DNA of 64,000 nt from Campylobacteraceae bacterium (GTDB taxonomy: Bacteria; Campylobacterota; Campylobacteria; Campylobacterales; Arcobacteraceae): NCBI GenBank assembly GCA_013215945.1, contig JABSOM010000016.1:1-64000 (forward strand), in the 5' to 3' direction. Positions 1 to 64,000 of this stretch are shown here, in pieces. The notes under the pieces were generated by a model, which was not told where the DNA came from, did no database searches, and saw nothing but the letters and a program-made list of their open reading frames with translations. Made by a program: the position numbers and the translations under genes. The stretch's first letter is position 1. Every line of letters begins with the position of its first letter.

Positions 1-198
1 TGTCGTAAACTAAATGCGCTTGAAGAAGTATCTTTGATAAAAAGAATTGTATATCCAGAAGTTCCACCTAGAGTTGAGTTTGCTTTAACTTCTCATGGAG
101 AAAAACTTTTAGAAGTATTTGGGGCAATGGAGAAATGGGGTTTGCAGTATGCAAAAGAAATGGGTGGAAAGATAGGTGAAGGGCACTGTTCTAAATAA
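1..198 (+). CDS. HxlR-family transcriptional regulator, C-terminal part
   Basis: The window opens inside a plus-strand reading frame of 65 codons that ends at a TAA. The visible protein matches the C-terminal half of HxlR-type winged-helix regulators: a recognition helix and wing (CRKLNALEE..LIKRIVYPE), then the family-typical P-P-R-V-E-F-A-L-T-xx-G segment and a final helix (LLEVFGAMEKWG). Members are small dimeric DNA-binding proteins, often sensing redox or electrophiles. The N-terminus lies outside the window, so the effector and any sensory cysteine cannot be judged. The cysteine at the start of the fragment and one near the end are visible. Confidence 0.8.
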   Translation, partial: CRKLNALEEVSLIKRIVYPEVPPRVEFALTSHGEKLLEVFGAMEKWGLQYAKEMGGKIGEGHCSK

Positions 199-302
199 CT
201 TCCTTTTATCTACACTCTAAGGAAAGAATCTTACTTTTTTCTTTACGTGATAAACTAAGTAAAAGTCAATGATCGAAAAAAAATTTCCTAAGTTAAGAAG
301 TA

Positions 303-1613
303 TTATTCCACGCTATCATTCCAACGTTTCACCATGGTTTTAGAAAAAAACTTATGATTGGCCTTTTTATCTCGTTTTGCATCATACATAGCAATATCAG
401 AATATTTAATCATATTATCACTATTGGTTGAATCATCTGGTGAAATAGCTATTCCCATACTCAATGAAATATCTATAGAATGACCACGAAAAAGTACAGG
501 TACATTAAATCTCTTTAAGATTTCACAAGCAATCTTCTCTATTTGAGATACATTATGGATATCTTTAATCAAAATAATAAATTCATCCCCTCCATAACGA
601 AATACAGAATCACCAGAACGTACAGATTCTTCAAGACGTATAGAAGTCTCTTTTAGTACTAAATCCCCTGCATCATGACCAAAAGTATCATTAAGTACTT
701 TGAATGCATTTAAATCAATAAATAAAAGCGCCATTTTACTCTTCGATTTTTCCAAGTAACTAATTGAGTCATTAATTTCTTTATGTATATTAACTCTGTT
801 TTTAAGACCCGTTAGTACATCATGAGTAGCACTATATGTTAATGATGCATTTTTTTCTAAAACTTTTTCACTCATTTTGTAAAAACGAGAAAGTAAATAA
901 CCCATTTCATCATTGGGTAATAAAGCAGAAACATCTTGGACTTCCCCTCTTTCCATTTTCGCAGTACTTGCAAGAAGCAATTTTAGAGGATTAAATAAAC
1001 TTCCTTTAACAAACATAAATGTTATTACAGCTAAAAATATAAAAACTGAAAATTCAAATATTACTAAAGTAGTTATTTGTGCTCTACTTTCTCTAAAGTC
1101 ACCATCTCTTTTTTCTAATAAAAGGCGTTCTGCATGATTAAAAGATACTAATTCTTCACGAATATCATCCATGTATTTTTTTCCAGTATTTTTCAAAACT
1201 ATGTCTAAAGATTTATCACTTTCGCCGCTTTGCATTAAATCAATAGTAAGTTTTAACTCTTTAATCTTTAGTATCATTGACTCTTCAATTTTTAGTAAAC
1301 GTTCTTGTTGAAGAGGATTATCTGATGTCATTTCAAGTAATTCGTCCAAGTACGCACGAGCTTTTGTAACACCTGAATAATAAGGCTCTAAATAATTAGT
1401 ATCTTTGGTTAAGAGAAAACCTCTCTGCCCTGTTTCAGTATCTGTCATTGTACTTAACAATTTATCTGATACGGAGATAACTTCATGTGTATGAATTACC
1501 CATGCCAATTTTTTCTCCCCATAAGATTCTAATATAAAAGTAAAAACTATATTTCCAATGGAAGAAAAAAATAAAAGACCTAATAATAATGTTAATCGTA
1601 AGCGTATACTCAT
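303..1613 (-). CDS. membrane diguanylate cyclase, CHASE3-HAMP-GGDEF
   Basis: A 436-residue sensor enzyme predicted to make cyclic di-GMP from two GTP. An N-terminal membrane helix (about 7-28) is followed by an extracytoplasmic CHASE3-like domain (about 35-180) carrying the typical ETGQRGFLLT motif at 60-69. A second helix (about 181-203), a HAMP-like linker and a GGDEF domain (about 260-425) follow. The active-site signature GGDEF is at 341-345 and an inhibitory I-site RSGD at 332-335 is intact, so product feedback is expected. The start is set by AGGAG 8-9 bases before the ATG. It stands alone, with a 508-base gap upstream. The ligand of the CHASE3 domain is unknown. Confidence 0.9.
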   Translation of the reverse strand: MSIRLRLTLLLGLLFFSSIGNIVFTFILESYGEKKLAWVIHTHEVISVSDKLLSTMTDTETGQRGFLLTKDTNYLEPYYSGVTKARAYLDELLEMTSDNPLQQERLLKIEESMILKIKELKLTIDLMQSGESDKSLDIVLKNTGKKYMDDIREELVSFNHAERLLLEKRDGDFRESRAQITTLVIFEFSVFIFLAVITFMFVKGSLFNPLKLLLASTAKMERGEVQDVSALLPNDEMGYLLSRFYKMSEKVLEKNASLTYSATHDVLTGLKNRVNIHKEINDSISYLEKSKSKMALLFIDLNAFKVLNDTFGHDAGDLVLKETSIRLEESVRSGDSVFRYGGDEFIILIKDIHNVSQIEKIACEILKRFNVPVLFRGHSIDISLSMGIAISPDDSTNSDNMIKYSDIAMYDAKRDKKANHKFFSKTMVKRWNDSVE

Positions 1614-2121
1614 TAGAATTCTCCTGTAAATGTAAGTGTTATAGTATTTAATATATTGCGTATTCTTCTAACTTACAAACTCTTAATTATTTGATATAAG
1701 AATGATTAATCAGTATTATATCACTGCAATATTAACATTTATAAGACAATAACACATAATTTATAAAATTAATAATTATATTAATAATAATTTTAAGTTT
1801 AGAAAAAATCTAAACTTTGTTTATTTCAATATTTAAAAGCATTATGTAGTAGCAATTAGTCTTAATTATTTACGAGGAGGAAAGATATATTGGGAAAATT
1901 TAAAAGAAGTGTTCTGTAGTTTAAAGAATAAAATAACAATTAAATATCTACACAAACAAATCATTGTCAACATAAAAACCTACGATAAAATCTTTTTTAT
2001 TATGAAAATGTTTTTTTGTAAATGTAATAGTTAAGTAGAGTTTTGATTCATAAGCAAATTTACAAATATAAAGAAGCAGTGAATTTTATATTTCCACTGT
2101 CTCTTTTAGTTTTTTAGTATC
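1614..2121. other. gene-free AT-rich stretch between cyclase and desaturase genes
   Basis: No convincing gene is seen in this 508-base stretch. It contains a perfect 9-bp hairpin with an A5 loop at 1795-1817 (AAGTTTAGA / TCTAAACTT), followed by a T-rich run. It also contains a strong GAGGAGG at 1874-1880 nine bases before a TTG that opens only a nine-residue frame (1890-1919). The promoter of the cyclase gene must lie at its left end. The hairpin could be a terminator or part of an untranslated RNA; nothing in the sequence decides this. Confidence 0.5.
2077..2099 (-). terminator. weak hairpin after the desaturase gene
   Basis: CAGTG (2077-2081) and CACTG (2095-2099) can pair, with AA/TT extending the stem around a one-base bulge. 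On the minus strand the hairpin begins 22 bases after the desaturase stop and is followed by a pyrimidine-rich run. It is a plausible but weak intrinsic terminator. Confidence 0.3.
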
Positions 2122-3096
2122 TTAATACTTACCAAGTGCTTTATTAATTTGAAGATAAGCTTCAATAGGCGTAGTTTCAAAGTACTTCATATTGTATTTT
2201 TGGGCAATATCTTTTGTCATTTTCTGAACTTTTAGTAAAGAAAATCTTGGAGCATGAGGAAATAAGTGATGTTCAATTTGAGTATTTAAACCTCCATAAA
2301 ACCAATGTACAATAGCTCCGCCTTTTAAAGATCTACTCGTTCTCATTTGAAATTCTAACCAAGTCATTTCTTTTCGTTCTTTATTAGTAAATACTTCACA
2401 GCCCAAATGATTGGTAATAAAACCAAAAGACAACCAAGCAGAAAGACTTACATATAAGGTTGCAAAAGTAATAAGTGCACTTCCTAGAGGTAAAAGATAA
2501 AATACCAAACCCCAAATTATTGGCCAATGCAAAAGCATCAAAGCAAGTTCACCAAAATGTTTATTTTTTATAACATAAGAATAAGACTGTGCAATAAATG
2601 CAGGATACATAAAAAACATAGCACCCCAAAATACAGGATATTTTAAGAATCTAAGTGTTTTGTTATTTCCTTTATTGTTAGGAGTAAAAGCCCCATCCAT
2701 TGCTCTTATATCCTCATCTTTTTCAGGAACATTACAATAAGTATGATGGTTCTCATTGTGTTTAAAAATCCACCATGAAGATGAGTTTGTTATAGCTAAA
2801 GCTGAAAAAGGATAACTCAAAAGAAGTGAGAGTTTTTTACTTTTAAAGTATTGTAAGTGCAGTATGTCATGAGATACAAAAACAGATCTTGTAAATAAAA
2901 GAGCCATAAACAGACCTAGAAGTATTGGATTCCATAGTGCAATTGTTGTAAATACGATGACAAAAGAAACAAGTATTGCAATCATCTCTATTGATCCTCG
3001 AATAGGTACTCTTTTTAGTAAGCCTGCTTCTCTTACACTTGCTCTTAGTTCTGCAAATACATCTGGATAAGCTGTTGCTTTGTTTGTATTCTCCAT
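2122..3096 (-). CDS. membrane fatty acid desaturase
   Basis: A 324-residue integral membrane di-iron desaturase of the acyl-lipid/acyl-CoA type, which introduces a double bond into fatty acyl chains using O2. The three histidine boxes are visible: HDILH (HxxxH), HNENHH (HxxxHH) and QIEHH near the C-terminus. Four or more hydrophobic helices lie between and before them. The start has a good AAGGG ribosome site. It is monocistronic. Regiospecificity cannot be read from sequence. A role in membrane fluidity at low temperature is likely for a marine or cold-water organism, but this is inference. Confidence 0.87.
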   Translation of the reverse strand: MENTNKATAYPDVFAELRASVREAGLLKRVPIRGSIEMIAILVSFVIVFTTIALWNPILLGLFMALLFTRSVFVSHDILHLQYFKSKKLSLLLSYPFSALAITNSSSWWIFKHNENHHTYCNVPEKDEDIRAMDGAFTPNNKGNNKTLRFLKYPVFWGAMFFMYPAFIAQSYSYVIKNKHFGELALMLLHWPIIWGLVFYLLPLGSALITFATLYVSLSAWLSFGFITNHLGCEVFTNKERKEMTWLEFQMRTSRSLKGGAIVHWFYGGLNTQIEHHLFPHAPRFSLLKVQKMTKDIAQKYNMKYFETTPIEAYLQINKALGKY

Positions 3097-3323
3097 TAGA
3101 CGTCCCTTTTTTGTAATTATATTTGAATTGTACCATTTAAGACGGAAATTGTCACTACTTAATAATTATTTTTGATTTAAACTTGTGATATTGGGGACTT
3201 TTACTTAGAATCAACGCAAATTAAACGCAATATTCATCAAAAATAGGCTAATAATTATAAAATTTTTCTTAAATCATTAAAGTACTTTATATATTTTATA
3301 ATTGTTGAGTGATTTTTGTACAT

Positions 3324-3340
3324 TGTATATTTAATATACA
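3324..3340. promoter_or_regulatory. candidate operator upstream of narK
   Basis: A perfect inverted repeat, TGTATA-TTTAA-TATACA, lies about 63 bases before the narK start in a 306-base intergenic region. The same half-sites with the same 5-base spacer recur before the iron-sulfur subunit gene at 6311-6333. The pairing of two matching palindromes inside one pathway suggests a shared regulator, whose identity is unknown. It does not fit the FNR (TTGAT-N4-ATCAA) or Fur patterns. The rest of the 3097-3402 gap shows only AT-rich promoter-like sequence. Confidence 0.55.
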
Positions 3341-3402
3341 GTTACATAGTATAAAAAATATATAATAATTATATACTTCTAAGAATAATAATAGGAGAGA
3401 AT

Positions 3403-4683
3403 ATGGCAAGTTTAAAAGATTTAAAAGGACAAGGACATACACCTACACTGTTTATGGCCTTTTTATATTTCGATATGAGTTTTATGGTTTGGACAATGTT
3501 GGGCCCTTTAAGTACTGAAATTTCTGAGGCATTAGCATTAAGCGGACATATTATGAGTGCTGGTGAAAAAGCTACACTTTTATCTTTGCCTATCTTATCC
3601 GGTGCTATTTTACGAATTATATTGGGTTTTGGAGTAGATAAACTTGGTGCTAAAACTACTGCACTTATTTCACAACTTATTGTAATTGTTGCTCTTTTAA
3701 GCGCCTATTTTATGGGAAGTGATATTTCATATAATCAATTGTTAATTGTTGCTCTTGGTTTAGGTTTTGCAGGGGCTTCTTTTGCTGTTGCTTTACCACA
3801 AGCAGGTCAGTGGTATCCACCAAGATTACAAGGTGTTGTTTTAGGAATTGCTGGGGCTGGTAATATAGGTGTTGTTATTGATTTCTTATTTGCACCAAAA
3901 ATTGCCGAAATTTGGGGATGGAATATGGTATTTGGAGTAGGCGCTTTTATGGCAATTGTTGTTTTTATTGCTTATGTTTTATTTGCTTTTGATGCCCCTT
4001 CCCATGTCTATAAAAAGAATCCCAAAAGACTTAAAGATTATGTTAATTTATTAAAAGACAAAGATACATGGTGGTTCTCATTGTTTTATGCTATTAGTTT
4101 TGGTGGATTTGTTGGAATTGCTGGTTATATGAAAGTTTATTTAATGAATACGTATTCAGCAGACATGGCAACATTTGGAACAGAAATAATGAATGAAAAC
4201 AATGTAAAAGTAATTGCTGGGTATTTTGGAGCTTTATGTATTTTTGCAGGAGCAATATTAAGACCTTATGGAGGAAGTACAGCAGATAGAATTGGCGGCG
4301 TTAAATCTTTATACTTTTTTTATACAGCTGTTGTTATATTAGTGATAATTACGGCTGTTATAGATTTGCCATTTTACGCTTCTATTGTGGTATTATTCTT
4401 AATGATGGCAAACCTAGGTATGGCAAATGGAGCAGTATTTCAGCTTGTTCCTCAACGATTCGCAAAAGATATCGGAATAATGACTGGTATTGTTGGTTGT
4501 GCTGGAGGACTAGGAGGAACTGCTCTTATTCAAACGCTTGGATGGTCAAAAGGTACTTTTGATGGGTATAGCGTTGGATTTTTAATCTTTGCTCTTGTAC
4601 TAATTGTTGCAATTGTAGGATTAAGTATGGTAAAAACAAGATGGAGAACAACTTGGGGAGTACAAGCGGGAGGAATAATATAA
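3403..4683 (+). CDS. narK: nitrate/nitrite transporter, NarK type (MFS)
   Basis: A 426-residue major facilitator protein with 12 predicted helices, of the nitrate/nitrite porter family, bringing nitrate into the cytoplasm for assimilation. Both family signatures are visible: GAGNIGVV at 151-158 and a second glycine-rich signature (CAGGLGGT) in the C-terminal half. An arginine in helix 2 (ILRIILG, R71) and one in the C-terminal half (ILRPYGG) correspond to the pair that binds the anion in E. coli NarK. The start has a clear AGGAGAG ribosome site. It is the first gene of the cluster and ends directly at the GTG of the next gene, so the two are probably co-translated. Naming as narK rather than nasA/nrtP is by family convention. 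Confidence 0.92.
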   Translation: MASLKDLKGQGHTPTLFMAFLYFDMSFMVWTMLGPLSTEISEALALSGHIMSAGEKATLLSLPILSGAILRIILGFGVDKLGAKTTALISQLIVIVALLSAYFMGSDISYNQLLIVALGLGFAGASFAVALPQAGQWYPPRLQGVVLGIAGAGNIGVVIDFLFAPKIAEIWGWNMVFGVGAFMAIVVFIAYVLFAFDAPSHVYKKNPKRLKDYVNLLKDKDTWWFSLFYAISFGGFVGIAGYMKVYLMNTYSADMATFGTEIMNENNVKVIAGYFGALCIFAGAILRPYGGSTADRIGGVKSLYFFYTAVVILVIITAVIDLPFYASIVVLFLMMANLGMANGAVFQLVPQRFAKDIGIMTGIVGCAGGLGGTALIQTLGWSKGTFDGYSVGFLIFALVLIVAIVGLSMVKTRWRTTWGVQAGGII

Positions 4684-6309
4684 GTGAAGAACATATCAAA
4701 TTCTTCTTTTTCTCTTGCAAAAGGGAAAAATCTACTATCTGATGATTTTTCCGATATTCAAAGTTTTGATAATTTGAATATTGCCATTATGTGTGATGGA
4801 GTTGGAAGCGCAAAAGAAGGAAGACAAGCAGCACAAAAAACATGTCAATACCTTATGGACTCTTTTAAAAGCAGACCAAAAGCGTGGAGTATTGAAAAAT
4901 GTCTAAAAACCTTTATTAATAATATTAACAATATTTTATATTCTTCTTCTATGCAAGATTATCAACGTGTTGAAATGATAACTACCTTAGCTATTGTTGT
5001 AATTCATGGCAACAGATTGTATGGAGCAAATATTGGAGATACGAGAATATATCTGCTTAGAGAAAACATTCTTACTCAATTATCAAGCGATCATGTTATG
5101 AATGAAAAAGGTTATGAAGATGTTCTTACTTTGGCTGTAGGAATGGAAGAACAAAGTGATTTATATTATTTTGAAAATACCCTAGAAAAAGAAGACAAAA
5201 TTCTTTTATGTACAGATGGATTGTACAAAGGTTTAAGTGAAGAAGAATTAATAAAACAGCTTGCTTTTGGTGCTTATTCTTTGGTTAAAAAAGCCAGTGC
5301 AAAAGTAGATGATTTATTAGAAGATGATTGCAGCGCATTAATTTTAAATATTAATAAAAAAGATGAACTGGCCCAGCTTAAAAGTTTAAATTTAAAAATT
5401 GCTTCAAAACTATCAGTAAACGATGTAATTGATGATTATACCCTGGTAAAATCTTTAATTCAAGATGAGAGAACATGGATATGTAAAAAAGAAAATGTAG
5501 AATATATCATAAAATTTCCTCCTCTTAATGCGGAGCAAAACCCACAAGAATTTGATACCTTTATAAAAGAAATATGGAATGCCAAAAGATTAGAAGGCGA
5601 TTTTTTTCCAAAAACCTATCTTCCCGTTAATCGAACATACAGATACTATCTGATGGATAAAATTGAAGGAAAAGATTTAAAAGAACATCTGAAAAACTCT
5701 GTATTAAGTATAGAAGAAACAATTGAACTGACAAAAGTTTTACTAAAAATGTCACAATATTTATTAAACAATGATTTAGTGCATGCAGACATAAAACCAG
5801 AAAACATTATGATTACTCAAATAAACAATACAAAAAGCTTTAAAATTATTGATTTTGGTTCTATTACAGAAATATACTCTTTGCAAACAAATGCAGGAAC
5901 ACCCTCTTATATTGCACCTGAACGCTTTCATGGCGCTGCTTTAAACGAAAGCACTGAGATTTACTCTATAGGAGTAACCTTATATGAAGCTCTTTGTAAT
6001 AAATATCCTTATGGAGAAGTAGAAGCTTTTTCAAGTCCTAGTTTTAATTCTCTTAAACGTCCAAAAAACTTTAATAAAAATATTCCTGTTTGGTTTGAAT
6101 CGTTTTTATTGCATTGTTTATGCAAAGATGCAAATAACAGATATTCTTCTTATTCACATGTTTTATTTGAATTAAAGAATCCCGAAAAAGTGATTCCTTA
6201 TTTTGATAAAAATACTCCTTTTTTAGAAAAAGACCCCGTAAAGTTTTATAAAATTGGCTTTTACACCTTATTATTAATTAATTTTATATTTTTAATTAAT
6301 ATATTATAA
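4684..6309 (+). CDS. PP2C phosphatase / Ser-Thr protein kinase fusion, C-terminal membrane anchor
   Basis: A 541-residue two-headed signalling protein. Residues 1-225 form a PP2C-type phosphatase with metal-binding aspartates in MCDGVGS (D38), GDTR (D119), CTDG (D178) and EDD (D215). Residues about 252-505 form a Hanks-type kinase: ATP lysine K277, catalytic loop HADIKPEN (367-374), DFG at 390-392 and GTPSYIAPE at 405-413. A hydrophobic helix occupies the last 20 residues, so it should sit on the inner membrane facing the cytoplasm. It starts with GTG immediately after the narK stop. Such fusions are commonly found beside nitrate transporters and assimilatory reductases in proteobacteria. The substrate is not known; NarK itself or a regulator is a reasonable guess. 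Confidence 0.9.
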   Translation: MKNISNSSFSLAKGKNLLSDDFSDIQSFDNLNIAIMCDGVGSAKEGRQAAQKTCQYLMDSFKSRPKAWSIEKCLKTFINNINNILYSSSMQDYQRVEMITTLAIVVIHGNRLYGANIGDTRIYLLRENILTQLSSDHVMNEKGYEDVLTLAVGMEEQSDLYYFENTLEKEDKILLCTDGLYKGLSEEELIKQLAFGAYSLVKKASAKVDDLLEDDCSALILNINKKDELAQLKSLNLKIASKLSVNDVIDDYTLVKSLIQDERTWICKKENVEYIIKFPPLNAEQNPQEFDTFIKEIWNAKRLEGDFFPKTYLPVNRTYRYYLMDKIEGKDLKEHLKNSVLSIEETIELTKVLLKMSQYLLNNDLVHADIKPENIMITQINNTKSFKIIDFGSITEIYSLQTNAGTPSYIAPERFHGAALNESTEIYSIGVTLYEALCNKYPYGEVEAFSSPSFNSLKRPKNFNKNIPVWFESFLLHCLCKDANNRYSSYSHVLFELKNPEKVIPYFDKNTPFLEKDPVKFYKIGFYTLLLINFIFLINIL

Positions 6310-6310
6310 A

Positions 6311-6353
6311 TACTGTATATTAATTATACAGTATAATACATAATTAATATACA
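6311..6353. promoter_or_regulatory. candidate operator cluster before the iron-sulfur/membrane subunit gene
   Basis: A perfect inverted repeat with 9-base arms, TACTGTATA-TTAAT-TATACAGTA, spans 6311-6333. A degenerate second copy, TACATA-ATTAA-TATACA, follows at 6337-6353. Both match the palindrome before narK in half-site and 5-base spacing. They lie 40-85 bases before the GTG at 6395, in the only sizeable gap inside the cluster, so a second promoter is probable here. The first repeat could instead be a hairpin ending the narK-kinase transcript. Confidence 0.55.
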
Positions 6354-6394
6354 GATAATGATAAAATATCCTTAAGAAAATTAAGGAGTTTATA

Positions 6395-7981
6395 GTGTCA
6401 AACAATTTCACTACCCCTCTTGATAGTTTTATAAACTATAAAACAAATACTCATAATCAATGTGGTAATTATTCTATTGATATAAAAAAACCCAAAGAAG
6501 ATGAACAATACCGATTTCACTTTGATGCAACTGCTTGTATTGGCTGTCATTGTTGTGAAGTTGCCTGTAATGAACAAAATAATAATGATGCAGCTATTAA
6601 ATGGAGAAGAGTGGGAGAAACTCAAAGTGGAACCTTTCCTGCTATTTCAAGCCATTTTAATTCTATGTCATGTAATCACTGTATTGATCCCGAATGTCTA
6701 AAAGGCTGTCCTACTAATTCTTATATAAAATTTGATAATGGCATTGTTTTTCACGATGATGAGAGCTGTATTGGCTGTCAGTATTGTACATGGAATTGTC
6801 CCTATGAAGTACCTGTTTTTGATGAGAGCAGAGGAATAGTAACCAAGTGTCATATGTGTCATGAAAAATTAGACATTGGTCAAACACCTGCTTGTGTCCA
6901 AGCCTGTCCCAGCGGTGCAATTCAAATAGAACTTGTGAATACAAAAGAATGGTTAGAAAAAGACATGTATACACAAGGGATTGCACCGCATTTATGTGAT
7001 GTTGATATTACAAAACCTACTACGAGATATACTTTAAATGAAGACTTAAATAAAAGTATTCAAACACCAGCCGATGATCATATTTTAAAAGCCAATCATG
7101 CAGAATGGCCTTTGGTTTTTATGACAGTATTAACACAAATGTCTTTGGGTGCTTTTAGCATTTTATTTTTATTAGAAACATTAAACTATTTTTCTTTTAT
7201 AGGCGTAAATATTACAACACGTATGTATATTCTGGCTTTTTTGCCAGCAGCTTTAGGTTTACCTTTGTCAGCTTTACACTTAGGTCGCCCTATTTTAGCA
7301 CTAACCGCCATGAAAAATATTAAAACATCATGGTTAAGTAGAGAAGCTTTGGCTTTAGGTTTATTTACAGGAGCCTTAAGTGCAAGCATTGTTTTATCGT
7401 ATTTACAAAGTCCTTATTTATTAATAAACAATATTTTTGTATTAGCACTTGGAATATATGGTATTTATGCACAATCTATGATTTATAGAATAAAAGCAAG
7501 ACCTTCTTGGAATAAAAAAGAAACAACATATAACTTCTTTAATGTAGGTTATATTGGAAGTTTACTGATAGCTTTATCATTGTTAATTAATGAAGTTTAT
7601 TTTCTTTCATCCCTTGTATTTTCATTCTCTTTAATATTAAGTATTTATCAACAACTATTATTCAAGAAAAAAGAGACTTTTTATAAAAACTTAGAAGAAG
7701 AAAATAAGAACTTTTATCAACTTAATAAAACAAAAAAACTTTATGAAGGTATGTTTAAAAAACATTCACAAATAAGAGCTCTTACATTAAATATAAGTAT
7801 TACTTTTACCTTAATAGTACTCATTCTTTTAGTAAATGAATATTACTTAATAGCAGGAACAATAGCAGCCATAAGTACAGTAAGTGCTTTTGTGTCAGAA
7901 ATAATTGAACGTTCATTGTTCTATAAAACAGCTGTTGCACATGGTCTTGCGGGTCACTTTTTTGCAGGAAATCAACGATGA
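6395..7981 (+). CDS. 4Fe-4S ferredoxin domain fused to DmsC-like membrane anchor
   Basis: A 528-residue fusion. The first 190 residues are a DmsB/NrfC-type four-cluster ferredoxin with four cysteine groups (CIGCHCCEVAC, CNHCIDPECLKGC, CIGCQYCTWNC and CHMCH...CVQAC). From about residue 235 there are eight predicted helices resembling the DmsC quinol-oxidising anchor. By analogy with DMSO reductase it should take electrons from the quinol pool and pass them to the nitrate reductase encoded next (overlap ATGA at 7978). The GTG start has TAAGGAG five bases upstream. The arrangement implies quinol-dependent nitrate assimilation rather than NADH- or ferredoxin-dependent; this is inference from domain order. 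Confidence 0.87.
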   Translation: MSNNFTTPLDSFINYKTNTHNQCGNYSIDIKKPKEDEQYRFHFDATACIGCHCCEVACNEQNNNDAAIKWRRVGETQSGTFPAISSHFNSMSCNHCIDPECLKGCPTNSYIKFDNGIVFHDDESCIGCQYCTWNCPYEVPVFDESRGIVTKCHMCHEKLDIGQTPACVQACPSGAIQIELVNTKEWLEKDMYTQGIAPHLCDVDITKPTTRYTLNEDLNKSIQTPADDHILKANHAEWPLVFMTVLTQMSLGAFSILFLLETLNYFSFIGVNITTRMYILAFLPAALGLPLSALHLGRPILALTAMKNIKTSWLSREALALGLFTGALSASIVLSYLQSPYLLINNIFVLALGIYGIYAQSMIYRIKARPSWNKKETTYNFFNVGYIGSLLIALSLLINEVYFLSSLVFSFSLILSIYQQLLFKKKETFYKNLEEENKNFYQLNKTKKLYEGMFKKHSQIRALTLNISITFTLIVLILLVNEYYLIAGTIAAISTVSAFVSEIIERSLFYKTAVAHGLAGHFFAGNQR

Positions 7982-10269
7982 TCAATAAAATTAAAAAATT
8001 CCTAGGGGTTGATGTGCAAATGGAAAAATTTGCTCTAGTTGATGATAGTACTTTTGGAAAAGTAGCCAAAGAAAAAGCACCTACTAAATGGGTAAGAAGT
8101 ACTTGTGGATATTGTGGGGTTGGTTGTGGCTTGTATATTGGAGTTAAAAATAATAAAGCTGTTTATACAAAAGGGGATCCAGCTCATCCTGTTAATATGG
8201 GAACTTTATGCCCTAAGGGTTTAAGTGAACATGAAACACTTGCGAGTAGCAACAGATACGATGGACCAATGATTAAAAAAGACGGGAAACTTGTAGAGGT
8301 TTCTTGGGATGAAGCCTTTAAAAAAACAAGTGATTCCTTTAAAAAGATTCAAAAAAAATATGGAAATCAAGCTCTGGCTTGTATTTCAACAGGACAATTA
8401 TTAAGCGAAGAGTTTTATACCCTTGGAAAATTCATGCAAATGGGTTTAAAAACCACAAATTATGATGGAAATACAACTTTATGTATGGCATCTGCTGTTA
8501 TGGGATATAAACAAACCTTTGGAAGTGATGGACCTCCTGGGGCTTACGAAGATTTTTCATATGCCGATGTAATTATGTTAATTGGTGCAAATATTGCGGA
8601 TAATCATCCCATCTTAAAATTGCATATTCAAAAAAATGAACAAATAACAGGGAAAAAACCTACGATTATTGTCATTGATCCAAGATATTCAAAAACAGCT
8701 TCCATGGCAGATATTTTTGTTCCTTTAAATCCAAGAGCGGATTTAGCATTAATGAATACCCTGGCCTATATTATCATTGAAAATAATTGGATTAATGAAG
8801 AATTTATTAGTAAAAAAACATCGAATTATGAAAACTTTAAAACACATATTTTAAACAATTATTCTCCCGAACAAACAAGTGAAATTATTGGAATAAAAAA
8901 AGAAGATTTATATGAGCTTGCAAAAACATATTCAAGTGCGAAAGCAGCAATGTCTGCTTGGACTATGGGAGTAAATCACAGTTCAATTGGTACTGATACT
9001 GTAAGTGCTATTTGTAATCTTGCTTTAATTACAGGAAACTTAGGAAGAAAAGGAGCAACTGCTTTATCTATCACGGGACAGTGTAATGCTATGGGAACGA
9101 GAGAAGTTGGTTTTACATCTTCAATCCCAGGGTATAGAAACTTTGCATCAAAAAAAGATCGAGAAGAGTATGCAAAAATTGCAAATGTTCCATATTGCGA
9201 TGTACCTACAAAAAGAGGATATTCTTATCCTCAAATAATTGATGCTATTAATGCAGGTGAAATAAAAGCTTTATATATAGTAGCTACCAATCCTTTGGTT
9301 TCTTTTCCAGATCAAATAAAACTTCGAGAAGCTTTTGATAAATTAGAATTATTAGTCGTACAAGATGCTTTTAAAAGTGAAACGACACAAGTGGCGGATA
9401 TTGTTTTTGCTGCTGCTACCTGGGGTGAAAAAGAAGGTACTTATACCAATTCTGAGCGTCGTTGCAATTATGCACAAAAAGCTCTTGAACCACGAGCAAA
9501 TACGAAAAGTGATTTTCATATTGTTTTAGAGTTCTCAAAATACTTTGAAGGAGTAAATGAGCGTTTATTTCCTTCTTGGAGCGAACCACTTGATGCATTT
9601 AATGAATGGAAAAAAATATCAGAGGGAAGATTATGCGATTATACAGGAATGTCTTATTCATTAATTGCCAAACTAGGTGGAATACAATGGCCTTGTAATA
9701 AAGAATTCCCCCAAGGAAAAGCAAGATTATATGATGACAAAATCGATTTTCCGACAAAGGATAAAAAAGCCAAATTATTGGCCCTCGACTGGTTACCATT
9801 TCAAGATAAACTAAGTACTGAATTTCCTTTGATTTTAAATACAGGGAGAACAGTTGAACAATGGCATACAAGAACAAAAACCAAAGAGATAAGTATATTA
9901 AACGACCTATGTCCTGAGGCTTGGATAGAAATAAATCCCTATGATGCTAAAAAACTAAAAGTAAAAAGTGGTGAGAGATTAAGTATTTCTTCTTTAAGAG
10001 GAACAGTAAAAGATATTATAGTAAAAGAGTCACAAACAATAAAAAGTGGTCATATATTCATTCCTTTTCATTATTCAAAACAATTAATCAATGCAGTAAC
10101 CATTGCAGAGTTTGACCCAAAATCTTTTGAGCCAAATTATAAACAATGTGCAGTTCAACTACATAGTAAGAACGTTCCTACTGGAATTAAATATAACAAA
10201 AAAGAATTATCCCTAGAACTATTAAATACTGTAAAACAAAATCAATATACCAAGAAGGAATATACATGA
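7978..10269 (+). CDS. nasA: assimilatory nitrate reductase catalytic subunit
   Basis: A 763-residue molybdopterin oxidoreductase that reduces nitrate to nitrite in the cytoplasm. The N-terminal [4Fe-4S] ligands are C43, C46, C50 and C78 (CGYCGVGC ... CPKG), followed by the molybdopterin and dinucleotide-binding domains. No Tat signal is seen, which argues for assimilatory NasA/NarB rather than periplasmic NapA. It lacks the extra C-terminal 2Fe-2S domain found in some NasA proteins, fitting a separate electron-donor subunit. It overlaps the preceding membrane subunit by ATGA and the following nirB by ATGA. A mobA gene at 58.3-58.9 kb would supply the dinucleotide cofactor. Formate dehydrogenase is the main alternative family, but the cluster with NarK and NirBD makes nitrate the likely substrate. 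Confidence 0.9.
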   Translation: MINKIKKFLGVDVQMEKFALVDDSTFGKVAKEKAPTKWVRSTCGYCGVGCGLYIGVKNNKAVYTKGDPAHPVNMGTLCPKGLSEHETLASSNRYDGPMIKKDGKLVEVSWDEAFKKTSDSFKKIQKKYGNQALACISTGQLLSEEFYTLGKFMQMGLKTTNYDGNTTLCMASAVMGYKQTFGSDGPPGAYEDFSYADVIMLIGANIADNHPILKLHIQKNEQITGKKPTIIVIDPRYSKTASMADIFVPLNPRADLALMNTLAYIIIENNWINEEFISKKTSNYENFKTHILNNYSPEQTSEIIGIKKEDLYELAKTYSSAKAAMSAWTMGVNHSSIGTDTVSAICNLALITGNLGRKGATALSITGQCNAMGTREVGFTSSIPGYRNFASKKDREEYAKIANVPYCDVPTKRGYSYPQIIDAINAGEIKALYIVATNPLVSFPDQIKLREAFDKLELLVVQDAFKSETTQVADIVFAAATWGEKEGTYTNSERRCNYAQKALEPRANTKSDFHIVLEFSKYFEGVNERLFPSWSEPLDAFNEWKKISEGRLCDYTGMSYSLIAKLGGIQWPCNKEFPQGKARLYDDKIDFPTKDKKAKLLALDWLPFQDKLSTEFPLILNTGRTVEQWHTRTKTKEISILNDLCPEAWIEINPYDAKKLKVKSGERLSISSLRGTVKDIIVKESQTIKSGHIFIPFHYSKQLINAVTIAEFDPKSFEPNYKQCAVQLHSKNVPTGIKYNKKELSLELLNTVKQNQYTKKEYT

Positions 10270-12740
10270 AAGAAAAATTAGTAGTCATTGGAAATGGAAT
10301 GAGTGGGTTAAGAACCATTGAGGATCTTTTTGATATCACTAAAGACAAATATGATATTACTATTTTTGGCGATGAGCCTCATTACAACTATAATAGAATC
10401 ATGTTGTCCTATCTTTTATCAGGAGAGAAAAGTTTTGAAGATACTATTATCAATCATAAAACCTGGTACGATGAAAACAATGTTACTTTACATAAAGGGG
10501 ATGAAGCCATCTTCATTGATAAAGAAAATAAAACGGTTACTTCTAAGAGTGGTAAAGTTTTAGCTTATGACAAATTATTAATAGCAACAGGTTCTAATTC
10601 TTTTATTCCCAAAACAAAAGGAAGTGAACTTAAAAATGTTATTGGATTTAGAAATAAACTAGACAGTGATACTATATTAGAACTTATTTCTAAAAACAAA
10701 ACAGCTGTAGTTGTAGGTGGTGGTTTACTTGGACTAGAAGCTGCTTATGGCATAGCTATGCATGGAATTAAAACTATTTTAGTTCACAGAAGTGCTTCTA
10801 TTATGAGTCAACAATTAGATTCTACAGGAGGAAGACTTTTACAAAAAAACCTTGAAGCGTATGGAATCAAATTCAAACTAAATACAACTATTGAAGAAAT
10901 ATCGGGAAAAGAAAGTGTTGAAAATGTTTCTTTTACAGATGGCACAAGTGTTGAGTCTAATATTGTAGTATTTGCAACAGGAATTATTCCCAATACTAAA
11001 CTAGCACATGAGGCAAACCTTGATATTAAAAAAGGAATACTTGTAAACGATCATTTGCAAACAAGCGATGAAAGTATTTTTGCTATTGGGGAATGTGCTG
11101 AACACAAAGGAAATACCTATGGTTTAGTGGCACCTTTATACGAACAAGCTAAATATTGTGCTAAAAAATTAGCTGATGTTCCCAGTGATGGATATTCTGG
11201 TTCTACTTTATCAACCAGACTTAAAATATCTGGTGTTGATTTATTTTCAGCAGGGGATTATTTAGGGGATGAAACAACAGAAGAATTAATTCTCTTAGAT
11301 GAAAAATATGGTATTTATAAAAAACTGGTCATTTATCAAGACAGAATTATTGGTATTGTTTTATACGGAGAAACAAGCGATGCCTCATGGTATTTAAAAC
11401 TCTTAAAAGAAGAAACAAATATCAGTGATTTAAGACATAAAATCTTATTTGGGAAATCTGCTTTAGGTGACAGTGGTCATGGGGGTGATGATATTGCTGC
11501 TATGAGTGATGATGAAGAAATATGTGGATGTAATGGAATTACAAAAGGCACCGTTGTTTGTGCCATTAAAGAACAAGACTTAAAAACACTAAATGACGTA
11601 AAAACGTGTACTAAAGCAGGCGCTTCTTGTGGATCTTGTTTGGGTTTAGTGGAGCAAGTTTTAGTACATACTTTAGGCGATGAGTACCAAAGTGATGTGC
11701 AAGAAGGTATTTGTCCTTGTTGTGATGTTGGTCATAAAGAAATAAAAGCCTGCATTGATTCTAATGAATATAAAACAGTTTATGAAGTATTTGAAAACTT
11801 AGCTTGGAAAAATGAAGATGGATGTATCAAATGCAGACCTGCTATTAATTATTATTTATTGGTTAAATACAATGATGATAAATACAAAAATGATAAAAGA
11901 TCTTTATTAGTAAACGACAGAGTATTTGCAAATATACAAAAAGATGGCACCTATTCAGTAGTTCCCAGAATTTGGGGTGGAGTAACTTCTGCACAACAAT
12001 TAAAAGATATGGCGGATATTGCAGTTAAATATGATGTTCCTACTGTAAAATTTACAGGAGGTCAAAGACTTGATATGTTAGGTATTAGAAAAGAGCAATT
12101 AGAACCTATGTGGAAAGATTTAAATGATGCGGGTTTTGTATCTGGACAAGCATATGCAAAAGGATTACGAACGGTAAAAACGTGTGTAGGAAATGTTTGG
12201 TGCAGATTTGGAACACAAGATGCAATGCAAACAGGTATTGATATTGAAAAATTCACCTGGGGTTCATGGACACCACATAAATTTAAAGTGGGTGTTTCGG
12301 GATGTCCAAGAAATTGTGCAGAAGCCACTATTAAGGATATTGGCGTTATTGCTGTTGATTCTGGATGGGAAATACATATTGCTGGAAATGGTGGAATAAA
12401 AGTACGCGTAACTGATTTTTTATGTAAGGTTAAAAACAATGAAGAATTGTATGTTTATATCAAAGCCATTATGCAGTTCTACAGAGAAGATGCTTATTAT
12501 TTAGAAAGAACTGCCCATTGGATTGAAAGAGTTGGATTAGAATATATTAAAGAAGTATTATTAAATACCAAAGGTAATATTGAATTCTATGAAAAAAGAT
12601 TTATAGAATCTCAAAAACACGCTCAAATTGATCCTTGGGAAGAATCTAGAAAAGATGGTTTTACAAAAGAGTTCCAACCCATAATATTAGACATAAAAGA
12701 TTCTCCTTCTTATGAAGCACATGAAAAGGCAAATGCATGA
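10266..12740 (+). CDS. nirB: nitrite reductase (NADH) large subunit
   Basis: An 824-residue siroheme enzyme reducing nitrite to ammonium with NADH. In order: FAD/NAD(P)-binding oxidoreductase domain (1-about 400, with GNGMSG and GGGLLGLEAA nucleotide loops), a BFD-type [2Fe-2S] domain (about 419-470, CGCNG ... CTKAGASCGSC), a second cysteine-rich segment (CPCC ... CIKC), then the ferredoxin-like and siroheme/4Fe-4S domains. The siroheme cluster ligands are in TCVGNVWCRFG (near 640) and SGCPRNC (near 680). Length is standard for NirB. It overlaps nasA and nirD by ATGA, so the three are translationally coupled. Confidence 0.95.
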   Translation: MKEKLVVIGNGMSGLRTIEDLFDITKDKYDITIFGDEPHYNYNRIMLSYLLSGEKSFEDTIINHKTWYDENNVTLHKGDEAIFIDKENKTVTSKSGKVLAYDKLLIATGSNSFIPKTKGSELKNVIGFRNKLDSDTILELISKNKTAVVVGGGLLGLEAAYGIAMHGIKTILVHRSASIMSQQLDSTGGRLLQKNLEAYGIKFKLNTTIEEISGKESVENVSFTDGTSVESNIVVFATGIIPNTKLAHEANLDIKKGILVNDHLQTSDESIFAIGECAEHKGNTYGLVAPLYEQAKYCAKKLADVPSDGYSGSTLSTRLKISGVDLFSAGDYLGDETTEELILLDEKYGIYKKLVIYQDRIIGIVLYGETSDASWYLKLLKEETNISDLRHKILFGKSALGDSGHGGDDIAAMSDDEEICGCNGITKGTVVCAIKEQDLKTLNDVKTCTKAGASCGSCLGLVEQVLVHTLGDEYQSDVQEGICPCCDVGHKEIKACIDSNEYKTVYEVFENLAWKNEDGCIKCRPAINYYLLVKYNDDKYKNDKRSLLVNDRVFANIQKDGTYSVVPRIWGGVTSAQQLKDMADIAVKYDVPTVKFTGGQRLDMLGIRKEQLEPMWKDLNDAGFVSGQAYAKGLRTVKTCVGNVWCRFGTQDAMQTGIDIEKFTWGSWTPHKFKVGVSGCPRNCAEATIKDIGVIAVDSGWEIHIAGNGGIKVRVTDFLCKVKNNEELYVYIKAIMQFYREDAYYLERTAHWIERVGLEYIKEVLLNTKGNIEFYEKRFIESQKHAQIDPWEESRKDGFTKEFQPIILDIKDSPSYEAHEKANA

Positions 12741-13045
12741 AAACATGGAAAAAAATAACACATATTAATGATATTCCCCTAATGGGTTCAAGAATCCTTC
12801 AATACCAAGAAGAAGAAATTGTATTGTTTAAAAACAGAAAAGAAGAGATTTTTGCACTCAATAATGTATGTCCTCATAAACAAGGAAAACTAAGTGAAGG
12901 TATGGTGCACGGAAAGAGTGTAACCTGCCCTTTACATAACTGGGATATAGACTTAGAAACAGGAGAAGCCCTTGGTAGTGATTCTGGATGTACGCAAGTA
13001 TATGAAAGTAAGATAGAAGAAGAAATACTCTACATTCTTCTATAA
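12737..13045 (+). CDS. nirD: nitrite reductase (NADH) small subunit, Rieske type
   Basis: A 102-residue Rieske [2Fe-2S] protein, partner of NirB. Cluster ligands are C45 and H47 (CPH) and C64 and H67 (CPLH). Length matches NirD. It overlaps nirB by ATGA and is the last gene of the nitrate assimilation operon, followed at once by a strong hairpin. Confidence 0.93.
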   Translation: MKTWKKITHINDIPLMGSRILQYQEEEIVLFKNRKEEIFALNNVCPHKQGKLSEGMVHGKSVTCPLHNWDIDLETGEALGSDSGCTQVYESKIEEEILYILL

Positions 13046-13071
13046 ACTATACACACAAGTGTATAGTTTAT
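13042..13071. terminator. bidirectional terminator between nirD and truD
   Basis: A 13-bp stem with a 4-base loop (arms ATAAACTATACAC / GTGTATAGTTTAT, loop ACAA). It includes the nirD stop codon on one arm and the truD stop codon (13068-13070) on the other. Its position between convergent genes and its strength point to a shared terminator. Confidence 0.75.
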
Positions 13072-14069
13072 TTAGAGCCTAAATTTTTATTTAAAATATT
13101 TTCAATTAATACTGTTGCATAAGAAGCTTTTGGCAAAGTAAAACGTAATCTACATTTATTGCTAGTTTTATCGTATTTCATAGATACATTTCTAGGAAAT
13201 ACAATAGCTGCTCTTCTTAAACCTTTTTCTTGAATATACGTATCATCAAACTTCTCTTCTATAAGTCTTGCTTCATTTTTAGCCCTAAAAACATCACGTC
13301 CTGATAATAATCCAGTAGGAACTACTTCTTTATTTTCAAAGTCTTTTTGTGTTTTTTCACTTATAGAAGAAGGAGTAAAAAACTTATTTTCTTTTAAAGA
13401 AAGCATTACATCTCCCCCTAAAAGCTTAAAAGTATCTTGTGAGTCTTCAATTCTTTTGGCCAACCATCTGTTGAAAAAATCACTTTGATAAGCAGAAATA
13501 AGCATTTTCTCAAGTTTTCTGTCTTTTATTGTCAAATCCCCATAAATGATTTTATTCGCTTTTTCAAGATTTTTTTCAACATCTCTTCCAAAACGTTGAA
13601 AACCAAAAAAGTTAGGCATCCCAACTTTCTCAATTTCTTTTAAACGTTTTTCAATAATTCCTAAGTCTTCAATTTTGACCTCATGAAGATTAATCTGAAA
13701 AGAATTTCCAATTAAATCCCCAATATTTAACTTCGTTTTATGTAAAAAAGTTTCTTGGATTTCTATTTTTGGATGCTTGAATTTTTTAATATCTTTTGAA
13801 TATTTTTTGGGCACTGAAATATATTGTGTAGTTGTTGCATTTTTATCTTTTAGTCCTGCATAACCCAGTTCATTTTCATAAATACCTAAACCATCTGCTA
13901 GTTTCTCCAATAAATCCCAGGTTCCTAAACTCTTTTTCTTGATTTTTAAGATAATAAAATTTCCCTTACCTGTAAAACGGATGGGCTCTTCTATTACAAT
14001 AAAATCATCAACGTTTTGATAAAACTTAAAATCTATTTGTTTGTAGTCTTGTAAAAATACTCTTTTCAT
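13068..14069 (-). CDS. truD: tRNA pseudouridine(13) synthase
   Basis: A 333-residue TruD-family enzyme converting U13 of some tRNAs to pseudouridine. The catalytic motif GYAGLKDKNATT is at 69-80 with D75 as nucleophile, and a conserved F-x-GFQRFGR segment follows in the middle. Slightly shorter than E. coli TruD (about 349 residues). It is transcribed towards nirD and shares its terminator. Upstream is a 495-base gap, so it has its own promoter. Confidence 0.92.
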   Translation of the reverse strand: MKRVFLQDYKQIDFKFYQNVDDFIVIEEPIRFTGKGNFIILKIKKKSLGTWDLLEKLADGLGIYENELGYAGLKDKNATTTQYISVPKKYSKDIKKFKHPKIEIQETFLHKTKLNIGDLIGNSFQINLHEVKIEDLGIIEKRLKEIEKVGMPNFFGFQRFGRDVEKNLEKANKIIYGDLTIKDRKLEKMLISAYQSDFFNRWLAKRIEDSQDTFKLLGGDVMLSLKENKFFTPSSISEKTQKDFENKEVVPTGLLSGRDVFRAKNEARLIEEKFDDTYIQEKGLRRAAIVFPRNVSMKYDKTSNKCRLRFTLPKASYATVLIENILNKNLGSK

Positions 14070-14168
14070 GTTTGTCTTTTCTGATAGTTTTCTTTTTCTT
14101 AGGGAATTATAACAAAAATTTGTATGATTGTTGAATTATGATGAAGTGATTTTTGTTTTGAATGTTAG

Positions 14169-14229
14169 TTCTATTTTCCCAACTGCTCAGATGGGAAATA
14201 GAAAGAGACGTTTGCGGCTATTTGTCTCT
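14169..14229. other. two adjacent hairpins in the truD upstream gap
   Basis: Inside the 495-base gene-free stretch 14070-14564 two stem-loops sit side by side. The first pairs 14169-14181 (TTCTATTTTCCCA) with 14192-14203 (TGGGAAATAGAA), with one bulged T. The second pairs AGAGAC (14204-14209) with GTCTCT (14224-14229). The block is clearly richer in G+C than its flanks. It may be a small RNA or a structured leader of truD read on the minus strand. It matches no RNA family I recognise. The remaining gap is AT-rich and shows no gene. Confidence 0.4.
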
Positions 14230-14564
14230 GTCTTAAAGTGTTTATCAAAAGGAGAATGATAACAAAATTGCTTTACAAATAAACAGTGACTGCTTATTCA
14301 TAGGAAAATTATACTCCTTGTGTGTTAACTGTTTTTAAATCAAAAGTTAACCATAAATTAACTCTTTGTTTTTTAAATATTATGAGAACACATAAAAGTA
14401 GTAAAATATACTTATTACACAATAATTTTTTATATTATATTGATATTGTACATCTTTTAATTATTAACAAAAAAAATATATAAATAAAATTTATAATCTG
14501 TTTTTTTTTAAAGCACAATTATTCTTCAATTTCTTTCTATTCTTTCCCCCTTAAAGGGTTTAAT

Positions 14565-15038
14565 ATGAAATATTCTATATTTTTTCTTCTACTTACTCAA
14601 ACACTTTTTGCAGATTATTCTTTATTTTATGCAGGAGCAAAAGTTGGGGAGATAAAAACTTTCTCTACCATTAAAGACAATTATATAAAAATCAAAATCA
14701 CTTCTTATCTTTTACGAAAAATCATAAAACACAAATACCTTATTTATCATAATGATTCGTATTCCCTAAAACATAAAAATTCAAAAATTAAATATAAAAA
14801 AGACAAATATAAAATCCTTTTTTTATTAAAAGATGCTCTTTTATCCAAAAAACCACTAAAAAGTAAAAAAATCATAATATCTGCCAATAAATATCTAAGA
14901 GTCAATAAGAAAAAAAATTATGAGTTCTTTTATTATAAAAACAACAAAATTAAAACCTATGGAAATTTTGCGATTAAAAACAATCAGTTAGAATTTTTAG
15001 AAGCAAAAAGTCACCACATCAAAATTAAAAGAAACTAA
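14565..15038 (+). CDS. exported lysine-rich protein of unknown function
   Basis: A 157-residue protein with an N-terminal signal peptide (MKYSIFFLLLTQTLFA, cleavage expected after residue 16). The mature part is strongly basic, about one quarter lysine. The start LFYAGAKVGEI recalls DUF3108-like periplasmic beta proteins, a weak resemblance only. The start is supported by AAAGGG nine bases upstream. It precedes the DUF2249-like/heme-copper-like group on the same strand by 73 bases and may share its transcription. No function can be assigned. Confidence 0.6.
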   Translation: MKYSIFFLLLTQTLFADYSLFYAGAKVGEIKTFSTIKDNYIKIKITSYLLRKIIKHKYLIYHNDSYSLKHKNSKIKYKKDKYKILFLLKDALLSKKPLKSKKIIISANKYLRVNKKKNYEFFYYKNNKIKTYGNFAIKNNQLEFLEAKSHHIKIKRN

Positions 15039-15111
15039 AAACTGCTCTTGACAATAATCAATGCGAATTAATACAAATCATTCTATACTTCACAAAAAAT
15101 AGGATAAACAA

Positions 15112-15456
15112 ATGATAAAAATTCCACAAGACGCAAAAAAAATGATTTTAGAAGATAGCAGTGTTGAGTTTTATAATTTTACTCTTAATGAAGTAGAATA
15201 TTTTTATTTTGATACTTCTTTGTGTTCAGCACCAGAACCAATGGTTAATGCCCTTTTGGGTTTGCAATTATTAAAGAAAAAAAGCCAACGCTTGATTATG
15301 GTAAATCACCAAGCTCCAGGTGGATTATTTCCAAGAATTGCAGAAGATTTTACCTATGATATTCTAACCTTGGATACAGGGGTTCAAGTTGTATTTGCAT
15401 TAAAAAATGATTTAAGTCAGAATACTGATTTCAATGATAATAGCTGTGCAGGTTAA
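15112..15456 (+). CDS. DUF2249/TusA-like small protein
   Basis: A 114-residue cytoplasmic protein. The central part (CSAPEPMVNALLGLQLLKK ... VNHQAPGGLFPRI) resembles the DUF2249/TusA-like fold, where a PEP motif follows the first strand and a conserved P-x-x-L/F-x-x-I element follows the second. It is five bases from the next gene and forms a three-gene group with the 12-helix membrane protein and the DUF59 protein. DUF2249 proteins recur beside nitric-oxide and hemerythrin genes in other bacteria, hence a possible role in nitrosative stress or heme/Fe-S handling. A start RBS is weak (AGGATAAACAA). Confidence 0.6.
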   Translation: MIKIPQDAKKMILEDSSVEFYNFTLNEVEYFYFDTSLCSAPEPMVNALLGLQLLKKKSQRLIMVNHQAPGGLFPRIAEDFTYDILTLDTGVQVVFALKNDLSQNTDFNDNSCAG

Positions 15457-15461
15457 AAACT

Positions 15462-16712
15462 ATGACTATGCAAGTATCTCAAGATTTTGCACCACCATTT
15501 AAGTTAATAGTACCCTATTTTCTTATTGGAGTATTTTCTTTTTTATTTTGCACTTTGTACTTGTTTCAAATAAATATTAATGAACTTCACTTTTTAAATC
15601 CAAATATTCTCTCACTGGTGCATATGTTTTTACTCTCTTTTGTGATGATGATTATTTTTGGCGCAATGGCACAATTAATTCCAGTGACTCTTGAAGTAGG
15701 ACATTATTGCCTGAAACTGTATTACATTATTTATCCCCTATTAAGTTTTGGCACAGTATTAATGGTTTTTGGTTTTTCTTTTCATTTTCTCTTACCTTAT
15801 GGTGGTTTATTTGTACTTTTAGCCATGTCTTTGTTTATATTTGAATTTTTTGCCACTATAAAAAAAGTAAAAAAGTTTGATAATATTGTAAAAAGTTTAG
15901 TTATTGCTCACATATTTTTGTTTTTTGGATTGTTAATTGGAATAACATTGGCTTTGTCTTATGCTGGTTTAATAAATATAGATATGTTTTCTTTTTTAAA
16001 GGCCCATGTTTATTTATTGCTTTTAGGTTATGTTTGTATTTTAATTATGGCTTTAGCGCTGGTACTTATGCCTATGTTTTCTTTATCACATGACTTTAGT
16101 AAAACACCCACTAATTTTGCGGTAACTTCACTAAGTATTGCAGTTCTTGTATTAGTATTTGCTTCTTTATTTCATCTTGAATATTTAAGTGTTTTTGCTT
16201 ATGCTTTAAGTATTGTAGCTTTACTTAGTTTTTTTTATCAATGTTATATTCTTTATAAAACACGTGTGAAAAAACATATTGATATTTATGTCAAATTTTT
16301 ATTTGTTTCTTTTTATTCTTTACTTGTTTCCATTGTTTTATTTATTATTTACTTTTATCAAAACAAAGAACAGTATTTATTAAGCGCCGGATTTTTATTG
16401 TTTTTTGGTTTTTTTGCTTTTTTAATTATTGCTCATATTTATAAAATTGTACCTTTTTTAGTGTGGTTTGATAAATTTGCACCCTTAGTTGGAAAAGAAA
16501 AAGTTCCTATGTTAAAAGACATAATTCCACAAAAAAGTGCCCATTTTCAATTCTATTTTGCGCTTATTGGTTTAAATATTTCTGCTTTAGCGTTAATATT
16601 ATCTTCCTCTAGTTTATTCAAAATAGGTGCGTCTTTTTTAGTCATCGCAAGTTTATACTTTTGCGCCAATTTAATTTATATGATAAGGTTTTCACATGTA
16701 CACAAAAGATGA
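15462..16712 (+). CDS. 12-helix heme-copper oxidase/NnrS-like membrane protein
   Basis: A 416-residue polytopic inner-membrane protein with about 12 helices. Histidines sit in helix contexts that recall heme ligands of the NnrS and heme-copper subunit I families: SLVHMFLL (near 50), KAHVYLLLLG (near 180) and IAHIYKIVP (near 325). It is much shorter than true cytochrome oxidase subunit I and lacks the full set of copper ligands. Its neighbours, a DUF2249-like and a DUF59 protein, occur with such proteins in other genomes. A role in nitric oxide tolerance or heme/copper handling is inferred, not shown. It overlaps the next gene by 17 bases. Confidence 0.6.
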   Translation: MTMQVSQDFAPPFKLIVPYFLIGVFSFLFCTLYLFQININELHFLNPNILSLVHMFLLSFVMMIIFGAMAQLIPVTLEVGHYCLKLYYIIYPLLSFGTVLMVFGFSFHFLLPYGGLFVLLAMSLFIFEFFATIKKVKKFDNIVKSLVIAHIFLFFGLLIGITLALSYAGLINIDMFSFLKAHVYLLLLGYVCILIMALALVLMPMFSLSHDFSKTPTNFAVTSLSIAVLVLVFASLFHLEYLSVFAYALSIVALLSFFYQCYILYKTRVKKHIDIYVKFLFVSFYSLLVSIVLFIIYFYQNKEQYLLSAGFLLFFGFFAFLIIAHIYKIVPFLVWFDKFAPLVGKEKVPMLKDIIPQKSAHFQFYFALIGLNISALALILSSSSLFKIGASFLVIASLYFCANLIYMIRFSHVHKR

Positions 16713-17001
16713 GATTTTTAAAGCAGTATCCACAGTAATAGACCCAGAAGTTGAGTTTAATTTAGTTGAAATGGGTTTAATTTATGATGCATTTTGTAAT
16801 GATGAAGGGCAGGCAAAAGTTATTATGACTTTATCAACAAAAGCCTGTCCTTTGCACCAAATGATTGTAACATGGGTTGAAGAAGCAGTATTAAGAGAAC
16901 TTATTAAGGTTCAAAATATTGAAGTAGAGGTTGTTTGGGAACCTGTGTGGAATATTTCTATGGCGCAAGAACATGTTAAATCTGCCCTAACTCAAGCTTA
17001 A
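16696..17001 (+). CDS. DUF59/MIP18-family Fe-S cluster assembly factor
   Basis: A 101-residue protein of the SufT/PaaD (MIP18) family. It carries the family-typical D-P-E-x-x-x-N-L-V-E-M-G-L-I-Y segment at 17-31, then an M-T-L-S-T-K-A-C-P motif whose cysteine is the conserved reactive residue. Such proteins help load iron-sulfur clusters. The gene overlaps the membrane protein gene by 17 bases, so the two are translationally coupled. Confidence 0.85.
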   Translation: MYTKDEIFKAVSTVIDPEVEFNLVEMGLIYDAFCNDEGQAKVIMTLSTKACPLHQMIVTWVEEAVLRELIKVQNIEVEVVWEPVWNISMAQEHVKSALTQA

Positions 17002-17041
17002 TTTTATAATAAGCTGATAAAATCTTTGCAAAAAGATTATC

Positions 17042-17737
17042 ATGCAAGAAACAAGCATTTATTTTATTTCTAAAAATGATATACGCACAAAAGATCTTGT
17101 AAAAAACTATATTTACCCCAATAAAGAGCTAAATTATTATTGGTCCAATGATTTCTCTTGTGATTTTTATATTGAACTTGCACATTTTGGTTTTATTAGT
17201 ATTTCCAGCCCTAATGAGAATGAAACAATTCTTTTAAGTGAAATGCAGTTTGAATATTCAGTATTGGATTTCAAAAATTTACATATATCCCAAAAAGTAC
17301 AAAAATTATTAAACAAAAATACCTATACCTTTAAAATCAATCATGACTATAAAAAAGTCATTGAAATACTTGAAACCTATCATAAAGATTCTTGGTGTAC
17401 AAAAGAATATAAAAAACTTCTTTATGAATTAATCACTTATAAACATAAAAGCATTGACTTTAGCTTAAATTGTTTTGAGGTTTATGAAGGTGAAATGCTT
17501 ATGGCTTGTGAAATAGGTTATACCATAGGAAAAACATACACTTCTTTAAGTGGTTATAGCAATAGAGCTTATAATAATTATGGAACACTTCAGTTGGTAT
17601 TATTAGGAAAATATTTAAATGAGAAGGGATACCATTTTTGGAATCTGGGTCACGCGCTCATGGCTTATAAAGAAAAATTGGGTGCAATTATCTATTCTCG
17701 TGAAGATTTTTTAAAAAGATGGACAAAATCCATATAA
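17042..17737 (+). CDS. divergent leucyl/phenylalanyl-tRNA-protein transferase-like protein
   Basis: A 231-residue protein that aligns by eye with Aat over most of its length. Matching segments are SVLDFKNLHIS (E. coli AVLWPESLHIS), the VIE motif, and a C-terminal stretch in which LGA-x-I-x-R precedes the last helix. The central GESMFS motif of Aat is replaced by SLSGYS, and the tryptophan-rich N-terminal part is largely lost. It is therefore an Aat-fold (GNAT-like) protein with probably altered substrate use. It lies 40 bases after the DUF59 gene on the same strand. I would not call it aat without seeing whether a canonical copy exists elsewhere. Confidence 0.6.
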   Translation: MQETSIYFISKNDIRTKDLVKNYIYPNKELNYYWSNDFSCDFYIELAHFGFISISSPNENETILLSEMQFEYSVLDFKNLHISQKVQKLLNKNTYTFKINHDYKKVIEILETYHKDSWCTKEYKKLLYELITYKHKSIDFSLNCFEVYEGEMLMACEIGYTIGKTYTSLSGYSNRAYNNYGTLQLVLLGKYLNEKGYHFWNLGHALMAYKEKLGAIIYSREDFLKRWTKSI

Positions 17738-17801
17738 ATTACTTATTAATTTATTAAAAATGATGTATTTTTATTATATAATGTCAAAAATAAGGTTTTT
17801 A

Positions 17802-18584
17802 ATGAAAATACTTTTTCTATGCGTTTTTACAATATTATTGTTTACTGCCTGTAGCAATAAAAAAGAGATACATCCCAACAAAGATGTTATTGAACTTCAC
17901 AAGAATGATATAAGTGAAAACGAAGATGATTTTGATGATGAATTTTCAAATGAAGAAGAGGATTTAGATCCCTTAAAATACTACAACCAAGCTATGACAC
18001 AATTTAATGATGTATTGTATACCTATGCATTAAGCCCAGTAGCTAGTACTTATGCAGATGTTATTCATAAAGATGTAAGAGGAATGGTATCTAATTTCTT
18101 TTCAAACTTGATGTTCCCTATTCGTTTTGTAAACAATGTTCTGCAATTTAAGTTTCAAGAAGCAGGAGAAGAAACAGGACGATTTTTAATCAATTCAACT
18201 ATAGGTTTTTTAGGTTTTTTTGATCCAGCAAGTGAGGGTTTTAATTTAAAAGAGCATAAAGAAGATTTTGGACAAACCTTAGGATATTGGGGTGTTGGTT
18301 CTGGTTTTCATATAGTATTGCCTATTTTTGGACCTTCTAATGTAAGAGATTTAATTGGTTTTTCTGTTGATGGGATGTTAGATCCTACCTTTTCAACAGA
18401 GAAAAAATCTTGGAAAATACCAGACAATTTAGAAAAATCAATAGGACTTAAAACACTAGAAACAGTCAATTCTACTTCTTTTAAATTAGGTCAATATGAA
18501 AATCTTAAAAAAGATGCAATAGATTTATATCCTTTCTTAAAAGAAATATATGAACAAAAAAGAAATCATGAGATAAAGGAATAA
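17802..18584 (+). CDS. mlaA: MlaA/VacJ family outer-membrane lipoprotein
   Basis: A lipoprotein of the MlaA family that removes mislocalised phospholipid from the outer leaflet of the outer membrane. The chosen ATG gives a lipoprotein signal with lipobox LFTAC; an upstream ATG at 17760 would add 14 residues. After a very acidic linker the family core begins (DPLKYYNQAMTQFND), continues through the RFLINSTIGFLGFFDPAS segment and ends with FGPSNVRDLIG. It ends one base before mlaC starts. The acidic linker (ENEDDFDDEF) resembles one in the transporter two genes downstream. Confidence 0.9.
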   Translation: MKILFLCVFTILLFTACSNKKEIHPNKDVIELHKNDISENEDDFDDEFSNEEEDLDPLKYYNQAMTQFNDVLYTYALSPVASTYADVIHKDVRGMVSNFFSNLMFPIRFVNNVLQFKFQEAGEETGRFLINSTIGFLGFFDPASEGFNLKEHKEDFGQTLGYWGVGSGFHIVLPIFGPSNVRDLIGFSVDGMLDPTFSTEKKSWKIPDNLEKSIGLKTLETVNSTSFKLGQYENLKKDAIDLYPFLKEIYEQKRNHEIKE

Positions 18585-18585
18585 A

Positions 18586-19152
18586 ATGAAAGTATTATTA
18601 AAAACAATTTTTATTTTATTGGCTGTAAGTTTAAGCCTACATGCAATAGAAGAAAACAAAATTAAAGAAGTAATGAAAACGCAAATAGATTCTATTTTAG
18701 TAATTATGCAAAATAAAGAATTAGACAAAAAAACCACTGCATCTAAAGTATTTAACCTATTAGACAGTATTTTTGATTACAAAACTATGAGTAAAATTTC
18801 TCTTGGTAAAAATTGGAAAAAACTTTCATCTCAACAAAAAGATGCTTTTGCTAAATCTTTTGAAAAGAAACTAAAATTTTCTTATATGGATAAACTCGAT
18901 TTGTATACAGATGAAAAGGTTCTTATAAAAGAGTTGTTTAAAAAGAAAAAAAATAGAATACAACTCTATACTGATTTATTAGGAAAAGATGCAAGCTTTG
19001 AAATTATTTATAAGTTTCATAAAAACAAAAACAATGATTGGCTGATTTATGATGTTAAAATCATAGGCGTAAGTATTATTCAAACCTATAGAAAACAATT
19101 CTCTGCGTATTTGAAAGATAATACTTTAGAAGCACTTATTAATTCTTTATAA
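18586..19152 (+). CDS. mlaC: MlaC-like periplasmic phospholipid-binding protein
   Basis: A 188-residue exported protein (signal peptide about 1-20, ending SLHA) of the MlaC/Ttg2D/HpnM family, which ferries a phospholipid or other lipid across the periplasm. The family features FDYKTMSKISLGKNWKKLS and the C-terminal W-L-I-Y-D-V-K-I-I-G-V-S motif are clear. AAGGAAT lies before the ATG. It shares its stop codon base with the start of the MMPL gene, placing the three genes in one operon. Confidence 0.9.
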   Translation: MKVLLKTIFILLAVSLSLHAIEENKIKEVMKTQIDSILVIMQNKELDKKTTASKVFNLLDSIFDYKTMSKISLGKNWKKLSSQQKDAFAKSFEKKLKFSYMDKLDLYTDEKVLIKELFKKKKNRIQLYTDLLGKDASFEIIYKFHKNKNNDWLIYDVKIIGVSIIQTYRKQFSAYLKDNTLEALINSL

Positions 19153-21626
19153 TGTTACGTAATTTTTATTCTAAGCTCATTTTAAAATACCCTTTAAGGG
19201 TACTTTCTTTCTTATTCTGTGCTTTATTAGTATTTTCATACTATGCTTTTAAATTAGAAATAGATGCATCTGCTGAAACCTTACTTTTACAAAATGACAG
19301 AGATTTAGAATTTTCAAGACAAATGAAAAAACGCTATGAAAAAGGCGATTTTTTGGTTATTACTTATGAACCTAAAGAAGATTTATTAAGTAAAACAAGC
19401 TTAGATGATTTAAAATCACTTTCGGATGAAATACTAAAACTGCCACGAGTAGAAAGTATTGTTTCAATTTTAAATGTGCCTTTGTTATTATCCCCAGTAA
19501 GAGGTTTAAAAGACTTACTTAATGATATAAAAAAACTCCAAGATAATAAAAGCGATAAAACACTTGTAAAAAAAGAGTTTTTAAACTCTCCTTTATATAG
19601 AAACAATCTCGTTAGCACTGATTTTAAAACAACAAGTTTGCTTATTAATTTAAAAAAAGATGAGCAGTATTTTTTCTTATTAGAACAAAGAAATGCCCTA
19701 AAAGCGAAACAATACACTCAAAATTTAAACAGAATCGAAAAAGAAAAACTTAAAAACCTAAATTTTTCATTTAAAGCCTATAGGGATAAAATAAGAAAGA
19801 TTGAACACCTGAATATCCAAGAGATAAGAAACATTATAAAAAAATATGAAAATAATTCCCGCATTTTTTTAGGTGGGGTTAATATGATAGCTGATGATAT
19901 AGTCACTTTTGTAAAAAATGATTTACTTGTATATGGAAGTGCTTTAATTCTTATACTCATGATTGTTTTATTCCTTATTTTTAAAGAAATAAAATGGGTT
20001 CTTATTCCTATACTTATTTGTGTGTGCTCCGTAATTGCAAGTGCTGGGGCACTGGGATTTTTTGCTTGGGAGATTACCGTAATCTCTTCTAATTTTATTG
20101 CTTTACAATTAATCATTACTATTTCTATAATATTGCATTTAATTGTCAGGTACAATGAATTGGCACAAAAATACAGCAAAACATCACAAAAAAATCTTGT
20201 TTTAAATACCATGCTGTCTAAATTTAAACCTTCATTTTTTGCCATTATTACTACCATTGCTGGTTTTGCTTCTTTGATTTTTTCTGGAATTGCACCTGTG
20301 ATTAACTTAGGCTGGATGATGAGTGTAGGAATTTTTTTATCTTTATTATTGTCTTTTATTATTTTTCCTGCTATTTTAATTTGTTTGCCAAAAACAAGTA
20401 AAACTAAAAGCAGTATAAAAAAGTATTCTTTTATACAAACATCTGCTAATTTTGTACAAAATGATTCTTATAAAATTTATCTATTTACAGGATTTTTTAT
20501 CCTAATTTCTTTTTTTGGTATATCCAAACTTATTGTTGAAAATTCTTTTATCTCTTATTTTAAAAAAGACACACAAATTTATAAAAGTATGTTAACAATA
20601 GATGAGAAACTGGGGGGAACAACACCTTTAGATATCATCTTAACATTTCAAAATGAAGACTCTTTTGAACAAGAAAATGAAGATTCTTTTGTTGAAGAGA
20701 ATGAAGATTCTTTTGATGAAGAATTTGAAGAAGAAGCACAAGATGATAAATATTGGTTCACCCAAGATAAAATGGATAAGATTCATGCAGTTCACAATTA
20801 TCTTTCATCTTTAGAAGAAATTGGTTTCGTTCAATCTTTTGCTACTTTACTACAAATTGGAAAACTCCTTAATGAAAATGAAGAGCTTGATAGTTTTAAA
20901 TTGGCTTTGCTTTACAATGAAATTCCACTTGAATACAAAGACTTGGTTTTAAGTCCTTATATTAATATACAATTCAATCAGGTACGTTTTTCAAGCAGAA
21001 TTATTGATTCAAATCCTTCTTTAAGAAGAGATGAACTAATAAAAAAAATATACAAAGACTTAGAAAAAATACTTCCCAATGATGAAATACGATTAAGTGG
21101 ACTTATGATTTTGTACAATAATATGTTGCAGTCTTTATTTGATTCGCAAATTAAAACTATGTTTTTAGTAATACTTATTTTATTTTTTATGTTTTTACTT
21201 TTATTTAGATCTTTTAAAATTGCTCTTATTGCTATTTTTTCTAATCTTGTACCCATTGGTATTATTTTTGCATTTATGGGATTGGGTGGCATTCCTTTAG
21301 ATATTATGACTATAACTATTGCTGCTATTTCTATTGGAATTGGAGTAGATGATACCATTCATTATATTCATCGTTACAAAGAAGAATTTCAAAAAGACAA
21401 ATCATATGTGAATGCCATGCAAAGATCCCATAATACGATTGGTTATGCAATGACCTACACTTCTTTAGCTGTCATCCTTGGTTTTTCTATTTTAGTACTG
21501 TCAAACTTGATTCCAACCATTTATTTTGGTTTATTAACGGTAGTAGTAATGTTTAGTATTTTAGCTTCTGCTTTACTTTTATTACCAAAATTACTTATTC
21601 ATTTCAAAGTTTTTGATAAAAGCTAG
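19152..21626 (+). CDS. MMPL/RND lipid transporter, HpnN-like
   Basis: An 824-residue inner-membrane RND-superfamily protein with two repeats of one helix, a large periplasmic loop and five helices. The second helix block holds the GIGVDDTIHYIHRY motif with the proton-relay acidic residues. Placed after mlaA and mlaC with a one-base overlap, it probably takes the place of the MlaFEDB ABC transporter as the inner-membrane partner. No mlaFEDB genes are in this window. HpnN, which works with the MlaC-like HpnM, is the closest functional analogy. Residues 501-524 are three copies of an 8-residue acidic repeat not typical of the family. Confidence 0.85.
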   Translation: MLRNFYSKLILKYPLRVLSFLFCALLVFSYYAFKLEIDASAETLLLQNDRDLEFSRQMKKRYEKGDFLVITYEPKEDLLSKTSLDDLKSLSDEILKLPRVESIVSILNVPLLLSPVRGLKDLLNDIKKLQDNKSDKTLVKKEFLNSPLYRNNLVSTDFKTTSLLINLKKDEQYFFLLEQRNALKAKQYTQNLNRIEKEKLKNLNFSFKAYRDKIRKIEHLNIQEIRNIIKKYENNSRIFLGGVNMIADDIVTFVKNDLLVYGSALILILMIVLFLIFKEIKWVLIPILICVCSVIASAGALGFFAWEITVISSNFIALQLIITISIILHLIVRYNELAQKYSKTSQKNLVLNTMLSKFKPSFFAIITTIAGFASLIFSGIAPVINLGWMMSVGIFLSLLLSFIIFPAILICLPKTSKTKSSIKKYSFIQTSANFVQNDSYKIYLFTGFFILISFFGISKLIVENSFISYFKKDTQIYKSMLTIDEKLGGTTPLDIILTFQNEDSFEQENEDSFVEENEDSFDEEFEEEAQDDKYWFTQDKMDKIHAVHNYLSSLEEIGFVQSFATLLQIGKLLNENEELDSFKLALLYNEIPLEYKDLVLSPYINIQFNQVRFSSRIIDSNPSLRRDELIKKIYKDLEKILPNDEIRLSGLMILYNNMLQSLFDSQIKTMFLVILILFFMFLLLFRSFKIALIAIFSNLVPIGIIFAFMGLGGIPLDIMTITIAAISIGIGVDDTIHYIHRYKEEFQKDKSYVNAMQRSHNTIGYAMTYTSLAVILGFSILVLSNLIPTIYFGLLTVVVMFSILASALLLLPKLLIHFKVFDKS
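20652..20723 (+). repeat. three 24-bp tandem repeats coding NEDSFxxE
   Basis: Three in-frame 24-base units encode NEDSFEQE, NEDSFVEE and NEDSFDEE in the second periplasmic loop of the MMPL protein. They continue into an acidic EFEEEAQDD tail. The copies differ by a few synonymous and nonsynonymous bases. Copy number change would keep the frame. Confidence 0.9.
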
Positions 21627-21760
21627 GATTATTTGTACTTTTAATATATAATATATTTTAAATTGTTATTAAATTATAAATATTTTGTTTAATTAACTTA
21701 AAATTATTAGGATGCTATTTATAATAAAAGATATAGCAACATATTTTAGAAAAGGTTCTT

Positions 21761-22588
21761 ATGAAAAATCTATTAAAAGAAGTAACATATAAAACAATCA
21801 AAACTTTCAAAGCACAAGATATTGTTCTACCAGGTGATTATTCACAGCAGTTCTCACTGCATGCAAAAGAATGTGATTTAGATTTAGAAGAAGAAGATAT
21901 TGTACTAAAAAGTCTTTTCCAAGATAAAGATGAATTAGTAAATATTACAAATGAAACCTCTTCCAATCTTAGTTCTCTTCATCAAACAACCTCTAATGCA
22001 AAACTTGCAATTGAGAATAAAAATGCAAGTGCACTTTTAATTGTCCACAAGGAAATAGTAGCAATGCAAAAAAAGATTGAGTCTTTACAAGAACAACTTT
22101 GTACAGATACTCTAACAAAAGCTAAAAATAGAAAATGGTTTTTAGATTATTATCTTTTTGATGAAAAATTCATTGATGATGGATATCTTGTTTTTATTGA
22201 TTTAAACAATTTTAAATATGTTAATGATACTTATGGTCATATAATGGGAGATATGGTTTTAAAATATCTTTCTACTTATTTGCAAGATGAAATTAAAGGA
22301 CACAATACCAGTTTGGTTCGTTATGCAGGAGATGAGTTCATGATTGTTTTTAATAATCATTTGCCAAAAGACCGGCTCATTAATTTTTTAGATAAAATTC
22401 AAGAAAAACTTGCTAAAAGAAAATTAAAATCAAAGATTACTGATACTTTGCAATTCTCTTATTCTTATGGAATTACAAGTTTTGTAAAAGAGGATACTTT
22501 TACTGATATATTAGAAATAGCAGATGCAAGAATGTATGAAAATAAGCAAAAAATGAAAAACAAAGAATATTTAGAAAAATTTAATTAA
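21761..22588 (+). CDS. soluble diguanylate cyclase with AGDEF signature
   Basis: A 275-residue protein with no membrane helix. The N-terminal 115 residues are mainly helical and end in a likely coiled coil (about 85-113). The GGDEF domain covers 116-270 with FIDLNNFKYVNDTYGH at 145-160 and the signature RYAGDEF, AGDEF at 189-193. Alanine in the first position is tolerated in several active cyclases. The RxxD inhibitory site five residues upstream is absent, so product inhibition is not expected. It is monocistronic, with its own promoter in the 134-base gap after the MMPL gene. Confidence 0.87.
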   Translation: MKNLLKEVTYKTIKTFKAQDIVLPGDYSQQFSLHAKECDLDLEEEDIVLKSLFQDKDELVNITNETSSNLSSLHQTTSNAKLAIENKNASALLIVHKEIVAMQKKIESLQEQLCTDTLTKAKNRKWFLDYYLFDEKFIDDGYLVFIDLNNFKYVNDTYGHIMGDMVLKYLSTYLQDEIKGHNTSLVRYAGDEFMIVFNNHLPKDRLINFLDKIQEKLAKRKLKSKITDTLQFSYSYGITSFVKEDTFTDILEIADARMYENKQKMKNKEYLEKFN

Positions 22589-22763
22589 TTATCTTTAAAC
22601 TTTTTTTCCCTATTTATCACTCTTTTTAAATTATATTTATAATATTTGTAAACTAATTAATTTTTCGTTAAACTTTTCTTTAGTAATTACGTATTAATTT
22701 TAAATAAGTTGTTCTTTTATTAGATAATTAAATACTTAATTACATTATTTACAAGGAGAAGAT

Positions 22764-24461
22764 ATGTTGAAAATTAAAATATGTACACTTCTAATATTGG
22801 TGCAAAGTATTTTTGCTCAAAGTATACTTGAAGGCGATAGATCTGTACCTGTAGAAGCTCAAAATGGCTTGGTAGTAAGCAGTCATTATTTAGCTACACA
22901 AGAAGCACTAAAAGTATTGAAAAATGGGGGAAATGCCATTGATGCGGCAGTTACAGCTGCTTTTGCACTTGCTGTTACACAACCTCGTTCTGGAAATATT
23001 GGGGGAGGTGGTTTTATGCTGGTATCCAATGAAAAAACAAACAAAGTAATTGCTATTGATTACAGAGAAAAAGCTCCAGCTGCTGCTTATAAAGATATGT
23101 TTTTAGATAAAAACAAAAATGTTGATAAAAAACTCTCACGATTTTCCCATCAATCAGCAGGAGTTCCAGGAACAGTAGCAGGACTTGCACTGGCACTTGA
23201 ACAATATGGAACGATTACCTTAAAAGAAGCTCTTAAACCTGCTATTAAACTGGCACAAAAAGGTTTTGTAGTAAGTGCTAGATTTAATAAAGGAACCACT
23301 GCTAAACAAAAAAGACTCAAGCGTTATGAAGCCACTAAAAAAATATTTTACAAAAAAGATGGTTCTCCTTATAAAGTAGGTGATATTTTTATTCAAAAAG
23401 ATTTAGCAAAAACCTTAAAACGTATTGCTAAAAATGGTGTAAAAGAATTTTACACAGGGAAAACAGCCAAATTACTTGTAAAAGACATGAAAAAACATGG
23501 CGGTCTTATTACAATGGATGATATGAAAAACTATAAAGCTACTATTAGAAAACCTGTTCATGGAAACTATAGAGGGTATGATATTTACTCTATGTCACCT
23601 CCAAGTTCTGGAGGTGCACATGTAGTCCAAATTCTAAACATCATGGAAAACTACGATATTAAAGCCATGGGTCATAACAGTGCGCAAAATATCCATATTA
23701 TGGCAGAAGCAATGAAAAGAGCTTATGTAGACAGAGCTGAATATTTAGGCGACAGTGATTTTGTAAGCGTTCCTCTAAAAGGCCTTACATCAAAAGAATA
23801 TGCCAAAGAATTAACAAAAAGTATTACCAATAAAGCCACAGTATCCAAAGATTTAAGAGCAGGTAATCCTCTTCCTTATGAAAGTAATGAAACCACTCAC
23901 TTCTCAATAGCTGATAAATTTGGAAATGTTGTTTCAAATACCTATACAATTAACTTCTCTTATGGTTCAGGAATTGTAGTTAAAGGTGCTGGTTTTTTAT
24001 TAAACAATGAAATGGATGATTTTTCAAGTAAACCAGGAGTGCCTAATGCTTACGGTTTAATTGGAGGAGAAGCTAATAAAATTGAACCCAATAAAAGAAT
24101 GTTAAGTTCTATGTCCCCTACTATTGTAAAAAAAGACGGTAAAAACTTTTTAGTAACAGGGAGTCCTGGAGGATCTAGAATTATTACAACGACCCTACAA
24201 GTAATTTCTAATGTAATTGATCACAATCTTAATATTTTAGCAGCTGTTTCCGCTCCTAGAATTCATCACCAATGGTTACCAGATGAAATTCGAGTAGAAG
24301 AAGGTTTAAGTAGTGATACTATTAAACTTTTAGAACAAAAAGGTCATAAAGTAGTTCAGAAAAAAGCAATGGGCGCTATTCAAAGTATCATGATAAAAGA
24401 TGGTAAGTTTTATGGAGCGGCTGATCCAAGAAGAAGTACATCGAGTGCTTTGGGATTTTAA
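22764..24461 (+). CDS. ggt: gamma-glutamyltransferase
   Basis: A 565-residue periplasmic enzyme that cleaves glutathione and other gamma-glutamyl compounds. A signal peptide (about 1-18) precedes the Ntn-hydrolase proenzyme. The self-cleavage site and nucleophile is the first threonine of TTHFS (T377). The substrate-binding PRSGNIGGGG region near 75 and SPGGSR near 470 are present. Length is normal for the family. AAGGAGA precedes the ATG and a hairpin follows the stop. In Campylobacterota this enzyme supplies glutamate and is a known virulence factor in some species; its role here is probably nutritional. Confidence 0.95.
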   Translation: MLKIKICTLLILVQSIFAQSILEGDRSVPVEAQNGLVVSSHYLATQEALKVLKNGGNAIDAAVTAAFALAVTQPRSGNIGGGGFMLVSNEKTNKVIAIDYREKAPAAAYKDMFLDKNKNVDKKLSRFSHQSAGVPGTVAGLALALEQYGTITLKEALKPAIKLAQKGFVVSARFNKGTTAKQKRLKRYEATKKIFYKKDGSPYKVGDIFIQKDLAKTLKRIAKNGVKEFYTGKTAKLLVKDMKKHGGLITMDDMKNYKATIRKPVHGNYRGYDIYSMSPPSSGGAHVVQILNIMENYDIKAMGHNSAQNIHIMAEAMKRAYVDRAEYLGDSDFVSVPLKGLTSKEYAKELTKSITNKATVSKDLRAGNPLPYESNETTHFSIADKFGNVVSNTYTINFSYGSGIVVKGAGFLLNNEMDDFSSKPGVPNAYGLIGGEANKIEPNKRMLSSMSPTIVKKDGKNFLVTGSPGGSRIITTTLQVISNVIDHNLNILAAVSAPRIHHQWLPDEIRVEEGLSSDTIKLLEQKGHKVVQKKAMGAIQSIMIKDGKFYGAADPRRSTSSALGF

Positions 24462-24464
24462 ACA

Positions 24465-24490
24465 TAAAAGGTGGATACGTCCATCTTTTA
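24465..24490. terminator. terminator after ggt, shared with the small gene on the other strand
   Basis: An 11-bp stem with one G-U pair and a TACG tetraloop (arms TAAAAGGTGGA / TCCATCTTTTA), followed by TTTAT. It begins four bases after the ggt stop and contains the stop codon of the convergent 39-codon gene. Confidence 0.75.
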
Positions 24491-24607
24491 TTTATCTCCA
24501 CGCATTACTTTTGAATAATTGTTAGCTGCATCTTTGGCTCCACCTAAATTTCCTGTAACTATTGAATATATAACTATAACTGCAAAGATACCTAAAAACC
24601 ACTTCAT
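24488..24607 (-). CDS. 39-residue single-helix membrane peptide
   Basis: A short frame of 39 codons plus stop with AAAGGAT seven bases before its ATG. The peptide begins MKWFLGIFAVIVIYSIVTGN, a typical single transmembrane helix, followed by a hydrophilic tail (GGAKDAANNYSKVMRGDK). It reads towards ggt and ends inside the shared hairpin. The strong ribosome site, the helix-plus-tail build and the terminator fit support a real gene. Function is unknown. Confidence 0.65.
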   Translation of the reverse strand: MKWFLGIFAVIVIYSIVTGNLGGAKDAANNYSKVMRGDK

Positions 24608-24811
24608 ATATTAATCCTTTTATATTTGAACTTAGAATAATTAATCATAGATTATAATACAAGTTTATTTTACTTATTATTCTTTAAAAGAAGAAGAGTT
24701 TATAGGATTAATATCTGAATTGTTTTTTTGATTAATAAAAGGGAGGATAAGTGTTATTTATATTGATATGAATGTATGTTTTGATTGTAACTTAAAATTG
24801 AAGAATATAAC

Positions 24812-24887
24812 TGGTGACCCGTGATGGATTCGAACCATCGGCCACTTCCTTAAAAGGGAAATGCTCTACCAGCTGAGCTAACGGGTC
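24812..24887 (-). tRNA. tRNA-Lys (anticodon TTT)
   Basis: The minus strand folds into a full cloverleaf: acceptor GACCCGT / ACGGGTC with discriminator A and encoded CCA, D-arm beginning GCTC, anticodon loop CTTTTAA and T-loop TTCGAAT. Last gene of a four-tRNA cluster. Confidence 0.97.
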
Positions 24888-24897
24888 ACTTATAAAA

Positions 24898-24974
<77 letters not shown>

Positions 24975-24998
24975 ATTAAAACTAAAGTATTTAAAAAA

Positions 24999-25076
24999 TG
25001 GGGTAAGTAACCGGGTTCGAACCGGCGACCCTCGGTACCACAAACCGATGCTCTAACCAACTGAGCTATACCTACC
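24999..25076 (-). tRNA. tRNA-His (anticodon GTG)
   Basis: Cloverleaf with acceptor GTAGGTA / TACTTAC, the histidine-specific extra G at position -1 opposite C73, encoded CCA, anticodon loop TTGTGGT and T-loop TTCGAAC. Confidence 0.97.
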
Positions 25077-25090
25077 AACAAATTTAAAAA

Positions 25091-25168
25091 TGGTCGGGGC
25101 GAGAGGATTCGAACCTCCGGCCCCCTGGTCCCAAACCAGGTGCGCTAACCAGACTGCGCTACGCCCCG
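25091..25168 (-). tRNA. tRNA-Pro (anticodon TGG)
   Basis: Cloverleaf with acceptor CGGGGCG / CGCCCCG, encoded CCA, anticodon loop TTTGGGA and T-loop TTCGAAT. First gene of the cluster, about 40 bases from the promoter. Confidence 0.97.
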
Positions 25169-25208
25169 ACAACAAAAACAAAAACGCTTGTCTTGTTTTG
25201 TGAGAGGG

Positions 25209-25237
25209 ATTATATAAGAATTGTACTTACATGTCAA
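25209..25237 (-). promoter_or_regulatory. consensus sigma-70 promoter of the tRNA cluster
   Basis: On the minus strand TTGACA (25232-25237) and TATAAT (25209-25214) are separated by exactly 17 bases, a perfect housekeeping promoter, with a GTAC-rich spacer. It drives the Pro-His-Arg-Lys tRNA genes. A full -35 box is uncommon in Campylobacterota, where -35 sequences are usually weak. Confidence 0.85.
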
Positions 25238-25315
25238 GATAATTGAGGACAAATTTCAAAATTCTTTTTCTTTTGAAAAAAATCAAAAAAAAGACCAATA
25301 TTCTAAAAAATAAAT

Positions 25316-26215
25316 TTATAAAGTATAACTTTTATTTTTAATTAAATATTCTAATGCAGAGCAAATAGTAACTACTTGTGCTTTTATACATTCTTCTTCA
25401 CTTACGTTTTTGCTATCTGGATAAACCTCAGTTGTTGTATTAAAAATTGCATTAGTAAAACCAGTGCATAAACCCAAAGCTTTTATTTCATAATTAATTA
25501 CGCCTTCTTGTGAAATGCTTTCTCCAATGATTTTATTGTTTTTATCACTGGGAGCAATTTTGGTTACTTTTTTTACTTCTTTAATAATGGCCTCTTGAAA
25601 ATCATGTTTAGGATCATGAACATCTCCTACTAAATAAAACCCATCAGGAATTTCCCAATCTTTTACTTCTATTCCATCACGTTTGGCTAAAGCAGGTCTA
25701 TAAATTGTATTATCACTGTTGGTTGTTTCATGCAAATCTACATGAAGTAAAAACTCAAGCTTTAAAGAAGTGATGTATTCAAATAAAAAACGTGCTTCTT
25801 CACTGCTACTATTGGGAACAAAATTTCTATTAGGATCAATAGCTTTAGCATTCCAACGATTAATACTCTCATAGGCCCAAGGGCTTACGCAAGGCACAAT
25901 AATAAAGTTAAAGTTCTGTAAATAATCCTTGCTATGATTTAACAAAAAATCTAATGCTCCTTTTATTCCACTTGTTTCATATCCATGAACTCCTCCTGTA
26001 ACTAAGACCGTATCTTTCTTAATATCAAAATCTTTTGATTCCAGTGAATAGAATTCATATTTTTTATCATCTACTAACAAAGAAGCATAAGTAGTAATGT
26101 TAAAATCCTTTGTACAGGCATTTAATTTTGACACCACCTCATCCTTATACGAGCGTTGTATCTTCTGTTCATTAAACCACTTTTTTTTATCTTCATTGTT
26201 CCATTTTTTTAACAT
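25316..26215 (-). CDS. M14-family zinc carboxypeptidase / aspartoacylase-like
   Basis: A 299-residue cytoplasmic zinc hydrolase of the M14 / succinylglutamate desuccinylase group. Zinc ligands are visible as GGVHGYE (H77, E80) and VDLHET (H162), and the substrate-binding DPNRNF follows at 128-133. No signal peptide is seen. It lies one base after the DUF885 gene and is surely in the same operon. The substrate, a peptide or an N-acyl amino acid, cannot be told apart. Confidence 0.8.
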   Translation of the reverse strand: MLKKWNNEDKKKWFNEQKIQRSYKDEVVSKLNACTKDFNITTYASLLVDDKKYEFYSLESKDFDIKKDTVLVTGGVHGYETSGIKGALDFLLNHSKDYLQNFNFIIVPCVSPWAYESINRWNAKAIDPNRNFVPNSSSEEARFLFEYITSLKLEFLLHVDLHETTNSDNTIYRPALAKRDGIEVKDWEIPDGFYLVGDVHDPKHDFQEAIIKEVKKVTKIAPSDKNNKIIGESISQEGVINYEIKALGLCTGFTNAIFNTTTEVYPDSKNVSEEECIKAQVVTICSALEYLIKNKSYTL

Positions 26216-26216
26216 C

Positions 26217-27425
26217 TTAAGTCCTTAGCATCATCGAAGCTGTTTTTGGGTTTTTTAATAAATCATGAAAAATAGCCCATTTTTCTTTTTCGCTTCCATT
26301 CTTTTTATGTTTGTTGATATAATCTTTAACTATATCTTCTCCTAAATTATAATTTATCACATAAGAACGATTGGCTTTAATAAATGCCAAACGCTGTATG
26401 GATTTTTCTTTAGAGCTTAAATTATATTTCATTAAAAGCTCTATTGCTTTTTCTTCACTAATAAGTGAATCAAGATATTGTTGTGCAATCATATTTACCG
26501 CATAAGAGAGTTTTTTCACTACCTCTTGTACTTTATAATATAGTTCAGCCTTGCTTTTAGAAATGCCTGCTATTGGAAATAAAACATTCACTTCAAAATC
26601 TCTTTTTCTCTCTTCATCAAAACACAGTTCAATTCCATAATTAGCACTTCCCTCTGCTAATAAAGATAAGGGAGAATAAAGTGTATATACACTGTACTCA
26701 ATCCAACCTTTTTCATTGACCAAATGTTTCTCCATTAAAGAATTAAAAACATGATGTCCAGGGTATGCTTCATGGCAAGCTAAATCAAGGGCTCTGGATA
26801 TATACATAGGAAAATCCGTATTAAGCTCAATCACACTATAGTTATTTCCCTTATACCAGTTATAAGCACTCCATACTTGATCTTGCACATACTTTATCTC
26901 AAAGTTTTCATTACTAGCTAAGTCTATATATTCTTTACATCGTAAACGACTCTCAGACATGGCAGCTTTAAAAACAAGATCCAATTTATCTCTTGGAATA
27001 ATAAAGTCTTGCATAAAATGATTCATAGCAGTATTTAAAGAAGCAGGAAAGGATAATAAAGAAGAAAGCTCATCTAAATAAGTATTTAGTGTATCTTCCT
27101 CTATAACAGGAGAAACGGCATCAAATAAAGCTTTTGATTCTTCATTAAAAGAAACTTTTTCTCCTTGAATCATCTTAAGAAAAGTTCGTGCACTCAAAAG
27201 ATGAAGATACAAAAACTCTTTGCGCCGTACTTGTTTTTCATCAATAACAAAAGCATCTACTTGTTTTATTAAAGTATTAAAAGACAATAATAAATCCTCC
27301 AAAGAAATAAGAGTATCACTTCTTAATTCATCTGGTCCGTAATACGCATCTATATAATATTCATGATGTTTCCCAAGAGATAAAACAAGAGAAACATACT
27401 CACGTGCAAGTGCATTAAATGTCAT
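26217..27425 (-). CDS. DUF885-family metallopeptidase-like protein
   Basis: A 402-residue helical protein with the zinc motif ACHEAYPGHH at about 216-225, the hallmark of the DUF885 family related to M32/M3 peptidases. It is shorter than many family members (about 550-600 residues) and lacks a signal peptide, so it is probably cytoplasmic. AGAAGG precedes the start. Together with the M14 gene it may form a peptide-degrading pair. Confidence 0.75.
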   Translation of the reverse strand: MTFNALAREYVSLVLSLGKHHEYYIDAYYGPDELRSDTLISLEDLLLSFNTLIKQVDAFVIDEKQVRRKEFLYLHLLSARTFLKMIQGEKVSFNEESKALFDAVSPVIEEDTLNTYLDELSSLLSFPASLNTAMNHFMQDFIIPRDKLDLVFKAAMSESRLRCKEYIDLASNENFEIKYVQDQVWSAYNWYKGNNYSVIELNTDFPMYISRALDLACHEAYPGHHVFNSLMEKHLVNEKGWIEYSVYTLYSPLSLLAEGSANYGIELCFDEERKRDFEVNVLFPIAGISKSKAELYYKVQEVVKKLSYAVNMIAQQYLDSLISEEKAIELLMKYNLSSKEKSIQRLAFIKANRSYVINYNLGEDIVKDYINKHKKNGSEKEKWAIFHDLLKNPKTASMMLRT

Positions 27426-27494
27426 AAAAAACCTTCTTAAAATTTTCTACATGATTCTATTCTAAGTAGGCTTAATACATTTAAGATTCACTGT

Positions 27495-27866
27495 TTATTT
27501 TACAAACTCACACTTAGCCGCTTCACCAAAACCATCCATATAACCCCAGGTAGTAAATCCGACTCCTGATTTGTATGTCGCATTTCTTATTACATTAGCA
27601 TGCAGCTTTTTTCCTTTTTTAGCTAAAACATAATCAACTTGTTCTTTTGTTGGATCATCATGAAAAGCGGTTAGTTTTTTTATACTTACGCTTATTTCCT
27701 CTATACTTTTACAGTTTATATCCTTTAACGAAGACGTTGTCACTAATATTTCTGGTTTCATATTCTTCGCTGGAATACTTAACCCTGAATCTGTTCTATA
27801 ACTTGTACATCCTGTAAATAAAAATCCTAACACTAACGTTGTACTTATACCTATACTTATTTTCAT
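27495..27866 (-). CDS. small lipoprotein, DUF4156/RcsF-like
   Basis: A 123-residue lipoprotein with lipobox LFTGC (C at 20). Two further cysteines, in DINCKS and AAKCEF, could form a disulfide. The ANVIRNATYK segment and the C-terminal G-x-A-x-x-C resemble DUF4156/RcsF-type periplasmic proteins, a tentative match. AAAGGT precedes the start. It stands alone. Confidence 0.65.
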   Translation of the reverse strand: MKISIGISTTLVLGFLFTGCTSYRTDSGLSIPAKNMKPEILVTTSSLKDINCKSIEEISVSIKKLTAFHDDPTKEQVDYVLAKKGKKLHANVIRNATYKSGVGFTTWGYMDGFGEAAKCEFVK

Positions 27867-27978
27867 TTTCTTACCTTTTAAATTGTTGTTTTCTACTTGT
27901 TTCTATTAAAGCACTCTAGACTAATTAACACCTAGTTAATTATCTATACTGTTCCCGGAATTTATGAAATTTTTGTAC

Positions 27979-28788
27979 TTATTTAATTAAAGGTGCCTGT
28001 CCCCATTTATTCTTAGCAAATAGTTCATTTAGATATAGTTTGATTTTCTCATAACGGCTTAATTTATACGGTACAAATTTATACTTACTTTCATCAACAA
28101 AAATATCTAAGTTAATACTCATACTTTTTAATTCATCTAAACCTTGAGCTTTTTTTATTTTTGTAGGAGAGCACCAAAAATAAGTTGCTTCTCTTTTTAA
28201 TTTTTTAAAATAATAATATTCTGTTTCACATCTAAAACCAATAGCTTTCCCTAGAAAAAAATACTTATTAGGTACCTCATAAAATTCTCTTCCTACACCT
28301 TTTACTCCGGTATGTCCCCCTGCTGTAACTTTGGGGCTATGACCTGCAACTGTTATGCCTGTTTTATCAAAGGTATTATAAGAAGCACTAAAGGCACTTA
28401 AAAGAACATACTTAGAATAAGAATTCTTTTGTCCATCATCGTGTTTTCTGTATATCTTAATCTTGCTAGAGCTATAATCCCATTTACAAGCAGACTTATC
28501 AACTAAATCTATAGGAAGTTTTATATTAAACGTTTTGCTATTTATTACTTGACCTCTAACGGTTAAGATTTTTTTATTTGAACCTGTATTAAAGTCTTTT
28601 CTAACGCAAGCTTTATTTTCATCATTATTACTTACATAATAAGAAAGTAAAGAAATCGTTAATCTCTCATCTAAAGTACCAGTAATACTTAATTCTCTTT
28701 TTTTAGTCTCAAGTGAATCTTTCTTACTTGAATTTCCAGTTAAATTTACACTTGATAGAAGGAAAAGGAAAAGAACTATATTTTTCAT
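27979..28788 (-). CDS. exported protein of unknown function
   Basis: A 269-residue protein with an N-terminal signal peptide (about 1-18). The mature part is mixed and basic, with four cysteines (NKACVRK, SACKW, FRCETE, FWCSP) that could form two disulfides. A glycine/histidine-rich segment (VTAGGHTGVKGVG) lies near residue 160. No family is recognised. The 27867-27978 gap separates it from the lipoprotein gene. Confidence 0.55.
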   Translation of the reverse strand: MKNIVLFLFLLSSVNLTGNSSKKDSLETKKRELSITGTLDERLTISLLSYYVSNNDENKACVRKDFNTGSNKKILTVRGQVINSKTFNIKLPIDLVDKSACKWDYSSSKIKIYRKHDDGQKNSYSKYVLLSAFSASYNTFDKTGITVAGHSPKVTAGGHTGVKGVGREFYEVPNKYFFLGKAIGFRCETEYYYFKKLKREATYFWCSPTKIKKAQGLDELKSMSINLDIFVDESKYKFVPYKLSRYEKIKLYLNELFAKNKWGQAPLIK

Positions 28789-29427
28789 TTATGTAATGCC
28801 TTTAATTAGCTTTTGTTTTATATAAATATCAATAAATTGTTTTTTATAATTTTCATGAGAGTTTACTGAAACTTTACTTATCTTTTTCTTATATAAATAA
28901 TAATTATTATTACTTAATAAAATTGTTTATTTAAAATATTAATAATCATACTCAAAACCTGTCACAGTTTGCGTCACAAAAATAGTTTATTTTGAAATTT
29001 AATTTATAATTATAAAAATATTTTTTTATCACAACTAGATACCTATTTATGGTATTTATATAAAAAATATTTTAGATAATTAAAGAAAAGTAGTGAGAGA
29101 TAAGAAACTTTTATTATTTTTATTGAGAATTACTTACTAATAATTTTAAAAATAGGAATATCTTTTTATTATTTTTGTTATTTCTATACTAATAATTAAT
29201 TGAATATAATGAGAATGCCATTATTTGATTACTTTTTTGTTATTGAAGGTATCTTTAAAGCTTATTATTTAGTAAGAGGTAAGTAGTGGGATAGGAATTG
29301 AGTGTTTTATCAAATAGCTTTATTTTTTTACTTAATTCACAAAGTGATTCTACGTATTTATATATAAGATTTTTGTCTGATCTTATATATAAATCAAGCT
29401 GCACTAGTATTTGTTTTATTACTAAAC
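28789..29427. other. 639-base gene-free stretch
   Basis: Very AT-rich and without a supported gene. The left end must hold the promoter of the exported protein gene. A perfect hairpin with 15-base arms lies at 29356-29394, just downstream of the glycine/asparagine-rich protein gene. A 23-codon frame at 29215-29286 has no ribosome site and is not called. Confidence 0.5.
29356..29394 (-). terminator. long perfect hairpin after the Gly/Asn-rich protein gene
   Basis: Arms of 15 bases (ATTTATATATAAGAT and its exact complement) around a 9-base loop. It begins 34 bases after the stop at 29428. There is no U-run on the minus strand, so it may act as a transcript 3' stabiliser rather than a classical terminator. 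Confidence 0.45.
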
Positions 29428-30108
29428 TTACTTGTTTTTGCCGCCACCTTTTCCATTTCCTCCGGCATTGTTATTTCCCCCACTGTTTCCTTTTCCTGCG
29501 CTGTTTCCTTGTCCACCCGTATTTCCATTTCCAGAAGCATTTTCTTTATTTGCTTTTCCGGATAAACCCTTATTATTTCCTTCTGCTTTATTTGAATTCT
29601 TATTTGAAAAAGATTCGCTGTCTCTATTTCGTGCATTATCTTTATTCCTCCCCAAACCTAAAGTACCTGGATGTACACCAATTTCTTTGGCTATTTCTCC
29701 CCAACCCATACCTTGCTCTCTCATGTCATTGATTTCTTCCACTGTCGTACCTGAAGCATCTGATAAAGAAGAAATTGCTGTTTCTAAATCTTCTTGTGCT
29801 TGGGACAAAGCATCTTGTGCAGTATTTAAAGCTTCTTGTGTTTCAGGAGTAGGATCGTTTGTAAAAGCTTCTTGCGCACTTTGCAAGTCCCCTTCTTTAG
29901 AAGTTACTTCACTTTGTTTGGAATCCACTTCTTCTTGGGATGTATCGATATCTCCTTGCGCGCTTTCTTGTGCTGCGCTTGCTAGATTTTCAGCTTTTTG
30001 TGCTTGTGCGGTAGAACCAAGTTCCGAGCTTTCATGCTCTAAAGCAAACAAAGGATTTACACACAGTAACAAGCTACTTGTAATAACGCTTAATACTAAT
30101 TTTCTCAT
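29428..30108 (-). CDS. exported coiled-coil protein with Gly/Asn-rich tail
   Basis: A 226-residue protein: signal peptide (about 1-22, ending LFA), an alanine/glutamate/glutamine-rich helical segment with coiled-coil character (30-115), then the motif INDMREQGMGWGEIAKEIG near 125-143, and a low-complexity N/G/K tail (about 165-226). The GMGWGEIA motif recurs in uncharacterised exported proteins of many proteobacteria and looks like a small helix-turn-helix-like unit. The AGGAGA ribosome site is clear. It lies 9 bases after the TPR lipoprotein gene, probably in the same operon. Function unknown. Confidence 0.7.
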   Translation of the reverse strand: MRKLVLSVITSSLLLCVNPLFALEHESSELGSTAQAQKAENLASAAQESAQGDIDTSQEEVDSKQSEVTSKEGDLQSAQEAFTNDPTPETQEALNTAQDALSQAQEDLETAISSLSDASGTTVEEINDMREQGMGWGEIAKEIGVHPGTLGLGRNKDNARNRDSESFSNKNSNKAEGNNKGLSGKANKENASGNGNTGGQGNSAGKGNSGGNNNAGGNGKGGGKNK

Positions 30109-30117
30109 AATATTCTC

Positions 30118-31095
30118 CTATTTCTTTTTTTCATTTATGCTAATAAAATCGACATGTTCTCCCCGAATATATTTTCTTTTATTTATCAAAAGTATTTTAG
30201 CTGTATCAAACCAACTTAGTTTTAATCTTGATGCGTCAATATTTGGGTACTTTTTAAGAAGATATTTTTGAATACTTTTTGCTTTTTCTTTGGCCAATAA
30301 AATATTGTTTTGTTGATATACAACAATATGAATGTCAATTTTAGTTTTTTTGTTTAATATTTTGCCCAATAGATCTAAGGAACTATTGGAAGAGTTATCA
30401 ATTGTTGCTTCAAAGTTTTCAAAACGTATATTTTTAAGTGTAAGGGTTCTTATTCCTATAATATGATTTCTATAATCAAAACTTCCCAAAGTATTTAAAA
30501 ACCGAACTGCTTTTTGGGCAAATAAGCCAGAAGGGTAATATTCTAAATACGCAAGCCATGCTAGTTTTTCCTCAGGCATTCTTCTTAGTTTGTTTAAAGA
30601 TAAAGCTCTGTTATATAAAGAAGCATGATTAAATTTTTGAAGTTTTAGCGATTTTGCATAGTATTTTAAGGCATTTTTGTATTCTTTAGCTTCATAATAG
30701 TTATGTGCTAAGTACGTCAATGACTGCAAATGATTTTTATTTATCTTAAGCGCTTTTAAATAAGCTTCTCTTTCTTTGTTATATTCTTTCTGTCTGGAAT
30801 AAGCAATAGCCAACCAACTGTGATAATCCGCATTTTTATTATCCAATGCAACTGCTTTTTTCAAATGAACAAGCGCTTCTTTTTCATTCTTTTTTAGCAA
30901 AAGAAAACGTCCATAATAGTATTGTGAAGAAGCGTCGCTATTATTCTCTTTTAGTTTATTTTTAAAATACTTCTGTCCACTGTCATACTTTTTATGTTCT
31001 AAATAAAAATCACCTACCACTGTTTTTGTAATTGCACACCCTGTAAAAAGAGCAAGTATTATAAATAATGTCATTGTATGAAGAATTTTTCTCAT
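30118..31095 (-). CDS. TPR lipoprotein with C-terminal OmpA-like domain
   Basis: A 325-residue lipoprotein (lipobox LFTGC, C near 20). Residues 35-200 hold about five tetratricopeptide repeats (for example ADYHSWLAIAYSRQKEYNKE and LQSLTYLAHNYYEAKEYKNA). The last 90 residues resemble a divergent OmpA-type peptidoglycan-binding fold: an I-D-I-H-I strand, then LAKEKAKSIQKYLLKKYPNI and a final strand. It is probably tethered to the outer membrane. AAGGAC precedes the ATG. The Gly/Asn-rich exported protein follows by 9 bases. Confidence 0.7.
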   Translation of the reverse strand: MRKILHTMTLFIILALFTGCAITKTVVGDFYLEHKKYDSGQKYFKNKLKENNSDASSQYYYGRFLLLKKNEKEALVHLKKAVALDNKNADYHSWLAIAYSRQKEYNKEREAYLKALKINKNHLQSLTYLAHNYYEAKEYKNALKYYAKSLKLQKFNHASLYNRALSLNKLRRMPEEKLAWLAYLEYYPSGLFAQKAVRFLNTLGSFDYRNHIIGIRTLTLKNIRFENFEATIDNSSNSSLDLLGKILNKKTKIDIHIVVYQQNNILLAKEKAKSIQKYLLKKYPNIDASRLKLSWFDTAKILLINKRKYIRGEHVDFISINEKKK

Positions 31096-31305
31096 AAGAG
31101 TCCTTTTTTAAATGCTATAAGTAAATTATATTTGAAAAGATATTAGATAATAATTATACATTTACATTAGTTCCTAACTGTTTTAAAACTATCTTATAAA
31201 ACGTAGAAGTTTTAGTCCTAATTAAGAACAAAAAAAATCTAGAATATTAGCATTTTTATTTTTCTCTATCTTATGTTAATATTCTTATAAGAAAGAAAGG
31301 TAAAA

Positions 31306-32205
31306 ATGTCACTGGTATCTCTTAAAAAAAGTCTTGAAATTGATAAAAACCTTTATGCAAAAAAGCCCTATTTTGGTATGGATATTTATGCTAAAGATTT
31401 TGAAGTTAATTCTTGTATTGTTCTGGAAAATAATGGGGAGGGATTAAAAGGCATACCTATAAAGTGTGGTTATTATGAACTAAATCTTTCCCTTGTGGGT
31501 ACATCAAGGCGTCAAATCAATCAATTTGAGTATAAAATATTGCCCCGTTCTCTACAATTAATCCTAGCAAAAGATATGCACTCCTTTTTATATGAAAAAA
31601 ATAGCCATGAATACATTATTTTATTTGATGAAAACTTTTTAACAAAAGAGATAAAAGAATTAATTTTATTTCATAGAAAAAATCAGGCCTTAGCTCTTTT
31701 AGATACTACTTCTTTTAATAAAGTTCTTGAACTCTACAAACAAATTGATTGTGAATTTAAAAAGAAAGACATAAACTATATAGAATTCATTAAAGTATTA
31801 TTAACACAAATTCTGTATTTATTAAAAAGAGAAAAACTCAATAATAAAAAAGTAGTATATACAAGGCAAGAAGAATTATCAAATCAATTTTTATCTTTAA
31901 TAGAAGAGTCATTCTTAACAAAAAAAACCTTGCAAGACTACGCTTTCATACTAAGAATTACACCCAAATATTTAAGTAAGATTATAAAAGATACACATAA
32001 CAAAAGTGCCCTTTATTGTATTCATACGCGGATAATAAAAGAAATCCAGTATTTATTGTGTTATTCACATAAAAGTATTAAAGAAATATGCTCTTATTTG
32101 AATTTTAAGGATATTTCAACTTTAGGAAGATTTTTTAAAAAATACGAAAAAATTACCTTAAAAGAATACAGACTTAAATATCAATCACAAGCCATAAAAA
32201 GGTAG
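31306..32205 (+). CDS. AraC-family transcriptional regulator
   Basis: A 299-residue regulator. The N-terminal part is a likely cupin-type sensor (about 20-150). The C-terminal AraC domain carries two helix-turn-helix units: LQDYAFILRITPKYLSKIIKD and SIKEICSYLNFKDISTLGRFFKKY. AAAGGT precedes the start. It is divergent from the TPR lipoprotein gene across a 210-base gap, so it may control that operon or the downstream genes; neither is shown. Confidence 0.85.
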   Translation: MSLVSLKKSLEIDKNLYAKKPYFGMDIYAKDFEVNSCIVLENNGEGLKGIPIKCGYYELNLSLVGTSRRQINQFEYKILPRSLQLILAKDMHSFLYEKNSHEYIILFDENFLTKEIKELILFHRKNQALALLDTTSFNKVLELYKQIDCEFKKKDINYIEFIKVLLTQILYLLKREKLNNKKVVYTRQEELSNQFLSLIEESFLTKKTLQDYAFILRITPKYLSKIIKDTHNKSALYCIHTRIIKEIQYLLCYSHKSIKEICSYLNFKDISTLGRFFKKYEKITLKEYRLKYQSQAIKR

Positions 32206-32278
32206 TTTTGCACATAAATACGAAGAATTTACCTTTATTTTATTCTTTTTACCCGTTATACTTTAAAAAAGGAAAAAT

Positions 32279-32536
32279 ATGATCTATGACATTATTGGTA
32301 TTTTAGGTGTTATTATGATTTTAATCGCTTATGCTTTAGTGCAATTAGGGAAACTTCATGTCAAAGATTTATCCTATTCTCTTTTGAATGCTATTGGAGC
32401 TTTTTTCATTCTAATCTCTCTTCTTATTGATTTTAATCTATCTGCTTTTTTAATGGAGTTTTTTTGGTTAATTTTTTCAATTTTAGGAATATATACTTAT
32501 ATAAAGAATAAAAATACAAAGGAAAAAAATGAATAA
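32279..32536 (+). CDS. small three-helix membrane protein, CBU_0592-like
   Basis: An 85-residue protein with three predicted helices. The pattern AYALVQLGKLHVKDLSYSLL-NAIGAF and the final L-x-x-FFW-L-I-F segment match the CBU_0592 family of unknown function. AAAGGA precedes the ATG. It overlaps the aminotransferase gene by 8 bases. Confidence 0.7.
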   Translation: MIYDIIGILGVIMILIAYALVQLGKLHVKDLSYSLLNAIGAFFILISLLIDFNLSAFLMEFFWLIFSILGIYTYIKNKNTKEKNE

Positions 32537-33671
32537 TCTTGTAAACAAAGAAGACTTTCCACTGACAAAAGACATAGCTTATGTTAATGCGGCAAATGTC
32601 TCTTTGATGCCCTTAAGTGCTTGTGATGTCATTACATCATGGCAAAAAAATGTAGCCATTAATGGTTGCTTGGATTTTAATGATGTAGCCGAAGAAACTG
32701 CATATGATGGCCTTAGAAAAGAAGGGGCGAAATTATTTTCATGCAATGAAAAAGATATTGCTGGCGGGTCCTCTTTTTCTGAACTCTTAAACTCAGTAGC
32801 TTGGGCCATAATGCCACAAAAAGGTCAAAATGTGGTTAGCACACAAATTGTTTTTCCAAGTACTTCTTTTTCATGGCTTAGAATTGCTGCACATACCTCC
32901 TGTGAAATGAGATTTGTAAAAGCTACAGATTCTTACGTGAAAATAGATGATATTATTAAACAAATTGATAAAAATACTTCTGTTGTATCTATTTCTCATG
33001 TTGAATATACAGGGGGACAAGTATATGATTTAAGAAAATTAGCAGATGCTGCCCATGAACATGGAGCTTTATTAGTAGTAGATGCTACTCAATCAGCGGG
33101 TGCTATTCCTATTGATGCGCCTTTAAGTGGGGCAGATATTATAATATCAGGGGCGTATAAATGGTTATGTGGGCCATTTGGAGCTGCTTTAATGTACATA
33201 AAACCCGAATTACAATTACAATTGCAGCCTGGTTTTGTGGGATTTAGATCACATATAGACATGTGGGATTTAGATCCACAGCGACTAACATATGCTCCTA
33301 GTGCAAGAAGATTTGAATCCTCAACTATGGCATTTGGATGTATTAAAGGACTAGAGGCATCCATTAAATATCTTACTGATATAGGTATTTCTAAAATTTT
33401 TGAATACAATATGGTTTTAGCGAACAAACTTTTAGAGGGCTTAAACACACTGGATGCAAAAATAGCTTCCGCACAAGAAAAAGAAGAAAGAACCTCTATT
33501 ATTACGTGTACCATCAAGAATAAAGACACAGCTTATGTTGTAAATGAATTAAAAAAACGAGGCGTCATTGCACATAAGAGACAACAATACATACGTTTCT
33601 CACCTCATCTTTATAATAATGTAGAGGATATTGATAAAATACTCCTATCTTTAAAAGAAATTATCAAATAA
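32529..33671 (+). CDS. class V aminotransferase, cysteine desulfurase-like
   Basis: A 380-residue PLP enzyme of fold type I. The cofactor-binding segments are visible: VVDATQSAGAIPID (Asp and Gln contacting PLP) and SGAYKWLCGP with the Schiff-base lysine near 210. The C-terminal domain ends GVIAHKRQQYIRFSPHLYN. The cysteine loop that marks true IscS/SufS is not evident. A role as cysteine desulfurase, isopenicillin-epimerase-like or kynureninase-like enzyme cannot be separated. It is co-transcribed with the small membrane protein gene. Confidence 0.82.
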   Translation: MNNLVNKEDFPLTKDIAYVNAANVSLMPLSACDVITSWQKNVAINGCLDFNDVAEETAYDGLRKEGAKLFSCNEKDIAGGSSFSELLNSVAWAIMPQKGQNVVSTQIVFPSTSFSWLRIAAHTSCEMRFVKATDSYVKIDDIIKQIDKNTSVVSISHVEYTGGQVYDLRKLADAAHEHGALLVVDATQSAGAIPIDAPLSGADIIISGAYKWLCGPFGAALMYIKPELQLQLQPGFVGFRSHIDMWDLDPQRLTYAPSARRFESSTMAFGCIKGLEASIKYLTDIGISKIFEYNMVLANKLLEGLNTLDAKIASAQEKEERTSIITCTIKNKDTAYVVNELKKRGVIAHKRQQYIRFSPHLYNNVEDIDKILLSLKEIIK

Positions 33672-33702
33672 GTTTGCTCTCTTAGAGAGACAGGCTTATT
33701 TA
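33666..33702. terminator. bidirectional terminator between aminotransferase and cutA genes
   Basis: A long stem around loop TTA, with CTCTC / GAGAG at the top and AAATAAG / CTTATTT at the base, one bulge and G-U pairs in between. T-rich sequence follows on the plus strand. It lies between convergent genes and includes the aminotransferase stop. Confidence 0.65.
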
Positions 33703-33708
33703 TTAAAA

Positions 33709-34017
33709 CTATTGTGTATTTTCATTTATAAATAATGCATACTCTTTTGAAAGATTATTTAGTTCATAGGATATTATTTCAGGCGTATCATAAGAATGAT
33801 TTTCTTTTATTAATTTTTCTATTTCTTCATAATGTTCTTGTTTTGTTTTAATACTTAAGAGTCTTTCTTTGTCCACACAAAGTTTATTCTCCCAGGTATA
33901 AAAAGAGTTTATTTTACTTATTTGTATGCATGCAGCTAGTTTCTTAGTAATTAAAAGTTTTGTCAGTTTTTTAGCTTCTTTTTTATTCTTTGTTGTAGTT
34001 TGAATAATTATATACAT
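33709..34017 (-). CDS. cutA: CutA-like divalent cation tolerance protein
   Basis: A 102-residue protein of the CutA1 family, a trimeric ferredoxin-like fold. Family features are KLAACIQI near 28-35, FYTWENKLCVDKE and the C-terminal YDTPEIISYEL. The true function is uncertain even in well-studied species. Its start overlaps the end of the NAD(P)HX repair gene by 10 bases, with GAGGT as ribosome site. Confidence 0.9.
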   Translation of the reverse strand: MYIIIQTTTKNKKEAKKLTKLLITKKLAACIQISKINSFYTWENKLCVDKERLLSIKTKQEHYEEIEKLIKENHSYDTPEIISYELNNLSKEYALFINENTQ

Positions 34018-35393
34018 TTTACCTCATTTATTAAATCTTGTGGACTTAGAGAATAGTTGTTTTTACTGTAGTTATTTGATGCAATACTGTGAGCTAAAGA
34101 AGCTACATAAGCAGCTTCAAAAGGTAGGTAGTTTTGAGCTAAGAGGGCCAAAATTAGTCCTGATAATACATCTCCACTTCCGCCTTTACTCAAAGCTACA
34201 TTTCCTAGGGTATTGATTAATAAGTGTTCGTCATTTACAATTAAGGTATTGGCACCTTTTAAGAGAAGTGTTGTTTTAGGATACGTTTTTGAGAAAAGCA
34301 GTGCATAATGAATTCTATTGTTTTGCAATTCTTTTACGCTTATATTTGCTAAGTTTGTTAGTTTTAATAAGGATACAAACTCTTTTGGATGAGGCGTTAA
34401 TACTAGTTTTTCATCTAAATAGTCTTTTAAGAGTTCTTCATAAAACATATCAGCATCTATTACTTTTTTTATATTTAGATTTAGTATTTTTTTTAGTTCA
34501 TCTTTACCATACTTTCCTAAACCCATTCCTAAAGCAAGAGCAGTAGTATTTGAAGGAATTTTACTCTTTTGCATAATATGATAAGGAAGACTTAGTTTTT
34601 CTTCTCTTATTGTGGTAACCAATCCCGCCCCAAAAGAAAAACAAGCATCAGCACATAATATTCCTGCACCTTCTTTTTCTCCTATTACAATACAAGCATG
34701 TCCAAAACTTCCTTTATGAGCATTCTTTTTAGTACGTAAGGGCAAACGAATGTCTTTTTCATCCAATAAAAATACAGAAGTAGAGCCTTCATAACACTCA
34801 CGCTGTATTCCTAAATTTGATACTGTTATCTCACCTACATAATCTTTTGCAAGGTCTGAAAACAAAGAAGTTTTAAGGGCACCCATGGTAATAGTGGTAT
34901 CTGCTATAAACGCTTTTGAGAGTATTTGGCCTTTTTTATTTATTCCACTTGGAATATCGCAGGCAATTTTATATGCATCTAGGCGGTTTAGTTTATCTAT
35001 AATGGTTTTTGAAATATCATCGAGTTCTTTATTAAGTCCTGTTCCAAATAAACAATCTACTATTACATCACATTTTGAGACATAAGTAGAGCACTCAATA
35101 CCAAGAGCAAGTGCTCGTTTGAGTTGTAGTTTACATAAAGGACTTTTAGCATCATAAGGTAAATATAAACGTACATCATAAGAAGAGTATAACATTCTTG
35201 CAAGTGCTATACCATCTGCTCCATTATTACCAGAACCTGCTACTATTAAAACAGATTCATGTGAAGAAAACTTATTTTGAATAAAAGTACACATAGAAAA
35301 AGCAGCCTGTTCCATTAATAAGTCTTCACTTAAAAAAAATTCATCGTAACATTTCTGATCAAATTGATTCACTTCATAAAAAACTTTTTGCAT
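34008..35393 (-). CDS. nnr: bifunctional NAD(P)HX epimerase / ADP-dependent dehydratase
   Basis: A 461-residue fusion that repairs hydrated NAD(P)H. The N-terminal YjeF_N epimerase domain (1-about 205) has GSGNNGADGIALAR and DIPSGI motifs. The C-terminal YjeF_C ADP-dependent dehydratase domain (about 215-461) has KKNAHKGSFGHACI and the catalytic GGSGDVLSGLI. AAGGAAG precedes the ATG. Part of a minus-strand housekeeping run with sui1-like and tsaD genes. Confidence 0.93.
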   Translation of the reverse strand: MQKVFYEVNQFDQKCYDEFFLSEDLLMEQAAFSMCTFIQNKFSSHESVLIVAGSGNNGADGIALARMLYSSYDVRLYLPYDAKSPLCKLQLKRALALGIECSTYVSKCDVIVDCLFGTGLNKELDDISKTIIDKLNRLDAYKIACDIPSGINKKGQILSKAFIADTTITMGALKTSLFSDLAKDYVGEITVSNLGIQRECYEGSTSVFLLDEKDIRLPLRTKKNAHKGSFGHACIVIGEKEGAGILCADACFSFGAGLVTTIREEKLSLPYHIMQKSKIPSNTTALALGMGLGKYGKDELKKILNLNIKKVIDADMFYEELLKDYLDEKLVLTPHPKEFVSLLKLTNLANISVKELQNNRIHYALLFSKTYPKTTLLLKGANTLIVNDEHLLINTLGNVALSKGGSGDVLSGLILALLAQNYLPFEAAYVASLAHSIASNNYSKNNYSLSPQDLINEVKCI

Positions 35394-35410
35394 GCTCTTC
35401 CTTTTAGTTT

Positions 35411-35731
35411 TTAATTTTTAAACTTCCAATCCTCTTTTGTTAATACTTCTTTTATTTTATCTTTTACATCCCCTTGTAGTTCAATCCACTCATCTTTAAT
35501 AGCACCACCACAAGCCAGTTTTTTCTTTAGTAGTTTTAAGACTGCTTTTTTCTCTTCTTCTTTTATGTAAAAGCGCCCTAGTAAGGTTACGGGCTTACCT
35601 TTGCGTTTTTCATAAGTAAAAACAAGCTGATGTTGATTCTTAGGTAGAATACTTTTATTTGGCTGTTTTTTCTTATCTTCTTTTTTTGTATCATACTTTT
35701 CGCCATCTAAAGAAGCGCCCATGCTAAACAT
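35411..35731 (-). CDS. SUI1/YciH-family translation factor
   Basis: A 106-residue protein with a C-terminal eIF1/SUI1 domain: VFTYEKRKGKPVTLLGRF, then LLKKKLACGGAIKDEWIELQGD, which is the family core. The N-terminal 35 residues are a lysine-rich linker. The start overlaps the tsaD stop as TAATG, so it is coupled to tsaD. The bacterial role (start-codon fidelity or RNA binding) is not established. Confidence 0.9.
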   Translation of the reverse strand: MFSMGASLDGEKYDTKKEDKKKQPNKSILPKNQHQLVFTYEKRKGKPVTLLGRFYIKEEEKKAVLKLLKKKLACGGAIKDEWIELQGDVKDKIKEVLTKEDWKFKN

Positions 35732-36723
35732 TATGCTAAATCCTTTACTCGTGATTGTATATCTATATCTTCTATACTTACAAAATCATTTATTTTATAT
35801 TGCTCCAAAGCAACTCTTCCTATCATTGCTGCATTATCACTACAGTATTGTAAAGAAGATAAATGCAAGGTCGTTTTATATTGAGAACATAAGTCTTCTA
35901 ACTGTCCTCTTAGATATAAATTAGCACTTGCACCACCTACAATTGCAAAATCTTTGGGAGCTTTGATTTTAAAAAGCTTTTTTATTTTTTGCATAAGATG
36001 ATCTACTGCTGTTTTTTGAAAACAGGCGCAAATATCTGCCCTGTCTTGTTCATTGTTTTTATCAATAGTTTCAATTGCTAAACGCACTGCATTTTTAAGC
36101 CCAGAATACGAAAAAGCAATTTTAGGACTTTGTTTTAAAGGAACAGGAAAAGCAAAACGTGTAATATCCCCTTTTAAAGCATAGTCTTGAACCACAGGAC
36201 CACCTGGATAACCCATACCTAACATCTTAGATACTTTATCAAAACTCTCTCCAAAACTATCATCCATGGTACTAGCTATAATATTCATATCTTTTAAAGC
36301 ATTGGCTTCAATAATTTGAGTATGTCCCCCTGAAACCAGTAATATGCTCATAGGTAAAATACTTTCTTTTTCTATAAACAAAGAATAAATATGTCCTTTT
36401 AAATGATTCACTGCAATTAAAGGCAAGTCTAAAGATAAAGCAAGAGCTTTTGCCATCATCACACCTTCCATTAAAGTAACAGATAAACCAGGTGCATTTG
36501 TAACAGCTATTGCTTTAAGTTGTGGAAAATATTCTTTGCATTCTTCTAAAATCTTAGGCAAAGCTTCTACATGTAAACGTGCTGCTAATTCTGGAACTAC
36601 TCCCCCATAAGCTGAGTGTTGTAGTTCTTGTGATATTTTTTTATGATAAATTAGTTCTTTTGTTTTTATGTCAGTAATTGCTAAAGAACTGTCATCACAG
36701 CTTGATTCAATACTTAAAATCAT
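35731..36723 (-). CDS. tsaD: tRNA N6-adenosine threonylcarbamoyltransferase TsaD
   Basis: A 330-residue ASKHA-fold enzyme installing t6A37 in tRNAs reading ANN codons, with TsaB/TsaE. Metal-binding histidines are in NHLKGHIYS, and the sugar-kinase-like SGGHTQI and [10 protein letters not shown] motifs are present. The first codons are duplicated upstream (see repeat at 36701-36813). The ribosome site (AAGG) is distant from the ATG at 12 bases. Confidence 0.95.
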
Positions 36724-36813
36724 TTATTATTTTTCCTTTTTTCTTGATTCATACATCGCTTGCGATTTATCCCGCAGGAACGAGGACCATACTTAAAATC
36801 ATTTATTATTTTT
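36701..36813. repeat. duplicated tsaD start region split by a 37-base insert
   Basis: The 34 bases covering the start of tsaD (36701-36734) reappear upstream as 36743-36751 plus 36789-36813. A 37-base segment (36752-36788) is inserted between the two parts. The insert is about half G+C, much richer than its surroundings, and contains the inverted repeat ATCGC-TT-GCGAT. On the minus strand the upstream copy opens an 11-residue frame, MILSMVLVPAG (36767-36802), just before tsaD. Confidence 0.8.
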
Positions 36814-36814
36814 T

Positions 36815-37360
36815 TTATACATTATTGTTTTCTTTTGTTATAAACTCTAAAGCAAGTTCTAAAGGCCCATAGCCAGAATCTGCATTAATATGCCCTGCCT
36901 CTTTTAGAATTGTCATAGGAATATTTAATTCTTTTTGCAAGTTTTTTGCTTCTTCTTCATTTAAATAAGGGTCATTACTTGAAGCAATTAAATAAGCTTC
37001 TTTTGTTCTCAAATCTTTTGGATAAGAATAAGGAAAAAAAGTATTCAATTCTTTTATCTCACAATTAATTCGTACGGGGGCAACCAGAAGTAATTTTTCT
37101 ACTTTTAAGTTTAATTCTTCTTCTATTTGAAACCATAGAATATTTCCCAAAGAATGGCATACTACAATATCTGGTTTAAAGTGCTCTAATTCTTTTTTTA
37201 GATACTTCATCCATTCATTTAGTTTGGGTAAATTTTTACAAGGCAAAGAAGGAAAAGAAACCGTATAATCTTTTTTGATTAAGTCCATAGCTAAATGCGC
37301 TTGCCAATGAGGATAAGAACTTCCACCCCACCCATGTAAAATCAGTACTTTTTTACTCAT
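36815..37360 (-). CDS. RBBP9/YdeN-family serine hydrolase
   Basis: A 181-residue alpha/beta hydrolase. ILHGWGGSSYPHW at the N-terminus forms the oxyanion hole, VCHSLGN holds the nucleophile serine, and AGHINADSG near the C-terminus holds the catalytic histidine. The ATG at 37360 is preferred because it overlaps the upstream stop as TAATG; a start at 37381 would add seven non-conserved residues. Substrate unknown. Confidence 0.85.
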   Translation of the reverse strand: MSKKVLILHGWGGSSYPHWQAHLAMDLIKKDYTVSFPSLPCKNLPKLNEWMKYLKKELEHFKPDIVVCHSLGNILWFQIEEELNLKVEKLLLVAPVRINCEIKELNTFFPYSYPKDLRTKEAYLIASSNDPYLNEEEAKNLQKELNIPMTILKEAGHINADSGYGPLELALEFITKENNNV

Positions 37361-37791
37361 TATTTCATACTCGATACACATCTTACATAGATTTTTTTAT
37401 TTCTATTATCATAATAAGGCGTTCCAGAAATAAAGTGCATATAATCTGCATAAAACCAAAACGTTCGTGCATGTGCTTTAATCGCCCAATACTGATCAGG
37501 TAAAGCATATTTAAATTCTTTTATTATATAAGTAATATCGTTCTTTTTATCAACAATTGTTTGTAACTCTTTAATATCGGGTAAGCGCCAGTTTCGTAAA
37601 CCTGCATGCACTAAATTTTCACAATAAGGTTCTGCTTCTTTATGCGATTGTTTAATAGTAACCGTAGTTTTATCATCTACCCAAATCAATTTATTTTTAA
37701 AATCTTTTACTATATTCGTAGTTGAAAATCTTACTGTATCTTTTGCAGATAAAAAAATGCAAAAAGATAATACTAATAAAATAAATTTCAT
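37360..37791 (-). CDS. exported DUF1566 (Lcl C-terminal-like) protein
   Basis: A 143-residue protein with a signal peptide (about 1-16) and one DUF1566 domain: LIWVDDKTTVT, AEPYCENLVHAG, NWRLPDIKELQTIVDK and a C-terminal V-R-C-V. Two cysteines may pair. Function is unknown; the fold is lectin-like in some relatives. AAGGAAATGAC precedes the ATG, and the gene overlaps the previous one by ATGA. Confidence 0.85.
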   Translation of the reverse strand: MKFILLVLSFCIFLSAKDTVRFSTTNIVKDFKNKLIWVDDKTTVTIKQSHKEAEPYCENLVHAGLRNWRLPDIKELQTIVDKKNDITYIIKEFKYALPDQYWAIKAHARTFWFYADYMHFISGTPYYDNRNKKIYVRCVSSMK

Positions 37792-38066
37792 GTCATTTCC
37801 TTAATATTGATTTTACTTATATTCAATAGTTCTAATTCTTCTTTTTTAAAAACTTCTAATTCATACTTGTAGTTCTTTTTATACAATAAAGCTACCAGTT
37901 CTTTTGGTGTGTCTTTTGAAGGCGCTGCTTTATTATGCTTCTTCCACTCATCAAACTTGTCTTCATAATGTTTTAACATTCTGCCCTCAAAAGCATTACG
38001 CGTAAAAATCAAATAAATAACAAGTGCCAATAAAACTCCAAAAGGAAATAATAAATCAAGACTCAC
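37788..38066 (-). CDS. single-helix membrane protein of unknown function
   Basis: A 92-residue protein with one N-terminal helix (about 4-22) and a charged, lysine/glutamate-rich cytoplasmic tail. GTG start with TAAGGAGT in front. It overlaps the end of dxr by 11 bases and the DUF1566 gene by 4 bases, so it belongs to the cdsA-dxr operon. Confidence 0.7.
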   Translation of the reverse strand: MSLDLLFPFGVLLALVIYLIFTRNAFEGRMLKHYEDKFDEWKKHNKAAPSKDTPKELVALLYKKNYKYELEVFKKEELELLNISKINIKEMT

Positions 38067-39123
38067 AATAACTCCTTACTTCTTCATCAATTAAAAAAAC
38101 ATCGTCAATAGTATTCGCTTTTACATGTGAAAACTTATTTAAAGCATCAAGGGTGATTTTAGGGATATCCAAAAAGCCTATTTTTGAGGCTAAGAATTTT
38201 TCAACCGCTATTTCATTCGCCGCATTTAAAACCACGCCTAAGTTTGCATTGTTTAAAATATAGTCTTTTATTTCCCAAATAGGATAACGATCTGTTTTAA
38301 TTTCTTTAAATTCCAGGGAACCTACTTCTAATAGATTTACTGGTTTTAATATTTTTTCATCTATTCTTGTTTTTAAAGCATAAGCTATTGGTAATTGCAT
38401 GTTTGCATGGGCAAAATGAGCAGTTGTACTACCATCTTTAAAATTAATCAAAGCATGAATTAAAGACTTTGTTTCAATAATAGCATCCAATTTTGTAGTA
38501 TCAAACAACCATTTTGCTTCTAATAATTCATACAGTTTATTGGTCATGGTTGCTGAGTCTATTGTGATTTTATTTCCCATGCTCCAATTTGGATGATTAA
38601 GAGCTTCTTTTATGCTTACATTTTTTAAAGACTCTAAAGGATAGTCTCTAAAAGAGCCTCCTGAAGCAGTGATAGTCATGGAATCTATTTTTTTGTCTTG
38701 CAATAAGTACCATAAACCAAAGTGCTCAGAATCAATAGGCATTAAATTTGATTTATCTACAAACTCTCCTGCTACTACTAAAGATTCTTTATTTGCAAGT
38801 GAAAGTTTTTTACCACACTCAATTGTTTTTAAAGAAGGTCTAAGCCCTAAAAAACCAACCAAAGCATTTAATACCATCATTGATTTTGCTTCTTCAATGA
38901 CATCTAAAATTGCTTTTTCACCGTACCGTACATTCTTATGATTTACTTTATGTACATCTTCTTCTAAAGCAATCACCACAAAATAGGGATTAAATTCTTT
39001 TATTTGTTCATTTAATAAAGAAATATTTCTTCCTGCTACTAAAACCTCAACATCTAAAGAAAACTTCTTAGCAAGAATTAAGGCATTAACCCCAATAGAA
39101 CCGGTTGAGCCTAATAAAATCAA
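38056..39123 (-). CDS. dxr: 1-deoxy-D-xylulose 5-phosphate reductoisomerase
   Basis: A 355-residue NADPH enzyme making MEP, the second step of isoprenoid synthesis. The N-terminal nucleotide loop GSTGSIG, the TASGGSFRD loop and the NHPNWSMGNKITIDSATM segment with metal ligands are all intact. The start is TTG at 39123 overlapping the cdsA stop (TTGA). No ATG lies between it and the GSTGSIG loop. Confidence 0.95.
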   Translation of the reverse strand: MILLGSTGSIGVNALILAKKFSLDVEVLVAGRNISLLNEQIKEFNPYFVVIALEEDVHKVNHKNVRYGEKAILDVIEEAKSMMVLNALVGFLGLRPSLKTIECGKKLSLANKESLVVAGEFVDKSNLMPIDSEHFGLWYLLQDKKIDSMTITASGGSFRDYPLESLKNVSIKEALNHPNWSMGNKITIDSATMTNKLYELLEAKWLFDTTKLDAIIETKSLIHALINFKDGSTTAHFAHANMQLPIAYALKTRIDEKILKPVNLLEVGSLEFKEIKTDRYPIWEIKDYILNNANLGVVLNAANEIAVEKFLASKIGFLDIPKITLDALNKFSHVKANTIDDVFLIDEEVRSYCES

Positions 39124-39878
39124 ATCACAGCTCGTAGAGTAAGTAACATAATAATAGCCCCAAATAAGAAACCATCACTTCGGTCTAATATTCCACCATG
39201 ACCTGGCAAAATATCCCCAGAATCTTTAACCCCAGCTTCTCTTTTTAAATACGATTCAAATAAATCCCCAAAAACAGAAGAAAGAGCAACAGCTACAGAT
39301 ACAACCAAAGCTCCAAATAAAGATAAAGGCTCAATAGCAAAAATAGTTCCTAAAATAGCAGCAGTAACAACACCACCAGCTACCCCTTCAAGGGTTTTTT
39401 TAGGACTGGTTTCACAGAATTTTGTTTTTCCTATTGATCTTCCTACAAAATAAGCCCCAATATCAGTTCCGGCAACTATTACTAATAACCATAATAAACT
39501 CTCAATTCCAAACTCAGCATATAAAGTAAGAAGAAACAAAAAGGATGCAGTTGGATATAGCAGTGGTAAAATAATCTTTTTGTCTAGTTTTTTAGAATAA
39601 GCAAGAACAGAAGCATATACAAGTAAAAGTAAGAAAAATAAATCTTCAGCATGAGGATAAAAATAAGCCACAAACCAAAGAGCTCCAGAATAATAATAAA
39701 CCTCTTGGCTTTTCATTTGAAATAATTTCATTGACTCTTGTAAAGCAATCACAAGTAAAGCCCCAAAAGTCAACCATATAATAAAATAGGAATCAAGATA
39801 ACCAATAATAAGTGCAGCTAGAAATAGAATCAGCCCCGTTTTAATCCTAGTAGAACTGTCTTTTATAATATCAATCAT
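39120..39878 (-). CDS. cdsA: phosphatidate cytidylyltransferase
   Basis: A 252-residue membrane enzyme with about eight helices, making CDP-diacylglycerol from phosphatidate and CTP. The CdsA signature near the C-terminus is complete: S-x8-KREAGVKDSGDILPGHGG-ILDRSDG. AAGGTTT precedes the ATG. Upstream partner of dxr, a common pairing. Confidence 0.95.
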   Translation of the reverse strand: MIDIIKDSSTRIKTGLILFLAALIIGYLDSYFIIWLTFGALLVIALQESMKLFQMKSQEVYYYSGALWFVAYFYPHAEDLFFLLLLVYASVLAYSKKLDKKIILPLLYPTASFLFLLTLYAEFGIESLLWLLVIVAGTDIGAYFVGRSIGKTKFCETSPKKTLEGVAGGVVTAAILGTIFAIEPLSLFGALVVSVAVALSSVFGDLFESYLKREAGVKDSGDILPGHGGILDRSDGFLFGAIIMLLTLRAVI

Positions 39879-39950
39879 TAATAAACCTTATAATCTAATT
39901 TTTAAGACTTATTATATCAAATCTATTTATACATATTGCTTTTAAGTATT

Positions 39951-40718
39951 TTAAAATAAATAAGAGAAAGCAAGCCCATAAAATAGTGCAGATTTTGTTT
40001 CCACTAAAGGAGATTTTGAATAAGAGACTTTGTCTAAATTATAATATTTTACAAACATTCCGTACCAAAATTTATCATCTTTTTTACTAAGACCTATTGA
40101 ATTCTGCCATCCACCATAACCACTACTTGCATGATATTCACTTCTATTAGAAGTAACATCATTCTTTTTTATCTCATAAAAATAATTGTGGTAGTCTGAA
40201 TCACCCCACACTAAACCTGTTTTTAGGGTAAGTTTTATATTATTTGAAAATTCTTCTTTATAATGTAAGTTTACATTTGCCAAATATCCTTGATATCTAA
40301 TACCAGATGAGCCAACAGAAAAAACAGCACGCACAGGAAACTCAAGATCAAGACTGCTCATTTTATTTTGCTTTAAATGATATATAAAATTAGGCCCTAC
40401 TTCAAGAGTGGCATCTAAATCATCCATTCCCTCTCTTTTACTGTCCTTACTTTTAACGGGTAACATTCCTCTTAAACTAAGTTGCACTTTACTTTTTTGT
40501 GTTTTAAAATAATCACTATAGATTTCATCTCTATTAATATTAATTTTATCACTTCTGTATTCAATATAAGGAAAGGGCAAAAAAAGATTTTTACGCTCTT
40601 TTGATCCAATATACGAAGGAACAGAGATAAAACCAAGACCTAATCCATAAGTTAATGATGATGTTTCTTTTCCAAAAAGACTCATTGCAAAGATAAGAAG
40701 TATAAGTATTTTTTTCAT
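39951..40718 (-). CDS. MipA/OmpV-family outer membrane protein
   Basis: A 255-residue beta-barrel protein with a signal peptide (about 1-16). The family start (GLGLGFISVPSYIGSKERKN followed by PFPYIEYRSD) is clear, and it ends with the aromatic YLF typical of outer-membrane barrels. AAAAGGC precedes the ATG. It begins 10 bases after the dehydratase gene of the polyene-like cluster and may be co-transcribed with it. MipA/OmpV proteins have varied roles, so a part in exposing or exporting the product is only a suggestion. Confidence 0.85.
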   Translation of the reverse strand: MKKILILLIFAMSLFGKETSSLTYGLGLGFISVPSYIGSKERKNLFLPFPYIEYRSDKININRDEIYSDYFKTQKSKVQLSLRGMLPVKSKDSKREGMDDLDATLEVGPNFIYHLKQNKMSSLDLEFPVRAVFSVGSSGIRYQGYLANVNLHYKEEFSNNIKLTLKTGLVWGDSDYHNYFYEIKKNDVTSNRSEYHASSGYGGWQNSIGLSKKDDKFWYGMFVKYYNLDKVSYSKSPLVETKSALFYGLAFSYLF

Positions 40719-40728
40719 TGTATGCCTT

Positions 40729-41088
40729 TTAAATTTTAGAAGGGATTACCACTGTTAAGGTGCCCTTTGAATATATTCTATTATTAAAAATAACTTCGAA
40801 ATCATATTCACTCATATTTTCAAGTTCAACATTTTTTATCACTTTTACAATACATTCACATTCTTTTAATACTTTAAGTTCCAAAACATTTTTAATATTT
40901 ATTAAAAACCCTATCTCAGGCTTATCTTTCTCTTCATTTAAAAAAGCAGCACTACTTTGAGCCGCTGCTTCACATAACATAGCAAGACTAGGAACATAAG
41001 GAAAAGAACATTTAACAAGTACTTCTTTCTTTTTTAATTCTAATACTTCTTTAGCAAAAAGCATAGGTGCTAAATGTGGTAAGTTCAT
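40729..41088 (-). CDS. hotdog-fold dehydratase, ApeP-like
   Basis: A 119-residue protein with the layout of ApeP/FabA-like 3-hydroxyacyl-ACP dehydratases of aryl polyene clusters: LPHLAPMLFAKEVLEL at the start, then PYVPSLAMLCEAAAQSSAAF as the central helix and a C-terminal strand pair. It should dehydrate 3-hydroxyacyl intermediates on the ACP. It overlaps the previous gene by ATGA and is last in the minus-strand biosynthetic set before the MipA gene. Confidence 0.75.
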   Translation of the reverse strand: MNLPHLAPMLFAKEVLELKKKEVLVKCSFPYVPSLAMLCEAAAQSSAAFLNEEKDKPEIGFLINIKNVLELKVLKECECIVKVIKNVELENMSEYDFEVIFNNRIYSKGTLTVVIPSKI

Positions 41089-41726
41089 ACTTCAACGCCT
41101 ATCACATTAGCGCTTTTTTTAAAATTCATCGCAATATTTAGCATTGCACGCATTGAAATAGGAACATTAATTTCAGATTTATTTGTTTTGTAAAACAAAC
41201 TTTCTTCTTCCTGTGTTATTTTAACCCTTAAAGCAACAGCACATTCAAGGTAATTTTGACACTTATTTAATACATCAATATTTTCAATATTAATTGTTTC
41301 ACTGCACAGTAATAAAAGTTCATCATTATCCATAGCTTTTACGGCTGCAACCTTTAACACAGACAAAGATGTACGATCTCCTGAAGAAATAGTTAATATC
41401 TCTTCTTCATTGTTATGTAAAATAGATGCATAAGAAACAGCTGTATTATAAACAGAGTTTTGAAAATCAGTAGGAGAAACTGTTTCTTCATTCAAAATAG
41501 ATTTTAATATTTTTGAAGTCGCTAACAATTCTCCAAAAGCAGTTCCATAAATAATTCTTCCTTTTGTGAACCTTATATTGTTCATTAATTCAAGAAGTAA
41601 CTTTGATGCTTTTGTTAAACGACGTCTTTGCATCATTTTTGGAACAATTTTTTTTGTATTTAATGAACTTATTTCATTTTCACCATATAAATAGCTGGCA
41701 TCTAAAATTTTTAAATTAATCTTCAT
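41085..41726 (-). CDS. beta-ketoacyl synthase chain-length-factor-like protein
   Basis: About 213 residues, matching the short ketosynthase-like (Ketoacyl-synt_2) proteins found in aryl polyene clusters (ApeC type). The KKIVPKMMQRRRLTKASK segment and the SPTDFQNSVYN motif are characteristic. It has no active-site cysteine in the ketosynthase position, fitting a partner that sets chain length for the full ketosynthase encoded just upstream. The ATG at 41726 overlaps the upstream stop (TAATG); a GTG at 41732 is the alternative. Confidence 0.8.
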   Translation of the reverse strand: MKINLKILDASYLYGENEISSLNTKKIVPKMMQRRRLTKASKLLLELMNNIRFTKGRIIYGTAFGELLATSKILKSILNEETVSPTDFQNSVYNTAVSYASILHNNEEEILTISSGDRTSLSVLKVAAVKAMDNDELLLLCSETINIENIDVLNKCQNYLECAVALRVKITQEEESLFYKTNKSEINVPISMRAMLNIAMNFKKSANVIGVEV

Positions 41727-42838
41727 TAACACAGTCCAAAAAGTAATGAGGTATTGTTTCCACCAAATGCAAAAGAGTTACTCAAAGCGTAAGAAACTTT
41801 TTTTTCTATTGTTTGTAGAGGAAAGTTTAGTTCATTATTTTCTATCTCATTTAGATTATTATTGGGAGTAATAATTTGTTTTTGTAAAACCATACATGTA
41901 ATAATAGCTTCCAAAGCGCCAGAAGCTCCTAATGTATGTCCTGTAATAGATTTAGTTGAGCAAACATAAGGTTTGTAATTTTTAAATAAACTGTGTATTG
42001 CAGCAGTTTCTGATGCATCATTTGCTTTTGTTCCTGTTCCATGAGCATTAATATAATCTACGTCTTTTATATCAATATTTCCACTAAAAAGTGCATTTTG
42101 CATCGCGCGTTTTGCACCCTTACCTTCTGGATGTGGTTGTGTCATATGATGAGCATCTGAAGAGTAACCTACTCCACAAAAAAGAAGAGAATTTTCTTCT
42201 TTTTTATCTTGTAATAATAAAACAGCAATAGCTTCAGATACATTCATTCCATTGCGATTTTTATCAAAAGGTTTACATGGTTCAGAAGATAAAACACTTA
42301 AACCAGAAAACCCACATACCGTGGTATGAGATAAAGAATCAATCCCTACGACTAAAACATTTTTATATATACCTTTATTAATTACTTCTTTAGCGTAAGC
42401 CAAAGCATTTGCACTTGAGGTACAAGCAGTTGAAAAAGAGACATCATCCCTAAAAGAAAACTTCTCTTGTAAAAATACAGCAATAGAAGAAATCATATGT
42501 TTTTTATAATCAATATTTTTATAGTCTTTATTTTTTAAATAAGAGTTTTCAGTGTGTAGCATTCCTCCAACAGAAGAACCTACAATTAATAAAGTATCAT
42601 CAAAATTTTGTAATGAAGAATTATTCAAAACATTTAAGCATTTCTCATATAAAAGTTGATCAAATGTTTTATTCGTAGATATTTTACCAATGCAGGAAAT
42701 TTTTGAAGGAACATAATATTCATCTAAAGTAAGAGTGTTTTTGTTTAAACAAATAGATTCAAATAAATCTAATGAGTTATCTCCCGCGCATGAAATACAA
42801 TCAAAATGATTGATATATACCGTATTAAACTTTGTCAT
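41726..42838 (-). CDS. beta-ketoacyl-ACP synthase (polyene cluster)
   Basis: A 370-residue FabF-type condensing enzyme with the complete Cys-His-His triad: C139 in FSTACTSSANA, H266 in NAHGTGTKAND and H301 in KSITGHTLGASGA. Length is a little under FabF (about 410). It would extend the aryl primer with malonyl-ACP. It overlaps the ACP gene by 14 bases. It is the only full ketosynthase in the cluster, whereas the E. coli type has more than one. Confidence 0.9.
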   Translation of the reverse strand: MTKFNTVYINHFDCISCAGDNSLDLFESICLNKNTLTLDEYYVPSKISCIGKISTNKTFDQLLYEKCLNVLNNSSLQNFDDTLLIVGSSVGGMLHTENSYLKNKDYKNIDYKKHMISSIAVFLQEKFSFRDDVSFSTACTSSANALAYAKEVINKGIYKNVLVVGIDSLSHTTVCGFSGLSVLSSEPCKPFDKNRNGMNVSEAIAVLLLQDKKEENSLLFCGVGYSSDAHHMTQPHPEGKGAKRAMQNALFSGNIDIKDVDYINAHGTGTKANDASETAAIHSLFKNYKPYVCSTKSITGHTLGASGALEAIITCMVLQKQIITPNNNLNEIENNELNFPLQTIEKKVSYALSNSFAFGGNNTSLLFGLC

Positions 42839-43076
42839 TTATATAAGATAATAAGTTTTTTACAGATGAAAAAATATCTTGGTAGTTTTCAGTACTAGTG
42901 ATTTTTACGCCATATTCTTTTTCGATCATTAATACAAGCTCAATTGAATCAACTGAATCTAATCCTAAACCATCATCGCCAAACAGTTCTTCTTCATCAG
43001 AGATTTCATCAATACTCATATCTTCTAAATTCAAGCCATTTATAAGTACTTGTTTAAACGCATCACTTGTTATCAT
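42825..43076 (-). CDS. acyl carrier protein (polyene cluster)
   Basis: An 83-residue ACP. The phosphopantetheine attachment serine is S41 in GLGLDSVDSIEL, a slight variant of the usual DSL. Acidic throughout, as expected. First gene of the minus-strand arm, transcribed divergently from the dehydratase at 43193 across a 116-base shared promoter region. No second ACP gene is visible. Confidence 0.92.
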   Translation of the reverse strand: MITSDAFKQVLINGLNLEDMSIDEISDEEELFGDDGLGLDSVDSIELVLMIEKEYGVKITSTENYQDIFSSVKNLLSYINDKV

Positions 43077-43192
43077 ATCTCAAAGCCTTATCAAAATTAA
43101 GCACGATTATAGTTAAATTCATCTTGTAACTATCTTATAATTTAGCTTTAACATTGTTTTTTGTATTATGGAAATTATAAGGGCAAGAAAGA
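43077..43192. promoter_or_regulatory. divergent promoter region of the polyene-like cluster
   Basis: A 116-base gap between the two divergent arms. On the plus strand TATAAT-like sequence (CTTATAATTT, about 43134-43143) and TATTAT-like sequence (about 43165-43170) are present. No clear operator palindrome is seen. Both arms are likely controlled together from here. Confidence 0.5.
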
Positions 43193-43510
43193 ATGGAATT
43201 ATTAAAAGATTTATTCACAGTAAAAGAAAAGTCTGACTACACCTATATCCTAAGCTTAGCAAGTAAAAATCATCCTGTGTTTAAAGCACATTTTTTAGGC
43301 AATGAAATGTTAGCTGGGTTCTTACAAATAGATATTATTTCATTACTTATGTGCCATAAAATTATTTCAATTAAAAAAGCAAAATTTTTATCATTGATAA
43401 AACCAGAAGATGTTTTAGAATTTAGAATTACTAGTAAAGATAATATTAAATACAAAGTTCTAATATACAAAGAAAATAAAAAAATGAGTGAAATACTATA
43501 TGAAATCTGA
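43193..43510 (+). CDS. hotdog-fold dehydratase, ApeI/FabZ-like
   Basis: A 105-residue protein with the FabZ-like motif HPVFKAHFLGNEMLAGFLQID; the histidine of AHF corresponds to the catalytic one. It is shorter than FabZ (about 145). ApeI-type dehydratases work on polyene intermediates. It is the first gene of the plus-strand arm and overlaps the glycosyltransferase gene by 11 bases. Confidence 0.75.
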   Translation: MELLKDLFTVKEKSDYTYILSLASKNHPVFKAHFLGNEMLAGFLQIDIISLLMCHKIISIKKAKFLSLIKPEDVLEFRITSKDNIKYKVLIYKENKKMSEILYEI

Positions 43511-44204
43511 TCAAATAATAGTAGTTATTCCTACTTTGGATAATGATAAAACTATTCAAGCTGTTGTTAATGATGTAATTGTTCATGGATATAAAGTTAT
43601 TGTAGTTGATGATGGATATAGAAATCCAGTAAAAAACATACTCTCTAAACATGAAAACCTCATAATTTTAAGGCATGAGACAAACCTTGGAAAAGGGGAA
43701 GCAATTTTAAGCGGGGCAAGAAAAGCACGTGAACTTGCTTATGAGTATTTTATTTCCTTTGATGGAGATGGACAACATTTAGCCAGTCAAATTCAAAAAA
43801 TAATTGTTTCTTGTAATGAGAAAGATCAAATCATTATAGGTGCGCGAAATTTTGATATTAAAAATGTTCCAAATGGCTCTAAGTTTGGTAGATGGTTTAG
43901 TAATTTCTGGGCCTGTTGGGATACGGGACAAGAAATTAAAGACTCCCTCTCTGGCTTTAGACTTTACCCTACTTCAATTCTTGATTTAGATATTAAAACT
44001 TCACGCTTTGATTGGGAAATGGAAGTTTTAGTTAAACATTCTTGGGAAAAAAGAGTGATTAAAGAAATTATTATTGAGTGTTATTATCCAAGTGCCCAAG
44101 AAAGAGTAAGTCATTTTAAAAAGTTTTGGGATACTGCTGCTATTGTAGTAGTACACTTAAGATTATTGCCTATTAAGTTCTTTTACAAAAAAAGATTTAA
44201 ATAA
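43500..44204 (+). CDS. family 2 glycosyltransferase
   Basis: About 235 residues with a GT-A fold: VIPTLDNDKTIQAVV at the start, VVDDGYR, and the DGDGQH metal/nucleotide motif near 88-93. A C-terminal amphipathic region may bind the membrane. The ATG at 43500 is preferred to the GTG at 43488. The gene runs into the acyltransferase gene as TAAATG. In some known aryl polyene clusters a glycosyltransferase and acyltransferase are joined in one protein (ApeJ); here they are separate. Confidence 0.85.
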   Translation: MKSDQIIVVIPTLDNDKTIQAVVNDVIVHGYKVIVVDDGYRNPVKNILSKHENLIILRHETNLGKGEAILSGARKARELAYEYFISFDGDGQHLASQIQKIIVSCNEKDQIIIGARNFDIKNVPNGSKFGRWFSNFWACWDTGQEIKDSLSGFRLYPTSILDLDIKTSRFDWEMEVLVKHSWEKRVIKEIIIECYYPSAQERVSHFKKFWDTAAIVVVHLRLLPIKFFYKKRFK

Positions 44205-45065
44205 ATGAGCAAGAAACAAAGAGGTTCTGCTTTTAGTATTAAATTTGCATTTACTTTATATAAATATTTTGGTTATAATTTTATATATTATTTTATATAT
44301 TTGATCAGCGCTTTTTATTTTTTATTTGCAACAAATGTCAAGGATGCTCTTAAAATTTATTATAAAAAACAAGGAATTCCTTTTTCTTCTTTATTTTATT
44401 ATCAACATTTAAGAATGTTCGCAATTACTATGGTAGATAGGTTTATTTCTAAATATGACCCAGATTCTTATACTTTTATTTATGAAAATAAAGACGAGCT
44501 AAGAAAAAAATTAGATTCCAAAACAATTTTACTTTTCTCTCATTTTGGGGGTTGGTCAAGTGCTGCTAATAAAGCAATAACGAATAATACTATTAATATT
44601 GTAATGCAAGAAGTTATGACGAAGGGGATTAAAGATATTGAGGATTCTATCCCTAATAAAAAAGACAATTTAAATATTATAGACTTAAATCAAGGTGCCA
44701 TTAAGGTATCCATTGATATTGCAAATGCCCTAAGTAACGATGAGATCATAGCGCTAATGGCAGATAGAGCTAGTAATAAAAAGAATAGGCATAAAAGTGA
44801 TTTTTTTAATGAACAAGGATTATTTAATGAAAATCCTTTTAAAATTGCTTATAAAACAAACACGCCCATGTTAATATATTTTGTTATTTATAAGAAAAAA
44901 CAATGTTATGAAGTCAAAGTGATTGAATTAGAATTTGATTATACGTTAAAAGAAAAAGATGCTATTAAAAAAGCAATCAATAATTATGCCCTTAGTTTTG
45001 AAGAAGTTTTAAAACAACATCCAAAACAATGGTTTAATTTTTATAATTTTTGGAGTGAAGAATGA
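44205..45065 (+). CDS. LpxL-like lysophospholipid acyltransferase family protein
   Basis: A 286-residue membrane-associated protein of the lipid A late acyltransferase (LpxL/HtrB) superfamily. It has an N-terminal hydrophobic region, the catalytic-type motif SHFGGWSSA (H113), a conserved MADRAS segment near 185, and W-F-N-F-Y-N-F-W at the end. It would attach an acyl or polyene chain to a lipid head. It overlaps the ammonia-lyase gene by ATGA. Confidence 0.85.
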   Translation: MSKKQRGSAFSIKFAFTLYKYFGYNFIYYFIYLISAFYFLFATNVKDALKIYYKKQGIPFSSLFYYQHLRMFAITMVDRFISKYDPDSYTFIYENKDELRKKLDSKTILLFSHFGGWSSAANKAITNNTINIVMQEVMTKGIKDIEDSIPNKKDNLNIIDLNQGAIKVSIDIANALSNDEIIALMADRASNKKNRHKSDFFNEQGLFNENPFKIAYKTNTPMLIYFVIYKKKQCYEVKVIELEFDYTLKEKDAIKKAINNYALSFEEVLKQHPKQWFNFYNFWSEE

Positions 45066-46582
45066 GATTAGAAATAAGCAATAAATATGTAAGCCTAACT
45101 GAGATTAAAGAAGCAAAAGAAATCAATATTTCAGCAGAGAAGAAATTTTTAGATTTTATAAATCATACCCATGATTTTTTAATGAATCAAATCAAAGATG
45201 GTAAACCTATTTATGGAATTACTACAGGTTATGGCGCAAGTGGGAAAAACTATGTATCTTATGAAGACAGTGAAACCTTGCAAAAAAACTTATTTCGTTT
45301 TCATGGGTGTGGAATAGGAGATAATTTATCCTTAAAAGTTTGTAGATATGCGGTAATAATGCGCACTGTTTCTTTAAGTAAAGCACGTTCTGGCGTTAGT
45401 ATTAACTTATTAAAAAGACTTGAAATGCTAATAAAAGAAGATATTATTCCTGTAATTCCTTCTCAAGGCTCAGTTGGCGCAAGTGGAGATTTAACGCCCT
45501 TATCTTATATAGCTGCTGTTATTGCAGGCGAGAGAGAAGTTTATTATAAAGGGGAGATAAGAGATGTTATAGATGTTTATGCCCAACTTAATATTGTTGC
45601 TTATACCTTTAAACCCAAAGAAGCGCTTGCAATAATGAATGGTACTACTATTATGAGTGCTATTGCACTTAATGCTATAGAAGAATTTGAAATTATCTTA
45701 GACTCCATGGAATCTTATGTAGCAGCTATGTTTGAAGTACTTTTAGGAGATGACACTCCTGTTGCTGATTTTGTGCATGAATCTAAACCCTTTTCAGGAC
45801 AAATTGCGGCAGCAAAAAATATTAAACGAAAAATTGAAGGTTCTTCTTTAACCCATGGAAGAGATGACAGATACGATAAATTTTTTAATGATAATGATTT
45901 AAATATTCAAGATACCTACTCTATGAGATGTGCGCCACAAGTTTTAGGAGTAATTAGAGACAATCTTCTTATTTCTAAAAACTGGGTAGAAACAGAAATC
46001 AACTCAGTAAATGATAATCCCTTAATTGATGGAGAAAATCAACGAATTTATACCTCTGGAAATTTTTATGGAGGTTATGTGGCACATGCAATGGACACCT
46101 TAAAAATATGTGCGGCTAACTTGGCAGATTTATTAGACAAAGAATTTGCACTCTTAGTTGATCATAAATTTAATAGAGGTTTAGGAGAAAATCTTAAATT
46201 ATCAAAAGAGCCATATTATCATGGATTTAAAGCCATGCAAATTTCACTTAGTTCTTTAAGTGCTGATGTTATTAAAAATACAACAGCTGCTTCTATTCAT
46301 TCACGACCTACTGAATCACTGAATCAAGATAAAGTCTCTATGGGAACAACAGCAGCACTTGATTTTGCAAAAATGATGCCAGATTTACATAATATGTTAG
46401 CTATTGCTTTTCTTGGAATGGCCCAGGCAGTTGATATTAGAGGAAAAGAAAAAGTATCTCCCCATTTAAAAAATATACATGATGAGATAAGAGAAATTAT
46501 TGAACCCTTACTAGAAGACAGACGTATGGACTTTGATATTAAAAATATCAAAGTCTTACTTAAAAATGCAAAATTCATATAA
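45062..46582 (+). CDS. aromatic amino acid ammonia-lyase (HAL/PAL/TAL family)
   Basis: A 506-residue enzyme with the Ala-Ser-Gly triad at 140-142 in GSVGASGDLTPLSYIAA, which forms the MIO cofactor, and the catalytic tyrosine in YGITTGYG (Y51). It eliminates ammonia from an aromatic amino acid. The substrate-selectivity pair following LQKNL is F80-H81, neither the Ser-His of histidine lyases nor the His-Leu of Rhodobacter tyrosine lyase. In this cluster the likely product is cinnamate or 4-coumarate, used as a polyene starter after activation by the AMP-ligase. No hut genes are nearby. Confidence 0.88.
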   Translation: MRLEISNKYVSLTEIKEAKEINISAEKKFLDFINHTHDFLMNQIKDGKPIYGITTGYGASGKNYVSYEDSETLQKNLFRFHGCGIGDNLSLKVCRYAVIMRTVSLSKARSGVSINLLKRLEMLIKEDIIPVIPSQGSVGASGDLTPLSYIAAVIAGEREVYYKGEIRDVIDVYAQLNIVAYTFKPKEALAIMNGTTIMSAIALNAIEEFEIILDSMESYVAAMFEVLLGDDTPVADFVHESKPFSGQIAAAKNIKRKIEGSSLTHGRDDRYDKFFNDNDLNIQDTYSMRCAPQVLGVIRDNLLISKNWVETEINSVNDNPLIDGENQRIYTSGNFYGGYVAHAMDTLKICAANLADLLDKEFALLVDHKFNRGLGENLKLSKEPYYHGFKAMQISLSSLSADVIKNTTAASIHSRPTESLNQDKVSMGTTAALDFAKMMPDLHNMLAIAFLGMAQAVDIRGKEKVSPHLKNIHDEIREIIEPLLEDRRMDFDIKNIKVLLKNAKFI

Positions 46583-46591
46583 AGTAAAAAA

Positions 46592-47287
46592 ATGCAAAAA
46601 GTATTAATAACAGGAGCTACTGGTTCTATTGGAGAAAAACTTGTAGAAGAATTTGATAATAAGGGCTTTTTTGTTTATATTCATTATTTTAATAATCAAA
46701 AAAAAGCGCAAGAATTACTTGAGAGTATTGAAGCAGGAGAGCTTGTGTACTTTGATATGAAAAAGAAAGAAAGCATTCAAATAGCCTTAGAAAATATTCA
46801 AGTAGATGTATTAATTAATAATGCAGGTATTATAAAAGACAGTTTGTTCTTTTTTATGAAAGATGAAGATTTTGAAGATGTAATGCATACTAATGTAAAT
46901 GCTTTGTTTTATATAACAAAAATTTTAAGTAAAAATATGATTATGGAAAAAAAAGGAAGTATTGTAAATATTGCTTCTATCTCTGGTTTAGTTGGAAACG
47001 AAGGACAAGCCAATTATTCAGCTTCTAAAGGTGCTGTTATTGCTTTTACAAAAACACTTTGTGCCGAATTAGGAAGATACAATATTAGAGTTAATGCGCT
47101 GGCCCCAGGAATCATTGAATCAGAAATGACAGAAAACTTACCCAAGAAAAAAGAACTTAAAAAGAGTATTCCTTTAAAACGTTTTGGTAAAGCCCAAGAA
47201 GTAGCTAAATGTGCTTACTTTATTGGGGTCGAAGCAACATACGTAAGTGGAGAAGTTTTAAATATTTCTGGTGGTTTGGTTAGATAA
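46592..47287 (+). CDS. 3-ketoacyl-ACP reductase, FabG/ApeQ-like
   Basis: A 231-residue short-chain dehydrogenase. The nucleotide loop GATGSIG (8-14), the NNAGI motif and the catalytic Y142-x3-K146 (YSASK) with an upstream serine are intact. It would reduce each new keto group on the ACP with NADPH. It lies 9 bases after the ammonia-lyase gene and joins the next gene as TAAATG. Confidence 0.9.
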   Translation: MQKVLITGATGSIGEKLVEEFDNKGFFVYIHYFNNQKKAQELLESIEAGELVYFDMKKKESIQIALENIQVDVLINNAGIIKDSLFFFMKDEDFEDVMHTNVNALFYITKILSKNMIMEKKGSIVNIASISGLVGNEGQANYSASKGAVIAFTKTLCAELGRYNIRVNALAPGIIESEMTENLPKKKELKKSIPLKRFGKAQEVAKCAYFIGVEATYVSGEVLNISGGLVR

Positions 47288-47815
47288 ATGAATCTAATAT
47301 TTTCTATTTTATATGCTCCTTTTGTTTTTTATGCTTTACAAAATTTCGAATTACAAAAAGTAGCATTAGTTCTTTTTAGCTTTTCTCTTCTTTGGTTAAT
47401 CAGCCTTTATAAAAAACCTTTAAAAGAAACTATCTTCCCATTATTTTATTTATTTGTTTCTATTATGGCTTATTTTATTAACCATTTTTATTTTTTAAAA
47501 GCTTTGCCCTTAATAATTTCTGTTTTAATTTCTATTTTTATGTTTTATTCTTATCACAGTAAAAATTCTTTCATTTTTATCTTTTTAGATAAAATTAAAA
47601 AAAAAGTGGGGCCTAAAGAAAAAGAATATATACAGAAATGTACACTTTTCTGGTGCTTTATTTCTGTAATTAATATAAGTTTACATCTATTCGTACTTCA
47701 ACATAATAATTTAAACTATTGGCTTTTTTACTCAAGTTTTCTTTGGATTTTTGTTTTTTTAGCGGCTGCTTTACTTCAAGTAGTACACAGATTTTTTTAT
47801 TTAAAAAAGGATTAA
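47288..47815 (+). CDS. five-to-six-helix membrane protein, COG4648-like
   Basis: A 175-residue polytopic membrane protein. Proteins of this size and hydrophobicity (COG4648 group) are standard members of aryl polyene and xanthomonadin clusters. The visible VGPKEKEYIQKCTLFWCFISV segment, between the third and fourth helix, is the most conserved-looking part. The molecular role is not known. Confidence 0.65.
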   Translation: MNLIFSILYAPFVFYALQNFELQKVALVLFSFSLLWLISLYKKPLKETIFPLFYLFVSIMAYFINHFYFLKALPLIISVLISIFMFYSYHSKNSFIFIFLDKIKKKVGPKEKEYIQKCTLFWCFISVINISLHLFVLQHNNLNYWLFYSSFLWIFVFLAAALLQVVHRFFYLKKD

Positions 47816-47816
47816 A

Positions 47817-48284
47817 ATGTATAAGTATTTACTATTATTTTTATGTACAAATATTTTTTCACAAAACATTGAATTTACTCAAAATAAATATTTAAGTGCT
47901 TTTGATAGAACAGTCATAAGTAAAGGTAAGCTAAGTTTTGAAAAAAACAAAATGAGTTTATACTATGAAAATGACAATAAAACGGTACATTTAACTCCTA
48001 GTAAAATAATTATAAGTACAGAAAAAAGAGATTTTATTTATGATAAACAAGACAAAATAGAGCTAAGTATTTTTTTATCTTTAATACAAGCTATTTTTAA
48101 CGATGATGAACAAAGCTTAAAAAAGAATTTTATACTTAGTAAAAATTCCCATATACTACTTCAACCCAAGGAATTTTTAGAAGGTATTATAAAAAAAATT
48201 GAATATAAAAAAGATGGTAAAAAACTTATATATTTGAATATTTATTTTGTTAATAAAAATAGGATTAATATTGTTGAAAATTAA
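47817..48284 (+). CDS. LolA-like periplasmic carrier protein
   Basis: A 155-residue exported protein (signal peptide about 1-16) with the LolA-like arrangement of repeated beta strands (GKLSFEKNKMSLYYEND, DFIYDKQDKIELS). Such carriers in aryl polyene clusters are thought to shuttle the lipid product to the outer membrane. AAAGGAT precedes the ATG. Its end overlaps the start of the MMPL exporter gene. Confidence 0.75.
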   Translation: MYKYLLLFLCTNIFSQNIEFTQNKYLSAFDRTVISKGKLSFEKNKMSLYYENDNKTVHLTPSKIIISTEKRDFIYDKQDKIELSIFLSLIQAIFNDDEQSLKKNFILSKNSHILLQPKEFLEGIIKKIEYKKDGKKLIYLNIYFVNKNRINIVEN

Positions 48285-50394
48285 AAACTATTTATGTCTA
48301 ATTATTTTTATCTTTGCTCTCCTCCTTGCTAAGGATTCTTTTTCATATATTTCTACTAACCTAGAAAGTGTTCTTCCTAACAGCCATAAAAAAGAACTTC
48401 TCAAAGAATTTAATCAATTCAAAAACAATAAAAAACTTTTTCTGAGCATAAAAGGTTTTGATGAAAAAGACTTAATAAATATACAAGAGATAGAAAAAGA
48501 ACTCTTAAAAATCAAGGGTTTATCTTTAGCAAAAAACACCTCAGCGCTAAAACTAAAAAAACATTTAGAAGACTATTCTTTTTACAAAAATACTATCAAT
48601 AAAGACGCTCTCTCGCCTATTAACATTAATAAAAAACTTTCTACAATAAAAGAGCAGATGCTTTTAGATCCTTTTTATTTTTTCACCCAAGAAAGAGACC
48701 CCTTAAATTTATATGCAGTTAAAATACAAAAAAATATAAATCTTAAAAACAAGCATTTAATCTTAGAAAACTATGGTTATTTTAGTATTTTTAATCTTTC
48801 TTCTTCTCTTAATACTTTAGAGGAATATGAAAGGGTATATGATCAAATACATAGTATTATAAAAAATGATACTCTTATTTTCTCTCCTATCTTTTATTTT
48901 GTTGAAAATTCCAGAATTATAAAAGAAGATGTAAATAAAATTCTTCTCTTTGCTTCTGTACTACTCCTATCTTTATATTTATTCATCTTAAAAAGTCCAA
49001 AACTTTTGTTTAATACTTTTTTAACTCTTAGTTCTTCCATCCTTTTAGCCCTGTTTTTTACAACAGAACTTTTTGGAGAAATATCTATTTTTGTTTTAGT
49101 TTTTGCTGTTTCAATCTCTAGCGTTTCTATTGATTATATGTTTCATCATTACATGCATGATTATTATCATCAAAAGAAAAAATTCAATAAATCCGTTTTC
49201 TTTGGCTTTTTAACAAGTATTGGTGCTTTTCTTATTCTTTCTTTTGTTGATTTTTCTTTGCTCAAACAAATTTGTATCTTTTCAGCACTTTCTTTATTCT
49301 TTGCATATTTACACTTTACATTTTTATTTCCATATATTACATTTAAAAAAAGAGCCAAAGGTCTTCCCTTTAAACAGAATGCACAAAAGCACTATCTTAG
49401 ACCCTCTCTAATTACATTCTTTTCACTTTTGATTATAAGTGTTTCTTTATTCAACATAGAATTTGACCTAAACATTAAAAACTTAGATGTAGACAATACA
49501 AGCTTGGATATAAAACGTGATTTTTTTGCAAAAAAATTAAATACAAAAGAGCAAAGCCCCATATTATTTGAGGCCAGTTCTTTAAATGAGCTTACGAATA
49601 TTGCTTATTCACTAAAACAAACCTACCCACAAGCTTATATTCCCCTAAGTATTGTTTTAAGTCCCCAAGAATTTATTGAAAAAAAGACTTTTTTAAAAGA
49701 TAATTATTTACTGAGTTTAAAAGAGCAAGTAAAAAAAGAAGCACTATTTTTAGGTTTTCAAGAAGACTTCTTTTCTAAGGCCTATATCTTAAAAACAGAA
49801 GCTCCAACTTTTGAGAAAAATGACATAAAAAAGATGCAACTTGAAGTACGTTATTATAAGCATACCTATTACTCTTATGCTTATCTTCCTAGTCCTATAA
49901 AAAAAGAGTTAGCTGCTAATATTGTTTATCATGAGCTTTCTCTTAAACACTTATTTATAAAAGATTTAAAAAGAGTATATACGGAACTTTCCTTTTTAGG
50001 GGCAGGCAGCTTAGTTTTTATTCTTCTTATGCTTGTTTTTACTGCAAAAAAACGTTACTTTATTGCTATTAATTACATACTCTTTCCTCTAGCTATGTGT
50101 TTATTGTTTTCTATTTTCTTCTTATTCAATATTTTACATTTATTAATGCTTTTTATTATTCTAGCCATTGGTATAGATTTTGGAATTTATATGAGTTCTA
50201 AACAAGTAAGTTCATCAACAAAAAAAGCAATAGTATATTCTTTACTTTCCACTTTTTGTGGTTTTGGAGTCTTGGTATTTTCTAATATTACTGCACTGTA
50301 TTCACTTGGAACAGTGGCAAGTGTAGGTATAGTCTCTATACTACTTTTATTACTCAATTCAAAAAAGGTTTTTAATGATACTGAAGGTTTATAA
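48271..50394 (+). CDS. MMPL-family exporter (polyene cluster)
   Basis: An RND-superfamily inner-membrane protein of about 707 residues with two blocks of helices, each after a periplasmic loop. The GIDFGIYMSSK motif in the second block holds the proton-relay aspartate. It would move the finished lipid-polyene from the inner membrane to the LolA-like carrier. A TTG at 48271 with AGGA six bases upstream is the best start; a TTG at 48247 has no ribosome site. The end overlaps the AMP-ligase gene by 20 bases. Confidence 0.82.
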   Translation: MLKIKNYLCLIIFIFALLLAKDSFSYISTNLESVLPNSHKKELLKEFNQFKNNKKLFLSIKGFDEKDLINIQEIEKELLKIKGLSLAKNTSALKLKKHLEDYSFYKNTINKDALSPININKKLSTIKEQMLLDPFYFFTQERDPLNLYAVKIQKNINLKNKHLILENYGYFSIFNLSSSLNTLEEYERVYDQIHSIIKNDTLIFSPIFYFVENSRIIKEDVNKILLFASVLLLSLYLFILKSPKLLFNTFLTLSSSILLALFFTTELFGEISIFVLVFAVSISSVSIDYMFHHYMHDYYHQKKKFNKSVFFGFLTSIGAFLILSFVDFSLLKQICIFSALSLFFAYLHFTFLFPYITFKKRAKGLPFKQNAQKHYLRPSLITFFSLLIISVSLFNIEFDLNIKNLDVDNTSLDIKRDFFAKKLNTKEQSPILFEASSLNELTNIAYSLKQTYPQAYIPLSIVLSPQEFIEKKTFLKDNYLLSLKEQVKKEALFLGFQEDFFSKAYILKTEAPTFEKNDIKKMQLEVRYYKHTYYSYAYLPSPIKKELAANIVYHELSLKHLFIKDLKRVYTELSFLGAGSLVFILLMLVFTAKKRYFIAINYILFPLAMCLLFSIFFLFNILHLLMLFIILAIGIDFGIYMSSKQVSSSTKKAIVYSLLSTFCGFGVLVFSNITALYSLGTVASVGIVSILLLLLNSKKVFNDTEGL

Positions 50395-51586
50395 CGACGA
50401 TGGTAGTTGTCAAGAGCACATAATAAATAAAGAAAACTTTTACGATAAAAACTTAGAAAATACATGTTCTTATATTGCTTCTACTAATAAAGAACAAAAT
50501 GCTCTTAATATGTTTAAATCTCATTTCTCAAATGCAAAAAGCATTTTATACGACAAAAGTAATAAATCCATTGCAAAAAAAATTGAAGCATTAAATATTT
50601 CTAATTTTGAAGACAGTAAAAAAAATAAAACGATTTTTGATATTTATGATTTCTCTTTTTTATTCTTTACTTCAGGTACAACTGGATTTCCAATAGCCGC
50701 ATTAAAAAACAAAGAAAACTTTTTAGAAGAACTGGAGGTATTAACAAAACTTTTTAAAAAATACACTATTAAAAGAGTAATTGTAAGCGTTCCTTTTGTT
50801 CATTTCTATGGCTCTCTAATGGGCTTTATGTATCCTTTGATTAATGATATAGACATAGTTCTAAAAGAGCATTTTTTACCTCATGATTTGCTTGATCTTA
50901 TTGATGATAACTCTTTGGTTGTTACAACCCCTTTATACATTAAATCTTTAAACAGACTAAATCAAAGCAAGGATTTAAGTAAATCTATTTTTCTTTCATC
51001 AACTGCTCCTTTATTTAAAGATACGGCTTTAGAATTTAACAAAAAATTCTCTTGTGATATTATTCAACTCTTTGGTTCAACAGAAACGGGTGGAATAGCT
51101 TATAAATACAATGATGAGGAATTGTGGACTCCCTTAGAAAAAGTGATAACAAGTGCTAATAAAGACAATGAACTTACAATACACTCGCCTTTTGTTTCTA
51201 ATATTCTTTTTGAAGATAGTTTTAAAAACACAAAACAAAAAATACAAACATTTGATTATGTAGAATTTAAAGAAGATAAATTTAAACTTGTTGGACGAAG
51301 TTCACAAATATTTAAAGTAGCAGGAAAAAGATACTCAACAGTACAAATAGAAAATATTTTAGAAGATACTCCAGGTATAAATAAAGCACTGGTAACTATA
51401 AAATCACAAAAAGAAGAATTAAGAGGAGAGAGTTTAGTAATTACTCTTGAGAGTAAAAAAAGTTTTTTAATAAAAGAAATCAAACAAATCTTAAAAAATG
51501 AGTTGTCAAATATAAAATTTTCAATTGAATTAAAATTTGTAGACAAGATTCAAGTTTCTTCGCTTGGGAAAAAACTTGTATTTTAG
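50375..51586 (+). CDS. AMP-dependent acyl/aryl ligase (polyene cluster)
   Basis: A 403-residue adenylate-forming enzyme. The P-loop motif FTSGTTGFP is at 98-106, FGSTETGG near 234-241, and the C-terminal lysine region VSSLGKK at the end. It is shorter than typical CoA ligases (about 500), as seen for ApeH-type enzymes that load an aryl acid onto the ACP. It is the last gene of the plus-strand arm. Confidence 0.85.
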   Translation: MILKVYNDDGSCQEHIINKENFYDKNLENTCSYIASTNKEQNALNMFKSHFSNAKSILYDKSNKSIAKKIEALNISNFEDSKKNKTIFDIYDFSFLFFTSGTTGFPIAALKNKENFLEELEVLTKLFKKYTIKRVIVSVPFVHFYGSLMGFMYPLINDIDIVLKEHFLPHDLLDLIDDNSLVVTTPLYIKSLNRLNQSKDLSKSIFLSSTAPLFKDTALEFNKKFSCDIIQLFGSTETGGIAYKYNDEELWTPLEKVITSANKDNELTIHSPFVSNILFEDSFKNTKQKIQTFDYVEFKEDKFKLVGRSSQIFKVAGKRYSTVQIENILEDTPGINKALVTIKSQKEELRGESLVITLESKKSFLIKEIKQILKNELSNIKFSIELKFVDKIQVSSLGKKLVF

Positions 51587-51746
51587 TTTTAGTTTAAATC
51601 TAATTCAAGATTGATTTGATAGATGTACTTTTTTCATCAATAATTTTAGAATTTGAATAGTAATTTTACTTTTTAAATAAAAATTAATATTATTATAATT
51701 AATTACCTATTATAATACTACTAATTTAAAATTTTTAGGAGTAAGA

Positions 51747-52154
51747 ATGAAAAGAATAATGAAGTTAAGTAGTTTTCTGGTTTTAGTAGCATTAATTATG
51801 ACTGGATGTCCAGCCCCAATATATAATGTTGAGAAAAGTAAAATAACAAAATCCACTGAAAGTATGGATTCTATTTATAAATCTATTGAAACTGCCGCAG
51901 AATCTCTTACCTGGCAGATAAAGAGAACAGGAAAGAATGAAGCTATTGCAATACTTTATATTCGAGTACATGAAGCAAAAGTAAAAATCACTTTTAATGA
52001 GAAAGAGTATAGTATTACATATATAGGTGGGCAAAACTTATCTTATAAACCTTCAGAAGGTACCATACATGAGAATTATAATAAATGGGTTCAAAAGTTG
52101 GAAAGTAGTATTGATGAGCATCTGAAAAAAGACTCTGAAATAATGTCAAAATAA
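51747..52154 (+). CDS. small lipoprotein, paralogue A
   Basis: A 135-residue lipoprotein with lipobox IMTGC (C at 21). The core pattern, YNVEKSKI near the start and GTIHENYNKWVQKLESSI near the end, is shared with the protein encoded on the opposite strand at 52490-52891. AGGAGT precedes the ATG. Function is unknown. Confidence 0.75.
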   Translation: MKRIMKLSSFLVLVALIMTGCPAPIYNVEKSKITKSTESMDSIYKSIETAAESLTWQIKRTGKNEAIAILYIRVHEAKVKITFNEKEYSITYIGGQNLSYKPSEGTIHENYNKWVQKLESSIDEHLKKDSEIMSK

Positions 52155-52156
52155 TA

Positions 52157-52172
52157 AGATAAAATTTTATCT
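52157..52172. terminator. palindrome after lipoprotein A gene
   Basis: A 16-base perfect palindrome AGATAAAATTTTATCT that starts two bases after the stop. It is a possible weak terminator, followed by a moderately T-rich run. Confidence 0.35.
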
Positions 52173-52231
52173 ATCATTTGTAAGTTAAGCATATTTTGAT
52201 TTACTCACTATACTTAAAAAATTGAAAGGTG

Positions 52232-52268
52232 TTGTTGTGTTAAATATGACTAATATTTAACACAACAA
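52232..52268. terminator. perfect 16-bp hairpin between convergent genes
   Basis: Arms TTGTTGTGTTAAATAT and its exact complement around loop GACTA. It lies in the 335-base gap 52155-52489 between the lipoprotein A gene and the remnant gene. No T-run follows, so its role could be terminator or the ends of a lost element. The rest of the gap holds the rqcH remnant. Confidence 0.5.
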
Positions 52269-52331
52269 ACTTACAACTACTATACAAAAATACCTAAGTT
52301 CTGAATATCTTCATTTTTTTTATTCTATAGT

Positions 52332-52452
52332 AATCTCTATTGTCGTGTACAGAGTGTATAAAACATTTGCACCATTTTGAATTTTTACGTTTCTTCTTCG
52401 GGTGTAATCTATTTCGTATCTTCCCCATAATCTAGGGAAAACTTGGCACACT
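52332..52452 (-). pseudogene. decayed copy of the 3' end of the NFACT/rqcH gene
   Basis: About 120 bases are nearly identical (roughly 85% by eye) to the 3' end of the intact gene at 53087-53205, in the same orientation. The minus-strand translation still reads RRNVKIQNGANVLY, but the frame is broken upstream by small changes and has no start. It sits just downstream of the paralogous lipoprotein gene, indicating an old duplication of this locus. Confidence 0.85.
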
Positions 52453-52489
52453 ATATGTTTCGTATTTAAGGAACTTATTATAAACATTT

Positions 52490-52891
52490 TTATTTTTTGT
52501 TTGCGATTGACTTTAATTCATGATTAATAGCATTCTCAAATTTTTGAACCCACTTATTGTACTTTGGGTGAATCGTTCCTTTTGTTTTATTATGATCTAA
52601 ATTAACACTACTTACATGATTAATAGAAAAAGTATTAGAGCTATGAGGAATTTCTACAACGGCTTTGCTATTTTCGTAATGAAGCACTGCTTTAGCCAAT
52701 CCTGTCTCAACTTTTTTCACCACCCAACCTTTTGAATATCCGGCTTTTTTAATCGCATTGAATACGTTTTCTTGACTAACTTTTTGTTTTATTTCGGACT
52801 TCATTACATTATAAACCGAAGAAGCTCCACAGCCAACAAATACGATACTTAAGATAATGCCTAAAATATTTAATTTCACAATACTGTTCAT
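52490..52891 (-). CDS. small lipoprotein, paralogue B
   Basis: A 133-residue lipoprotein (lipobox FVGCG, C near 21). It shares YNVMKSEI and GTIHPKYNKWVQKFENAI with paralogue A, which it faces. It is flanked by the intact rqcH gene and the rqcH remnant. Function is unknown. Confidence 0.75.
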   Translation of the reverse strand: MNSIVKLNILGIILSIVFVGCGASSVYNVMKSEIKQKVSQENVFNAIKKAGYSKGWVVKKVETGLAKAVLHYENSKAVVEIPHSSNTFSINHVSSVNLDHNKTKGTIHPKYNKWVQKFENAINHELKSIANKK

Positions 52892-53064
52892 TTTTTGCCT
52901 TTTTTATTTATTACCGTATAGTAGCGTCAATAATCTATATAAGTCATTAATTTTATTATAGTTTGATAAGTAAAAGACTGTTTATTTTACTAAACGAAGA
53001 TTAAAGGTTTATTCGATTTTTTCTACATTAAGTGAAGATATAAATAGTTTCTAAGAAAAGAAAC

Positions 53065-53085
53065 AAATATCTAAATTAGATATTT
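53065..53085 (-). terminator. palindrome at the end of the NFACT gene
   Basis: Perfect 10-base arms AAATATCTAA / TTAGATATTT around one A, overlapping the stop codon of the NFACT gene (53076-53078). A likely weak terminator. Confidence 0.4.
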
Positions 53086-54407
53086 ATTACTATTGTTGTG
53101 TAAGGATTGTATAAAACATTTGCGCCAGATTGAATTTTTACGTTTCTTCTTTGGGTGTAATCTACTTCATATCTTCCTTCATAATCTAGGGAAAACTTGG
53201 CACACAGTTGGGCTGCTTTTATAATTACTTCTTCGGGGATGGTTTTTTTGGTGTTTTGTACAAAAACATGGGCGGAAGGTCTGTCTTTTAGGTGAAACCA
53301 AAAATCACTTGCTTTTGAGTTTTTGAGTAAATAAATATTTTCTCTCTCACTTGTACCCAACATAATTTTAAAACCATTAAAAAAGAAAGCTTCATAAGGT
53401 TGTTCTTTTTTTGTTCTTTTTTGATTCTTTTCTTTTTTGGGCAATAAAAATTCACACTCATCTATATTTTTTGCATTTTGAATATTAAGAATCATACGTT
53501 TAAAAAAAGAAAGTTTTTCTTCAATATTGTTTTTTTCTATGGAAATGCTTTGAGCTTTTCTTTTTGTTTTTTTTGCTAATTTAAACAATTTATTTCCGTA
53601 TACACTTGGACTTGCTTCATTATTATCTAAATCAAGTGTTGTTAGCTCACCTTGCATGTTATATACTTCTATACTTTTTGCATAAGGTTTAATCAAATGA
53701 AGGTTTGAGAAAATAAGATTCCCTTTTTCATACAAAGCCTTGGCTTTTTCTTCTAGAACTTCTTCTTTTTCAAGTGTATTTAGTAACTTTTGCATTTTAT
53801 TGGCATTTTTATTAAGGCCAGAAAGTTTTACTTTTTTTAAATTGTTTAAATTAAGTTCTTCTTTTTTTGAGTACGTCTCGTATAAAAGTTCTTCTAAGTC
53901 TTTTATTTCTTCAATTTTAGGAATGTAAGATGCTTTTGGAACTTCTTCTAGTTTCTCCCCTACTTTTACAACACGAGAAGAAGAAAACTCATCAATATGC
54001 CTAAGCGCTTCTAAAATAATAAGATTTTCATCTGTTATTATAATATTCGTATGTTTTCCTGTAAACTCAAGTTGTAGCATTGTTTTTTCTTCTTTATATG
54101 AAGATTTTGAATCCACATAAAAACGAATGATTTTATCATCATTGTGTAAAGTGATATCTCTAATTTTAGCATTGTAAAAACGCTTTAACAGGATATTATC
54201 GAAGGGTGCATTAAAATCTTTTTTAGAGTAACGTTGTTCATTCTTTTTATATACTAAAGAATTCCCTTTAGTTAAATCAAAAAAAATGTTATTTTGATTA
54301 TTGAACTCAACTATAATTGTATTGTTTTCAATTCGTTTAATCACTTTAATAGCAGTACACTTGTCTTTTAAATAAGTAACCAATTCTTTTAATATGTAAT
54401 ATTTCAT
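53076..54407 (-). CDS. rqcH: NFACT-family ribosome quality-control protein RqcH
   Basis: A 443-residue NFACT protein, homologue of Rqc2/RqcH, which adds alanine tails to stalled nascent chains on 50S subunits. N-terminal NFACT-N (1-about 190), a long coiled-coil middle (about 195-330) and a C-terminal NFACT-R domain with GFKIMLGTSERENIYL and DFWFHLKDRPSAHVFV. It is shorter than B. subtilis RqcH (about 570), as in other Campylobacterota. Whether it adds tails is inference from the family. Confidence 0.87.
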   Translation of the reverse strand: MKYYILKELVTYLKDKCTAIKVIKRIENNTIIVEFNNQNNIFFDLTKGNSLVYKKNEQRYSKKDFNAPFDNILLKRFYNAKIRDITLHNDDKIIRFYVDSKSSYKEEKTMLQLEFTGKHTNIIITDENLIILEALRHIDEFSSSRVVKVGEKLEEVPKASYIPKIEEIKDLEELLYETYSKKEELNLNNLKKVKLSGLNKNANKMQKLLNTLEKEEVLEEKAKALYEKGNLIFSNLHLIKPYAKSIEVYNMQGELTTLDLDNNEASPSVYGNKLFKLAKKTKRKAQSISIEKNNIEEKLSFFKRMILNIQNAKNIDECEFLLPKKEKNQKRTKKEQPYEAFFFNGFKIMLGTSERENIYLLKNSKASDFWFHLKDRPSAHVFVQNTKKTIPEEVIIKAAQLCAKFSLDYEGRYEVDYTQRRNVKIQSGANVLYNPYTTIVINI

Positions 54408-54441
54408 TTTTATTCTTTATGTATTTGTATGTTTATATGTT

Positions 54442-54957
54442 TTAATGTCGAAAGGACATTTGTTCTAGTTGTAGTATTACTTTTTCTGCTGCTTCTAACA
54501 TGTTTATATTTAAAGCTTTAAATTTTTCATCTTCTATATTTACTAATAATTTATCGTATATTATAGAATAAGGATAAATAATAAAGTACATATACTCTTT
54601 TGACCTGGATTCATGATTCAATTCTTTGAACCACATAGCTAAAAGTGAGAAATAAAACATAGAAGGATTAAATTCTTTTTCTTTTTCCAAAACTTTACTT
54701 ACTTCTTTATTGATTAGATTATAAGCAGCTAAAACAGCCTTAATTCTAAAGTTTTTTGCATTTTTTAAATAATAATCATTGGGGTAAGTCATATACTCCA
54801 TCTGCACAAGCATTTCACTTGAAGTTTTACTCATATAAGTAAGAATATCATCGTTTACCTCAAAGGTATTTTGTCTTTCATTAATATAATGACGTATTAA
54901 ATCTTTACAAAACAATAATAAAGCTTCTGTTTTTATTTTTGATAGGTTTAAAATCAT
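54442..54957 (-). CDS. helical protein of unknown function
   Basis: A 171-residue all-helical cytoplasmic protein with no recognised domain or signal. It reads LLLFCKDLIRHYINERQ near the start and ends LEAAEKVILQLEQMSF. It lies 34 bases upstream of rqcH on the same strand and is probably co-transcribed. Its start overlaps a weak ribosome site. Confidence 0.6.
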   Translation of the reverse strand: MILNLSKIKTEALLLFCKDLIRHYINERQNTFEVNDDILTYMSKTSSEMLVQMEYMTYPNDYYLKNAKNFRIKAVLAAYNLINKEVSKVLEKEKEFNPSMFYFSLLAMWFKELNHESRSKEYMYFIIYPYSIIYDKLLVNIEDEKFKALNINMLEAAEKVILQLEQMSFRH

Positions 54958-55077
54958 TTATGATTTTAGCATTTTTTACTTTATGTGCTATAAATTCAAG
55001 AATTATAATTCACTTAATAATACTTTTAAGTCCAATTAAGATAACATATACAGATTTTATTATAAAAAAGGAAATGA

Positions 55078-56886
55078 TTGGAACCCATAGGTATTTTAAG
55101 CGAAGGTCAAATATATGATCTTCAAACTGCAGAAGCTTTAAACATCACAGGAGAGGAAGTAAGAGCTGACAACTCACCTGAATCACTCGAAATTCTTAGA
55201 CACTCCTGTGCTCACTTAATGGCACAAGCGATAAAAGAGTTATACAAAGATGCTAAATTCTTTGTTGGTCCTGTAATTAAAGAAGGATTCTATTACGATT
55301 TTAAAGTTGAATCTAAAATTACAGATGATGATTTAATTAAAATTGAAAAGAAAATGAAAGAACTTGCAAATGCAAGACTTCCTATTACACGTTCAGAGAT
55401 TTCAAGAGATACGTTTTTTGAAAAATTTGCTAACGATGAATTAAAACTAGAAGTAATCAAAAGAATTACAGACGATACATTGACTATGTATACCCAAGGT
55501 GATTTTGAAGACCTTTGCCGTGGACCACATTTACCCAATACAAGAATGATTCGAACCTTCAAACTAATAAGAGTAGCTGGTGCTTATCTTGGTGGTGATG
55601 AAAAAAACGAAATGATTACACGAATTTATGGAATTGCTTTTTTTGATAAAAAACAAATGCATGATTATGTAAGAATGTTAGAAGAAGCAAAAAAACGTGA
55701 CCATAGAAAACTAGGTACAGAATTAGAATTATTCGCTTTCAATGATGAAATAGGTGCTGGTTTGCCTTTATGGTTACCAAATGGTGCAAGACTACGTTCT
55801 AAATTAGAGCATATTTTGTATACTGCCCACAGAGTAAGAGGGTATCAACCCGTACGTGGACCTGAAATCTTAAAATCTGATATGTGGAAAACATCTGGTC
55901 ACTATGAGAATTATAAAGAAAATATGTATTTTACAACCATAGATGATCAAGAATATGGTTTAAAACCTATGAACTGTGTAGGTCATATACAAATATTCAA
56001 AAATAAATTGGTTTCTTACAAAGATTTACCAATGAAATATTTTGAATACGGAGTAGTTCACAGACATGAAATGTCTGGATCTATGCATGGATTATTTAGA
56101 GTAAGAGAATTTGCTCAAGATGATGCACATATTTTTTGTATGGAAAATCAAATTAAAGATGTTATCATTGAAGTGTTAGAATTTGTTGATGCTTTAATGA
56201 AGATGTTTGATTTTAAATATTCAATTGAAGTTTCAACAAGACCCGAAAAAGCAATTGGGAGTGATGAATTCTGGGAGAAAACAACTGCTGGAATTATTGA
56301 TGCACTTACTGAAAACAATATTGAATATGGTATTGATGAAGGTGGAGGAGCATTTTATGGTCCTAAAATTGATATTAAAATCACTGATGCTATTGGACGA
56401 CAATGGCAGTGTGGTACGGTTCAAGTTGATATGAACTTACCTGAGAGATTTAATGCACAATTTATTAATGCAGAAGGTGAAAAAGAACAGCCAGTAATGA
56501 TTCACAGAGCCATTTTAGGTTCTTTTGAACGATTTATTGGGATTTTAACTGAGCATTGTGCGGGAGAATTTCCTTTTCCTATTGCACCAACGCAAGTTAT
56601 TTTTATCCCAATCGCGGAACCTCATGTAGAGTATGCGAAAGAGTTAAATAAAGAACTGGTTTACAATGACATTGATGGCGAAATTTATTCTATGAACGAA
56701 AGTTTGAATAAGCGCGTTAGAATGGCAGAGAAAAGAAAAGTACCAATGATAGTTGTTCTTGGAGATGAAGAAGTTACTAATAAAACAATAGCTTTAAGAA
56801 ACAGAAGAACCAGAGAACAATCAAACATGACTAGAGATGAATTTATGTCTTTAGTAAAAGAATTAAAAAACGGGAGTAGAATTTGA
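55078..56886 (+). CDS. thrS: threonyl-tRNA synthetase
   Basis: A 602-residue class II synthetase. Editing domain HxxxH and catalytic motifs are clear: [22 protein letters not shown], the [28 protein letters not shown] region (motif 2) and [11 protein letters not shown] (motif 3). It lacks the usual TGS domain, as in H. pylori ThrS. The start is TTG at 55078 with AAAGGAA upstream. It is followed at once by infC. Confidence 0.95.
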
Positions 56887-57422
56887 GTAGAGGTAAAAAA
56901 AACGACGCAATAATGAATGAGGACATCAGAGCTGTAGAAGTAAGATGTACAAGTGATAATGGTGAAAATTATGGAATTATTCCAACAAGAGAAGCATTAA
57001 ACATTGCTGATGAACAAGGTTTAGACCTAGTATTAATTGCGCCAGATGGTAAACCACCAGTTGCAAAAATCATGGATTACGGTAAATTTAAATACCAACA
57101 AGAAAAAAGAAAAAAAGAAGCAAGAAAAAACCAAAAAGTGATCGTAGTAAAAGAGATTAAACTTTCTGTTAAAATTGCTGACAATGATATTTCTTATAAA
57201 GTTAAACATGCACGTGAATTCTTAGAAGCTGGACATCATGTTAAGTTTAGAGTATTTTTAAAAGGTAGAGAAATGGCTCATCCACAAGCGGGTGTTGATG
57301 TTCTTAAAAGAGTATGGCCAATGGTAGAAGATTTAGCTACTATGGATAAAATGCCAAGATTAGAAGGTAGATATGTAAATATGCTTACTCTTCCTAAAAA
57401 AGACGAAAATACTAAAAACTAG
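56883..57422 (+). CDS. infC: translation initiation factor IF-3
   Basis: A 179-residue IF-3 with its N-terminal domain (R-A-x-[30 protein letters not shown]) and C-terminal ribosome-binding domain ([25 protein letters not shown]). The start is TTG overlapping the thrS stop (TTGA). A non-ATG start is typical for infC and underlies its autoregulation, since IF-3 discriminates against such codons. GGGAG lies upstream. Confidence 0.95.
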
Positions 57423-57446
57423 TTTTACTCTTCTTACTACTTCATT

Positions 57447-57476
57447 TTATTAAACAGGGTTTGCCTCTGTTTGATA
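57447..57476 (+). promoter_or_regulatory. hairpin between infC and rpmI
   Basis: Arms TTATTAAACAG / CTGTTTGATAA with a GG/CC extension inside and a TTTG loop, followed by A-rich sequence. There is no U-run, so it could be an attenuator or a processing or L20-binding site in the infC-rpmI-rplT leader. Confidence 0.4.
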
Positions 57477-57584
57477 AAAATTAACAAATATTCTTTATTT
57501 AACCTTTCTTTAAATTAAATTTAAGTACAATGACAAACTTTTTCTAAATATATGGAAAATGCAAATTTAAATAAGGAAGCTAAA

Positions 57585-57782
57585 ATGCCAAAGATGAAAT
57601 CTAATAGTGGCGCTTTAAAAAGATTTAAAGTAAAGAAAAATGGTTCTATTAAAAGAGGATCTGCTTTTAGATCACACATTTTAACTAAAATGTCACAAAA
57701 AACTAAGAGAAATCTTAGAGGTTCAAAATTGATTCACAAAAGAGATACATTATCAGTTAAAAGAATGCTTTGTTTAGCATAA
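57585..57782 (+). CDS. rpmI: ribosomal protein bL35
   Basis: A 65-residue basic protein, [20 protein letters not shown] onwards, typical of L35. The ATG at 57585 with AAGGAAG upstream is the right start; an upstream in-frame ATG at 57552 would add 11 unrelated residues. Second gene of the infC-rpmI-rplT group. Confidence 0.95.
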
Positions 57783-57879
57783 TTAGTATTTACTAATTAT
57801 TTAGTCCCTCCACATACGTGGACAAGTTCGATTTATAATCGACACCTATTATTTACATAATATATGGTAAAGGAAAGAT

Positions 57880-58239
57880 ATGCCTAGAGTTAAAACTGGT
57901 ACAATTAGAAGAAAAAGACATAAAAAAGTATTAAAAGCTGCAAGAGGTTTTTTTCAAGGTAGAAGAAAACACTTCAGAAAAGCGAAAGAACAATTAGAAA
58001 GATCTATGGTTTACGCTTACCGAGATAGAAGACAAAAGAAAAGAGATATTAGAAAGCTTTGGATCGTTAGAATCAATGCTGCTTGTAGATTAAATGACAT
58101 CTCATATTCAAGATTCATAAATGGATTACACCTTTCTGGAATTGAATTAGATAGAAAAATCTTAGCAGATATGGCTATGAACGATGCGGCTGCATTTACA
58201 ACAGTTGCGACTGCTGCAAAAGCTGCTTTAACTAAATAA
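57880..58239 (+). CDS. rplT: ribosomal protein bL20
   Basis: A 119-residue basic protein with the L20 N-terminal tail ([20 protein letters not shown]) and the globular ending. AAAGGAAAG precedes the ATG. In other bacteria L20 represses its own operon through leader RNA; short hairpins in the 57783-57879 gap (for example TCGATT-TAT-AATCGA) could be the site. Confidence 0.96.
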
Positions 58240-58254
58240 TTTAAATTTGCAAAT

Positions 58255-58290
58255 AAAAAAAGCTTGAACCTAGGTTCAAGCTTTTTTTTT
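58255..58290. terminator. strong terminator after rplT
   Basis: A perfect palindromic stem (AAAGCTTGAACC-TA-GGTTCAAGCTTT) flanked by A-run and T-run, working in both directions between rplT and the convergent mobA. Confidence 0.9.
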
Positions 58291-58300
58291 GTCTTAAAAA

Positions 58301-58906
58301 CTAAGAAAAACTCTTAATTAATTCTTTTGCTCTCGCATAATCTTCTTGATGATTTAAGTTAATAAACTCATCATCATTTTTAAAATCAACAATTTTAGTA
58401 TTCACACTTTTTAATAAATATCCTATTTTATGCATATCATCATCAAGCATTTTATTAATTACAGGAAGTATACTTTTAGAAAAAACTCCTGTTAAAGAAT
58501 GTAAGCGTTGTGTTTGCGCAACACAAATATCAAAAAGTTTTGATTCTTCTATAAGCTTGTTAATGCTTGAAATAGTAACTAAAGGAGTATCAACGCTAAG
58601 AATAAATACTTTGGGTGCTTCTAGCTGCTCTAAAACACTTTGAAGTGCAATCAAAGGTGAATATATATCACTCTTTTCTAATAAAAGCTCACAATCGAAA
58701 TCAAATTTATTTGTTTTTGAAGAAAGACAGATATTTTGAAAATAAGGAAACAATCTTTTGTATTGGTATTTTGCTAAAGAAGAAGCGTTTGAAAAAGGAA
58801 GAAGTGCTTTGTCTTCTTTCATTCTGCTACTTTTTCCTCCACATAAAATAACCAAAGGCATTTCATGTAGTGAGCCTTGAATGAAAAAAGAGTTTTTTTC
58901 ATTCAT
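58301..58906 (-). CDS. mobA: molybdenum cofactor guanylyltransferase
   Basis: About 200 residues with the nucleotidyltransferase motif LCGGKSSRMKEDKALLPF and a later SVDTPLV. It attaches GMP to molybdopterin for enzymes such as the nitrate reductase at 8-10 kb. The first 15 residues are not family-like, and the ATG at 58861 (MPLVILCGG) may be the true start. It lies 6 bases after leuC. Confidence 0.9.
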   Translation of the reverse strand: MNEKNSFFIQGSLHEMPLVILCGGKSSRMKEDKALLPFSNASSLAKYQYKRLFPYFQNICLSSKTNKFDFDCELLLEKSDIYSPLIALQSVLEQLEAPKVFILSVDTPLVTISSINKLIEESKLFDICVAQTQRLHSLTGVFSKSILPVINKMLDDDMHKIGYLLKSVNTKIVDFKNDDEFINLNHQEDYARAKELIKSFS

Positions 58907-58912
58907 AAAGTT

Positions 58913-60205
58913 TTATACCGTTTTTATTTCTAAATCAATTATACTTGCTGGATCTGTAATATAACCAGAAATAGCAGAAGCCGCAGCAACTGCTGTGTTA
59001 GATAAATAAATCTTTGAAGAACGTGAGCCCATTCTACCTACAAAGTTTCTATTAGTTGTAGAGATACACACTTCATTATCTCCTAAGATTCCCATATAAC
59101 CACCTAAACAAGCCCCACAAGTAGGATTTGAAACAACAGCTCCTGCATCAATTAAAATATCAACATAACCTGCTTTTGTTGCATCTCTTAAAATCTTTTG
59201 AGTTCCAGGCGTTACAATTAATCTAACATGTCTTGCCACTCTTTTATTTTTTAATAATTGTGCAGCTGCTTTAAAATCACTTAATCTTCCGTTTGTACAA
59301 GAACCTATAAATACTTGATCTACTCTAATTTGATCACTTACCGCTTGAGATAAAGGGTGACCATTTGATGGTAAAAATGGGTAAGCAATAACAGGCTCTA
59401 AATTTGAAACATCAATTTCAATGACTCTAACATAACTTGCATCATCATCTGAATAATGAATCTTAGGTTCATCTCTTAATGAGTCTCGTGAGTCTAAAAA
59501 CTCTTTTGTAATATCATCATAAGCTACAATACCACTTTTAGCACCCGCTTCAATAGACATATTACATAAAGCAAATCTATCATCCATAGAAAGTTGAGAT
59601 ATGGTATCGCCTGTAAATTCAAGTGCTTTATATAAAGCACCATCAACACCTAAAATTCTAATAATTTCTAAAATTAAATCTTTCCCAGTTACATATTTTC
59701 TTAATTTTCCAGAAAATATTACTTTGATTGATTCTGGAACTTTAAACCAATTTCCACCAGTAATCATAGCAAACGAAATGTCTGTACTTCCCATACCGGT
59801 TGAAAATGCGCCTAAGGCTCCATGTGTACAGGTATGTGAATCTGCACCAATAATAACATCTCCTGGAAGAACCAAACCTTTTTCAGGAAGTAATGCATGT
59901 TCAATTCCCATGTCTTTTTCATCAAAGAAATACTTTAAATCGTGTTTATATGCGAAATCTCGTGATATTTTTGCTTGATTTGCAGATGCTATATCTTTTG
60001 CTGGAATAAAGTGATCAAGTACTATTGCAAAACCTTCTGGATTGGCTAAGGTTTCTTTTCCACTTTCTTCAAAAGCTCTAATTGAAATAGGTGTTGTAAT
60101 ATCATTCCCAATAACCATATCAATGTTGCATCTGATTATTTCTCCTGCATATACTTTTTTACCTATATGTTCACTAAATATTTTTTCTGTAATTGTTTGA
60201 CTCAT
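58913..60205 (-). CDS. leuC: 3-isopropylmalate dehydratase large subunit
   Basis: A 430-residue aconitase-family protein of leucine synthesis. Cluster cysteines are in SHTCTH-, FIGSCTNGRLSD and NPTCGACLGG, and the HAC-type length (about 420) is of the short bacterial/archaeal LeuC group. GGGAAG precedes the ATG. No leuD is visible next to it. Confidence 0.92.
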   Translation of the reverse strand: MSQTITEKIFSEHIGKKVYAGEIIRCNIDMVIGNDITTPISIRAFEESGKETLANPEGFAIVLDHFIPAKDIASANQAKISRDFAYKHDLKYFFDEKDMGIEHALLPEKGLVLPGDVIIGADSHTCTHGALGAFSTGMGSTDISFAMITGGNWFKVPESIKVIFSGKLRKYVTGKDLILEIIRILGVDGALYKALEFTGDTISQLSMDDRFALCNMSIEAGAKSGIVAYDDITKEFLDSRDSLRDEPKIHYSDDDASYVRVIEIDVSNLEPVIAYPFLPSNGHPLSQAVSDQIRVDQVFIGSCTNGRLSDFKAAAQLLKNKRVARHVRLIVTPGTQKILRDATKAGYVDILIDAGAVVSNPTCGACLGGYMGILGDNEVCISTTNRNFVGRMGSRSSKIYLSNTAVAAASAISGYITDPASIIDLEIKTV

Positions 60206-60272
60206 AAACTTCCCTATACTTTTATAAATTGTAATATTATATCTAAAATTAAGTAAAGAGATGTGAGATTAT

Positions 60273-60312
60273 CTTTATGAAAAGAAATAGAAAAACTATT
60301 GCTTTCATAAAG
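60273..60312. terminator. long hairpin between lspA and leuC
   Basis: Arms of about 17 bases (CTTTATGAAA-AGAAATAG against CTATT-GCTTTCATAAAG, one bulge and one mismatch) around an A5 loop. It lies between the lspA stop and the leuC start. No U-run on the minus strand, so it may be a terminator or a leader structure of leuC. Confidence 0.5.
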
Positions 60313-60333
60313 TTAAGTATTTATAAATTTATT

Positions 60334-60795
60334 TTATTGTAATTTTTTCTCTTCTTTAGAGTATTTGTATTGTAAATATAGAATAATAACAATGGCTAAA
60401 TCAATTAAAACATCCGACATATTAAAAATTGCAAAATCAAATTTATAATGCCAATACACATAATCAACCACTGCTCCATAAGTAAATCTGTCTAAAATAT
60501 TAGATAATCCACCTGCATATAAAAGCATAATTGCAGGAGCATATTTCCTAATAATGTCTTGGTTTAAATACAAATAAATAGAACCTGCTCCTAGAATAAG
60601 TAATTGAATGTATTTTAAATATTGGGCAAGGAATTCAAACATAGAAAATGCAACGCCATAATTATATGCCAAAACAAGAGAAATAACAGGACCATCGTAA
60701 CCCCAATTTAAATATACAAAAGCATATTTTATATACTGATCTATTATAAATAGAACTATAAAAACACTAAAATATTTAACTTTTAAATTATTCAT
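60334..60795 (-). CDS. lspA: lipoprotein signal peptidase
   Basis: A 153-residue membrane aspartic protease with four helices. The catalytic aspartates are in AVVDYV and FNMSDVLID, and the NILDR motif is present. It cleaves the lipoprotein signals of the several lipoproteins in this window. ATGA overlap with glmM. Confidence 0.95.
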
Positions 60796-62126
60796 AGAGC
60801 TTTGTGGAAGAAAGTAAGAAATTTTTCCATCATATCATCAACATCTTTTTTATTTTTACCTTCTAATAAAACTCTTAGTTTATTTTCCGTTCCAGAATAA
60901 CGAATTAAATGTCGCATTCCTTTTGTTTTGGCTTCGTTTAATAAAGGTTCTAGACCTTCAATTTCATCTAAAGGTGGTTTTTTAGTAATATTAATATTTT
61001 TTAAAACTTGTGGATATAAGTCAAATGGATTTAATACTTCACTGGCTTTTTTACCTGATTTAATAATTAAAGCAAGTACTTGTAAAGCAGAAGCTAAACC
61101 ATCCCCCGTTTTTGCAACATCCGTAAAAATAACGTGCCCGCTTTGTTCCCCACCAAAATTAATATTGTTCTTTTTCATATTGGCTAATACATGTTTATCC
61201 CCAACATCTGTTCTCTCTAAACGCAAGTCTGAAGCATTTAAATAATCTTCTAACGCTTGGTTGGACATAACAGTAGCTACACAAGCTTTTCCTTGAAGAA
61301 GATTTTGTGAATGTAAGTAAGTACACAAAGCACCTAACAGTTTATCGCCATCAATTACCTTACCTTTTTCATCAATAACAACTAATCTGTCAGCATCTCC
61401 ATCTAAAGCAATACCAATATCAGCTCTTACTTTTGTAACAATTTTTCCCACGTTTTCTGGATGAAGTGCTCCACAATTTTCATTAATATTAAAACCATCA
61501 GGCCTTGCATTTATAGTAAAGACCTCTGCCCCTAACTCTTCTAGAATAGTAGGACCTACTTTATAAGCAGCTCCATTTGCACAATCAAGTACTATTCGTA
61601 AACCCTGTAAAGATAATTCTTTTGGAAAAGAAGATTTTAAAGAAACAATATATCGGCCTATTACATCATCAATTCTTTTAGATGATCCAATTTCTTTTCC
61701 TGTTTTTTGATTAGCAAGTCTGATTTCATCATTAAAAAATATCTTTTCAATCTCTTTTTCACAAGTAATATTTAATTTGTCTCCATGATTATCAAAAAAC
61801 TTAATTCCATTGTCATCATAAGGATTGTGAGAAGCAGAAATCATAATACCCCCATCACAACGCATAGATTCTGTTAAATATGCAATAGCAGGTGTAGGCA
61901 TTGGACCTATTTGTATTACATCATATCCCACAGCTGTTAATCCAGAAACAAGTGCATTTTCAATCATATAACCGCTTCTTCTCGTATCTTTTCCTACTAA
62001 AATCTTATTAGTTGTTGAATGTTTTCTAAAATATATTCCTGCTGCCATGGCTAATTTCATAGTTGTCATTGCATCTAAAAAATCTCCCGCTTTTCCTCTT
62101 ACCCCATCTGTACCAAATAATTTCAT
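60792..62126 (-). CDS. glmM: phosphoglucosamine mutase
   Basis: A 444-residue enzyme converting glucosamine-6-phosphate to glucosamine-1-phosphate for peptidoglycan and LPS. The phosphoserine loop [16 protein letters not shown], the metal loop DGDADR and the C-terminal [14 protein letters not shown] sugar and phosphate binding motif are intact. ATAGGAT precedes the ATG. Confidence 0.96.
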
Positions 62127-62273
62127 AATATTTATCCTATATTTATTAACAATAGCTTCACATAAAGGTACTTTTAAGAGTATTTTACGTTAGTACTAGC
62201 TTAATTTAAACTTACTTTAATGTTATTTAGCTAACATTCTACCCTTAAAAATTTTACAAAGAGGTTAAGAAAA

Positions 62274-62534
62274 ATGGCAAATCATAAATCTGCTGCTAAA
62301 AGAGCAAGACAAACAATCGTTAAGACTGAAAGAAATAGATTCTACAAAACAAGAATCAAAAATGTAGTAAAAGAAGTAGTATCTGCAATCGACTCTGCTG
62401 ATAAAGAAACTGCATTAGTTGCAATGAAAAAAGCAAACAAGTATATTCACCATTGTGTATCTAAGGGTATCCTTAAAAAAGCAACTGCTGGTAGAAAAGT
62501 ATCTAGATTACAAGTTAAAGTGAATGCAATATAA
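62274..62534 (+). CDS. rpsT: ribosomal protein bS20
   Basis: An 86-residue basic helical protein ([21 protein letters not shown]...) typical of S20. AAAGAGGT precedes the ATG. Divergent from glmM. The following prfA is only 50 bases away. Confidence 0.96.
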
Positions 62535-62584
62535 TTATTTCACTTTTTAGTGTTCTATAATATAAATTCAAAATAAAGAGAATT

Positions 62585-63652
62585 ATGCTTCAAAATAAAC
62601 TACAAACTTTTATTGACAGAAACGAAGAGATTAATGTAAGGTTAATCTCAGAAGAAGTGATTTCTGATATAAAATTAATGACAAAACTTTCTAAAGAGCA
62701 AGCTAGTATTGCTCCTGTTGTTAACAAAGCAAAAGAATATATTCAGTTACTTGAAGATATTGCTGATAATAAACTTTTATTAGAAGATTCAGAATTAGGT
62801 GAACTTGCAAAAGAAGAACTTAAAGAATTAGAACCACAAAAACCCCTTATTGAAGAAGAAATAAAACTTTTATTACTTCCAACAGATCCAAATGATGAAA
62901 AAAATATTTATTTGGAACTACGAGCGGGTGCTGGTGGAGATGAAGCTGCAATTTTCGTAGGGGATTTATTTAAGACGTATTTAAAATATGCTGAGAATAA
63001 TGGCTGGAAAGTTGAAATCATGAGTCAAAATAACAGTGAATCTGGTGGTTTTAAAGAAATAGTTGCACTATTTAAAGGCAACCATGTTTACTCTAAATTG
63101 AAGTTTGAAGGTGGAACTCATAGAGTTCAGCGAGTTCCAGATACAGAATCACAAGGAAGAGTTCATACCTCTGCTATAACAGTTGCTGTTATGCCAGAAG
63201 TTGATGACGTAGAAATTAACATCAGTGCGACTGATTTAAAAATCGATGTAATGAGATCATCAGGATGTGGTGGTCAATCTGTTAATACTACGGATTCAGC
63301 GGTACGAATTACTCACTTGCCAACAGGAATAGTAGTAACCAACCAAGACCAAAAATCTCAACATAAAAACAGAGAAAAAGCCATGAAAGTTTTAAAAGCA
63401 AGGTTATATGATCTGGAAAATAAAGAGAGAATGGAAAAAGAAGGTGCTGATAGAAAAGAACAAGTTGGTACTGGTGATAGAAGTGGAAGAATTAGAACGT
63501 ATAATTATCCGCAGAACAGAGTAAGTGACCATAGAATTAACCTCACACTTTATAGATTAGATTATATAATGAATGACGGTTTATTAAATGAGATTATTGA
63601 TCCATTAATGGCCGATCATCAAGCACGACTAATTGAAGCAAACGGTTTATAA
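62585..63652 (+). CDS. prfA: peptide chain release factor 1
   Basis: A 355-residue class I release factor reading UAA and UAG. The peptidyl-hydrolysis motif GCGGQSVN with its GGQ lies at about 227-232. The domain 2 region ([14 protein letters not shown]) is type 1. Length and domain order are normal. AAAGAG precedes the ATG. Confidence 0.95.
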
Positions 63653-63718
63653 CCCTAGCTTCAATCTCTATAATATACTCCTACAATTAATACATTTTAT
63701 TCCATATAAAGGACCAAA

Positions 63719-63907
63719 ATGATTCAAAAAAACAAAATCTACACCCACTACAAAAATCAAGAAGATTATCTCGTTAAAGATTTCTGCAAAATTCAAGAAA
63801 ATGACACTTGGGTTAAAGCTGTACTTTATAGCCCGCTTAATGAGTCTTTATTATTTGTACGAAGTCTCAAAGAATTCCAAGAAAAATTCAAGCCTAAAAA
63901 CAAGTAA
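63719..63907 (+). CDS. DUF1653 protein
   Basis: A 62-residue protein with the DUF1653 pattern: YTHYKNQEDYLVKDFCKIQE, then AVLYSPLNESLLFVRSLKEFQEK. Family members are small, of unknown function. AAAGGACC precedes the ATG, and a TATAAT box lies at about 63669-63674. Confidence 0.85.
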   Translation: MIQKNKIYTHYKNQEDYLVKDFCKIQENDTWVKAVLYSPLNESLLFVRSLKEFQEKFKPKNK

Positions 63908-63961
63908 CCAAGATGTAACCAAATCATATTAAACTTCTGCATCAAAAAAATGGAGATAAAT

Positions 63962-64000
63962 ATGACAAATACAAAAAGTGTTTTAGTTTTATTAGCAAGT
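63962..64000 (+). CDS. start of a gene cut by the window end, possibly DJ-1/PfpI family
   Basis: ATG with a good GGAG ribosome site opens a frame of 13 codons to the window edge (MTNTKSVLVLLAS). The hydrophobic strand after a short polar start is like the first strand of DJ-1/PfpI proteins, but this is too little to assign. Confidence 0.35.
   Translation, partial: MTNTKSVLVLLAS

Follow-up and report, generated by a model that had tools for sequence, protein, structure and literature searches.

Two matching palindromes lie in front of genes for nitrate uptake and reduction in the 64-kb stretch of Campylobacteraceae bacterium DNA analysed here (family Arcobacteraceae; hereafter the window), which raises the question what these sites are and which protein might read them. 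Judged from sequence comparison, they are very probably operators through which a set of genes responds to nitrogen limitation; the regulator is most likely the protein P0001, which would act as a sigma-70 activator.

Palindromes in the window and in the genome

A sequence-only reading of this DNA had reported perfect inverted repeats TGTATA-N5-TATACA upstream of narK and of an iron-sulfur/membrane gene, accompanied by a degenerate copy, all with the same 5-base AT-only spacer. The repeats, the degenerate copy and their positions were confirmed, as was the spacer for both exact copies. The exact motif occurs at 3324-3340 (TGTATATTTAATATACA) and at 6314-6330, where it is enclosed in a 23-bp perfect inverted repeat (6311-6333; TACTGTATA-TTAAT-TATACAGTA), the A/T spacers being TTTAA and TTAAT, respectively. 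Sites and genes of the nitrate cluster are arranged as follows:

3324..3340, no strand: putative operator 1 (TGTATA-TTTAA-TATACA), 62 bp upstream of the start codon of narK
3372..3377, + strand: TATACT, predicted as the -10 hexamer of narK; 31 bp downstream of operator 1
3403..4683, + strand: narK, NarK-family nitrate/nitrite transporter (TIGR00886, E=1.8e-68, below the curated cut-off)
4684..6309, + strand: fusion of a PP2C phosphatase and a Ser/Thr kinase (PF13672, PF00069), beginning directly after the narK stop
6311..6333, no strand: putative operator 2, 23-bp inverted repeat with TGTATA-TTAAT-TATACA at 6314-6330, 64 bp upstream of the Fe-S gene
6337..6353, no strand: degenerate copy (two mismatches), 41 bp upstream of the Fe-S gene's start codon
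6362..6367, + strand: TAAAAT, predicted as the -10 hexamer of the Fe-S gene; 31 bp downstream of operator 2
6395..7981, + strand: 4Fe-4S and DmsC-like membrane protein (PF13247, PF04976), here the Fe-S gene
7978..10269, + strand: molybdopterin assimilatory nitrate reductase-like protein, NasA/NasC (PF00384; NF047855, E=4e-152, below the cut-off)
10266..12740, + strand: nirB, nitrite reductase large subunit (TIGR02374, above the cut-off)
12737..13045, + strand: nirD-like small subunit, an ORF named from its position and a reading of its sequence

The gene for the PP2C-kinase fusion adjoins narK in eight of eight related clusters, and the place of the nirD-like gene after nirB is retained in the genomes G043 and G032.

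The reading had cautioned that AT-richness favours chance palindromes. This applies to loose matches: up to 2 mismatches gave 20 matches in the window vs. 8.3 expected, and the degenerate matches are therefore mostly noise. It does not apply to the exact copies, of which 2 were observed compared to 0.01 expected from shuffles (none of the shuffled windows had two). On account of this number of loose matches, the degenerate copy at 6337-6353 is doubtful as a genuine site. A near-identical counterpart exists in G043, and no copy was found at the equivalent place in G032.

The genome-wide count which the reading had proposed showed the motif to be rare. In the 3.24 Mb of the source genome (28 contigs) there are 6 exact copies compared to 1 for a reversed-pattern control. 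No enrichment was seen with 1 mismatch (30 vs. 34 in the control), and a degenerate pattern gave 15 matches vs. 11. Exact copies are therefore special and single loose matches are not; a weak match at 55975-55991 was not counted as a site for this reason. Five of the six exact sites stand in front of nitrogen genes, their ends 62-67 bp from the start codon. These genes are glnA, amtB1, amtB2, narK and the Fe-S/DmsC-like membrane gene, the amtB2 site being located between a PII gene and amtB2. The sixth (C4:206541) lies about 220 bp before ccoN, outside the canonical distance. A chance origin of the palindromes in AT-rich DNA, an idea which draws on the control-level frequency of matches with one or two mismatches, is refuted for the exact sites by these counts and by a position that is conserved across the family, and retains next to no probability.

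Several familiar operators were compared with the sites. FNR binds an even-spaced TTGAT-N4-ATCAA, from which the 17-bp sites with their N5 spacer differ. The Fur and NsrR consensus sequences, compared by eye only, did not fit either, in agreement with the sequence-only reading, which had set all three aside. A LexA box is CTGT-N8-ACAG; ACTGTATA... has CTGT-N11-ACAG and was rejected as such.

Conservation of the site in Arcobacteraceae

The two palindromes belong to a single conserved type of putative switch site, whose distance to the nitrogen-uptake genes downstream is fixed throughout the family. In related genomes it was found again 60-76 bp before glnA, amtB and narK. With up to 2 mismatches it lies 66-71 bp before the ATG of glnA in 30/30 of the best family loci; 23 of these have an exact copy with spacer 5, and in none of the 30 does a different spacer length between 2 and 11 occur. 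All 21 amtB genes with a recognised start (the other 9 of 30 loci have none) carry the site upstream, and so do, at 62-66 bp and with up to 2 mismatches, all 12 narK orthologues of the family with upstream DNA. This narK count leaves out G039, where the contig contains no DNA upstream of the gene, and G042 with a weak NarK match. All 8 homologous nitrate clusters that were read, completely or partially, have the narK site. The random or non-conserved occurrence which the reading had named as evidence against a regulator was thus not what we found. The Fe-S gene is preceded by an exact site in the source genome, in G043 (65 bp upstream) and in G032 (58 bp upstream). Where the cluster is arranged otherwise, the site, often in a weaker form, stands before nirB, an additional nasA-like gene or a gene of 529-533 aa, whose product by reading appears to be a nitrite-reductase-like protein.

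The genome G014 has 21 exact copies. Judged from a reading of N-termini, not from family searches, sites in this genome precede genes for a NifA-like protein, nirB, nasA, an nrtA-like protein, a UrtA-like binding protein, amino-acid transporters, further Amt proteins and P0001 itself; some have no clear nitrogen target. Some promoters bear two sites. Because the same site precedes glnA and amtB and, in relatives, nirB, nasA/nrtA, urea and amino-acid transport and NifA-like genes, its predicted role is in general nitrogen control, wider than a nitrate regulon. Of the earlier proposal of an undescribed regulator of nitrate assimilation, the undescribed regulator stands and the nitrate specificity does not.

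P0001 as candidate regulator

P0001 is a protein of 249 aa encoded outside the window (G000:C20:21711-22457). Its locus is divergent from amtB1 and comprises a membrane protein (P0002), P0001 and a GlnD-like protein, in this order. P0002 was found in 24 of 49 loci, and its predicted structure has a mean pLDDT of 71 and a pTM of 0.47. A query of named genomes with P0001 gave 7 loci, the closest in the MAG Arcobacter sp. NORP36 (96%).

P0001 combines a C-terminal helix-turn-helix of the Fis type (PF02954 above the cut-off; Fis chains matched) with an AAA+ domain of the sigma-54-activator type (PF14532 and PF00158 above the cut-off). The AlphaFold model (pLDDT 90.2) matches the folds of NtrC1, ZraR and NtrX in the PDB, and the C-terminus matches the ntrC model TIGR01818 with E=7.4e-11. 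With 41.5 bits vs. an equivalog cut-off of 558.6 it is not NtrC proper (NR-I). The protein begins at the AAA+ domain and has no receiver domain, its sequence contains no GAFTGA loop, and only 44 residues separate Walker A from the following matched block, about 42 fewer than the 86 of NtrC1. There is no NtrB-like gene in the operon. RpoN (PF04552) was detected in 20 of 61 family genomes and in none of the four genomes of the genus, the source genome included; within the reach of this search a sigma-54 mechanism is therefore excluded here. The helix-turn-helix is the most conserved part, with the recognition helix NR[IVT]TLRKK in all 46 family orthologues. The probable reader of the site is an undescribed relative of NtrC in reduced form.

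In the 61 family genomes the presence of P0001 is a predictor of the putative operator at glnA. All 46 P0001-positive genomes have TGNNTA-N5-TANNCA, a general motif defined after the data were seen, 55-85 bp before glnA (44 exactly, 2 with one mismatch), compared to 1 of the 15 negative genomes; in the other 14 it is absent. The search tool itself had divided the set into 47 and 14; a weak match in G038 (E=8e-4, 23% identity) was not counted as P0001, nor were second partial matches in G020 and G059 counted as regulators. The one exception, G003, has the glnA site and no detectable P0001 in a fragmented assembly (91% complete, 280 contigs). One sampled genome each of the genera g2, g7, g12 and g14 is without both, and the sampled sister genomes have both; all sampled genomes of g8 (4) and g11 (6) lack P0001 and site alike. 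These double absences include incomplete assemblies such as G050 (85%), the region upstream of glnA having been read directly in each. Genomes with P0001 contain on average 5.33 exact palindromes vs. 1.26 for the control, those without it 1.00 vs. 1.00 (Mann-Whitney p=2e-7, uncorrected for kinship between genomes, which are not independent). GlnD is present in 51 of the 61 genomes, several of them without P0001, so P0001 is not merely a proxy for GlnD.

Co-occurrence alone is no proof of binding by P0001, and genuine nitrogen operators could be read by another protein, either GlnR/TnrA-like or of the CRP/FNR type, with P0001 merely travelling along. TnrA and GlnR of the Bacillota are MerR-type proteins; their box TGTNAN7TNACA resembles our sites in being a 17-bp palindrome with TGT...ACA ends, and TnrA as an activator likewise acts from a position upstream of the -35 region. 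The box needs A at position 5, and none of 74 aligned sites (42 of glnA, 20 of amtB, 12 of narK) has it, T being found in 72 and C in 2, so the GlnR/TnrA reading was rejected. Against another reader in general argue the NtrC-type 17-bp N5 layout, which suits a Fis-type helix-turn-helix, the joint absence of site and P0001 from genomes of six genera, and the site located 17 bp before P0001 itself in G014 and G042. We regard such a reader as quite improbable and infer that P0001 binds the site and activates its targets. Half-site reading by P0001 is not fully explained, as TGGTTA-type sites co-exist with the same recognition helix; a change in this helix as their cause was rejected, the helix being unchanged in G020 and G059 and altered only from I to V in g2.

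The distance of the site to the predicted promoter suggests how P0001 may act. A TANNNT hexamer follows the palindrome after 31 or 32 bp in 71 of the 74 aligned sites, and any other offset occurs in at most 22; the sites were chosen at up to 2 mismatches, which makes the conservation of the motif partly a matter of construction, and not that of the spacing to the -10. Some glnA promoters show a -35 sequence TTGACT or TTGAAG about 17 bp from the -10. Provided that TANNNT is the -10, the centre of the palindrome falls at about -52, immediately before the -35 region. This fixed spacing suggests the geometry of an activator.

Alternatively, P0001 might bind the sites and mainly repress, repression being lifted under nitrogen limitation. 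The G014 site that is 17 bp away from the start codon of P0001 would suit autorepression, and the two sites of some promoters would also fit. Yet the glnA, amtB and narK sites would not cover the core promoter, because nearly all of them lie 31-32 bp upstream of the predicted -10, and NtrC-type regulators without GAFTGA activate sigma-70 promoters in Rhodobacter capsulatus and Caulobacter (PMC10274813). We therefore consider mainly repressive action unlikely.

In the preferred reading, P0001 is a stand-alone, NtrC-derived DNA-binding protein, a dimer of which would bind the 17-bp palindrome and, when nitrogen is short, recruit the polymerase with the housekeeping sigma-70. Amongst the genes switched on would be amtB, glnA and the operon of P0001 itself, and in this organism also narK and the Fe-S/nasA/nirBD genes for nitrate uptake and reduction. 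The nitrogen signal may reach P0001 via the GlnD/PII system, GlnD being encoded beside it; such a PII-linked signal is made plausible by the GlnD and PII genes in the neighbourhood, and is put forward tentatively.

Comparison with NtrC and occurrence beyond the family

Our literature searches for a regulator or box of this kind found no description. The E. coli NtrC box is the 17-bp palindrome TGCACCAnnnTGGTGCA (PMC8743547). It shares with the sites described here its length, the terminal TG...CA and an A/T-rich centre of 5 bp, and differs in the inner half-site, which is TGCACC in the NtrC box and TGTATA here. Common to both systems are further the Fis-type helix-turn-helix and the core targets glnA, amtB and glnK. 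The accessory NtrC targets listed for other Proteobacteria in a regulon survey (nas, nrt, narK and urea transport; PMC5343134) recur as well, joined by a NifA-like gene in G014. In contrast to NtrC, P0001 has neither receiver nor GAFTGA, and its AAA+ domain is shortened; its operon contains no NtrB-like gene, RpoN was not found in its genome, and the predicted layout is that of a promoter-proximal sigma-70 activator instead of a sigma-54 enhancer. By its predicted parts the system works like an NtrC regulon, and by the tests that define NtrC proper P0001 is none.

A close parallel is the GAFTGA-less NtrC of R. capsulatus and Caulobacter, which activates sigma-70 promoters and in Caulobacter also represses some genes (PMC10274813). 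As proposed for P0001, an NtrC relative without the sigma-54 loop there uses the housekeeping polymerase at nitrogen genes. According to the same article these proteins retain the receiver and the NtrB partner, neither of which was found for the 249-aa P0001.

Little has been described of the way in which Campylobacterota perceive a shortage of nitrogen and react to it. The survey of Proteobacteria omitted the epsilon group because orthologues of its target regulators, including NtrC, were missing there (PMC5343134), and the A. butzleri genome lacks NtrB/NtrC and RpoN according to its description (PMC2147049). With an operator, a candidate regulator and a list of targets now named, nitrogen control in this group becomes directly testable. 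It would also represent a case in which an NtrC box and its regulator were re-wired from sigma-54 to sigma-70 after loss of the receiver.

It appears reasonably probable that much of the class Campylobacteria, for a long time believed to have no NtrC, controls nitrogen via a receiver-less, sigma-54-independent descendant of NtrC, with a re-coded box TGNNTA-N5-TANNCA at a fixed place about 52 bp upstream of sigma-70 starts; Arcobacteraceae would have added the retuning to TGTATA and the amtB-glnD locus, and several lineages would have lost box and gene together. A P0001 profile, run on 200 genomes of the class, detected relatives in 55, a number that includes those of the family itself. Among 30 positive genomes from outside the family the general glnA site was exact in 23 and within one mismatch in 29, compared to 0.02 and 0.7 of 30, respectively, in shuffles of these sequences. 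It was found in none of 30 P0001-negative genomes, which come from only two families; 8 of these were reported as without a match, the other 22 being negative by their absence from the 55 listed positives. In this negative set 11 of the 30 glnA starts were placed by hand, and all 30 are ATG, GTG or TTG. G220 has a P0001 relative and no site, and G067, G173 and G131 have relatives with weak sites only. In nearly all of the 26 non-family loci that were read, the P0001 homologue is flanked by a slyD-like and a fabD gene, so that the link to nitrogen is there provided by the glnA sites alone. The half-sites in these genomes are mostly TGATTA, TGGTTA or TGCTTA, and this pattern suggests an old, class-wide nitrogen box which was retuned to TGTATA in Arcobacteraceae.

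Genes adjoining the candidate regulator P0001

P0001, the NtrC-like candidate reader of the palindrome TGTATA-N5-TATACA, has two direct neighbours in the genome of the window, G000 (contig C20, coordinates of locus extract L016):

8487-9359, minus strand: P0002, a 290-aa membrane protein, immediately ahead of P0001 on the same strand
5172-7712, minus strand: a GlnD-like protein, immediately after P0001

P0002, possibly a sensor partner for P0001, has no Pfam match and is predicted to comprise an N-terminal soluble domain and four long helices; it was detected in 24 of the 49 loci searched. A GlnD-like protein is present in 51 of 61 Arcobacteraceae genomes, the model score of the G000 protein lying under the curated GlnD cut-off. 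Outside this family, P0001 relatives in nearly all of the 26 loci read (L214-L239) are flanked by fabD and a gene for a slyD-like peptidyl-prolyl isomerase, the latter often overlapping the P0001-relative gene.

Variant boxes upstream of glnA

In five genomes (G001, G034, G045, G020 and G059; L135, L139, L136, L150 and L152), TGGTTA-N5-TAACCA replaces the TGTATA form upstream of glnA, and the recognition helix of P0001 is the same or carries an I-to-V exchange. G057 has a hybrid box, TGTATA...TAACCA.

Further observations in G000

A sixth exact palindrome (G000:C4:206541-206557, L002) lies about 220 bp upstream of ccoN in a cbb3 oxidase operon, a spacing that differs from the canonical distance. 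TGTTTACTTTTTAAACA (G000:C4:83488-83504, L169:1501-1517) is located 59 bp upstream of a gene resembling a siroheme-synthesis methyltransferase, as judged from its N-terminus. Since NirB requires siroheme, this gene may be a weak regulon member.

Within the nitrate operon, 4684-6309 encodes a Ser/Thr kinase and a PP2C phosphatase as one fused protein; this fusion adjoins narK in all eight related clusters.
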